Positions 1 to 37,841 of a stretch of DNA of 37,841 nucleotides are shown one piece after another. The translations under genes and the position numbers were made by a program. Numbering within the stretch: position 1 is the first letter of the stretch; each line of letters opens with the position of its first letter. The stretch spans positions 15,702-53,542 of the forward strand of contig NVXP01000008.1 in NCBI GenBank assembly GCA_002733985.1, given 5' to 3'. Below the pieces are notes generated by a model, which saw only the letters and a program-made list of their open reading frames with translations, did not search any database and was not told the DNA's origin. Origin of the DNA: Fluviicola sp. Its GTDB lineage: Bacteria > Bacteroidota > Bacteroidia > Flavobacteriales_D > Crocinitomicaceae.

Positions 1-133
1 AGTGAACATTAAGCGGGGCGAATGATCATAATTAATGCACAACTTGAAGCTCATCAAACGAGTAGAACTGACACTACATCATCAGAAATGCTTTAGTCAA
101 GGAACACGATTTTTTAACTAATCAACAATTACA

Positions 134-141
134 TATCTTTA
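134..141 (+). promoter_or_regulatory. possible minus-7 element of the deaminase gene
   Basis: TATCTTTA differs at one position from the Bacteroidota minus-7 consensus TAnnTTTG and would give a leader of about 33 nt before the ATG at 178. No clear TTG lies at the matching minus-33 position. This is inferred from pattern only. Confidence 0.25.
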
Positions 142-177
142 CCAAGCGTTAATCATTACCTAATTTAAATACTACAC

Positions 178-1200
178 ATGACATCATCGAGCTTAGCACA
201 TATTATTCAAGGCATTCCAAAAACTGAACTTCACTTGCACATCGAAGGAAGTTTTGAACCAGAACTCATGTTCGAAATAGCCAATAGAAATAATATAGCT
301 TTGGATTACGATTCCATCGAATCGTTAAAAAAAGCGTACAAGTTTAATAATCTTCAAGAATTCTTAGACATCTACTACACAGGTGCTCAAGTATTGATTC
401 ATGAACAAGATTTTTTCGACTTGACGTGGGCTTATCTCACCAAAGTACATAGTCAAAATGTGGTCCATGTGGAAGTGTTTTTCGATCCACAAACTCATAC
501 TGACAGAGGGATTGAATTTGACGTTGTTATTAAAGGAATTTATAGAGCGCTTGAAAAAGCCAAAGCTGAATTGAACATCACGTACAAACTCATCATGTCT
601 TATTTACGGCATTTGAGTGAGGAAGAAGCATTCAAAACGCTTGAATCGTCTGTTCCATTCAAGGAGTGGATTGATGGCGTAGGATTGGATTCATCGGAGA
701 TGGGTAACCCTCCTAGTAAGTTTATTAATGTATTTAAAGCATCTGCTGATCACGGTTACAAGTTAGTAGCTCATGCAGGAGAAGAAGGTCCGTCAGACTA
801 TATATGGGAAGCGCTAGATTTGTTGAACGTTGAAAGAATCGATCATGGGAATCGTTGTTTGAATGACGAAAAATTGGTGCAGCGATTGCTCGATGAAAAC
901 ATTGCATTAACCTTGTGTCCATTAAGTAATTTAGAACTCAAAGTGATCCAAAAGATGGAGGATCATCCTCTTGTAGAAATGCTCGACAAAGGAATATTGG
1001 CTACGATTCATTCCGACGACCCAGCTTATTTTGGAGGCTACATGAACGAGAATTATTACGAAACGGCAAAAGCCTTAAACCTCACGAAAGATCATTTGAT
1101 GCAATTGGCGATCAATGGTTTTAAAGCAAGTTGGTTGAGTTCTGATGAGAAAGAAAAGCACATTGAAAAAGTTAAGAGTTACTTCAATTTGATGAATTAA
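178..1200 (+). CDS. adenine/adenosine deaminase (ADA family, adenine deaminase-like)
   Basis: Zinc-dependent cytosolic purine deaminase. Visible family signatures are the zinc motif HLHIEGS (H19, H21), HAGEEG (H199, catalytic E202), RIDHGNRC, LCPLSNLEL and SDDPAYFGGY (D280, D281). Its length of 340 residues is normal. The stretch FFDPQTHTDRG after the first strand and the PAYFGGY ending resemble bacterial/fungal adenine deaminases more than classical adenosine deaminases. Adenine to hypoxanthine (purine salvage) is therefore the likelier reaction, but substrate cannot be settled by eye. The ATG at 178 places the zinc motif at the usual distance from the N-terminus. The gene stands alone and converges with the kinase-like gene on the minus strand. 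Confidence 0.93.
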   Translation: MTSSSLAHIIQGIPKTELHLHIEGSFEPELMFEIANRNNIALDYDSIESLKKAYKFNNLQEFLDIYYTGAQVLIHEQDFFDLTWAYLTKVHSQNVVHVEVFFDPQTHTDRGIEFDVVIKGIYRALEKAKAELNITYKLIMSYLRHLSEEEAFKTLESSVPFKEWIDGVGLDSSEMGNPPSKFINVFKASADHGYKLVAHAGEEGPSDYIWEALDLLNVERIDHGNRCLNDEKLVQRLLDENIALTLCPLSNLELKVIQKMEDHPLVEMLDKGILATIHSDDPAYFGGYMNENYYETAKALNLTKDHLMQLAINGFKASWLSSDEKEKHIEKVKSYFNLMN

Positions 1201-1232
1201 TTATACAACTCGAAAAAGACATATTTAAAACC

Positions 1233-1264
1233 CAACGTACTCTGCAAAGATGCAGAGTACGTTG
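1233..1264. terminator. perfect 14-bp inverted repeat between convergent genes
   Basis: The arms at 1233-1246 and 1251-1264 (CAACGTACTCTGCA and its exact complement) enclose a 4-nt loop AAGA. Read on the minus strand the hairpin is followed by a TTTTAAAT stretch, which suits termination of the kinase-like gene ending at 1336. On the plus strand no T tract follows. Its position between two convergent 3' ends supports a terminator role. Confidence 0.6.
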
Positions 1265-1335
1265 ATAATATCTTTACCAGTACTGTTCCATCATTCTTTC
1301 GGTAAACGAGTATGCCCGGAATTACTTGGAATACT

Positions 1336-2184
1336 TTATGCATTCATTTGATCCAAGTGATACGAAATCAGCCCATCAATTGGCTTTCGAATAACCTGCC
1401 CCATTTTGACATTATAGAAATCACATGCATCAGACAATTGGTCTTTGAAAAGATATGCAATCGACCCAATAAAATGAACCTTGTAGTTCTTGTAATCTTG
1501 ATAGCAGCAAACGTGCACTTCAACAAACTCTTTAAATCCCTTACAAATCATTTCCTTGATAAATGCATCGTCTGAGTGCTCAAAAATGAACTTCATAAAC
1601 GAAGCTAGGTAGACATTTGCATTCGGCTCCATGTAAACACGACGAACGATCTCCTCCTTGGTCAATTTCACATCATTCTTAAGCGCATCGCTAATCCTTT
1701 TTGGAAGTCGGTGATACAAGTAGTTGGCAACTAACTTCTTTCCGAAATAAGCTCCACTCCCTTCATCTCCTAAAATATAACCAAGCGCTGGTACTTCCTC
1801 AATCACGTTTTCACCATCGAAAAAACAAGAATTTGATCCTGTTCCAATAATGCATGAGATGGCAGGTTCGTTTTCATACGTCGCAAATGCACATGCTTTT
1901 AAATCATGGTCGACCACAATTTCTGCTTTTCTGAAAACCTTAGACAATCCACCATGAATGATTTGATTCAACTTTTCTGAAGAACATCCGGCGCCATAAA
2001 AAAACAAGTGCGTCACTTCATCTCGATAGCCGAATAAATTTAAATTTTCCGCAATTGCCTTGTAGACAGTTTCCTCACTATGGAAAAAAGGGTTTAACCC
2101 CATTGTATTGAAAGACTCATTGGAAGAATCTTTTAATAAAACCCAGTCACTTTTTGTGGAACCGCTATCGACTATTAAATGCAT
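1336..2184 (-). CDS. N-acetylglucosamine kinase-like protein, BadF/BadG/BcrA/BcrD ATPase family
   Basis: ASKHA-fold sugar kinase of about 282 residues. The phosphate-binding motif DSGSTKSDW stands at the very N-terminus, followed by GTGSNSCFFDG and LGDEGSGAYFGKKL, the pattern of the GlcNAc kinase/BadF family. In Bacteroidota such proteins are thought to phosphorylate amino sugars for cell-wall recycling or catabolism; the substrate here is inferred. An in-frame start exists further upstream at 2256, but the family motif begins immediately after the ATG at 2184, so that start is preferred. It is transcribed away from zwf and shares the 377-base upstream region with it. Confidence 0.85.
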   Translation of the reverse strand: MHLIVDSGSTKSDWVLLKDSSNESFNTMGLNPFFHSEETVYKAIAENLNLFGYRDEVTHLFFYGAGCSSEKLNQIIHGGLSKVFRKAEIVVDHDLKACAFATYENEPAISCIIGTGSNSCFFDGENVIEEVPALGYILGDEGSGAYFGKKLVANYLYHRLPKRISDALKNDVKLTKEEIVRRVYMEPNANVYLASFMKFIFEHSDDAFIKEMICKGFKEFVEVHVCCYQDYKNYKVHFIGSIAYLFKDQLSDACDFYNVKMGQVIRKPIDGLISYHLDQMNA

Positions 2185-2561
2185 GAAAGAACCTATTAAA
2201 TTTGACCTAGTATCATTAGAGATGTAGCGTAAATATAGAAAGAAAAGATCTCGCATTCGATCACCAAGGAATTCTGACTACTGCATTTCAACGTTCGAAA
2301 TCAAGCCTAAAAAATCATCCGATTGGCTTTAATTTAAAAGTTGAATAAATTCACATTTCCAGAACTTCAAAAATTATACGGATTAATTCTTGGTAGAACC
2401 CTATATAAACGTAATTTCAGAGGAAATAAGCCGTCACAACGATTTCAGTTCAATTAGTCAAACCATAATTCACGTTTGAAAAGTGGATTTGACAATTTCG
2501 GATTCTAGACACTTCTTGTAAGTCAAACAATAAGCGCTCTATTTTGTATAACACATTTCGT
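2185..2561. other. divergent intergenic region between the kinase-like gene and zwf
   Basis: 377 bases without a convincing gene. It holds two direct repeats, AGTCAAACCATAA at 2456-2468 and AGTCAAACAATAA at 2521-2533 (12 of 13 identical). A possible zwf promoter is present, with TTG at 2516-2518 and TATTTTG at 2540-2546, 21 bases apart. The second repeat lies inside the promoter spacer, as expected for an operator. No other structure stands out. Confidence 0.4.
2456..2533 (+). repeat. pair of 13-bp direct repeats upstream of zwf, possible operator
   Basis: AGTCAAACMATAA occurs at 2456-2468 and 2521-2533, start to start 65 bases, close to six helical turns. The downstream copy falls between the putative minus-33 TTG and minus-7 TATTTTG of zwf. 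The first copy also forms an inverted pair with GTTTGA at 2474-2479. The repeats themselves are seen directly; regulator binding is inferred. Confidence 0.4.
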
Positions 2562-4049
2562 ATGAGTAATAAACGACCAAAAATAATTAAGCCATTCAAT
2601 GCAGTCATCTTCGGAGGTGATGGTGACTTAGCATTCCGAAAAATTTACCCTGCCCTTTTCCACCGATTTGTGGCAAAGCAGCTCGATCTAGATCACGACA
2701 TTTTTGCAATCACACGCACTGAAAACTGCGATAAGAAGTTCTATGGTAATCTTGAAAAATTCATCACAGAGTCAATTGATTATGAGCTAGATTCTAGTCT
2801 AATTGCTGTTTTTGCAAAAAAAATTAAGCTCTTGTATATCCCCGTTCACACGAAAACGGCCTATGCAAAACTAAAAAAATACCTAGATGATACCCCAACA
2901 CGTCAGTGTGTCTATTATCTATCAACGCCTTCATCAGTATTTGGAGAAATCTCAGATTGCTTAAAGCGCTGTGAGTTAATCAATGATCTAAGTAAAGTTG
3001 TTTTGGAAAAGCCACTGGGAAACAGTTTGGCAACCTCTCGAGCAATTCATTCAAAAATTGCAGCTTCATTTACTGAACGTCAAATTTATCGAATCGACCA
3101 CTATCTTGGAAAAGAAACCGTTCAAAATTTAATGGTTCTTCGCTTTGCTAATAGACTGTTCGAATCATCATGGGATTCAGAAAACATAGATAACGTTCAA
3201 ATTACGGTTGCAGAAAATCTAGGAGTTGAAAAACGCGGCGATTATTATGATCAAAGTGGTGCCTTGCTTGACATGGTTCAAAATCACCTACTGCAATTGC
3301 TTTGTTTAATTGCAATGGAGCCACCTTCAAAGCTCGAAGCGAATAACGTTAGAAATGAAAAATTAAAAGTTCTGAATGCCATTCGTTTGTTCGATGAAAA
3401 CTCTGTGAAGGATGGAACTGTGCGTGGTCAATACACTCGAGGCAACATGGAGGGGGAAAAAATCAGTTCTTACCTCGAAGATATAGGAAAGTATGAATCA
3501 GAAACGGAAACATTTGTCGCGATTAAAGCTTACATAGACAATTGGAGATGGAAAGACACTCCTTTTTACTTGCGGACTGGAAAACGAATGATCAAAAGGT
3601 ATTCTGAGATCGTTATCAATTTTAAATCAGTTAAGCACAACGTATTTGATTCAAACGGTGATATTCCTGGTAACAAACTCATTATTCGTCTTCAACCAGA
3701 AGAGCGAATTGAACTTGTTCAAATGACCAAACTACCTGGTCCTGGTGGATATCGATACGAGCCAATTTCGCTAAAACTGGATTACGTTGATTTTTTTAAT
3801 GAGCGATTCCCAGAAGCATACGAACGTTTAATGATTGACATTTTACGTGGAGAGCAAACACTATTTATGCGCCAAGATGAATTGGACGCTGCTTGGGTTT
3901 GGATTGAGTCTATTGTCAATAGTTGGAAAAAGTCTAAACAACAGAAAATATTATACGAAGCAGGATCTTGGGGTCCTGGAGATGGTATTTTAAATAAAAA
4001 TCATGAATGGTCAAAATCAATAAAGATTAATGAGAACGAAACATTATAA
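2562..4049 (+). CDS. zwf: glucose-6-phosphate 1-dehydrogenase
   Basis: Oxidises glucose-6-phosphate to 6-phosphogluconolactone with reduction of NAD(P), the entry step of the Entner-Doudoroff and oxidative pentose phosphate routes. About 495 residues, normal length. The N-terminal Rossmann motif reads FGGDGDLAFRKIYPALF (usual form GASGDLA). The substrate motif RIDHYLGKE starts at R177, with H180 in it and the second histidine near 242 in MVQNHLLQ. The ATG at 2562 is chosen; an in-frame TTG at 2544 would add six residues and overlap the probable promoter. First gene of a four-gene operon; its 3' end overlaps pgl by 20 bases. Confidence 0.95.
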   Translation: MSNKRPKIIKPFNAVIFGGDGDLAFRKIYPALFHRFVAKQLDLDHDIFAITRTENCDKKFYGNLEKFITESIDYELDSSLIAVFAKKIKLLYIPVHTKTAYAKLKKYLDDTPTRQCVYYLSTPSSVFGEISDCLKRCELINDLSKVVLEKPLGNSLATSRAIHSKIAASFTERQIYRIDHYLGKETVQNLMVLRFANRLFESSWDSENIDNVQITVAENLGVEKRGDYYDQSGALLDMVQNHLLQLLCLIAMEPPSKLEANNVRNEKLKVLNAIRLFDENSVKDGTVRGQYTRGNMEGEKISSYLEDIGKYESETETFVAIKAYIDNWRWKDTPFYLRTGKRMIKRYSEIVINFKSVKHNVFDSNGDIPGNKLIIRLQPEERIELVQMTKLPGPGGYRYEPISLKLDYVDFFNERFPEAYERLMIDILRGEQTLFMRQDELDAAWVWIESIVNSWKKSKQQKILYEAGSWGPGDGILNKNHEWSKSIKINENETL

Positions 4050-4695
4050 AAACACCAATGAGCTGGAGGCAGCTCTTCATCGAGAAATCACAACAAAAAT
4101 CACACTTTCCATTCAGGAATTTGGTGATGCGCGAATTCTACTTTCTGGAGGAAACACTCCAAAATCACTTTACGAAAAAATTGCAAAAACATCAATTGAT
4201 TGGTCGAAGGTGATCATCGGCCTGATAGATGATCGCAATGTTGAACTATCAAGTGAACACAGTAACGAACGCATGCTTCGCGAAACATTCTCTAAACCTG
4301 ATCAAAAAGGACCAAAAATCATTGGAATGGTTGGAGAGAAAATGACCCGTTCAAAAATCGAAAAGCGCTACGCAGATTTTTTTGAACGAATCGATTATAC
4401 ACTTTTGGGTATGGGAGATGATGGTCATACTGCTTCGCTTTTCCCAAATGATATTCAATCAGAATCAAGCTTACGCCATAGAGATAAAGGAATTATTTTC
4501 ACAACTGCTCCAAGTTTCCCGAAAGATCGCATTTCTTGCAGCAGAGGTCTAATAATTTCCAGTCAAAGTATTGGTCTAATGATTCGCGGTGAGAAAAAGC
4601 TCGCAGTTCTTGAGGAAGCTGAACAACATTTGCTACCAATTAGTTACTTTACAAATGCGTGCCAACAATTAACTACTTATTATAGTAAATTATGA
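4030..4695 (+). CDS. pgl: 6-phosphogluconolactonase (SOL/DevB type)
   Basis: Hydrolyses 6-phosphogluconolactone to 6-phosphogluconate. The 221-residue length fits the DevB family. Motifs seen are LSGGNTPKSLYE, a GLIDDRNVE segment that substitutes for the usual DER(W/C)V, and LLGMGDDGHTASLFP. The ATG at 4030 lies inside the end of zwf, a 20-base overlap that implies translational coupling, and the stop codon overlaps the edd start as ATGA. The neighbouring zwf and edd supply its substrate and use its product. Confidence 0.93.
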   Translation: MRTKHYKNTNELEAALHREITTKITLSIQEFGDARILLSGGNTPKSLYEKIAKTSIDWSKVIIGLIDDRNVELSSEHSNERMLRETFSKPDQKGPKIIGMVGEKMTRSKIEKRYADFFERIDYTLLGMGDDGHTASLFPNDIQSESSLRHRDKGIIFTTAPSFPKDRISCSRGLIISSQSIGLMIRGEKKLAVLEEAEQHLLPISYFTNACQQLTTYYSKL

Positions 4696-6497
4696 GTGTA
4701 CATTCAGAAATTCAACGGATTACGGATCGAATCATTGCCAAAAGTGCGAGTACTCGTTCGGCATATGTCGCACAGATGAAACAGCAGTTTGAGCAAGATT
4801 CAACACGTTCAGGTTTACATTGTGGGAATTTGGCTCATGCATTTGCTGGATGTAGTCCAACTGATAAATCCGCTATTTCCGAAGGTAAGATCCCGAATTT
4901 AGGAATTATCACAGCATACAATGACATGCTTTCTGCTCACAAACCGTTTGAACATTTCCCTGAGATGATCCGTGAATTTGCTCAAAAACACAATGCCGTA
5001 GCGCAAGTAGCTGGTGCTGTTCCTGCGATGTGTGATGGCGTAACACAAGGTCAAGTTGGAATGGAATTATCACTTTACAGTCGTGATGTGATCGCTCTTT
5101 CAACAACAATTGGACTTTCTCACAACATGTTTGAAGGAGTCATCAATCTAGGAATTTGCGATAAAATTGTTCCTGGCTTACTGATTGGAAACTTAAAATT
5201 TGGAAACCTCTACTCGCTCTTCATGCCTGGAGGCCCAATGGAGTCAGGAATTAGTAATGAAGAAAAAGCTCAAATCAGACGCGATTATGCCGAAGGGAAA
5301 ATTGATCGAGCGACACTATTGAAGGGTGAATCAGATTCATACCATTCTCCAGGGACGTGCACATTCTACGGAACGGCAAACAGCAATCAAATGTTGATGG
5401 AAATAATGGGACTACAACTTCCGGGTTCAAGTTTCGTAAATCCAGGAACCGAACTGCGCACATTACTCAACGAAGAAGCTGTCAAAGTACTTGTTGAAAT
5501 GATCGGAGAGAAAAGTTTCAGCCGTACGATCTCGCAAATTGTGAGCGAAAAAACGATCGTAAATGCTGTAATTGGGCTTTTAGCAACTGGAGGATCTACG
5601 AATCATACGCTTCACTTGATTGCAATTGCAAAAGCAGCAGGAATCATTATTGATTGGACTGATTTCTCTGAATTATCAAAGGTAGTACCTCTACTCACAC
5701 GTGTTTACCCAAATGGCGCTGCAGATATAAATCATTTCCATGCCTCAGGAGGAATGGGATTTGTCATTCACACCTTACTCGAAAACGGATTGTTACATGA
5801 AGATGTGAATACGATTCTTGGTAAAGGACTCAGTAGGTATACATCAGAACCAAAAATCAACGATCATAAGTTAATTTGGACCGATGGCGCTAAAACTTCA
5901 TTAAACGAGTCGATTCTACGACCAGTTGATAATCCCTTTAGTCCTGTAGGAGGTATTACAATGCTCGAAGGGAACATCGGGCGATCAGTACTCAAAACAT
6001 CCGCTGTCGCTCCAGAAAACTATATTACGGAAGCTCCAGCGATTGTATTTAACGAGCAAGAAGATTTAATTGCAGCTTTCAAAAATGATGAACTCAATAA
6101 AGATTTCGTTGCTGTTTTGCCTTTCCAAGGTCCAAGACAAAATGGAATGCCTGAATTACATCAATTGACACCAACATTAACGATTCTTCAAAAAAGAGGA
6201 TACCGCGTAGCGCTTGTTACAGATGGAAGAATGTCAGGTGCATCAGGAAAAGTTCCGTCAGCAATTCACGTTACACCAGAAGCGAGAAGTGGAGGCGCAA
6301 TTGGGAAAATTCGAACAGGAGATCTAATTTGTGTTGATGCAAAAAATGGAATCCTTGAATGCAAAGAAAGCACGATGTCAGATCGAACAGTAGAAATTAA
6401 AGACAACTCTCAATCCGTTGGAGCAGGACGTGAATTGTTTAGCTCACTGCGTCAAATCATTTCTTCAAGCGAAGAAGGCGCAAGTTTTATCCTATAA
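4692..6497 (+). CDS. edd: phosphogluconate dehydratase
   Basis: Iron-sulfur dehydratase of the IlvD/Edd family that converts 6-phosphogluconate to 2-keto-3-deoxy-6-phosphogluconate. The 601-residue length fits Edd. Motifs seen include CDGVTQGQVGMELSLYSRD, LGICDKIVPGLLIG, GTCTFYGTANSNQ and DGRMSGASGKVPSAIH, with the cysteines of the cluster motifs kept. Edd rather than IlvD is supported by the N-terminal extension, the SRD segment and the operon context. Start ATG overlaps the pgl stop (ATGA). Confidence 0.95.
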   Translation: MSVHSEIQRITDRIIAKSASTRSAYVAQMKQQFEQDSTRSGLHCGNLAHAFAGCSPTDKSAISEGKIPNLGIITAYNDMLSAHKPFEHFPEMIREFAQKHNAVAQVAGAVPAMCDGVTQGQVGMELSLYSRDVIALSTTIGLSHNMFEGVINLGICDKIVPGLLIGNLKFGNLYSLFMPGGPMESGISNEEKAQIRRDYAEGKIDRATLLKGESDSYHSPGTCTFYGTANSNQMLMEIMGLQLPGSSFVNPGTELRTLLNEEAVKVLVEMIGEKSFSRTISQIVSEKTIVNAVIGLLATGGSTNHTLHLIAIAKAAGIIIDWTDFSELSKVVPLLTRVYPNGAADINHFHASGGMGFVIHTLLENGLLHEDVNTILGKGLSRYTSEPKINDHKLIWTDGAKTSLNESILRPVDNPFSPVGGITMLEGNIGRSVLKTSAVAPENYITEAPAIVFNEQEDLIAAFKNDELNKDFVAVLPFQGPRQNGMPELHQLTPTLTILQKRGYRVALVTDGRMSGASGKVPSAIHVTPEARSGGAIGKIRTGDLICVDAKNGILECKESTMSDRTVEIKDNSQSVGAGRELFSSLRQIISSSEEGASFIL

Positions 6498-6500
6498 ATT

Positions 6501-7064
6501 ATGACGCAAAACAACATTGTAGCGATACTGAAGGATCATCCAATAATTCCTGTGGTTACGATTCATTCTGAAGAGGAAATCGATCCAATCATAAGCAAAC
6601 TCAAGGAGATGAATGTTTTCTGTATTGAAGTTACACTTCGAACGGATTTTGCATTCGAAGCTCTTCAACTAATCAAAGATCGTTACTCAGATAGCCTCTC
6701 TCTTGGTGTAGGAACAGTTATTTCGGAAGACCAAATTGATAAATTAGTATCAATTGGAGTCGACTTTATCGTCAGTCCGGGCTTGACTCCTACTCTATAC
6801 AATCACCTTCTTGCATCCTCTATTCCTTTCATTCCTGGAGTTACGACTCCAAGTGAAATCATGCGAGCAATTGAATTAGGCTGTGATAAGCTCAAATTCT
6901 TTCCTGCAAATCTATTTGGTGGAATTAAGGCATTGAAAACGTATGGAAATGTCTTCCCTCAAGTGCAATTTTGCCCAACAGGAGGAGTAAATGAATTGAC
7001 CTATGAAGATTACCTTTCATTGGAGAATGTTATTTCTGTTGGCGGGTCATGGATGATCAAATAA
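6501..7064 (+). CDS. eda: 2-keto-3-deoxy-6-phosphogluconate (KDPG) aldolase
   Basis: Class I aldolase splitting KDPG into pyruvate and glyceraldehyde-3-phosphate, completing the Entner-Doudoroff branch. Motifs: EVTLRT, GVGTVIS, SPGLTPTLYNHLL, and KFFPANLFGG with the Schiff-base lysine at K132, then FCPTGGV. At 187 residues it is somewhat shorter than the usual 200-215, but all core motifs are present. It starts three bases after the edd stop and is the last gene of the operon; no strong terminator follows, only a weak 5-bp hairpin. Confidence 0.94.
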   Translation: MTQNNIVAILKDHPIIPVVTIHSEEEIDPIISKLKEMNVFCIEVTLRTDFAFEALQLIKDRYSDSLSLGVGTVISEDQIDKLVSIGVDFIVSPGLTPTLYNHLLASSIPFIPGVTTPSEIMRAIELGCDKLKFFPANLFGGIKALKTYGNVFPQVQFCPTGGVNELTYEDYLSLENVISVGGSWMIK

Positions 7065-7175
7065 GTCTCAATAAATTACTGCTCATCTTGAAAACATGTC
7101 CGTCTGTCTATTAGACATAAAGAGTTCATCGGTCAATCTGATTTTTACTTAACTTGAACGATACTCTCAAAATGC

Positions 7176-9512
7176 ATGGAAAAATTCCCGGTACTACAGA
7201 ATGAGCTCATGCGGCTAGAAAAATTGTATAGTTACAATATTCTTAATATGGAACGAGAGGATGGTTTCGATAATCTAACAAAATTAGCGGCTTCAATTCT
7301 GGCTGTTCCAGTTTGTCAAATCACCTTGATGGATGCTAATTGGCAGACATTTATTTCGAATGTTGGAACCGATATGAAAGGGAATTATCGCGAGATAGCA
7401 TTTTGCAAATACTGTGTTGTTCAAGAGAACATTTTAGAAATTGAGGATGCCACGAAAGACGAACGTTTCTCTCAAAATCCACTTGTCATCAATAAACCCA
7501 ATCTTCGCTATTATATCGGAGCTCCTTTAATGGACAAAGAAGGTTACATCATTGGGACGGTGTGCGGATACGACATCAAACCTCGTCAAATGTCCGATTC
7601 TCAAAAAATCGCGTTGAAGCAAATAACTTCCACTGTTATGCGACTCATCCACCTACGAAAAGTCGATCTGAATCAAAACAAGTACAAGGGAATCGTCAAT
7701 TTAAGCCAAGATCTACTATGTACCCTATCAAAAGATGGTTTTCTGAAGGAACTCAATCCAGCGATTTGTGAAATTCTAGATGCAACACGCGAAGAATTGT
7801 TGAGTCGAGAGTTTTCTCAATGGGTTCATCCCGAAGATATTGATTCATATATCAAACTCTTCCATAATTTCGATCAGGTTCACACAGGATTAATTTTTCG
7901 CCTAAAGAAATCAGATGGGGAGTTCGTCACGATAGAGTGGTCATCTTATTTTAGCATAGAACTAAACATAATAGTACTCTCTGGTCATGACATTTCTGAA
8001 GCTTTGTCACGTCAATCAGAATTGCAAGAATCAATTATCCGCGCAAATGAAGCTGTTCAAATGAAAGATCAATTTCTTTCTGATATGAGTCATGAAATCC
8101 GAACTCCTCTCGCTTCAATTGTTGGTTTTAATGAACTCCTGACGACTTCTAATCTCTCGACAGAGCAAAAATCATATGCTGACGCTGTAAACATTGCAGC
8201 GGAAAGCCTCATCAATATTGTAAATGAAGTTCTCGATGTTTACAAATTTACCAACCATGAAATAACATTGGATCCATCTTCCGAAGACCTCTACTCTATT
8301 CTCAATAAGGTAAAAAAACTATATGCTTTAAAAGCTGCATCCAAAAACATTACATTAGAATTAGATTTCGATGAGCAAATTCCAAATAGTCTCAATATTG
8401 ATCGAACTCGGTTAATACAAATCATTTCCAGCTTAACGAGTAATGCCATTAAGTTCACCCGTAAAGGCTCAGTAACTATTTCAGCTAAACTTGTTTCGAA
8501 GCTCAACAATCTGGCAATAGTAGAGATTTCTGTAAATGACACCGGAATTGGGATTAATCAATCACATCAGGATGCCATTTTCGAGTGTTCTAAACAATCC
8601 AATGAGGCGACATGGAAACAATATGGAGGCACTGGTCTTGGATTGAGCATCGTGAAGCTTTTAGTAGAACTACACAATTCAAATTTGGTACTCAAGAGTA
8701 TCCCCAATAAGGGAACCACATTCAGTTTTGAAGTGACCTTCTCTTTAAGTGATTTAAAAACTGTCATCAAAGCTTCAAGCAAAACAGCTCTTTTAAATAT
8801 TCCATCGTTGAATGGGATTCAAGTTTTACTTGCCGAAGACAACAAGCACCTTCAAATCCTTTGCAAAACGTTTATTGAACGAAATGAAGGCGTAATTCAT
8901 ATCGTTTCGAACGGTCAAGAAGCAATTAAATATCTTACTCAGCACACTGTAGATGTAGTGTTACTCGATATGCAAATGCCCTTAATCAATGGGATTCAAG
9001 TTGCGAAACACATTCGAAATGAACTAAACTTGAATTGCCCAGTCATTGTATGCTCAGCGAATTTATTAGACCTTAACTATACACCAGAAGACCTCAAGTA
9101 TCTGGATGAATTTATCCCCAAACCATACACTGAATTTAGATTAATCACAGAAATTCTCCAACAATTTGAATCAAAGGCTTCAAATTCGATCAAAGATGAT
9201 TTTAAAACAATCATGAATGAGTTGCGCAAGAAAGAGGGTGATGAGTTGGTGAATGAATTTGAGAAAATTTTCAAGAATCGAATACCACAAGATATTGATG
9301 ATTTAATTCGAGCCCGAGAGAACAAGAACTTCGATGAAATTCAGAACAAAGCCCATTATTTATTGACGACACTACTCACCTTAAAATTTGAGCAAGGATT
9401 TGGCTTAGCGGGTGAGTTAGAAAAGGCCGTTGATAACAATAAAAACGCCTATGCATTGATGCTAACGGACCGTTTTATTGACTATCTTAATACCGCATTA
9501 AAGGAAATATAA
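7176..9512 (+). CDS. hybrid sensor histidine kinase/response regulator (GAF-PAS-HisKA-HATPase-REC-Hpt-like)
   Basis: Soluble hybrid kinase of 778 residues without membrane segments, so it probably senses a cytosolic signal. Domain order: GAF about 22-160, PAS about 168-275, dimerisation domain with MSHEIRTPLASIVGF (phospho-histidine H306), ATPase domain about 405-520 with SNAIKFT, NDTGIGI and GGTGLGLSIV, receiver about 545-665 with phospho-acceptor D598 in LLDMQMP and a KPY lysine. A C-terminal helical segment matches an Hpt domain: H727 sits in AHYLLTTLLTL, lacking the usual Lys-Gly after the histidine. The stop codon is directly followed by the ATG of the two-receiver protein, its likely phosphorelay partner. 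Confidence 0.92.
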   Translation: MEKFPVLQNELMRLEKLYSYNILNMEREDGFDNLTKLAASILAVPVCQITLMDANWQTFISNVGTDMKGNYREIAFCKYCVVQENILEIEDATKDERFSQNPLVINKPNLRYYIGAPLMDKEGYIIGTVCGYDIKPRQMSDSQKIALKQITSTVMRLIHLRKVDLNQNKYKGIVNLSQDLLCTLSKDGFLKELNPAICEILDATREELLSREFSQWVHPEDIDSYIKLFHNFDQVHTGLIFRLKKSDGEFVTIEWSSYFSIELNIIVLSGHDISEALSRQSELQESIIRANEAVQMKDQFLSDMSHEIRTPLASIVGFNELLTTSNLSTEQKSYADAVNIAAESLINIVNEVLDVYKFTNHEITLDPSSEDLYSILNKVKKLYALKAASKNITLELDFDEQIPNSLNIDRTRLIQIISSLTSNAIKFTRKGSVTISAKLVSKLNNLAIVEISVNDTGIGINQSHQDAIFECSKQSNEATWKQYGGTGLGLSIVKLLVELHNSNLVLKSIPNKGTTFSFEVTFSLSDLKTVIKASSKTALLNIPSLNGIQVLLAEDNKHLQILCKTFIERNEGVIHIVSNGQEAIKYLTQHTVDVVLLDMQMPLINGIQVAKHIRNELNLNCPVIVCSANLLDLNYTPEDLKYLDEFIPKPYTEFRLITEILQQFESKASNSIKDDFKTIMNELRKKEGDELVNEFEKIFKNRIPQDIDDLIRARENKNFDEIQNKAHYLLTTLLTLKFEQGFGLAGELEKAVDNNKNAYALMLTDRFIDYLNTALKEI

Positions 9513-10322
9513 ATGAATGCTACTGATCTTAAAGTACTAATTATTGAAGATGAATTAATCTTTGCACGCCAGCTTGAAAGTTGGCTCAAAAATAAAGTGT
9601 CCAAGGTTTTCTTTTCGACGAATACTGACAACGGATCTTTTTACATTTCTCAAGAGAAACCTGATATTATTTTTCTAGACAACCAACTACCTGGAACTAA
9701 TGGCATTGATGTCATCGAATTCTATAAAGAACAAGCGCCCAATAGTATTTTAGTAATAATGTCAAGTGTTTTTCGGTCGGACGAAATCTCACTGGCATTG
9801 AAGAATGGTGCAGATTACGTATTAAATAAGAAAAATGAAAATGAATCTGGTCTAGAATCAATTGTTCGGGCGAGTGCTCAATCGAAGGCTACGGGAAGTC
9901 CATTTTGGAAATTTATGGAGTTTATTGCACCAAAAAAATCAACTTCATCAAAACAAATAGCTATTCTTGAAAACGAGGAAATGTTCTCGTTTCAGCTTTC
10001 AATGATCTTAAATAACCTTCCATCTCAAAAGAAACACGCTCTTTGTCGCTCTATGGGAACCGAGGAATTCATTCAATCGTGCGAAAGAAATGGAATTCCG
10101 GATATTTTATTTTTAGATTATTCTTTAGAGGATAATATGGGAGATGATGTTCTTGAATATCTAAGAAAACAAAACAGTTCGTGTAAGACAATCATCATTA
10201 GTTCAAAAATTGATATTGACACTGCGTTAACGTTGAATTTAGAGGGTGTTTCTGAATTCATCATGAAGGATGAAAATTGGCAAGAAAGCATTCGCGAATG
10301 TGCTTCAAACCTTCAACTATAA
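9513..10322 (+). CDS. response regulator with two receiver domains and no output domain
   Basis: 269 residues made of two CheY-like domains. REC1 (about 4-125) has IIEDE, phospho-acceptor D56 in FLDNQLPG, MSS and the lysine in VLNKK. REC2 (about 143-265) has D202 in FLDYSLED, ISS and the lysine in FIMKDEN, but its acidic pocket reads LENEEM, with one acidic position replaced by Asn. No DNA-binding, GGDEF or enzymatic part is seen, so it probably acts as a phosphate relay or through protein contacts. It begins at the base after the kinase stop, so the two are co-translated. Confidence 0.88.
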   Translation: MNATDLKVLIIEDELIFARQLESWLKNKVSKVFFSTNTDNGSFYISQEKPDIIFLDNQLPGTNGIDVIEFYKEQAPNSILVIMSSVFRSDEISLALKNGADYVLNKKNENESGLESIVRASAQSKATGSPFWKFMEFIAPKKSTSSKQIAILENEEMFSFQLSMILNNLPSQKKHALCRSMGTEEFIQSCERNGIPDILFLDYSLEDNMGDDVLEYLRKQNSSCKTIIISSKIDIDTALTLNLEGVSEFIMKDENWQESIRECASNLQL

Positions 10323-10395
10323 TTCTAACTATTAATCGTCGAAACGAAGATTTCAAGATATTGAAGCTATTCCTTCTGATTATTTTAATGCTGGG

Positions 10396-10436
10396 CACCT
10401 TCTTCCAATAACCATTGGAGTAAGGTGTTTTTTTTT
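10396..10436 (+). terminator. rho-independent terminator after the kinase/receiver operon
   Basis: Arms 10396-10409 (CACCTTCTTCCAAT) and 10414-10427 (ATTGGAGTAAGGTG) pair except for two central mismatches. They enclose a 4-nt loop and are followed by nine T residues. It lies 74 bases after the receiver gene stop. Confidence 0.82.
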
Positions 10437-10534
10437 GTTCTATATCCCAAAACAGGTATTTATACCCGTAATCGAAAGCTTATCTAGGCGTACCTTTACT
10501 TCAACGAAATTAGCAAACACATATTTTTTTATGT

Positions 10535-10732
10535 AAAGATATTCCCCTAAATCACCTTCGGAGCCGTCAATGAAAATTGGAGGTTCCGAAGTTCACTCCT
10601 CTTATTTGGCTCTCTCCGCACATGCGTTTTTGGAAACTCTGCAAAACCATAAACGTAGTCAATAGTAAGCTGCTGATTTTATCAGTATTAGTTCATTAAC
10701 TCTGGTCGCTTAAATAGTGCCAGAGTTTTTTT
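10535..10732 (+). ncRNA. candidate small RNA (or leader of a 31-codon gene) with its own terminator
   Basis: The segment has a 10-bp hairpin (CTTCGGAGCC at 10556-10565 with GGTTCCGAAG at 10582-10591, one G-U pair). That hairpin is extended by an inner CAAT/ATTG stem closed by a GAAA tetraloop. A small CTGAT/ATCAG hairpin at 10673-10685 follows, then a terminator. The 5' end is a guess based on a weak TATTTTTT element near 10522. An alternative is a 31-codon gene at 10570-10665, whose ATG lies at the tip of the first hairpin; a frame that short can arise by chance. No known RNA family is recognised. Confidence 0.35.
10698..10732 (+). terminator. rho-independent terminator of an unassigned transcript
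   Basis: Arms AACTCTGG (10698-10705) and CCAGAGTT (10720-10727) are exact complements with a 14-nt loop and a run of T residues to 10732. It points along the plus strand while the next gene lies on the minus strand, so it needs a transcript starting in the preceding 300 bases, or read-through from the first terminator. Confidence 0.7.
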
Positions 10733-10752
10733 ATTCAAAAAATTGATTGATT

Positions 10753-11160
10753 CTAGTTTAATCGTTCTGCAGTGAATTGTTTCAACCATTCAATGGCATC
10801 TTCCCGATTATCGAATATTTTAGTAGGAATTGGCGGCTCTTTTGATACACTGAGGAAAAATCTCATTGCCATCCTCTGTGCAAAATTTGAGATATAGAAT
10901 CCTCCGGCGCTAACTAGTTGAGTTGCATCGTCTGAACTTAAGAATTTCATGGCTTTAGAATCAGTGGTCCAATACAATCCGCTGATGTCAGCTAACCCAG
11001 GACGAGTACTCCCTTCAGCTACTGCAAGTCGCTCACTTACTAAGGTTTGCGCAATTTCCAACGTAACTCTCAATCCCTTCTTGTATTTTTGCACAGTTAT
11101 CCCATCCTCGAGCCAGGTTTCAGCATAGGCACACTCTCGATAATTCCGAATATTTGGCAT
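10753..11160 (-). CDS. small STAS/SpoIIAA-like protein (DUF7793-type)
   Basis: 135-residue soluble protein. The C-terminal pattern IFDNREDAIEWLKQF is typical of SpoIIAA-like/STAS-fold proteins of Bacteroidota, and the preceding AQRMAMRFFLSV helix-strand order fits. Members are small and lack an enzyme site; they are thought to act as protein-binding modules. Function here is unknown. It is divergent from the synthase-GNAT fusion with 128 bases between, where promoters for both must lie. Assignment to the family rests on overall pattern, not on a decisive motif. Confidence 0.7.
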   Translation of the reverse strand: MPNIRNYRECAYAETWLEDGITVQKYKKGLRVTLEIAQTLVSERLAVAEGSTRPGLADISGLYWTTDSKAMKFLSSDDATQLVSAGGFYISNFAQRMAMRFFLSVSKEPPIPTKIFDNREDAIEWLKQFTAERLN

Positions 11161-11288
11161 TACAACTTTCTATTTGTAGCCACAATATACAGTTTTGTTA
11201 CTAACATATACCGTGGAATATATTTTGAATAAGCAATCAATAGTGTTAAATCGCTAACTATAATAACCAAATCACAAATTAAGTAATT

Positions 11289-13766
11289 ATGACAAAACAC
11301 AAATCGAATCAGAAGCTTAACACCGTGAACGAGATCATTATCAAGGGTGTATCTCGAAATGTCCTTCAGCTAAGGACCGAGGATTATGCTTACAATGGCA
11401 GAACTGTCCACGTTAATGGACAAGAGCTAATTAATTTTGGATCCTGTTCCTATTTGGGGCTCGAAATGGATGAAAGATTAAAACAAGGAGCCATTGATGC
11501 AATCCAGCGGTACGGTGTGCAATTTTCTTCTTCCAGGAGTTACCTTTCGAATACTCTGTACACAGAGTGGGAATCACTCCTAGAGCAAATGTTTGATGCT
11601 CACGTTGTTACATCAACATCCGTGTCACTTGGGCACCATTCCGTAATCCCCGTAATTGTTGAGCCAGGAGATTTAATCATCCAAGACCAACAAGTGCACG
11701 CAAGTGTGCAGGATGCAGTTAGCAAGATGAAATCTCAAGGGGTTGATATTCAAATTGTTCGACACAACAGACTGGATCAACTCGAGAAAAAAATCATCGA
11801 GAACAAAAACCTGTACAACCGCATTTGGTATATGATCGACGGCGTTTACAGTATGTACGGAGATTTTGCTCCAATGAAGGAGATTGTTGAATTACTGGAT
11901 CGCTACCCCAATTTCCATCTTTACGCAGATGATGCGCATGGAATGAGCATTGCAGGAAAAAATGGAACTGGCGTTATCTTAAGTCAAGTTGATTTCCATC
12001 CAAAAATGATTCTAGCAACTTCATTAAACAAGGCTTTCGGAGCTGGAGGTGGAGCATTTCTTTTCAAGGACAAGGATCTCTTCCGTAAAGTGAAAAATTG
12101 TGGTGGGAGTTTCATCTTCTCAGGAGGACATCAAATCCCCGTAATTGGAGCAGGAATAGCATCGGCAAAAATTCATCTTACGGACGAAATTTACGAACGA
12201 CAAAACAAGCTTAAAGAACGATTAAAGTATTGTCACTATCTATTGAAGGAAGTACACAACTTGCCTGTTGTATCGAACGTTGAATCCCCAATCATTTATA
12301 TTGGACTTGGACTTGTGCGCGTTGGCTACAATATGGTTCAGCGAATAATTAATGACGGATGCTTCGTAAATCTTGGTGTTTTTCCAGCGGTTCCAGAAAC
12401 ATGTACGGGACTTCGTTTCACGATCACACTTCATCATACATTGAAGGATATCGAAAAACTCTGTAACATTCTCGCATACCACTTCCCACTTGCCCTCAAA
12501 GATGAAGATCGTAATTTGAGTGATATTTATCGAGCGTTTAAGCATGTGCCTCATTTCCAATTGGAAAACAAAGTAGCACCTCTCGTTACGCAATCGAAAA
12601 ATGGTTATCAAGTTGTTCACAAGCAATCGATTACTGATATCGACGAATCACTTTGGAATTCATTAATGTCAAATCAAATAACGATGAACTGGGCGGGAAT
12701 TCGATTATTGGAACGCACTTTTTCAGGAAATGATGCAGTAGAGAACAACTGGGACTTCCATTACTTAATTTTAAAAAATGCTAATGGAAAAGCCGTTGCT
12801 GCTACATTTTTCACACTCGCAATCGTGAAAGACGATATGCTTTCGACTTCGGGTGTATCGAATCAAATTGAAGAACTACGGAAAACGGATAATTATTACC
12901 TCTGCTCAAAAACTCTCGTTATGGGTTCACTTCTCACTGAAGGTAACCACCTCTACATTGACCGCAATCAACAAGATTGGAAGGCGGTTCTCTCTACTCT
13001 ACTTGATCACATTTGGGAAATCCAAGAGAAAACAGATGCAAATGCTGTTTGGCTCAGAGATTTCCACTCAGACGACGACGAATTGACAAATTACTTCATG
13101 GACCAAGGATTCTTGAAGGTAAATCTTCCTGACACCAATATTATCTACGGCCTTCAAACGACTCCATTCTCTACTTACATGGAATCTGTGCCAGCGAAAA
13201 GAAGGAAATACCTTAAAACAGGAATCTTCAAACACCACGATTCATTCAAAATAAGATTGATCGAAGATTACACATCTAGTGAGCTGGATCGTTGGTACGG
13301 TTTATATTCACAGGTTAAAAATGCGAGTTTTGAATTGAACAGTTTCGCACAACCGAAAAAGCTCTTTATTGAGATGCTTGCCGATCCCAGTTTCGAAGTA
13401 ATGGAGTATTCATTAACGGTGGAGAATGAATCCGATAAAGTTGTTGGAATCACGTTTAGTCATGTAAATGATAAGATCTACAACGGAATCTTACTCGGAT
13501 TGGATTATGATTATTTAAAATCACATGATCTATACAAGCAAGTGCTTTATCGAACGCGAAAACGTGCAGAAGATATTGGCTGTGAGCAAATATACTTAGG
13601 CTTTACGGCTTCTGATATTAAGCAAAAATTCGGTGCGATTGGAATTCCACAAATATCAATGATTCAGATGAAAGATCATTACAACTTATCTGTTTTGAAT
13701 TTATTTACAGATACAACGGCTATCCAACACCGTCATAGCGAAAAAATCGTGGTGAATTTGAGATAA
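11289..13766 (+). CDS. fusion of a PLP-dependent alpha-oxoamine synthase and a GNAT-type acyltransferase
   Basis: 825 residues. Residues 1 to about 405 are a type I-fold PLP enzyme of the alpha-oxoamine synthase group (relatives: serine palmitoyltransferase, AONS, KBL). The signatures are FGSCSYLGL, YADDAHGMS (D214, H217) and SLNKAFGAGGG with the Schiff-base lysine K248. These enzymes condense an acyl-CoA with an amino acid. Residues about 450-810 look like tandem GNAT/FemAB-like folds, with FHYLILKNANGKAVAATFF and VVGITFSHVNDKIYNGILLG. Both activities in one chain suggest a lipid or acyl-amino product, for example a sphingoid or sulfonolipid-type molecule; this is inference. Similar two-domain proteins are known in Bacteroidota genomes without a settled role. 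No signal peptide; ATG at 11289 gives the full N-terminus. Confidence 0.88.
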   Translation: MTKHKSNQKLNTVNEIIIKGVSRNVLQLRTEDYAYNGRTVHVNGQELINFGSCSYLGLEMDERLKQGAIDAIQRYGVQFSSSRSYLSNTLYTEWESLLEQMFDAHVVTSTSVSLGHHSVIPVIVEPGDLIIQDQQVHASVQDAVSKMKSQGVDIQIVRHNRLDQLEKKIIENKNLYNRIWYMIDGVYSMYGDFAPMKEIVELLDRYPNFHLYADDAHGMSIAGKNGTGVILSQVDFHPKMILATSLNKAFGAGGGAFLFKDKDLFRKVKNCGGSFIFSGGHQIPVIGAGIASAKIHLTDEIYERQNKLKERLKYCHYLLKEVHNLPVVSNVESPIIYIGLGLVRVGYNMVQRIINDGCFVNLGVFPAVPETCTGLRFTITLHHTLKDIEKLCNILAYHFPLALKDEDRNLSDIYRAFKHVPHFQLENKVAPLVTQSKNGYQVVHKQSITDIDESLWNSLMSNQITMNWAGIRLLERTFSGNDAVENNWDFHYLILKNANGKAVAATFFTLAIVKDDMLSTSGVSNQIEELRKTDNYYLCSKTLVMGSLLTEGNHLYIDRNQQDWKAVLSTLLDHIWEIQEKTDANAVWLRDFHSDDDELTNYFMDQGFLKVNLPDTNIIYGLQTTPFSTYMESVPAKRRKYLKTGIFKHHDSFKIRLIEDYTSSELDRWYGLYSQVKNASFELNSFAQPKKLFIEMLADPSFEVMEYSLTVENESDKVVGITFSHVNDKIYNGILLGLDYDYLKSHDLYKQVLYRTRKRAEDIGCEQIYLGFTASDIKQKFGAIGIPQISMIQMKDHYNLSVLNLFTDTTAIQHRHSEKIVVNLR

Positions 13767-13794
13767 ACTAAATTACTTGGAATACTTGAATTGT

Positions 13795-15129
13795 TTAGAT
13801 AGGTAAGATGATACTGAGATTGTTACCCATTCTACCTGAATTCAGTTCAAGTGTTCCTTGAATTTTCCCAACACCTTCTCGCATTTCATTAATTAATGTA
13901 TAATTAGATGCGATTGCTCCATTATCCATAAATGCAAGGAGCAAATAATGCTGGAAGCTACTTACAACGATCTCCAATTTCGAAACTCGTGTTGATTCTG
14001 CAAGGTTTTGACAGGCACAATCCAACATCTGTTCGACAATTACTTTGAGTTCGGTATCATTACCGAAGTAAACGATATTGTCTTTGGCGTCAATAATTAC
14101 TTCAATCCCTGTTTCCTTCGTATCAACTTTTGAAAGACAATCCTCTAGAAGTAAACGTAAATTTGAACCAGACTTCAATATTCCGGTTGCTGGAATTGCC
14201 ACCTCTTCAATTCTCGAAAATTTAGATTTCAATACTTCAAGTAGTACATTCATCCGGACAATATCCGTTTTATCACACGCTGAAATATCTTCAATCACCT
14301 TTCGAACGTCAGACATCCTCTCAAGTTTCAAGCTTTGATCAACCTTCGTAGAAAAAGTATATACCCATTCATCAATTTCACCGTTAACCGATGGAACTTT
14401 TATTTGTTGGATTTCTAAATCTTCTATGCTAACATTGGCTGATGCACTGATCAAGGTATTTTCCTTGGTAATAATATCTTTGATTGAACCTCCAATCAAA
14501 TCATCACTCGATTTAGATAAAATATCATTCATTTTATCATTTGAAAATCGAATTTTCCCTAGCTCATCCGTAACTAAGATTCCTATATCTGAAATTCTTC
14601 CCATTACACTCCTTACAACCTTTCCCGAAACAACTGATTGTCCGAGGCGTTCCCGAATCATATCGACAGTCATGACGATATAACTCAATAAATCATTTTC
14701 GTCACTCTCCAATAGTGACGGTATAGATGTTTTTTGGGAGTAATCCAATCTAAACAGAGCCTCAACTGAATTTTCAAGCTCTGTGAAAAATGCCGTTAAA
14801 GAGTTGTTCTTTGCTGAAACATCCATCACCCGACGGAACGAACTCAGCATCAACTTCTCTTCTTTATTTAATTCTTTTTCTTCTTTGATTAATTCATGAC
14901 CGATTTGCAAAAACCAATCAACTTTATTCGAAATAGATGATTTTTTATCTTGGTATAAATCTTCGATACTAGTTAACCAACAATGTTCTGAAATAGACAA
15001 TTCATCAGTAGGTTTGCTCTTAAGATTCGAATAAATTTCTTTCAGAAGTTTCTCAGCAACGATATCTTCACTGATTATAAAATCAGCATTTGCCATAACT
15101 AGCACTTCTTCTTCGAATGATTCAGCCAT
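13795..15129 (-). CDS. PAS-domain protein with degenerate histidine-kinase-like ATPase domain
   Basis: 444 residues, soluble. An N-terminal helical part (about 1-160) is followed by a PAS domain (about 175-285: GILVTDELGKIRFSNDKMNDIL). The C-terminal region ends like a GHKL ATPase, with LKLEIVVSSFQHYLLLAFMDNGA-type spacing and a final LSIILPI strand. The kinase markers are lost: no phospho-histidine motif, the N-box position reads VEQMLDCACQNL, and no GTGLGL glycine motif. It is probably a sensor or scaffold without kinase activity. The start may instead be the ATG at 15096. It converges with the synthase-GNAT gene, 28 bases apart. Function unknown. Confidence 0.72.
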   Translation of the reverse strand: MAESFEEEVLVMANADFIISEDIVAEKLLKEIYSNLKSKPTDELSISEHCWLTSIEDLYQDKKSSISNKVDWFLQIGHELIKEEKELNKEEKLMLSSFRRVMDVSAKNNSLTAFFTELENSVEALFRLDYSQKTSIPSLLESDENDLLSYIVMTVDMIRERLGQSVVSGKVVRSVMGRISDIGILVTDELGKIRFSNDKMNDILSKSSDDLIGGSIKDIITKENTLISASANVSIEDLEIQQIKVPSVNGEIDEWVYTFSTKVDQSLKLERMSDVRKVIEDISACDKTDIVRMNVLLEVLKSKFSRIEEVAIPATGILKSGSNLRLLLEDCLSKVDTKETGIEVIIDAKDNIVYFGNDTELKVIVEQMLDCACQNLAESTRVSKLEIVVSSFQHYLLLAFMDNGAIASNYTLINEMREGVGKIQGTLELNSGRMGNNLSIILPI

Positions 15130-15532
15130 CGTGATAATAATTCTTGGTGAGACGATACAACAATATGAACATCTCAGATTAGGTTTTCTTATCTAATATT
15201 AGTAAAAAATGAACGATTCTTAATTACGCTTTTGAACTTTTATTAGGTTGGGGCAAAGATGCAGTTTTAAAGTTTCCCTTCCAAATCATTCTATGAATGA
15301 AGATTATGCACACTTTGAATATGAAGTTATAAAACTTCCCAGTTAATAAGTGATTTTACAGTAGTAAAGTTTCTAACAATAAGCTATTTAATAATGAATA
15401 CCACGAAAAATGATGGTTTTTTTGGAACATTCAATTCCGCTCGAACGGCTTATATTTAGGCTTTCTTTCGCAACTTAAGTGAATCTCAAGACAAAAAAAA
15501 ATCGCAGATAGGAATAGAATAATATCGAAATT
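15130..15532. other. 403-base divergent intergenic region
   Basis: No gene is seen. It contains an inverted repeat GAAGTT-ATAA-AACTTC at 15323-15338 and, on the plus strand, a weak promoter-like pair TTC (15430-15432) and TATATTTA (15451-15458) spaced by 18 bases that could drive the operon starting at 15533. Neither is strong. Confidence 0.35.
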
Positions 15533-15970
15533 ATGACACAACGAGAACACCAACTTTCCTACTGCGAAATTTGTAGAAACAAAAATTTTTCTACAAAAAA
15601 GGGAATTATTTGTAACCTCACAAAAGAGCTTGCATCCTTTGATCAGAACTGTTCAGATTTTGATGAAGATCCATACTTGAAAAAGATGAATGAACTGTCC
15701 ACTGAAGCAAAGCACTTAGAAGCTACCCGCGAAAGTACGTTTGGACTCTCAGCAATTGGCGTAACAAATGGAACTATTGCTGGAATTATCTATATTGTTT
15801 TAGGAATTGGAAGTCTCTTACTAACTTTGTTCGTTATGCAGATGGTGACGCTTTGGTCATTTGTATTAGTTATTATTGGAATAGTATTAATTGTCAAAGC
15901 TGCCATCAACCAAGGGAACAACAAAACTGCAAGTTCAAAACGTGTTGACCTTCTGGACGATGAAATTTAA
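15533..15970 (+). CDS. membrane protein with N-terminal cysteine motif
   Basis: 145 residues. The N-terminus has four cysteines in the arrangement CEIC, GIIC and NCSDF, a module frequent at the start of small Bacteroidota membrane proteins and plausibly a metal site. Two hydrophobic segments follow (about 79-100 and 106-124), then a charged tail. Function is not known. It is the first gene of a five-gene operon with gaps of 5, 8, 13 and 13 bases. Confidence 0.75.
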   Translation: MTQREHQLSYCEICRNKNFSTKKGIICNLTKELASFDQNCSDFDEDPYLKKMNELSTEAKHLEATRESTFGLSAIGVTNGTIAGIIYIVLGIGSLLLTLFVMQMVTLWSFVLVIIGIVLIVKAAINQGNNKTASSKRVDLLDDEI

Positions 15971-15975
15971 TAATT

Positions 15976-16506
15976 ATGGAATTTATTACCCTACAAACGG
16001 AACGACTCATTTTACGTGGAATAAGTCCTGAAGTATATGATTACGCTTTTCACTTGCCTGAAAATGAAACAAGAGAGTTTTTCGGGTTCAGCACAAATAT
16101 TCAGCTTGATTTAGAGCGAAAAAGGTATGAAGGCGGACTTCGAACATTCAATAAAACATTCCTCTACTTTCAATTAATCGACAAAAAATCTGATGCGATT
16201 ATGGGATGGTGTGGTTTTCACACATGGTATACGGATCACGATCGTGCAGAATTGGGATATGGATTATACTCCGATTATTTCAAACGACAAGGGTTCATGT
16301 CTGAGGCGATCCCCACCATTCTTGAATACGGATTTAATGAAATGAACCTTCATCGAATCGAAGCATTTGCATCTGCGCGTAACACGCCTTCCATTAAATT
16401 ACTGGCCTCTAACAACTTTAAGAAAGAAGGAGTTCTGATGGAACACTACCTAATTGATGGAGTGTATGAAGATTCTGAGGTTTATGCAGTAATAAAATCC
16501 AATTAA
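15976..16506 (+). CDS. GNAT family N-acetyltransferase (RimJ/RimL-like)
   Basis: 176 residues. The N-terminal LQTERLILRG, the central ELGYGLYSDYFKRQGFMSEA acetyl-CoA-binding region and MNLHRIEAFASARNTPSIKL are the standard pattern of the RimJ/RimL (Acetyltransf_3) group, which transfers acetyl groups to protein N-termini or small amines. The acceptor cannot be predicted. It lies second in the operon of envelope proteins, five bases after the preceding stop, although it is itself cytosolic. Confidence 0.88.
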   Translation: MEFITLQTERLILRGISPEVYDYAFHLPENETREFFGFSTNIQLDLERKRYEGGLRTFNKTFLYFQLIDKKSDAIMGWCGFHTWYTDHDRAELGYGLYSDYFKRQGFMSEAIPTILEYGFNEMNLHRIEAFASARNTPSIKLLASNNFKKEGVLMEHYLIDGVYEDSEVYAVIKSN

Positions 16507-16514
16507 TCGAATCA

Positions 16515-18836
16515 ATGATTTTAATTAAACAGTTTAAACTCCCCCTCCTCCTACTTTTGTTTATTAGCACTAGTTCGAATAGTTTTTCTCAGCTCTCAAG
16601 TTCGAGTAAAACCGTATTACACACTGAACTTTTAAATCAAATCAACACATATCGGGTTGAGAATGGTCTTACGGAATTAGAATCTGATCCTATTCTAGAA
16701 AAAGCTGCATTTTCTCAATGTGAATACATGGTTAAGAAGGATACCCTCACCCATGCTCAGAAAAAAGGCACATTGAGAACACCTGCGAAGCGCGTCAAAT
16801 ACTTCAAAGGAAAAGCATTTATTTCAGTGGGTGAAAATGTCCTTTACACACGACTAGAATCCTTCAGACTGAACAAAAAGGAAGCAGTTGAATTGGCATC
16901 CACGCTATTTCTTCAATGGAAAAATTCCCCGCCACACAATGCAAATATGCTAGGCATTGAATACACTTTCTCTGGATTAAGTTTCAAGGAGGACCTCAAG
17001 AAAAAGCGAATATTTGCGGCTCAAGTGTTCGCTAGAAAAGGTATTGAGATTGATGGTCAACTTTCCTCAAATGGCTTTGGACTTAGACAAGGATCCGATA
17101 ATTGTGAAGATCAATATGGCTCGATGACTAATGTTGTCCTCAACATCGGTAACTCAATACGAATTGAAGGTGACGAAATTGTATTCTACTTCCATAACAT
17201 GGAATTGTTCAAACGAATCTTCAACTCTGCAAACGACGGGATTGCCATTGACTTGTTAGAACGCGATCAATTTCCTTGTACTGGGCCAAACCAACTTGAT
17301 CTATCCAAAGTGTACGACGGAATTTTGCTCAAACCAATTTATCGCAATGAGATTTTGGCTAACAACCGAGCAGAAAACCCACGCCACATCATCTCGACAA
17401 TTGGCAAGCTACCTCAAGCATTTCAAGATCTTGATGGTGAACATATTGGACTTTCGACAGTATTGATTAGCAACGGAAGATCCTGCAAATACCTTATTGA
17501 ATGCCTCGTTCCTGAGGAAAATTACGAATTGTTAAATGTGGAGCCAATATTGATTGATCCGCAAAACGTAAAACTACCAGGACGAGGAGTAGGATCAATG
17601 GAACAATTGGTTTTTGAGTTTAATTCGAGTCAAGTAACACCGAACAATCATCCAAAAATCAAGCGATCATCTCAGAAAATTGTCGGAATTACGATCCAAA
17701 GTTACAGCTCTGTTGAAGGCGATTCAATCAATAATGAAATTCTACATGAACAGCGCGCTGCAGCAATTCGTACTGATCTAATTTCCCGATTTAATGTTAG
17801 GTCAAGTCAAATTCGAATTGATTCGAAAGTGAACTGGGAACGCATGCGCTTTCAATTACTATATGCCGGTGCCGATTCAATTTCAAATTTAAGCAACGAT
17901 TCAATTCGTGGGCTTATTGCATCGGGTGATAGTACCTTAAATTGGGATTCTCTCCTTTATGTTCAGCGCACAGCAATTGCCACAATCTTCTTCGAAGATA
18001 AATCCACAGACCATCTTTCTTTAGCAGAGAAAACCGCAGGACAACTGGCAAGAGCGATCGCAGAGCAAAATTATAAGAACGCGAACAAATGCCTCAAAAC
18101 ACTCTATAAAGAGGAAGAATTCGATAGCGAAGTTATTTTTTCTGAAGGAGTATTTGACGCGCTTAAAAACAGTCCAGAACTCGTCCAGAATAGCGCAGCA
18201 TTACTTTCTAAGTATTACATTTCAGATTTGTACAAGACAACAGAATTCATTTTTGCATGGATCAATCGAAATGATGAATTGAGTAATGATGCTCGTCATA
18301 ATTTACTCATACTCTATACCAAAATCGGAATGAAACTTCTAGATAACTGGGATGTCTCAGCTAAGAACTTATCCAACGTCGTCCATCCTGTGCGCATGGA
18401 CATCATTGTTCCAGAAAAAATCCAGAGCGAATTATTATTAAATACGCACCTCGTTTACATCAATTATTTCGGTCAGGTCAATGATTCGCAAGGAGTTTCA
18501 AACTCATTTGATTTTATCTCAGATTATTTTAAAGAGAACTCAATCAGTAAAGAAGATGACATCAAACTCTCACTATTTTTTAATAGTTGGAGCGCCTACA
18601 ACCGAACAGTAGATTATTTACTTGCGAGGTATACATCAAACGAACTGAATGAGGATGGCCTATTTATTTTAGCTCTGACAATGAATTTTTCAGACTTCGA
18701 TCACCCATCATTTGAAAAAATCAATTCAGAACTGATGGAGAAGAATGTTCTTCGATGGTGCGAATGGATCAATACAGATTATCAAATTTTAAGGAATACA
18801 AAATTGAAATCCATGTATTGCGAAAGCTGTAATTAA
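16515..18836 (+). CDS. secreted CAP-domain protein with OmpA-like middle domain
   Basis: 773 residues with an N-terminal signal peptide (hydrophobic core ending NSFSQ near residue 26). A CAP/SCP domain spans about 33-172, with INTYRVENGLTELE, THAQKKG, VGENVLY and WKNSPPHNANML. After a linker, about 360-455 resembles an OmpA-like fold: LVFEFNSSQVTP, then SYSSVEGDSINNEILHEQRA and SSQIRIDSKVNWERMRFQL. Peptidoglycan binding is not assured since the usual Asp/Arg pair is not clear. The last 270 residues are helical, TPR-like. Probably periplasmic or outer-membrane associated. Enzyme activity is not predicted. Confidence 0.8.
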   Translation: MILIKQFKLPLLLLLFISTSSNSFSQLSSSSKTVLHTELLNQINTYRVENGLTELESDPILEKAAFSQCEYMVKKDTLTHAQKKGTLRTPAKRVKYFKGKAFISVGENVLYTRLESFRLNKKEAVELASTLFLQWKNSPPHNANMLGIEYTFSGLSFKEDLKKKRIFAAQVFARKGIEIDGQLSSNGFGLRQGSDNCEDQYGSMTNVVLNIGNSIRIEGDEIVFYFHNMELFKRIFNSANDGIAIDLLERDQFPCTGPNQLDLSKVYDGILLKPIYRNEILANNRAENPRHIISTIGKLPQAFQDLDGEHIGLSTVLISNGRSCKYLIECLVPEENYELLNVEPILIDPQNVKLPGRGVGSMEQLVFEFNSSQVTPNNHPKIKRSSQKIVGITIQSYSSVEGDSINNEILHEQRAAAIRTDLISRFNVRSSQIRIDSKVNWERMRFQLLYAGADSISNLSNDSIRGLIASGDSTLNWDSLLYVQRTAIATIFFEDKSTDHLSLAEKTAGQLARAIAEQNYKNANKCLKTLYKEEEFDSEVIFSEGVFDALKNSPELVQNSAALLSKYYISDLYKTTEFIFAWINRNDELSNDARHNLLILYTKIGMKLLDNWDVSAKNLSNVVHPVRMDIIVPEKIQSELLLNTHLVYINYFGQVNDSQGVSNSFDFISDYFKENSISKEDDIKLSLFFNSWSAYNRTVDYLLARYTSNELNEDGLFILALTMNFSDFDHPSFEKINSELMEKNVLRWCEWINTDYQILRNTKLKSMYCESCN

Positions 18837-18849
18837 TTAAAACGACCAA

Positions 18850-19314
18850 TTGAAACAAATTATCCTTTTCCTCATTCTCATTTTAAGCCTTGCAAGTTGC
18901 TCTGGTGGCCTTGAAAACCTTGGCTCCATTTCGATCAAAAATGTGAGCTCTGATACGATTATCTTAAGAGAAACGACAATTGAATTACAAGAAGGTGATG
19001 TTGTTGAATTATGGAATGATATGTCAATTGAAACAAAGCAAAAAGACAAAGTACACGTCTTTTACGGGCTTGAACACTATCTTGAAGGAAAATCCCGTGG
19101 CGGAATGAAACTGGATGCGCTCAAAACGAATCCAACGATACTCGAATCAAAAGAAAGTGCTCGTGGAAGGCTTGTTTGGAGTTTTCAAGGAAAAATGGCG
19201 CATATCGATATTCTTGAATCGGGAAAATACACATTCAAAGCAGCGGTATTTACCTCAGATAAGGAACTAATTTTGAATAGAGCCAGTCTCATTTTTAAAC
19301 GAAGAAACAAGTAA
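18850..19314 (+). CDS. lipoprotein of unknown function (TTG start)
   Basis: 154 residues. A lipoprotein signal peptide with hydrophobic core LFLILILSL and lipobox LASC gives an acylated cysteine at about residue 17. The only start that keeps the complete signal is TTG at 18850, because an in-frame stop lies at 18838-18840 and no ATG occurs between. The mature part is beta-rich with no recognised domain. It begins 13 bases after the CAP gene and is followed 13 bases later by the PrsW gene. Confidence 0.8.
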   Translation: MKQIILFLILILSLASCSGGLENLGSISIKNVSSDTIILRETTIELQEGDVVELWNDMSIETKQKDKVHVFYGLEHYLEGKSRGGMKLDALKTNPTILESKESARGRLVWSFQGKMAHIDILESGKYTFKAAVFTSDKELILNRASLIFKRRNK

Positions 19315-19327
19315 GACCAAATTTCTT

Positions 19328-21400
19328 ATGATCATTACCCTCATCCTCGCCCTATTCCTGCTCGTTGTAGTTTTCTCTAGAACCGCTCGAAAAAGGAAGG
19401 CAAATGAATCTTTCGTGCAACACAACAAGAAGTTCATCATTATTGGGTCAGTTGTGTTGTTAACGATTCTCGTGATGAATGTCTTACGTCCTCGCGTGTA
19501 CCTTACAGATCTTGACGAAATTATTGAGAATGCAGACAAGGACGATGATGAATATCATGCCTTGAAAGGTCGAAAAAAAAGCAGTCAACTCGATCCATTA
19601 AATATTCCAAAGTTATTCGAGTACGTAGAAGATTGCGAAGCGTATGAAACATACGATAAATCATCACTTCAAGACGAAACCTACTCTCAATTACCAGAAA
19701 TGCAACGCTTGGCGCTCGCGTATGTAGACGCCTTATCTTCTGAAACATCCTTTGACTCACTTTATCGAACAGGACCAAATGGCATTTATGACACTAACTA
19801 TCCTGATACAACGCAGGCATTTCATAACTATATAATTGGACAACAAAAACGCAAGGATGGCGATGTATTTGGTTCAATGAAAGCATTTGAACGCGAGACT
19901 AAATTGAATCCCAATTTCGCTAAACCATACTCTCAGCTCTACACCGCCTATTTATTATTCAACAGGGAGAAATTCAAACCTTTCATTGTTAACCCGAACA
20001 ATGCAAAGCATCTCGACCAAAGTCGACTGATCATTGATTACTTCAACATCGGGGAATATGGATTATATTTCAAAACAATTTATGCGCAGAGCTTCTTAGA
20101 GATGAACTTCTTTGCCTTCATCGCAGGTCTAATTATTTCAATCGTTTGGATGGTTTTTCTTCGAAACATGGACTTTTTCAATAAGGAAAGATGGATTGAT
20201 CTGACTCTAGTTTTTCTAGGTGGTGCCGTTTTCACCAATCTCTGCCTCTTTTTATATCATTCAGCATATTACGACTGGGGAATACATTTGAACGGTGAAT
20301 TCTGGAACGACTTCTTCTATTGTGTGGGCGTCATTGGATTTTCCGAAGAACTCGTAAAGTTGATTCCATGGATTCTTTTTGTCGCATTGTCAAAACAACT
20401 GAAAGAGCCGTATGATTACATTTTATATGCTTCAGCAGCGGCACTTGGCTTTGCATTCACTGAAAACCTCACTTATCTCGAGGAACCAGTAAACATTGTT
20501 AGTCGATCGATAATGTCGACAACAATGCACATGTTCACGGCATCTCTTGTGGCTTACTCTATCGTTCTTGCTAAGTACAAATACAAAACTCGACAAGCAA
20601 AAATATTGGCTCCCATAATCGGCTTCATCTTGGCCTGTTTCGCACACGGATTCTATGATTTTTGGCTGGTTAGCGAATCAACGAGTGGATTGGGAATCAT
20701 TACCACTGTGTTCTTTCTGTTTACCATTCATTTTTGGTTTTACATGATTAACAATTCAACCAATCACTCTTCATTTTTCGATAAAAAGCTTTTTCGAATA
20801 AATGAGAACATTGAATTCTTGAGCATTTCAATTCTAGGAATAATTTTACTGCAGTATATCATACTATGTATCGAATATGGAGCAATTTCTGCAAATACGA
20901 TGCTTCAATTTGGAACGACTTTCACCATTGGATTTCTACTTTACGTCACATTCATTCTTTCTAACTTCAAACCAATTCGCGGTAAATGGCAAAAATATGC
21001 CTTCCCATTATCAGGGCTGATTAAAGAATACATCACCATTCCTTTTATTAGCAATTTTCCCACTGAGTCTCATATTGGATTGCACCTACGTATATTCTGT
21101 CCGAGAAACAACAAATACATCGGAGACCAATTTCCCGTAAGCGGTCATTGCGAACGAAAAATCACGGTCAACGGCCAAGAAAATTGGTACTTGTTTCGAT
21201 TAAACAAAGGTTTGACTCTCTCTGGATACAATTCGCACTTGATTGTATTAAAACCGAAATCAAATCGAGAAGCACTAACTGAGGAGAAAATTGAGCTTTA
21301 TTTGATGCTCATTCCCTTAGGCCTTGATGTAAATTCCGATGACATTCCTATTAAGCAATTGAGATACACCGGTAAAACTTACTCAAAACCAATATTGTAA
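19328..21400 (+). CDS. PrsW-type intramembrane metalloprotease/glutamic protease family protein
   Basis: 690 residues. The core carries the PrsW motifs FSEELVK (E340, E341, K344), GFAFTENLTY (E379), MHMFTASL (H401) and AHGFYDFW (H440), within a bundle of membrane helices from about 255 to 545. Two N-terminal hydrophobic segments precede a soluble region (about 55-250) with a TPR-like stretch around QAFHNYIIGQ to KPYSQLYTAY. The C-terminal 140 residues form an unassigned soluble domain. In Bacillus, PrsW performs site-1 cleavage of anti-sigma factor RsiW; the substrate here is unknown. An ECF sigma/anti-sigma pair lies 760 bases downstream. Last gene of the five-gene operon. Confidence 0.88.
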   Translation: MIITLILALFLLVVVFSRTARKRKANESFVQHNKKFIIIGSVVLLTILVMNVLRPRVYLTDLDEIIENADKDDDEYHALKGRKKSSQLDPLNIPKLFEYVEDCEAYETYDKSSLQDETYSQLPEMQRLALAYVDALSSETSFDSLYRTGPNGIYDTNYPDTTQAFHNYIIGQQKRKDGDVFGSMKAFERETKLNPNFAKPYSQLYTAYLLFNREKFKPFIVNPNNAKHLDQSRLIIDYFNIGEYGLYFKTIYAQSFLEMNFFAFIAGLIISIVWMVFLRNMDFFNKERWIDLTLVFLGGAVFTNLCLFLYHSAYYDWGIHLNGEFWNDFFYCVGVIGFSEELVKLIPWILFVALSKQLKEPYDYILYASAAALGFAFTENLTYLEEPVNIVSRSIMSTTMHMFTASLVAYSIVLAKYKYKTRQAKILAPIIGFILACFAHGFYDFWLVSESTSGLGIITTVFFLFTIHFWFYMINNSTNHSSFFDKKLFRINENIEFLSISILGIILLQYIILCIEYGAISANTMLQFGTTFTIGFLLYVTFILSNFKPIRGKWQKYAFPLSGLIKEYITIPFISNFPTESHIGLHLRIFCPRNNKYIGDQFPVSGHCERKITVNGQENWYLFRLNKGLTLSGYNSHLIVLKPKSNREALTEEKIELYLMLIPLGLDVNSDDIPIKQLRYTGKTYSKPIL

Positions 21401-21401
21401 A

Positions 21402-21511
21402 ACAAAAAAGCCCTTTGTTAAACAAAGGGCTCTCTCCTACCACATCTAAACTAAACTATGTTTAGCTTAATGACAAACAATTCACTAAACTCTGCTAAAA
21501 GATGTTTGTCA
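21402..21511 (-). ncRNA. candidate small RNA on the minus strand
   Basis: Reading the minus strand from 21522, a perfect minus-7 element TACTTTTG (21522-21515) would start transcription near 21511. The first base there begins an 8-bp hairpin (TGACAAAC/GTTTGTCA, arms 21511-21504 and 21478-21471). A second hairpin CTAAAC/GTTTAG follows (21465-21451). The end is a strong terminator at 21431-21409 with a T tract. TTC-N19 replaces the usual minus-33 TTG. The order promoter, hairpins, terminator is that of a 110-nt small RNA. An alternative is the 3' part of the rhodanese transcript. Target unknown. Confidence 0.5.
21403..21431 (-). terminator. rho-independent terminator on the minus strand
   Basis: Arms AGCCCTTTG (21409-21417) and CAAAGGGCT (21423-21431) are exact complements with loop TTAAA. 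The A run at 21404-21409 becomes a T tract on the minus strand, while no T tract follows on the plus strand, so it acts mainly for leftward transcription. It may still act weakly for the PrsW gene ending at 21400. Confidence 0.8.
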
Positions 21512-21783
21512 AGACAAAAGTATGGCTAAATATTGGATTGAGAACGTAATACTTTAACCATTCGACAAACGGTAGGCAATATCGGTTTAATGACATGCCT
21601 CCATTTTCAAGGTGCTTATTAGCAGCGAAGTATTGATTCTTTCGTTATAAGAGGGTTTAGCAAACATCTAAGACGTATTGTTTGGTTCTTTTGGGTACAC
21701 AAAGAAGGGCCAAAAAAAAATCACGATAAATTGATTGCACCATCAGATATAACCAATCCACCAAAAACAAATATAAATTTTCT

Positions 21784-22035
21784 TTACCCGTTCATTCGGC
21801 TATTCACTTCTTCCCAGCCACCGCCGTTCTCACATTCGATCCCTTTAGATTTAAAATATTGAGTCGCTTGACCACTTCTACCTCCACTTAAACAACAAAA
21901 TAAAATTGGTTGTTTCATTTCGCGGATTTCGTCTTCTCTATCTACAACTTCGTTCAAAGGAATATTGATCGAACCGGTTACGTTTCCTCCGATAAATTCT
22001 GCTTGTGTGCGTACATCAATAATTGTGTATTCCAT
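21784..22035 (-). CDS. single-domain rhodanese-like protein
   Basis: 83-residue cytosolic rhodanese. IIDVRTQAEF, GSINIPLNE and the active loop CLSGGRS with catalytic C48 (CX4RS) are present, so sulfur transfer is possible; the natural acceptor is unknown. A longer frame starting at 22113 exists, but the ATG at 22035 begins right at the domain, and a perfect minus-7 element at 22059-22052 lies between the two starts, which excludes the longer form. Transcribed divergently from the sigma-factor gene. Confidence 0.88.
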   Translation of the reverse strand: MEYTIIDVRTQAEFIGGNVTGSINIPLNEVVDREDEIREMKQPILFCCLSGGRSGQATQYFKSKGIECENGGGWEEVNSRMNG

Positions 22036-22051
22036 GCTTTTCTTTTTTCTA

Positions 22052-22059
22052 CAAATGTA
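22052..22059 (-). promoter_or_regulatory. minus-7 element of the rhodanese gene
   Basis: TACATTTG on the minus strand matches TAnnTTTG exactly and would start the transcript near 22048, 13 bases before the ATG. No clear minus-33 TTG is found. Confidence 0.45.
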
Positions 22060-22163
22060 AGGCAAGTGATCAAATGAATCTGTCGCTTTTGTTACACAAT
22101 CGAAAAAAATCATTTTTCTTGTTTACCTTTCGTAAAAATGCACATCTGTAGAAAAAGTCCTCT

Positions 22164-22715
22164 ATGACACAGATTTCTCGTAAGCCTATCGATCGTGATA
22201 CTTCTGAGCTCCATACTTTATATAAAAAGTGGCCGGACGTAAAACGCTATTTACGATCACTGGGCTGTAATTCTACAGATGCTGAAGATATTTTCCAGGA
22301 AGCGCTAGTTCTTTTCGCTCGAAAACGTACACAATCCGATTTTGATTTAACGGTTGAACCTTTTCACTACGTGAAAAACACTTGCAAATTTTTGTGGTAC
22401 AATCAATCAAGAAAGGAATCAAAGCACAGAACGAGCGAGATTAACGACAGTTTCACGGAAGAAATCGATGATGCATGGTTTGAAAAAGAGCAACAGTTGG
22501 CTTTAATTGAGAAGGCACTGCTAAAGCTAGGTGAGAAATGTCAACAACTCCTGCAATTGTTTTATGGCAAAGGCTGGTCTATGACAGACATCGCGAAAAA
22601 AATTGGCTTGCGTAACGACAAGGTTGCAAAAGCTCAAAAATACCGTTGTCTCACCAAAGCAAAAGAAGAAGTTCAAAAACTTCGACCTGACACTTTATTC
22701 ACTCCAAAAGCTTAA
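22164..22715 (+). CDS. ECF-type RNA polymerase sigma factor
   Basis: 183 residues. Region 2 is recognisable around NSTDAEDIFQEALVLFARK with FHYVKNTCKFLWYN, and region 4 around CQQLLQLFYGKGWSMTDIA with a helix-turn-helix ending in RCLTKAKEEV. It directs RNA polymerase to a specific promoter set under control of the anti-sigma protein encoded three bases downstream. The ATG at 22164 gives a complete region 2. The regulon is unknown; envelope stress is a reasonable guess from the partner protein. Confidence 0.9.
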   Translation: MTQISRKPIDRDTSELHTLYKKWPDVKRYLRSLGCNSTDAEDIFQEALVLFARKRTQSDFDLTVEPFHYVKNTCKFLWYNQSRKESKHRTSEINDSFTEEIDDAWFEKEQQLALIEKALLKLGEKCQQLLQLFYGKGWSMTDIAKKIGLRNDKVAKAQKYRCLTKAKEEVQKLRPDTLFTPKA

Positions 22716-22718
22716 GCC

Positions 22719-25445
22719 ATGCAACTAGAAAGCACAAAAATCATAGATCGTTATTTATCTGGCGAATTGTCTGCTTCGGATCACACAGCATTCGAGGAGC
22801 GCTTAAAATCCAGCGAAAAGCTTCAAAAAGAAGTTGAAGTCCATCAAGTTATCCAAGAAGCAGCTATTCGTGCCTCCGTTAGAGCCGATGTTCAGCATGC
22901 CGCGAGAAGATACAAACTCAACAGGATCATCAAATGGGGAGCAGCTGGATTAGGTATAATCGCAGTCATTGTATCAACTACAATTTGGATGTCCTCCTCA
23001 TCTGAAAAGAATCATCGACAAGAACAAATCCCAACGATTGCACTCTCCGTGATAGAACAGCTCAATCCGACTGCAGATTTCAATCCGCTTCCGATTCAAT
23101 ACTTTTCAGTTCCCAAAGAAGGAGATGTTTTCCTTTCAGACCAAAGTGTATTGCTTTCAATTCCACCAAAAGCCTTTTTACTTAAGGATAAAGTCTACTA
23201 TGGCGAGGCAGTCGTCCAATTTCAAGAAGCGATGAAAGCCAATGAGATTGTAAAAGCGGGATTAAACACCATGGCTGGTGACGACTTATTGGAAACACAA
23301 GGAATGTTCTCAATCCATGCTTACACTCCTGAAGGAGAGGAATTAGCTATTAATCCGTCAGTTGGAGTTTACGTACAAGTTCCAGTGAATGAATACAAAG
23401 ATGGAATGGAATTGTACGATTTTGTGAAACTCGATGACGGAACCGGTGATTGGCAAAATCCTCGAGCATTGTCGAAAATCCCCCTTCCTGTTGACATGAA
23501 AAACCTGGATTTTTATCCTGAGGGATATCAAACAAAATTGGACAAGTTGAAATGGAAGCGTAGAAAATCGAAGCGCGATAGTCTCTACTTGAGTTTCGAA
23601 GATTATTGTGCTGAACAGGCCGTTGTTCCAACACCTACAATCAATGCCACGCAAACGAAAAGCGAACCGGTTGTAATCTCCCCGAGAAGACCGATAAACA
23701 CACAAGGGATGATCGTCCAATTTCCGGATTTTGACGCACAGTTCCCTGGAGGGAGTACCATGATGAAAAAATACGTTTACGATGCGTGTATTTACCCTGA
23801 ATCAGCAATAGAAAAAGGAATCAGTGGGACTGCTTATGTATCAATGGAAGTCGATGAATTTGGCTTTATATCAAATGAGCGTATTGAGCGCTCTATTCAC
23901 CGATTGCTTGATGACGAAGCTCTACGCATTGTCCGTAACATGCCTAGATGGATTCCCGCTCAGAACAACGGACAAAGCGTACGATCAAGAGCCATCATCC
24001 CAATCTCATTTTCTTTGGACCAACCTACTCGTAAAGGAAAACAAGCTGAAACTGGATTAAACTTAATGATAGGACCTATTCCGTCAAAATTAGAGAATAC
24101 ACCTCGCTCAAGTACGCAGAAAGAGGCACTAGAAATCATTCCGCAAGATGAAGCTCTTGAACAACTTGTTGGTGACTCAATTGCAAACGAAGATACACCT
24201 TGCAGTTTCCCACACATTTCGCCTTCAAAAGTTCTCGCATTTTGGAAACCAACATTCAACAATACCAATCTAGCAACCCGCGAATTTGAACGCCGAATGA
24301 AGGCCATTCATAGAACTTGCAATGATGCAGTATTAAAAAAATATACCTCTCAACTTTCAAAACCGATTTCAGAAATAGACCATGAAGTAGTGAACATGGG
24401 ATATTCTGATTTCGGTTCTTTTGCGAAGGAACAAGTGGGAGCTGTTAATCCAAATAATCCGCATCTAGAAAACATCAAGGCATTCTATGAAAAAGGAATC
24501 GTTGCACTTCGCGAACAGGCGAAAAAGGATAAGAATTGGGAGCAACAACTTCGAAATAAGTGGGACAAACATTTATCAGAACTTCGATCTGCTCATTCGA
24601 GAGCAACAAAGGAACAACAAGAGAAAAGTAAGCGTGACGAAATCACATACAACCAACAACGAACAGTTCAAAAATTAGGATTGAGCAATCAACGACGAAT
24701 AAACCCCGTAGCAGCTTATCCACAATTCGGACGAACAATCGGATTTACTGCGCGTAGATCTGGTGGATACAACTGTGACCGTTCGGTTCGTCGAATTATT
24801 ATGTACCAAGCTTCTTTGCGGTCAAGTCAGAATCAAGCTGTGATCCAAAAACGTAAAATCGAACGTGTGAATGTTGCCCAAGAAGTAAAAAACGGGACTA
24901 GTAAGCGTGAGACGTTCACAGTAACTTCAAACGGAAAAACTCGCACAATTGCCTACAATTCACTTTCATTCGAAGTCGGTAATCCTGAGAAATACGATCG
25001 GATTTTTGCTTATGTATTTCCGCATCAACTGGAATCTTATCAACTTCTGAAAGGAAACAATGGGGAATTCACGACTTCGTTGAACAACGATATCATCTAT
25101 GACATTTGTATTGTTGGGATTTCTGATGGAGCTTATTTCTATTTCCAAAAACAAACACTCAAGGGAGGAGATTTAGGTTCGATTGAGCTTAAGAAAACAT
25201 CAGAATCAAAACTAGATGCAAGCATCCTTCAACTGAATTCAAAAAGGACGACTAAGCCCACTTCGATATCGATTGATTTGGCTTGGATTAAGGCGGAAAA
25301 GAAATACTTCAAGGAAATCAACCGTCGAAAGGAAATGACACAATTCCGTGAGAAGGTGGTTACTGTGGTTTATCCATGTTATGAAGCTCGGGAAAGCGAA
25401 AGTACTGGCGTTCTAGAAGAGGATGATAATTCCTTTAACATCTAG
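22719..25445 (+). CDS. large anti-sigma-like membrane protein with periplasmic TonB C-terminal-like domain
   Basis: 908 residues. The N-terminal 70 residues (IIDRYLSGELSASDHTAFEE) are the cytosolic anti-sigma-like helical part seen in Bacteroidota. One membrane helix spans about 70-91. In the periplasm a beta-rich part (about 100-260) is followed at about 335-435 by a TonB_C-like domain: FPGGSTMMKKYVYDACIYPE, GTAYVSMEVDEFG, IERSIHRLLDDEALRIV and MPRWIPAQNNGQ. The remaining 450 residues are charged, helical, then beta-rich, with no recognised domain. It lies three bases after the sigma gene, so it probably binds it. The fusion suggests a sensor touching outer-membrane receptors. Confidence 0.8.
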   Translation: MQLESTKIIDRYLSGELSASDHTAFEERLKSSEKLQKEVEVHQVIQEAAIRASVRADVQHAARRYKLNRIIKWGAAGLGIIAVIVSTTIWMSSSSEKNHRQEQIPTIALSVIEQLNPTADFNPLPIQYFSVPKEGDVFLSDQSVLLSIPPKAFLLKDKVYYGEAVVQFQEAMKANEIVKAGLNTMAGDDLLETQGMFSIHAYTPEGEELAINPSVGVYVQVPVNEYKDGMELYDFVKLDDGTGDWQNPRALSKIPLPVDMKNLDFYPEGYQTKLDKLKWKRRKSKRDSLYLSFEDYCAEQAVVPTPTINATQTKSEPVVISPRRPINTQGMIVQFPDFDAQFPGGSTMMKKYVYDACIYPESAIEKGISGTAYVSMEVDEFGFISNERIERSIHRLLDDEALRIVRNMPRWIPAQNNGQSVRSRAIIPISFSLDQPTRKGKQAETGLNLMIGPIPSKLENTPRSSTQKEALEIIPQDEALEQLVGDSIANEDTPCSFPHISPSKVLAFWKPTFNNTNLATREFERRMKAIHRTCNDAVLKKYTSQLSKPISEIDHEVVNMGYSDFGSFAKEQVGAVNPNNPHLENIKAFYEKGIVALREQAKKDKNWEQQLRNKWDKHLSELRSAHSRATKEQQEKSKRDEITYNQQRTVQKLGLSNQRRINPVAAYPQFGRTIGFTARRSGGYNCDRSVRRIIMYQASLRSSQNQAVIQKRKIERVNVAQEVKNGTSKRETFTVTSNGKTRTIAYNSLSFEVGNPEKYDRIFAYVFPHQLESYQLLKGNNGEFTTSLNNDIIYDICIVGISDGAYFYFQKQTLKGGDLGSIELKKTSESKLDASILQLNSKRTTKPTSISIDLAWIKAEKKYFKEINRRKEMTQFREKVVTVVYPCYEARESESTGVLEEDDNSFNI

Positions 25446-25532
25446 TTCATCCCGATTAGAACTCATCTCATCGAAATTGGAGACCTGATTCATCGCATTA
25501 GTGAATCTTTCCTTAATTTAAGGTCAAATTAA

Positions 25533-25769
25533 ATGAACCAAAAAATGAGAAAACTAATTTACACGGGAGTGTTTGCAATGCTCGCACTAGGCTTTGTAGC
25601 ATGTTCTGAAGCTGAAGAAGAAATTAATGATCTTGAAAACGACATTGAAATGTCCGTAGAAGAAGAGATTTCTGAAGAAAAAACTGCAGAATTGGACAAA
25701 ACGATCGAATTACAAGAAAAAGCTGAAACGCTTGAAGACGATTTAATCAAGTTCAACGAATCACTATAA
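25533..25769 (+). CDS. small acidic lipoprotein
   Basis: 78 residues. A hydrophobic signal ends in the lipobox FVAC, giving a lipidated cysteine near residue 24 and a mature peptide that is almost entirely Glu/Asp/Lys-rich helix, likely coiled coil. Start could be ATG 25533 or 25545; both keep the signal. Nine bases separate it from the next secreted protein, which suggests a pair. No family recognised. Confidence 0.75.
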   Translation: MNQKMRKLIYTGVFAMLALGFVACSEAEEEINDLENDIEMSVEEEISEEKTAELDKTIELQEKAETLEDDLIKFNESL

Positions 25770-25778
25770 AATTTAGAC

Positions 25779-26327
25779 ATGAAAACAATCATCATATTAG
25801 GAGCACTTGTAATCTCTACAGGATCATTTGCCCAAGGACGATCGGAAGTGATCAAGGCAGAGAAAGAAATTGGTAACGCTCAAACTGAGATTAGACAGCA
25901 ATCCGTAAAAGTTCAACAAGACGTCAAAGTGAAAGTTGAGCAAGCGAAAGAACAGGTTAGTACAATTAGCAGAAAGGACAACGGAAAGAAAGACGAAGCC
26001 AAGGAGAAATCCAACAACGGTAATGCATTTGGAAAAGACAAGCAAGGAATGACTGGAAAAGAATTTGGTCAACACCGTGCTACTGAAGCAAAATTAAAAG
26101 CAAAGCAAGCTAAGACGAAAGCCGATGCTGACGCAATCATTCGTATGTCGAAAGAAGATACGAAAGAAACAATAAGTACTATTGATACAAAGATGGTAGC
26201 GGCTCGAATGAAACTGACTGAGAAACTATCGTCAAAGGAAATCACGCAAGCGAAATTCGATGAGAAGATCAAGGAATTGATGGATTTCGAAAAACGCAAA
26301 AACTCGATTATCGAGGAAATGAAATAA
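25779..26327 (+). CDS. periplasmic coiled-coil protein of unknown function
   Basis: 182 residues with a signal peptide ending GSFAQ near residue 19. The mature part is Lys/Glu/Gln-rich and helical with heptad-like spacing (about 22-68 and 100-182), separated by a glycine-asparagine segment near 76-95. No enzyme motif is seen. It forms a pair with the acidic lipoprotein upstream, whose charge is complementary, so binding of the two is possible. A strong terminator follows. Confidence 0.75.
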   Translation: MKTIIILGALVISTGSFAQGRSEVIKAEKEIGNAQTEIRQQSVKVQQDVKVKVEQAKEQVSTISRKDNGKKDEAKEKSNNGNAFGKDKQGMTGKEFGQHRATEAKLKAKQAKTKADADAIIRMSKEDTKETISTIDTKMVAARMKLTEKLSSKEITQAKFDEKIKELMDFEKRKNSIIEEMK

Positions 26328-26349
26328 GCTTTTTACTTTTGAGATAACT

Positions 26350-26382
26350 AAAAAGGCATCAACTTCTGGTTGATGCCTTTTT
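26350..26382. terminator. bidirectional terminator
   Basis: AAAAAGGCATCAAC (26350-26363) and its exact complement GTTGATGCCTTTTT (26369-26382) enclose the loop TTCTG. T runs on both strands mean that it can end both the plus-strand coiled-coil gene and the minus-strand T9SS gene. Confidence 0.9.
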
Positions 26383-26399
26383 GTTGTTCTTAACTTCTC

Positions 26400-29300
26400 C
26401 TATTTTTTAATGAAGCGTACAATTTCAATCGCTCCAGTTTCTGGGTCACTCAATTGAATCAGATATAGCCCATTGGATAAATCGGGTTTACTTATTTCAA
26501 TCTCGTTAGTGCCAACTGAAAGGTTTTCGTCCGACATAAACAGAACTTGTCCGGAAACACTTACAATTTGAAGCTCAATTACTGAATTCCTTTTTGATTC
26601 TAAATTCAGCGTGAAATTTCCATCTGATGGATTTGGATACACGGTAATACTTGAAAATATTGCTTGCTCCTCCAATCCGACATTGGCACCAGGAGGTAGA
26701 ACATTAATAGTAGTTCCAGAAGCTTTCACGATTACGACTACCGTATCGCAATAAATACTTACACAGCCATTTATTGGCTCCGTAATAGTTAAACACAATA
26801 TAAAATCTCCCAATGAGCCATACGTATGAGTTGGATAGGCTTGCGTACTTGTAGAACCGTCTCCAAAATCCCATAAATAGTCCAACCCACTAGTCCCTCC
26901 AGTACTATTAACAGCTGTATTCCAACAATAATATTGACTGGTGTTTGAAGTGTCTTGAACTAACGTGAAACTTGCTGAACAATTGCTTGGAGGAATAACC
27001 CCAGTTACAACTAAAGTTCCAACAAGTGAATCTGAACAAAGTGTAACAGAATCGTACACGACGTATTTATAATCATATGTTCCGTTCGAGGGATAAGAAA
27101 AAGTTATAGAATTATTTGGCAAAATTTGCGCCCCTACCCAACTAATTCCAGAATGAAAATAGCTATAAGTTCCTGCCGTAGAATTATCTGTCAAGGTATA
27201 TTCTCCTGCATTAGCCGTTGGTACAATGATCAATCCTGCAAAGACACCACAATTAACACCGCTGACGTATATTGATCCCAACAGAGTATCAAAACATACT
27301 CCAGTAGAATCAAAAACAATATAGGTATAAGCATGCCAACCATTGGAAGCGTAATCAATAGCTACAGATGCCCCAGAGGAAAGAGTTACAGATCCAGAAG
27401 AGTTTGTTGAGTAAAACGTTCCGTTTGAAGCATTTAGCGAACTATCTATTAGCGTGAATTCACCTGGGTTAGATCCTGGATTAACTGTCAACAAGGCTTG
27501 TGTAGCGCAAGGGAGAGGGAAATTCAACACAAATAATGTTCCGAATAATGTATCAGGACACATCCCTACAGAGTCATAAACCGTGTAAACATATGAATAC
27601 GCTCCATTTGTAGAATAGTTAACTGAAGCTGAAGAGTTTGGCAATACAGCTATCGCAGGAAGTCCATTTCCAGCTTCAAAATAGCTGCTTGCCGCTCCCC
27701 CTGTGGAATTATCAGTTAACAGAAACTCTCCTATAGCTACACCAGGCGTAATAGTTAATCCAGCTTGAACTGTACAAGGTGTTGGAAAGCCTGTAATGAT
27801 GAAAAAACCAGTGATTGTATCTGAACATCCCGTTGCAGTATTATGTGTTACGTATGTATACGGATATGTACCATTTGTCGTAAACTCTATTGATCCATAA
27901 TTTTGCGAATTAATTGCATTTATTGTCAGTGAGTACGCTGGTATTACTGCTCCAATACAAAACAACTCTCCTAGCTGGACATTCGTCGATTGGTCAGAAA
28001 ATTGAATAATCCCAGGGGTAGATTCACTGTAAGTTAACCCAGCCTGACAGCCTGTGAATGATGAAATCACTAAAGAATCCAGGATACTGTCTACACAGTT
28101 AGTTTGACTGTTATAAATTTTGTAGGAGAATACATACGTTCCATTTGCACTAATTGAAGCATAAGTAGAATCTCCTGGAGTTATTAGATAAGTAGGATAA
28201 AGAAACCCATTTGAACTATTTAGGAATCTGACACTGGACCAGTCCAATGCGGTCAAGTTCAAATCTTGAAAAATAACCTCTCCTGGAATATTTGTTGTAC
28301 TCCATTGAACAGTTGACATTGGCGGACAAGGTACACCTGTTACGGTTAGCATCGCAAGGATGCTATCTGTACAGGCAGTTCCTGAATTTTCTGTTGAGTA
28401 AACATATTGAAAACTTGCATTGGCACTAAATTCGATTATTGTGCTTCCTCCAGGAACAACTATTGAGGTTTGTGGTATTGCGTCAGCACAATAGAAAGTC
28501 CCTGTCGTATAATTAGTTGATACATCGGTTAAGGTGACTTGTCCTAGTCCTGGACCAACAACCCATTCAACATCAGCTTGACATGGGCTTCCTGATGGAT
28601 AAGAGAAAACAACTATCGAATCATTGATTGTACTGGAACATGGTCCATCCGTAATTGTATAACTATAATAATAAACACCATTGGAATTGAACGATAAAGC
28701 GTAATTCCCAGGCGAAAAGATTGAAGTTGAATAAGAGTTAATTCCAGGATCTGGAGTGAAGGCTAATGTTCCAACACCTGGGAAATTTATTGAATTATCG
28801 CTCAAATGATAGTACTGCGGATTTGGATTCAGATAAGTTACATTCACCCCAGCTTGCAAAGTGCAAGGTAAGGGATATCCTGTTACATTGATAACACCAC
28901 TAATAGAATCAGTACAATTAGAAATACTATCATATGTCACATACGTATACGGATAGCTTCCATTTGCTGCGAAAGTAATCGAAGTACCCACAGTTCCATT
29001 CCAAGGACTAAAATTTACTGTAGAAGGTGTCGCACCTACGCAATTAAACGTTCCGAAACTGTTATTTGCAGATTGATCGTATAAATAAAATGCCCCTGCA
29101 GATATCCAAGTCGCTGGATAAGCTGCTATACCCGCTTGGCAACTTGTAACATTGGTTATATCAAAAGAAACCAAAATACTATCATAACAACTTCCTGAAC
29201 CACTATACGTGTGGTACCAAAAAGCATGAGGACCATTAGAGTTTGAAACTAGTGTTGTACTTGTAGTTGGATAGTACAAATCTGTAGTACCGGTAATAGA

Positions 29301-29747
29301 GCTGTTCATACCTCCCGCCAAATTAAATTGAATCGAGCCACTTTCACCTGGACTGTTAATTGCTGGGTCAGTTACAGTGAACTCGCCAGGATTAGTTCCA
29401 ATTGATACAATTGGCGGCGAAATGAGACATGTTTGAACTGAGCTTACAACCGAATCTGAACAACTCGTAGATGAATTCGATGCAATGTATGTGATAGTAT
29501 GCGAGCCAGATGTTGGGAAAACTACTGAAACAGTTTCACCGGGTAAGAAAGTCGTGGATGCGGGAATAGCCCCAGGAGTTAAGAGTGTGATTGATGTTGC
29601 ATTTAAAGAATTATCGATAAATAATTTCTCTCCGCTGATTGAACCACTTTGGGTTGTCCAGATAGATTGACAGCTTTGTGCGCTTGTGTTGGTTACTACA
29701 AATAGTAATCCAACGAGGAGTATCAGTGAGTTAAGTTTAGTCATCAT
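26400..29747 (-). CDS. T9SS-exported repeat protein with PKD domain and type A sorting domain
   Basis: 1115 residues. A signal peptide (about 1-24) is followed by roughly ten diverged repeats of about 90 residues. Each has a leading cysteine, a PGEFTLTD-like strand, an NGxYxYxY strand and a second cysteine in CxDS. A PKD domain follows near 945-1025 with YLWDFGDGSTST. The last 80 residues are a type A sorting domain (ITVYPNPSDGNFTLNL, VSGQVLF, GLYLIQL) that directs export by the type IX system and surface attachment. Probably an adhesin or structural surface protein. The second Met is an equally good start. A terminator lies at the 3' end. Confidence 0.87.
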   Translation of the reverse strand: MMTKLNSLILLVGLLFVVTNTSAQSCQSIWTTQSGSISGEKLFIDNSLNATSITLLTPGAIPASTTFLPGETVSVVFPTSGSHTITYIASNSSTSCSDSVVSSVQTCLISPPIVSIGTNPGEFTVTDPAINSPGESGSIQFNLAGGMNSSITGTTDLYYPTTSTTLVSNSNGPHAFWYHTYSGSGSCYDSILVSFDITNVTSCQAGIAAYPATWISAGAFYLYDQSANNSFGTFNCVGATPSTVNFSPWNGTVGTSITFAANGSYPYTYVTYDSISNCTDSISGVINVTGYPLPCTLQAGVNVTYLNPNPQYYHLSDNSINFPGVGTLAFTPDPGINSYSTSIFSPGNYALSFNSNGVYYYSYTITDGPCSSTINDSIVVFSYPSGSPCQADVEWVVGPGLGQVTLTDVSTNYTTGTFYCADAIPQTSIVVPGGSTIIEFSANASFQYVYSTENSGTACTDSILAMLTVTGVPCPPMSTVQWSTTNIPGEVIFQDLNLTALDWSSVRFLNSSNGFLYPTYLITPGDSTYASISANGTYVFSYKIYNSQTNCVDSILDSLVISSFTGCQAGLTYSESTPGIIQFSDQSTNVQLGELFCIGAVIPAYSLTINAINSQNYGSIEFTTNGTYPYTYVTHNTATGCSDTITGFFIITGFPTPCTVQAGLTITPGVAIGEFLLTDNSTGGAASSYFEAGNGLPAIAVLPNSSASVNYSTNGAYSYVYTVYDSVGMCPDTLFGTLFVLNFPLPCATQALLTVNPGSNPGEFTLIDSSLNASNGTFYSTNSSGSVTLSSGASVAIDYASNGWHAYTYIVFDSTGVCFDTLLGSIYVSGVNCGVFAGLIIVPTANAGEYTLTDNSTAGTYSYFHSGISWVGAQILPNNSITFSYPSNGTYDYKYVVYDSVTLCSDSLVGTLVVTGVIPPSNCSASFTLVQDTSNTSQYYCWNTAVNSTGGTSGLDYLWDFGDGSTSTQAYPTHTYGSLGDFILCLTITEPINGCVSIYCDTVVVIVKASGTTINVLPPGANVGLEEQAIFSSITVYPNPSDGNFTLNLESKRNSVIELQIVSVSGQVLFMSDENLSVGTNEIEISKPDLSNGLYLIQLSDPETGAIEIVRFIKK

Positions 29748-29952
29748 AGAGGTTAATTTTCAGGATGGAAATAAATGTGTCCATCTTTGAATGTTAGACT
29801 CTCGTTAAACTAAAAACGATGCATGAACAATTAAATTTAACATCCTACATTAAAATAACACCCTGTAAAACAACCACTTAAGTAGTCACTTTAAAAATTG
29901 ACACGGTTACACTAAAATTCATCCTCCAATAATAGAAGTGAATTATTTCACA

Positions 29953-31785
29953 TCAAGTCATGAATTCCCAAGCACTTTGATAACCTTCGATTGTCTCAGT
30001 ATACTTCAAGAATTTATCATAGAACTTATCCAAACCGATCGTAGAGCTGTCTCCAATCACGATCAATTGTTCTTTGGCGCGTGTTAATGCCACATTCATT
30101 CGTCGGTAATCTTTCAAAAACCCAATGTTTCCATCAGCATTAGATCGAACCAAGGAAACGATGATTATTTTCATTTCCTGCCCCTGAAAACTATCAACTG
30201 TGCTTACTTTTAACGTTTTTGGAAATACTGATTTCGCTAATTGTACTTGTCCAGCATAAGGTGAAATAAATCCAATATCTTCCATATTCCAATCATTCGC
30301 AGCAATGATTTTCTGAATAATGTCCAATTCTCCTTCGTTCGTTAAGCTGCGTCCATCCTCACCTGCTCTTTCCTCAAAGCCTGTTCCTGCTGTGTCATAA
30401 AATAGCACATGTGACGCATTATCCGCTTGTGCTGACGGCGTTTTCAATTTTCCATCGTAGAAATAAGTGTTTGAGAACTCAGCAATTGACTCTCGCATAC
30501 GGTATTGAGTATCCAGAAAATGAATATTTTTACACTGTTTGAAGCATTGCTCTAATATCGAGATATCAAAGCCTTTTTGCGCAGCTTGTTTAGAAAGTAC
30601 TGTTGGTGGAAGTTGAAAAGGATCGCCTGCAAGAACCCAGTTCGAAGCGAATGGAAATACCACCCACGCCAATGGTTCAATTGCCTGTCCCGCTTCATCC
30701 ATTATCACGATATCGAACTCTGAATTTTTCTTAACTGCATTGTGAATTCCAATTGGTGTCCCAAGAACGACATCCGAATTCTCAAAGCACTTCTCAGCAG
30801 AGTATTCTCGAATATCACGAATTTCTTTCCGGATGCGCTTAACCTCCAGCATCAATGCCTTTCTTTGCTCCCGCTCCGCTTTCCCAAAGTGTCGTTTGTA
30901 TTGATACGACATTTTCCGGAGTTCCACAGATCGAATTTTGAGCTTTTTGATCTCCTTTTGATCCTTTGAATCCTTCATTCGCCCTTCCAAAGTATGCGGG
31001 AAAATTATAGCATCAACTTTAGAAGTATTTCCAACTCTTAATATATTCACTCCATAATTCAGCAATCCCTTCGCGACGTTATCAACAGCGGCATTACTTG
31101 GTGCAGTCACTAAAATTCGTTTCCCAACCTTGATAAGTTGAAGTATACCTTCAATCAACGTTGTTGTTTTTCCTGTCCCTGGAGGTCCGTGCAAGATTGT
31201 AAGACCATCACTTACCAGCATCCCGTTGACTGCAGCTCGTTGACTGTCATTTAATTGATCATTTTTAAAATCCAATTGAAATGGCGCATCAGGCAATGAA
31301 CCAAAACCTGTATTACCGTGAATTTGTTGAAACAATTGCGATATTTCAGGACGTTCAGAAACCTCCTTGACTGCTGTTTTCATGCATTCACTGGTGAAAT
31401 GATCAGGAGCCAGTTTCAAGCCAACTCCACGATCTTCAATCCAATCTGGAAAATCAGGAGAGTACAACCTCACCATGCCTTTTTGACCATCTAATGAAAG
31501 GAGAATACCTTTTACGCTTTCTTCACCGTCTATGGTACATTCTATCGCACTACTATCTCGAAAAGCAGAAGTGTCAGTTGCGTATGGAAGTTTGAATAAA
31601 ACCTCTGGATAATCAGCATATCCGAAGGATTTTCGAATGACGTTGATTGGATGCAGCATCACTCCAAGTGCTTTCAACTGCTTGATTCCTTCTGAACCTT
31701 TTGCTCCATAACGCTCTTCCTGTTCGCGCATATCGAGTGAGATACAATTCAATAAATTCTTTTGGTGCGGATGTAATTCGTCCAT
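29953..31785 (-). CDS. UPF1/SMUBP2-like superfamily 1 helicase
   Basis: 610 residues. The Walker A motif GPPGTGKTT starts at G200, motif II is MDEAGQA, motif III GDPFQLPPTV, with QYRMRE, then motif V STVDSFQGQE and motif VI RRMNVALTRAK. This is the set of the UPF1-like SF1B helicases, which unwind DNA or RNA using ATP. N-terminal beta-rich part (about 60-150) fits the OB-like domain of IGHMBP2 relatives. Its ATG overlaps the stop of the pseudouridine synthase gene by one base, implying coupled translation and perhaps a role in RNA metabolism. Confidence 0.92.
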   Translation of the reverse strand: MDELHPHQKNLLNCISLDMREQEERYGAKGSEGIKQLKALGVMLHPINVIRKSFGYADYPEVLFKLPYATDTSAFRDSSAIECTIDGEESVKGILLSLDGQKGMVRLYSPDFPDWIEDRGVGLKLAPDHFTSECMKTAVKEVSERPEISQLFQQIHGNTGFGSLPDAPFQLDFKNDQLNDSQRAAVNGMLVSDGLTILHGPPGTGKTTTLIEGILQLIKVGKRILVTAPSNAAVDNVAKGLLNYGVNILRVGNTSKVDAIIFPHTLEGRMKDSKDQKEIKKLKIRSVELRKMSYQYKRHFGKAEREQRKALMLEVKRIRKEIRDIREYSAEKCFENSDVVLGTPIGIHNAVKKNSEFDIVIMDEAGQAIEPLAWVVFPFASNWVLAGDPFQLPPTVLSKQAAQKGFDISILEQCFKQCKNIHFLDTQYRMRESIAEFSNTYFYDGKLKTPSAQADNASHVLFYDTAGTGFEERAGEDGRSLTNEGELDIIQKIIAANDWNMEDIGFISPYAGQVQLAKSVFPKTLKVSTVDSFQGQEMKIIIVSLVRSNADGNIGFLKDYRRMNVALTRAKEQLIVIGDSSTIGLDKFYDKFLKYTETIEGYQSAWEFMT

Positions 31786-32546
31786 TATTTTTTCGTGCTT
31801 GAACTTTCAAAAAATTTCCAAAGTGGATCATTTGGAACCGGAGCCTCAACAGAAATCCATTCCTTCGAGGTAGGATGCTCGAACGACAAGCTTCGTGCAT
31901 GTAAGCAGATAGAACCGTCCTTATTTGAACGCTTCGCACCGTATTTCAAATCACCTTTAATGATGCAATCAATCTGGCCCAATTGACAGCGAATTTGGTG
32001 ATGTCGCCCTGTTTCCAATTGCACTTCCAGCAGGTGATACTTATCCGAAGATGCTACCCATTTATATTCTAGTATGGCCTTTTTCGAGCCATTCACTTCA
32101 TCGGTATGAGCATATGACTTGTTCTGCTTTTCGTTTTTCTTTAAAAAATGCTCTAATCGACCACTTTTCTCCTTCGGCATTTGCTCCACAATCGCCCAAT
32201 AAATTTTCTTAGGTGTTCCGTTTCGAAATTGCTCATTCAACCGGGACAGGCCTTTGCTAGTTCTTGCAAAAACAAGCGCTCCAGTTGTCGGCCGATCTAA
32301 TCGATGAACAACTCCACAGAATACATTTCCGGGCTTGTTGAATTTCTTTGCCAGATACTCTTTAATCTCATCCGCCATTGGTGCATCGCCCGTTTTGTCG
32401 CCTTGCACGATATCACCTGAGCGTTTGTTGACGACTATTGTGTGGTTGTCTGTATGCAAGACGCGTTGATCGAAAGATAGTGTATTGACTAAGCTTTTGC
32501 TATTACTTTCCGATTTTCCGACTGTCCGATTATCCGATTGGTTCAT
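31785..32546 (-). CDS. RluA family RNA pseudouridine synthase
   Basis: 253 residues. The catalytic motif HRLDRPTTGAL places Asp at D84; IYWAIVEQ and GRHHQIRCQLG follow. It isomerises uridine in rRNA or tRNA; the exact site is unknown. No S4 domain precedes the catalytic part. The first about 20 residues are not conserved-looking and are encoded by a repeat-like run of TCCGA units (32510-32541) that matches a sequence behind the neighbouring four-helix gene. No other suitable in-frame start is seen before the conserved region. Confidence 0.92.
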   Translation of the reverse strand: MNQSDNRTVGKSESNSKSLVNTLSFDQRVLHTDNHTIVVNKRSGDIVQGDKTGDAPMADEIKEYLAKKFNKPGNVFCGVVHRLDRPTTGALVFARTSKGLSRLNEQFRNGTPKKIYWAIVEQMPKEKSGRLEHFLKKNEKQNKSYAHTDEVNGSKKAILEYKWVASSDKYHLLEVQLETGRHHQIRCQLGQIDCIIKGDLKYGAKRSNKDGSICLHARSLSFEHPTSKEWISVEAPVPNDPLWKFFESSSTKK

Positions 32547-33022
32547 GGTATGAAATTAATTCAACTGGTTACGAATACGAGACCGAAATTTCATTGTCAT
32601 CTGAATGACCGAATTCAATTCTTCGCTCGCTTCATCAAAAGTACATTTTTCGATATAATTTAATCGATTTGCGATAATGAGTTGTGTCTCTAATTCGTAG
32701 GCTGATCCTAAAGCAATTTCTAGAAATCTATTAAATTCCTTGTTCGAGTTTCGTGATGTCCCTTCTGCAATATTGGATGGAATTGAAATGGCTGAACGAC
32801 GGATTTGACTTTGAAGTCCAAACATTTCGCTTTTCGGGAAATCTCCAGTTAGCGCATATATGTTTACGCAAAAATCTTGACTCCTCTTCCAAATCTCCAA
32901 CTTTTTAAACTGATGCATTTATTCGAATTAATAATTTCCTTATTTAAGTTAAGTATTATTTCGAGAAGAGATACAAAGCAGAATTTGAATCAATCAAAGT
33001 TCAAAACAATCGGATTATCGGA
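32525..33022. repeat. inverted repeat enclosing the four-helix-bundle gene
   Basis: TCCGATTATCCGATTG at 32525-32540 and CAATCGGATTATCGGA at 33007-33022 are inverted copies with 15 of 16 bases matching, and similarity continues outward with one extra base. They lie 466 bases apart and bracket the gene at 32556-32918. The left copy is inside the start of the pseudouridine synthase gene. This is seen directly; mobility is inferred. Confidence 0.6.
32556..32918 (-). CDS. four-helix bundle protein (23S rRNA intervening-sequence protein family)
   Basis: 120 residues matching the family once called S23/IVP: LEIWKRSQDF at the start, FPKSEMFGLQSQIRRSA, SIPSNIAEG and the ELETQLIIA helix. The family is found scattered in bacteria, often within 23S rRNA intervening sequences or beside diversity-generating retroelements, and its role is not established. 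Here it lies between panB and the pseudouridine synthase gene, nine bases from the latter, enclosed by an inverted repeat, which suggests insertion as a cassette. Confidence 0.9.
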   Translation of the reverse strand: MHQFKKLEIWKRSQDFCVNIYALTGDFPKSEMFGLQSQIRRSAISIPSNIAEGTSRNSNKEFNRFLEIALGSAYELETQLIIANRLNYIEKCTFDEASEELNSVIQMTMKFRSRIRNQLN

Positions 33023-33060
33023 ATAGTCTGACACTCGAACGATCCGAAAAATCCAATTAT

Positions 33061-33876
33061 CTAATAACTCTCATCATCATTCGGAAAATCTCCAGACTTA
33101 ACATCTTCGATGTAGCGTTGGAATGACCCAAGCATTTCTTGATACAAGTTATGGTATTTACGAAGGAAACGTGGATTGAATTCATTGTTGATTCCGAGCA
33201 TGTCGTGAACAACTAGAACTTGACCATCTACTCCATTTCCAGCTCCGATTCCGATAATTGGAATGTTCACCGCTTTTGCTACTTCGGTTGCTAGTTCTGA
33301 AGGAATTTTCTCCAATACAATTGCGAAACAACCAGATGCTTCCAGCAATTTGGCATCTTCAATTAATTCTCTTGCTTCGTCGCTTTCTTTTGCTCTGACA
33401 ACATATGTTCCGAACTTATAGATCGATTGTGGCGTAAGTCCAAGGTGCCCCATCACAGGAATTCCTGCTGAAAGGATCCGAGTAACTGATTCGATGACTT
33501 CTCTTCCACCTTCCAATTTGACTGCGTGTCCACCGGATTCTTTCATGATGCGAATTGCACTTGACAATGCTTCACGTGAATTCCCTTGGTATGTTCCAAA
33601 CGGCATGTCAACAACGATTAATGCACGCTCTACTCCACGAACAACAGAAGACGCATGATAAATCATTTCATTCAAGGTAATAGGAAGTGTCGTTTCATGA
33701 CCAGCCATTACGTTCGATGCAGAATCACCAACCAATATGACATCAATTCCAGCCTTATCGATAATCCGCGCCATTGAATAGTCATAACCTGTGAGCATAG
33801 AAATTTTCTGCCCCTCATTCTTCATCGTTTGGAGTACTTTCGTAGTAACCCTTTTCACATTTTTGTGTACCGACAT
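33061..33876 (-). CDS. panB: 3-methyl-2-oxobutanoate hydroxymethyltransferase (ketopantoate hydroxymethyltransferase)
   Basis: Transfers a hydroxymethyl group from methylene-tetrahydrofolate to 2-oxoisovalerate, the first step of pantothenate and coenzyme A synthesis. 271 residues, normal length. Motifs: [56 protein letters not shown] and [21 protein letters not shown]. It lies divergent to rplS; a minus-7 element stands 20 bases before its ATG. No other pan gene is in the window. Confidence 0.95.
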
Positions 33877-33895
33877 AAGTCTTCGTTCTTTTTGT

Positions 33896-33903
33896 CAAAT
33901 CTA
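33896..33903 (-). promoter_or_regulatory. minus-7 element of panB
   Basis: TAGATTTG on the minus strand fits TAnnTTTG exactly and would start transcription near 33892, 16 bases before the ATG. The minus-33 element is not clear. Confidence 0.45.
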
Positions 33904-33978
33904 CGGAAATTGAAATCAAAAAATCCAAATAATTAATGATTGATCCATTGTGAGGCAGACATATCAAATAAATTCATG

Positions 33979-33986
33979 TATTTTTG
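33979..33986 (+). promoter_or_regulatory. minus-7 element of rplS
   Basis: TATTTTTG fits TAnnTTTG exactly; the transcript would start near 33990 and carry a leader of 66 or 87 nt, depending on the start codon. No clear minus-33 TTG. Confidence 0.45.
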
Positions 33987-33989
33987 TCA

Positions 33990-34055
33990 AAAATCTAAGA
34001 CGATTGGTGCTTATTATCGGAATTTATTCTTAATATTGCAGCCCGTTTTGGACGG
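33990..34055 (+). promoter_or_regulatory. possible bL19 mRNA leader
   Basis: The predicted leader has a small CGAT/ATCG hairpin and, directly before the ATG at 34056, a CCGT-TTTGG-ACGG hairpin. Leaders of r-protein genes in Flavobacteria are often autoregulated, and a bL19 leader motif has, as far as I recall, been reported in this group. I cannot confirm a match to that motif. Confidence 0.3.
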
Positions 34056-34430
34056 ATGAACAAGAAATTGAGCGACATGGATTTTATTAAAGAACTTGAA
34101 AAAGAGATCATTGAGGCAAATAACCTTCCTGATTTTAAAAGTGGAGATACAGTAATTGTATCTTATAAGATTAAAGAGGGTAGTAAAGAGCGTATTCAGC
34201 AATTCCAAGGAGTTGTTTTACAACGTAAAGGAGTTGGACTTACAGAAACATTTACAATTCGTAAAATGTCTGGAAATGTTGGTGTTGAGCGTATCTTCCC
34301 ATTGGCTTCGCCTTTCATTGATTCTATTAAAGTAACGAAAAGAGGTCAAGTACGTCGTGCACGTATCTTCTACTTTAGAGAACGTACAGGAAAAGCTGCT
34401 CGTATCAAAGAGAAAAGAACTTACGCTTAG
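34056..34430 (+). CDS. rplS: 50S ribosomal protein L19 (bL19)
   Basis: Component of the large ribosomal subunit at the interface with 30S. FKSGDTVIVSYKIKEG, RIQQFQGVVLQRKG, ETFTIRKMSGNVGVERIFP and KVTKRGQVRRARIFYFRE are the standard L19 pattern; the C-terminus ends KEKRTYA as in Bacteroidota. 124 residues from ATG 34056, or 117 from ATG 34077, which starts MDFIKELEKE and matches the usual N-terminus better. The second start may be the true one. A terminator follows 23 bases after the stop. Confidence 0.96.
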   Translation: MNKKLSDMDFIKELEKEIIEANNLPDFKSGDTVIVSYKIKEGSKERIQQFQGVVLQRKGVGLTETFTIRKMSGNVGVERIFPLASPFIDSIKVTKRGQVRRARIFYFRERTGKAARIKEKRTYA

Positions 34431-34452
34431 TCGTAATCTTAAATATATTCAA

Positions 34453-34485
34453 GGTCCCGATTGTTTATTCAGTCGGGACTTTTTA
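34453..34485 (+). terminator. rho-independent terminator of rplS
   Basis: Arms GTCCCGA (34454-34460) and TCGGGAC (34473-34479) are exact complements, followed by TTTTT. The T tract directly abuts the minus-7 element of the lysozyme gene. Confidence 0.85.
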
Positions 34486-34493
34486 TATTTTTG
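34486..34493 (+). promoter_or_regulatory. minus-7 element of the GH25 lysozyme gene
   Basis: TATTTTTG matches TAnnTTTG exactly. Transcription would start near 34497, only three bases before the ATG at 34500, so the mRNA would be nearly leaderless. No good minus-33 element at the right distance. Confidence 0.4.
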
Positions 34494-34499
34494 CGGTTA

Positions 34500-35246
34500 A
34501 TGAATCGTAGAAAAAAGACTAGTTTCACTTTCACACGCCTTATTTTTCTGATCCTGCTCTTAGTTGGATCTGGAATTTGCGCTTGGTATTTTTTCATTCG
34601 GCCACAATCTGAACAAGCTATTCAGCTGCAACCTTTGCCTGAAGGTTTTCTATCCCATGGAATTGATGTATCGCATCATCAAGGAGAAATTGACTGGGAC
34701 ATATTTTTCAGCAGCATGGATACCACCATCTCATTCGTTTACTGCAAAGTTACAGAAGGCACGCATTTCACCGACTCTGAGTGGAATCGAAATCGAACAA
34801 TTCTTTCTGAACATAAAATGAAAAATGGGGGATATCATTTTTTTACTCCGGACGTTTCTCCTCGGCTCCAAGCAGATCATTTTTTGAATAATTACGGATC
34901 CATGGAAAAAGATTTGCCTCCCGTTTTGGATGCAGAAGTGGAAGCCTCAACAGATCACATCCTAATTTCGGGAATGCATGAATGGCTAAGCATTGTTGAG
35001 TCAGAAACAGGAGTTCGCCCCGTTATTTACACTTCGTATTCGATGTACCGTGATAAAATGAAAGGGAAGTTTCCAGGATATAAATTTTGGATTGCAAGCT
35101 ATAACCCAAACGAGACGCGCGTTCAGAATTCAGACATCATTCATTGGCAATACAGTGACCGTGGGACAATCCCAGGAATTAATGGAATGGTTGATTTGAA
35201 TTTCTCGAAACAATCATTCAGACCACTAATGGAACTGGCCGATTAG
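34500..35246 (+). CDS. membrane-anchored GH25 family lysozyme
   Basis: 248 residues. An N-terminal membrane helix (about 9-32) leaves the GH25 domain outside the cytoplasm. Motifs: HGIDVSHHQGEIDW, VYCKVTEGTHFTD, GGYHFFTPD, the active-site segment PPVLDAEVE (D144, E146), FWIASYNP and HWQYSDRG. It cleaves the beta-1,4 bond of peptidoglycan (muramidase). A TTG at 34461 would add residues but lies in the rplS terminator; the ATG at 34500 is chosen. It ends one base before the stop of the convergent OmpA gene. Confidence 0.92.
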   Translation: MNRRKKTSFTFTRLIFLILLLVGSGICAWYFFIRPQSEQAIQLQPLPEGFLSHGIDVSHHQGEIDWDIFFSSMDTTISFVYCKVTEGTHFTDSEWNRNRTILSEHKMKNGGYHFFTPDVSPRLQADHFLNNYGSMEKDLPPVLDAEVEASTDHILISGMHEWLSIVESETGVRPVIYTSYSMYRDKMKGKFPGYKFWIASYNPNETRVQNSDIIHWQYSDRGTIPGINGMVDLNFSKQSFRPLMELAD

Positions 35247-35247
35247 C

Positions 35248-37287
35248 CTACATTCCTTCAATTACAAAATCAGTACGTCTGTTCTTCGCACGATTAGCAG
35301 CTGAATTATTTGCTGCTTTCGGGTTTGTTTCTCCAAATCCTTTTGCTGTGAGCCTTGATTTATCGACTCCTAGTGAGATCAAGTAATCTCTAACACTTTG
35401 AGCACGCTCTTCTGACAAGACCAAATTTCGTTGATCGTCTCCAACATCATCTGTATGACCTTGGATTGCAACGGTAATTAATTCATTTTGATTTAAGAAT
35501 CGAGCAAATCCTTTTAAGATGAGTTTTGATTTATCATTCATCATTGATGAGCTCGTTGGATACAAAATCTCATTGATTGTATATGATCCTCCCACTTCCA
35601 ACTTTCGAACATCTAAATCCTTTCCTAGAATCGCAACATTGCTCGCAATTTCTTCCTGCTTGATTACTTTTGCATCGAATGCATGTCCATCTTTCTTGAC
35701 CGTGACCAAAACATCACCTGAGGTATTTTTCTTGATGATCGTGGCATATTTTCCGTCATCACCATTCACTTTTACTGTTGTAACTTCATCCGAACCTTCA
35801 TAGAGAACTTCAATCGTCGCATCTTTAACTCCTTGACCATTTTCATCCTTCAGCTGGCCTTTAAGAATAGCTACTGCCTGCGGACGTGCTTCTTCATACA
35901 GTTCAAACGAATAAATATTCCAATCACCTCTCAAGGTCGAAGAGTAGTAAGCCACTTCCCCATCAATCGAAACAAATAAACCGAGTTCATCTGCTTCTGA
36001 GTTAATTGGATAACCAATATTTTTCGGTTCGGACCACACACCATTTTCTTTACGTGTGTAGAAAATATCTAGTCCGCCAACTCCCTTACGCGTTTTGCTG
36101 CATTGCGAGACAAAATAGAGTGTTTCACTGTCCTGATGCAAAAAGGGGCTTTTATCCTTACCGGCAGTATTGATTTCATCAAAAGGACGTGCATCTCCCC
36201 AAGAACCATCTTCGTTTCGCTCCACAACAAAAATATCGTTGTTGCGTGTAGTTGGCCCGTTTACCGTATAATATAAGGTGTTTCCATCTGCAGAAAGTGA
36301 AGGCTGAGCATCCCACCTGCCTTTTCCATTGATTTTATCTCCTAAATTTTCTAATGGCGTCCATTGGTAATCATTTCCACCTGTTCCAGATCGCTCATAT
36401 GAAGTACTGTACAAATCGCAGTTCATGTATTTTTGTCCACTCACCTCAATTGGATTACATGCACACAAGATCATTTCCTTATTATCCACGGACATCGTTG
36501 CCGCTCCATAACTCGCGAATGAGCCATCATTGAATGGATATTTAACTGGTACACCCTTGGTAAAAGGCCCTGTCATACTTGCTCTCTCCGCTATCGTAAA
36601 TTCCTCAACTACGTTGGAGTGAATATCTCCAAGGTTTTTTCTATCCACTTTTCTCGTAAAGAACATCAATTCGTTATCAGGTGAGATCATTGGAAAATAT
36701 TCGTCATTTGGAGTACTCACTTTCTGAACCATTTTAGGCTCAAAAGGCACTTCATCATTTAATATCTCTTGATCTTCTTCGTACTTCTTCAGGAAAGCCT
36801 GAGCATCAGATAACTTACTCGTATAATTTTCTGGATATCGATCAGTGTCGGAATGTTTGAATTTCTCAAATTCCTTGAACCATCTAACCGCTTCCTCATT
36901 GTCTTGAAGTGTATAGTTGATCACTCCTAGATAGTAGCTACAATTTGCATGGAAGTCAGAGCAAATATCAAGTGCAGACTTGAACATTTCTTCTGACTTT
37001 TTCAAACTTCGATCACCAAACCGAGGATCCGGTCGTGTTTCATAGTATTTGACACCACTAGCATAAGCATACATTGCATACTCGTAATATGCCGTCGCAT
37101 TTTCTTCATCCATTTCAATCGCTTGATTGAATTTATCAACCGCGGTTTGAGCATCTGAAGCATTGACTCCTGCCGTTATTAATTTCAAGATTTTTTTAGA
37201 CGGAGGCATGCAGGCTTCAGCTTCTTCTTGCGAAAAAGAGCAGATTGCAAATCCAAGAAACACTGTAGTGATGTATAATATTTTCAT
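35248..37287 (-). CDS. OmpA-family envelope protein with TPR, PD40 repeats and regulatory-like domain (PorE-like)
   Basis: 679 residues. A signal peptide (about 1-19) is followed by TPR-like helices (about 30-180), a beta-propeller of PD40/WD40-like repeats (about 200-480; PMISPDNELMFFTRK, PSLSADGNTLYYTV, GGLDIFYTRKENG), a carboxypeptidase-regulatory-like beta sandwich (about 490-565) and a C-terminal OmpA domain (about 575-679) with VAIQGHTDDVGDDQRNLVLS, SEERAQSVRDYL and the NRRTDFVI ending that binds peptidoglycan. This architecture matches PorE of the type IX secretion system and relatives. The role is probably to anchor an outer-membrane machine to the cell wall. Confidence 0.9.
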   Translation of the reverse strand: MKILYITTVFLGFAICSFSQEEAEACMPPSKKILKLITAGVNASDAQTAVDKFNQAIEMDEENATAYYEYAMYAYASGVKYYETRPDPRFGDRSLKKSEEMFKSALDICSDFHANCSYYLGVINYTLQDNEEAVRWFKEFEKFKHSDTDRYPENYTSKLSDAQAFLKKYEEDQEILNDEVPFEPKMVQKVSTPNDEYFPMISPDNELMFFTRKVDRKNLGDIHSNVVEEFTIAERASMTGPFTKGVPVKYPFNDGSFASYGAATMSVDNKEMILCACNPIEVSGQKYMNCDLYSTSYERSGTGGNDYQWTPLENLGDKINGKGRWDAQPSLSADGNTLYYTVNGPTTRNNDIFVVERNEDGSWGDARPFDEINTAGKDKSPFLHQDSETLYFVSQCSKTRKGVGGLDIFYTRKENGVWSEPKNIGYPINSEADELGLFVSIDGEVAYYSSTLRGDWNIYSFELYEEARPQAVAILKGQLKDENGQGVKDATIEVLYEGSDEVTTVKVNGDDGKYATIIKKNTSGDVLVTVKKDGHAFDAKVIKQEEIASNVAILGKDLDVRKLEVGGSYTINEILYPTSSSMMNDKSKLILKGFARFLNQNELITVAIQGHTDDVGDDQRNLVLSEERAQSVRDYLISLGVDKSRLTAKGFGETNPKAANNSAANRAKNRRTDFVIEGM

Positions 37288-37553
37288 TCAGATCAAGCTA
37301 TTTAGTTCTAACGGAGAGCCTAGAAACAAATTCCGTACCTAACTATGTATATCGCAAAATCGCATGAAAAGTTACATTGATTCTAACTAATCACCTATCT
37401 CGTTTCGTATATCCGATATTTCAATATACAATCAAGTAGAGGTACACCAAAAGGCTGCTGGTCAGAATCTAGGTCAAATTAGTAGCACTTTCTACCTTTC
37501 GACTATCAAAGCCCCAGTTCGCAGCACTTCCTACATTCACTCAATCATGTTTT

Positions 37554-37583
37554 TTGTGAATTACAAATTTATTCATACATTTG
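37554..37583 (+). promoter_or_regulatory. promoter of the TetR gene
   Basis: TTG at 37554-37556, a 19-base spacer and TACATTTG at 37576-37583 fit the Bacteroidota primary-sigma consensus TTG-N17-20-TAnnTTTG exactly. Transcription is predicted to start near 37587, 43 bases before the ATG. Confidence 0.72.
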
Positions 37584-37586
37584 CAC

Positions 37587-37604
37587 TGACCGCACGTGCA
37601 GTCA
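37587..37604 (+). promoter_or_regulatory. palindromic operator at the TetR transcription start
   Basis: TGACCGCACGTGCAGTCA is an 18-bp palindrome with one mismatched pair and a perfect GCACGTGC core. It starts at the predicted first transcribed base, the place where a TetR protein would block its own promoter. The length is normal for TetR operators. Confidence 0.6.
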
Positions 37605-37629
37605 CTATCTTAATCATTGATTATTCAGA

Positions 37630-37841
37630 ATGGACAAAAGAGAACAATTGATTCAAATAGCGACCAAGCTATTCTCTGAACGAGGCTTTGAAAACACGCC
37701 ACTTTCAGCGGTATGCGAAACAGCGAATGTTTCAAAAGGGCTGATTTCTCATCACTTTAAATCAAAGAATGGCTTATTGAGAGAAATATTTATGAAAACG
37801 ACGAAGCTGATCGTCGAAATAAACTCAAATGACAATGAACA
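37630..37841 (+). CDS. TetR/AcrR family transcriptional regulator (partial, cut by window end)
   Basis: The first 70 codons are visible. IQIATKLFSERGFENTPLS, VCETANVSKGLISHHFKSK and GLLREIF are the TetR N-terminal helix-turn-helix domain. The ligand-binding part lies outside the window, so the signal and target genes are unknown. The palindrome at its promoter suggests self-repression. Confidence 0.88.
   Translation, partial: MDKREQLIQIATKLFSERGFENTPLSAVCETANVSKGLISHHFKSKNGLLREIFMKTTKLIVEINSNDNE

Follow-up and report, generated by a model that had tools for sequence, protein, structure and literature searches.

The minus strand of a 37,841-nt stretch of Fluviicola sp. DNA (contig NVXP01000008.1, positions 15,702 to 53,542; hereafter the window) probably carries a new small RNA gene, a candidate designated type A and predicted from sequence. 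It is likely to be a free-standing small RNA with its own promoter and terminator, which would act in trans through a hairpin loop and without Hfq; its sequence, predicted structure, conservation pattern and promoter and terminator signals were observed, and its expression, exact ends, trans action, targets and partner are inferred. As a candidate gene type A is clean, and by following its loop we arrived at another element, type B, which is present in most of the family genomes searched and has no Rfam match.

Hfq is often missing in Bacteroidota and, to our knowledge, Bacteroides is among the genera without it. We also know of few small RNAs that have been studied in Bacteroidota outside Bacteroides and Flavobacterium. 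A search of the literature (titles and abstract openings) on Fluviicola small RNAs and on Crocinitomicaceae sRNA found no such RNA.

Architecture of type A

The features of the region are as follows, with window coordinates, strand and the basis of each assignment.

21515..21522, minus: -7 promoter box TACTTTTG (sequence; counterparts at the same place in relatives)
21404..21510, minus: type A small RNA, about 107 nt, predicted ends (box spacing, end of T tract, start of conservation)
21472..21510, minus: hairpin 1, 8-bp stem GACAAACA/TGTTTGTC and 23-nt loop (scan, fold, pairing count)
21510-21503 and 21479-21472, minus: stem arms of hairpin 1, GACAAACA and TGTTTGTC, respectively (sequence)
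21481..21500, minus: loop motif TTTTAGCAGAGTTTAGTGAA, invariant across four genomes and resembling the type B core (alignment)
21447..21469, minus: hairpin 2 of the AAGCUAAAC/GUUUAGUUU type (predicted fold)
21437..21446, minus: unpaired purine-rich linker 5′ of the terminator (alignment, predicted fold)
21404..21436, minus: intrinsic terminator hairpin and T tract (sequence, fold, scan)
21784..22035, minus: rhodanese-like gene (named in the preliminary description), upstream of type A and on its strand in each of the four genomes
19328..21400, plus: PrsW-like gene (named in the preliminary description), convergent with type A, not a conserved neighbour

A box of the sigma-A type, TACTTTTG, lies at the expected distance from the predicted 5′ end, with four bases (TCTT on the minus strand) between it and the stem of hairpin 1, which begins with G21510. 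In Flavobacterium psychrophilum, the TAnnTTTG box spans -12 to -5 (PMC9723704), and the predicted +1 of type A is therefore 21510, one base away from the 5′ end at 21511 that had been proposed before. At this base the stem begins, and so does the conservation between genomes. The stem comprises 8 bp when counted from 21510 and 9 bp when U21511 is included, but C replaces U21511 in one relative. No TTTG was found around -33 in the sequence upstream of the box.

At the 3′ end, type A has an intrinsic terminator with the stem AGCCCTTTGTT/AACAAAGGGCT, followed by six T at 21409-21404. A simple terminator scan missed it, apparently since its stem runs into the T tract. The in-register succession of box, 8-bp stem-loop, second hairpin and terminator, which the preliminary description had reported, was borne out by a composite scan whose criteria were chosen after the site was seen (TAnnTTTG, a perfect stem of at least 8 pairs starting 3-7 nt later, and a terminator within 200 nt): type A was the sole match among the 47 TAnnTTTG boxes on both strands of the window, and 60 dinucleotide shuffles of the window gave no match. 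The predicted fold has a z-score of -5.3 (110 nt) or -6.2 (108 nt), with none of 200 shuffles folding as well in either run, and values between -5.2 and -6.2 were obtained for type A of the four genomes that carry it, one sequence being partial.

With regard to coding potential, no conserved protein-coding frame was found in type A, the overlapping frames being 23-33 aa long. One carrier (G010) has a 61-aa frame that starts from TTG and crosses type A; the same frame ends inside hairpin 2 in the window, owing to a 2-nt insertion in G010. Directly before the terminator (21437-21445, minus strand) lies an AUG-UGG-UAG run, AUGUGGUAG (start-Trp-stop), which is kept in all four genomes; it encodes two residues only and is probably incidental.

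No family of Rfam 15 gave a match in the window at its gathering score. The best sub-threshold scores were those of PyrR (24.1 bits against a gathering score of 54), BTnc231 (20.2 against 80.4) and BTnc049 (19.3 against 81.9).

Conservation and distribution of type A

In BLAST searches, type A was found in four of the 34 genomes of its genus, namely the window genome itself (5.09 Mb), G010, G024 and G033. A covariance model (R2) recovered the same four carriers at 80-140 bits, with a shorter piece of G024 at 41 bits, and gave nothing above 36 bits beyond them in the 34 genus and 240 family genomes. Among the best 10 of 30 R2 matches listed, the alignment runs via the terminator and the invariant loop is absent. 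One weak R2 match (30.7 bits; L032:994-1119, minus strand, in G009) has a partly loop-like stretch, UCUUGUAGAAGAGUUU, followed by a terminator, and could be either a chance match or a distant relative. Plasmid and phage collections contained no match to type A at E 1e-5, and viral contigs contained no exact match to the 24-nt loop pattern. Type A may have a single origin in one clade.

The three full copies of type A are identical to one another at 103/106, 102/107 and 99/106 positions, and their hairpin 1 loops are identical throughout (23/23). On the other side of the predicted start, the 32-37 bases upstream of the -7 box show identities of only 12/32 to 17/37, the four-base spacer between box and RNA shows 0/4 to 2/4, and third codon positions of the rhodanese-like gene are 47-58% identical between the four genomes. 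From this contrast with the upstream bases and the rhodanese third positions, it follows that type A is under much tighter constraint than the sequence around it, starting from its predicted first base. The relatives retain the -7 box in the corresponding position (TATTTTTG, TACATTTG and TACTTTAG); in G024, one T of the box is replaced by A.

Pairing in the type A stems is maintained in 99.2% of cells, with one pair broken in G033. Two pairs of hairpin 2 go from A-U to G-U in relatives, and the innermost terminator pair, which lies outside the counted structure, was seen by eye to go from U-A to C-G in G010. The stems hardly vary, and none of the 30 pairs shows a double change. All of these figures rest on four genomes, one of which (G024) has type A split by an assembly break over the ends of two contigs, on which the rhodanese-like gene and prsW are located. 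The two ends (C96 and C59 of G024) overlap by 19 identical bases inside type A. Taken together, the comparative evidence gives good support to a separate gene for the small RNA that was first described as about 110 nt long, at the somewhat shorter predicted length given above.

A second small RNA, type B

The 240 family genomes were searched with a 21-nt loop pattern at up to three mismatches, which gave four perfect and 45 other sites; the reversed control gave 51 sites, so that the number of sites means nothing by itself. Seven intergenic loop matches in three other genera proved to belong to one conserved element, type B. Its parts, in order, are a TAnnTTTG box, a four-base spacer, a predicted 5′ hairpin, the segment GGGUUUUAUAGUUUUAGCAnrGUUUAGY and finally a terminator; the whole is 94-105 nt long. 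With a covariance model of its own (R3, E <= 0.01), type B was detected in 172 of the 240 family genomes, in 19 of 24 genera and in 31 of the 34 genus genomes, and the copy of the window genome lies outside the window, on another contig:

L147:756-857 = G000:C41:46455-46556: type B of the window genome (R3 match)

It was also detected in 154 of 399 genomes drawn from the order, and all matching genomes listed belong to the family. Seven type B loci gave no Rfam match at gathering score, and a loose Rfam search with one locus gave nothing near a gathering score.

The promoter-like box is a regular part of the element. TAnnTTTG occurs 45-59 nt before the motif in all 38 type B copies that have an intact motif and enough upstream sequence, and in 156 of 4000 random 55-mers; these copies come from two sources, the 30 top-scoring loci and nine copies fetched from the genus, the latter being the 12 rows of alignment A8 minus three weak opposite-strand matches. 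The type B terminator shows double changes in 6 pairs (3.5 in shuffles) and 39 cells (13.6 in shuffles), in an alignment that was fitted to the structure and so leans toward covariation.

About 45 nt separate the end of type B in the window genome from a following gene, and the protein encoded there is identical at 122 of 217 positions to its counterpart after type B in G137; in G104 and G055, however, the neighbours of type B differ. In G055 there are two copies about 190 nt apart (L134, 1501-1595 and 1786-1880); the second, whose motif lacks its 3′ half (TTTTAGCAGAATTAAAC), looks like a duplicate that is diverging.

The motif found in both RNAs

The motif UUUUAGCAnnGUUUAG occurs in the loop of type A and in the exposed core of type B. 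Within type B it lies in the most conserved part, TTTTAGCAnnGTTTAG being present in 30 of the 31 rows of alignment A7 and in all nine fetched genus copies, and it is predicted to be mostly exposed in the copy of the window genome. Within type A it lies in the invariant loop, for which the predicted probabilities of being unpaired are mixed (0.27-0.99).

The resemblance may just as well be a coincidence as not, with type A being a clade-specific RNA unrelated to type B; this question bears on the shared-partner half of the favoured explanation only. When all non-terminator parts of type A and of the type B copy of the same genome were compared, their similarity was reached by 102 of 3000 shuffles. 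When the comparison was restricted to the conserved segments, that is, loop against core, 397, 47 and 21 of 20000 dinucleotide shuffles did as well for the copies of the window genome, G033 and G024, respectively. These shuffle figures overstate the case, because type B was itself found via its similarity to type A. A coincidence would also agree with the near-equal numbers of motif and control sites (49 and 51), with the difference in the middle two bases of the motif, and with the lack of any R3 score for type A, which was not matched at E up to 10 (the sole R3 match in the window, at 16.7 bits, lies elsewhere on the plus strand). Against it stand the low counts of the segment-restricted shuffles and the fact that the match joins an invariant loop of one RNA to a conserved, exposed segment of the other.

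The odds of a function common to the two RNAs are even at best. It is a possible but rather doubtful further step that type A and type B are sibling regulators, which carry the same motif on different scaffolds and form an Hfq-free, one-motif network in the family. Given its variable middle bases and its repeats of GUUU(U)AG, the motif seems more likely to be read by a protein than to pair over its full length. Pairing between type A and type B was no better than that of shuffles, 341 of 500 being as low. If the motif is truly common to both, it would offer a direct handle on small RNA action without Hfq in these bacteria.

Possible mode of action

In the favoured explanation, a free-standing RNA acting in trans, type A would be transcribed by the main sigma factor from its TAnnTTTG box, and the transcript would end at its own intrinsic terminator. 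The 23-nt loop of hairpin 1 would be the working part, which may base-pair with target mRNAs or contact an RNA-binding protein, in either case without Hfq. Since 16-20 nt of the loop resemble the exposed core of type B, the targets or the protein partner could perhaps be common to both RNAs, as is the seed of GibS and FopS in Bacteroides.

None of the 34 genus genomes had an Hfq match over the cut-off, and the control search was positive in five of 14 genomes, E. coli and B. subtilis among them. One sub-threshold match lies inside a 334-aa frame of G030. With regard to targets, complements of the loop (16 nt, up to two mismatches) were found at 13 sites in the four genomes, including four self matches, compared with 23 sites for the reversed control, while complements of the linker (17 nt) were found at five sites, again including four self matches, compared with one for the control; overall there was no clear excess. 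The ten non-self sites do not cluster at start codons. In addition, the loop and the linker were each paired with the start regions of 26 ORFs in the window, and none of these 52 tests went beyond the 1% background tail.

Relation to known small RNAs

The closest parallels are found in Bacteroides. According to two reports (PMC7366714, PMC11697453), GibS of Bacteroides thetaiotaomicron (145 nt) represses mRNAs by pairing near their start codons, and the protein RbpB binds the FopS sRNAs, which have one GibS seed in common. In the same reports (PMC7366714, PMC11697453), GibS and FopS are intergenic sRNAs, FopS is transcribed from canonical sigma-ABfr promoters, and GibS ends at an intrinsic terminator and exposes a conserved stretch, all of which type A resembles. 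As described there, however, the seed of GibS is an unstructured 5′ end, whereas the conserved stretch of type A is a 5′ hairpin loop; any target or RbpB-like partner of type A is putative.

Rfp18 of Flavobacterium psychrophilum (PMC9723704) is similar in its strong predicted structure, its conservation outside the species and its predicted stem-loop pairing region. Type A, by comparison, was found in the searches performed in no more than four genomes, all of the same genus. Type B shares with type A the promoter type, a predicted 5′ hairpin, a terminator and the motif UUUUAGCAnnGUUUAG, but it carries the motif between hairpin and terminator and not in a loop, is far more widely distributed, and its model R3 does not place type A in the same family.

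Genomic neighbourhood

Two readings that tie type A to a neighbouring gene were weighed. In the first, type A would be processed from the rhodanese mRNA, of which it would form the structured 3′ untranslated region, and would have no promoter of its own. This possibility, raised as an alternative in the preliminary description, is improbable. It agrees with the position of the rhodanese-like gene, which precedes type A on its strand in every carrier, and with a terminator scan that found none between this gene and type A in the window genome, G024 and G033, where read-through may occur. However, the same scan found a strong terminator in between in G010, and in G033 the two are separated by 1135 nt containing ORFs, compared with 246-278 nt in the other three genomes. 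It is further weakened by the TAnnTTTG-like box, which persists 5 nt ahead of the conserved block although the sequence around it has diverged. The rhodanese-like gene also occurs apart from type A. It was found in 28 of the 34 genus genomes, and the 24 loci lacking type A gave no loop match at up to four mismatches and three weak model matches only (E up to 1). All four carriers have a divergent sigma-factor gene beyond the rhodanese-like gene; this neighbour is kept in G005 and G025, the next genomes by rhodanese identity, as well as in G009, and type A is absent from all three.

In the second reading, which is very improbable, type A would be a cis-acting antisense RNA or a shared terminator for the prsW mRNA: it lies immediately beyond the prsW stop codon in G024 and in the window genome (where the stop ends at 21400 on the plus strand), but it persists in G010, where a 399-aa gene (L003:1796-2995) intervenes and prsW is about 2 kb off, and in G033 (98% complete), where prsW gave no match, while G012 and G009 have prsW-like genes near the rhodanese-like gene without type A, and on the plus strand the hairpin is followed by CTCTCTCC and no T tract. 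The varying neighbour on the terminator side thus speaks against a cis-acting function on prsW, and the action on this mRNA that had been suggested earlier is not supported, the position opposite prsW being conserved in only two of the four carriers.

Two further observations concern G033. One of the ORFs between the rhodanese-like gene and type A (L002:426-788) contains repeated ESRAD-type units, and the gene on the terminator side is a relative of the window gene at 18850-19314, with 85 of 152 positions identical.
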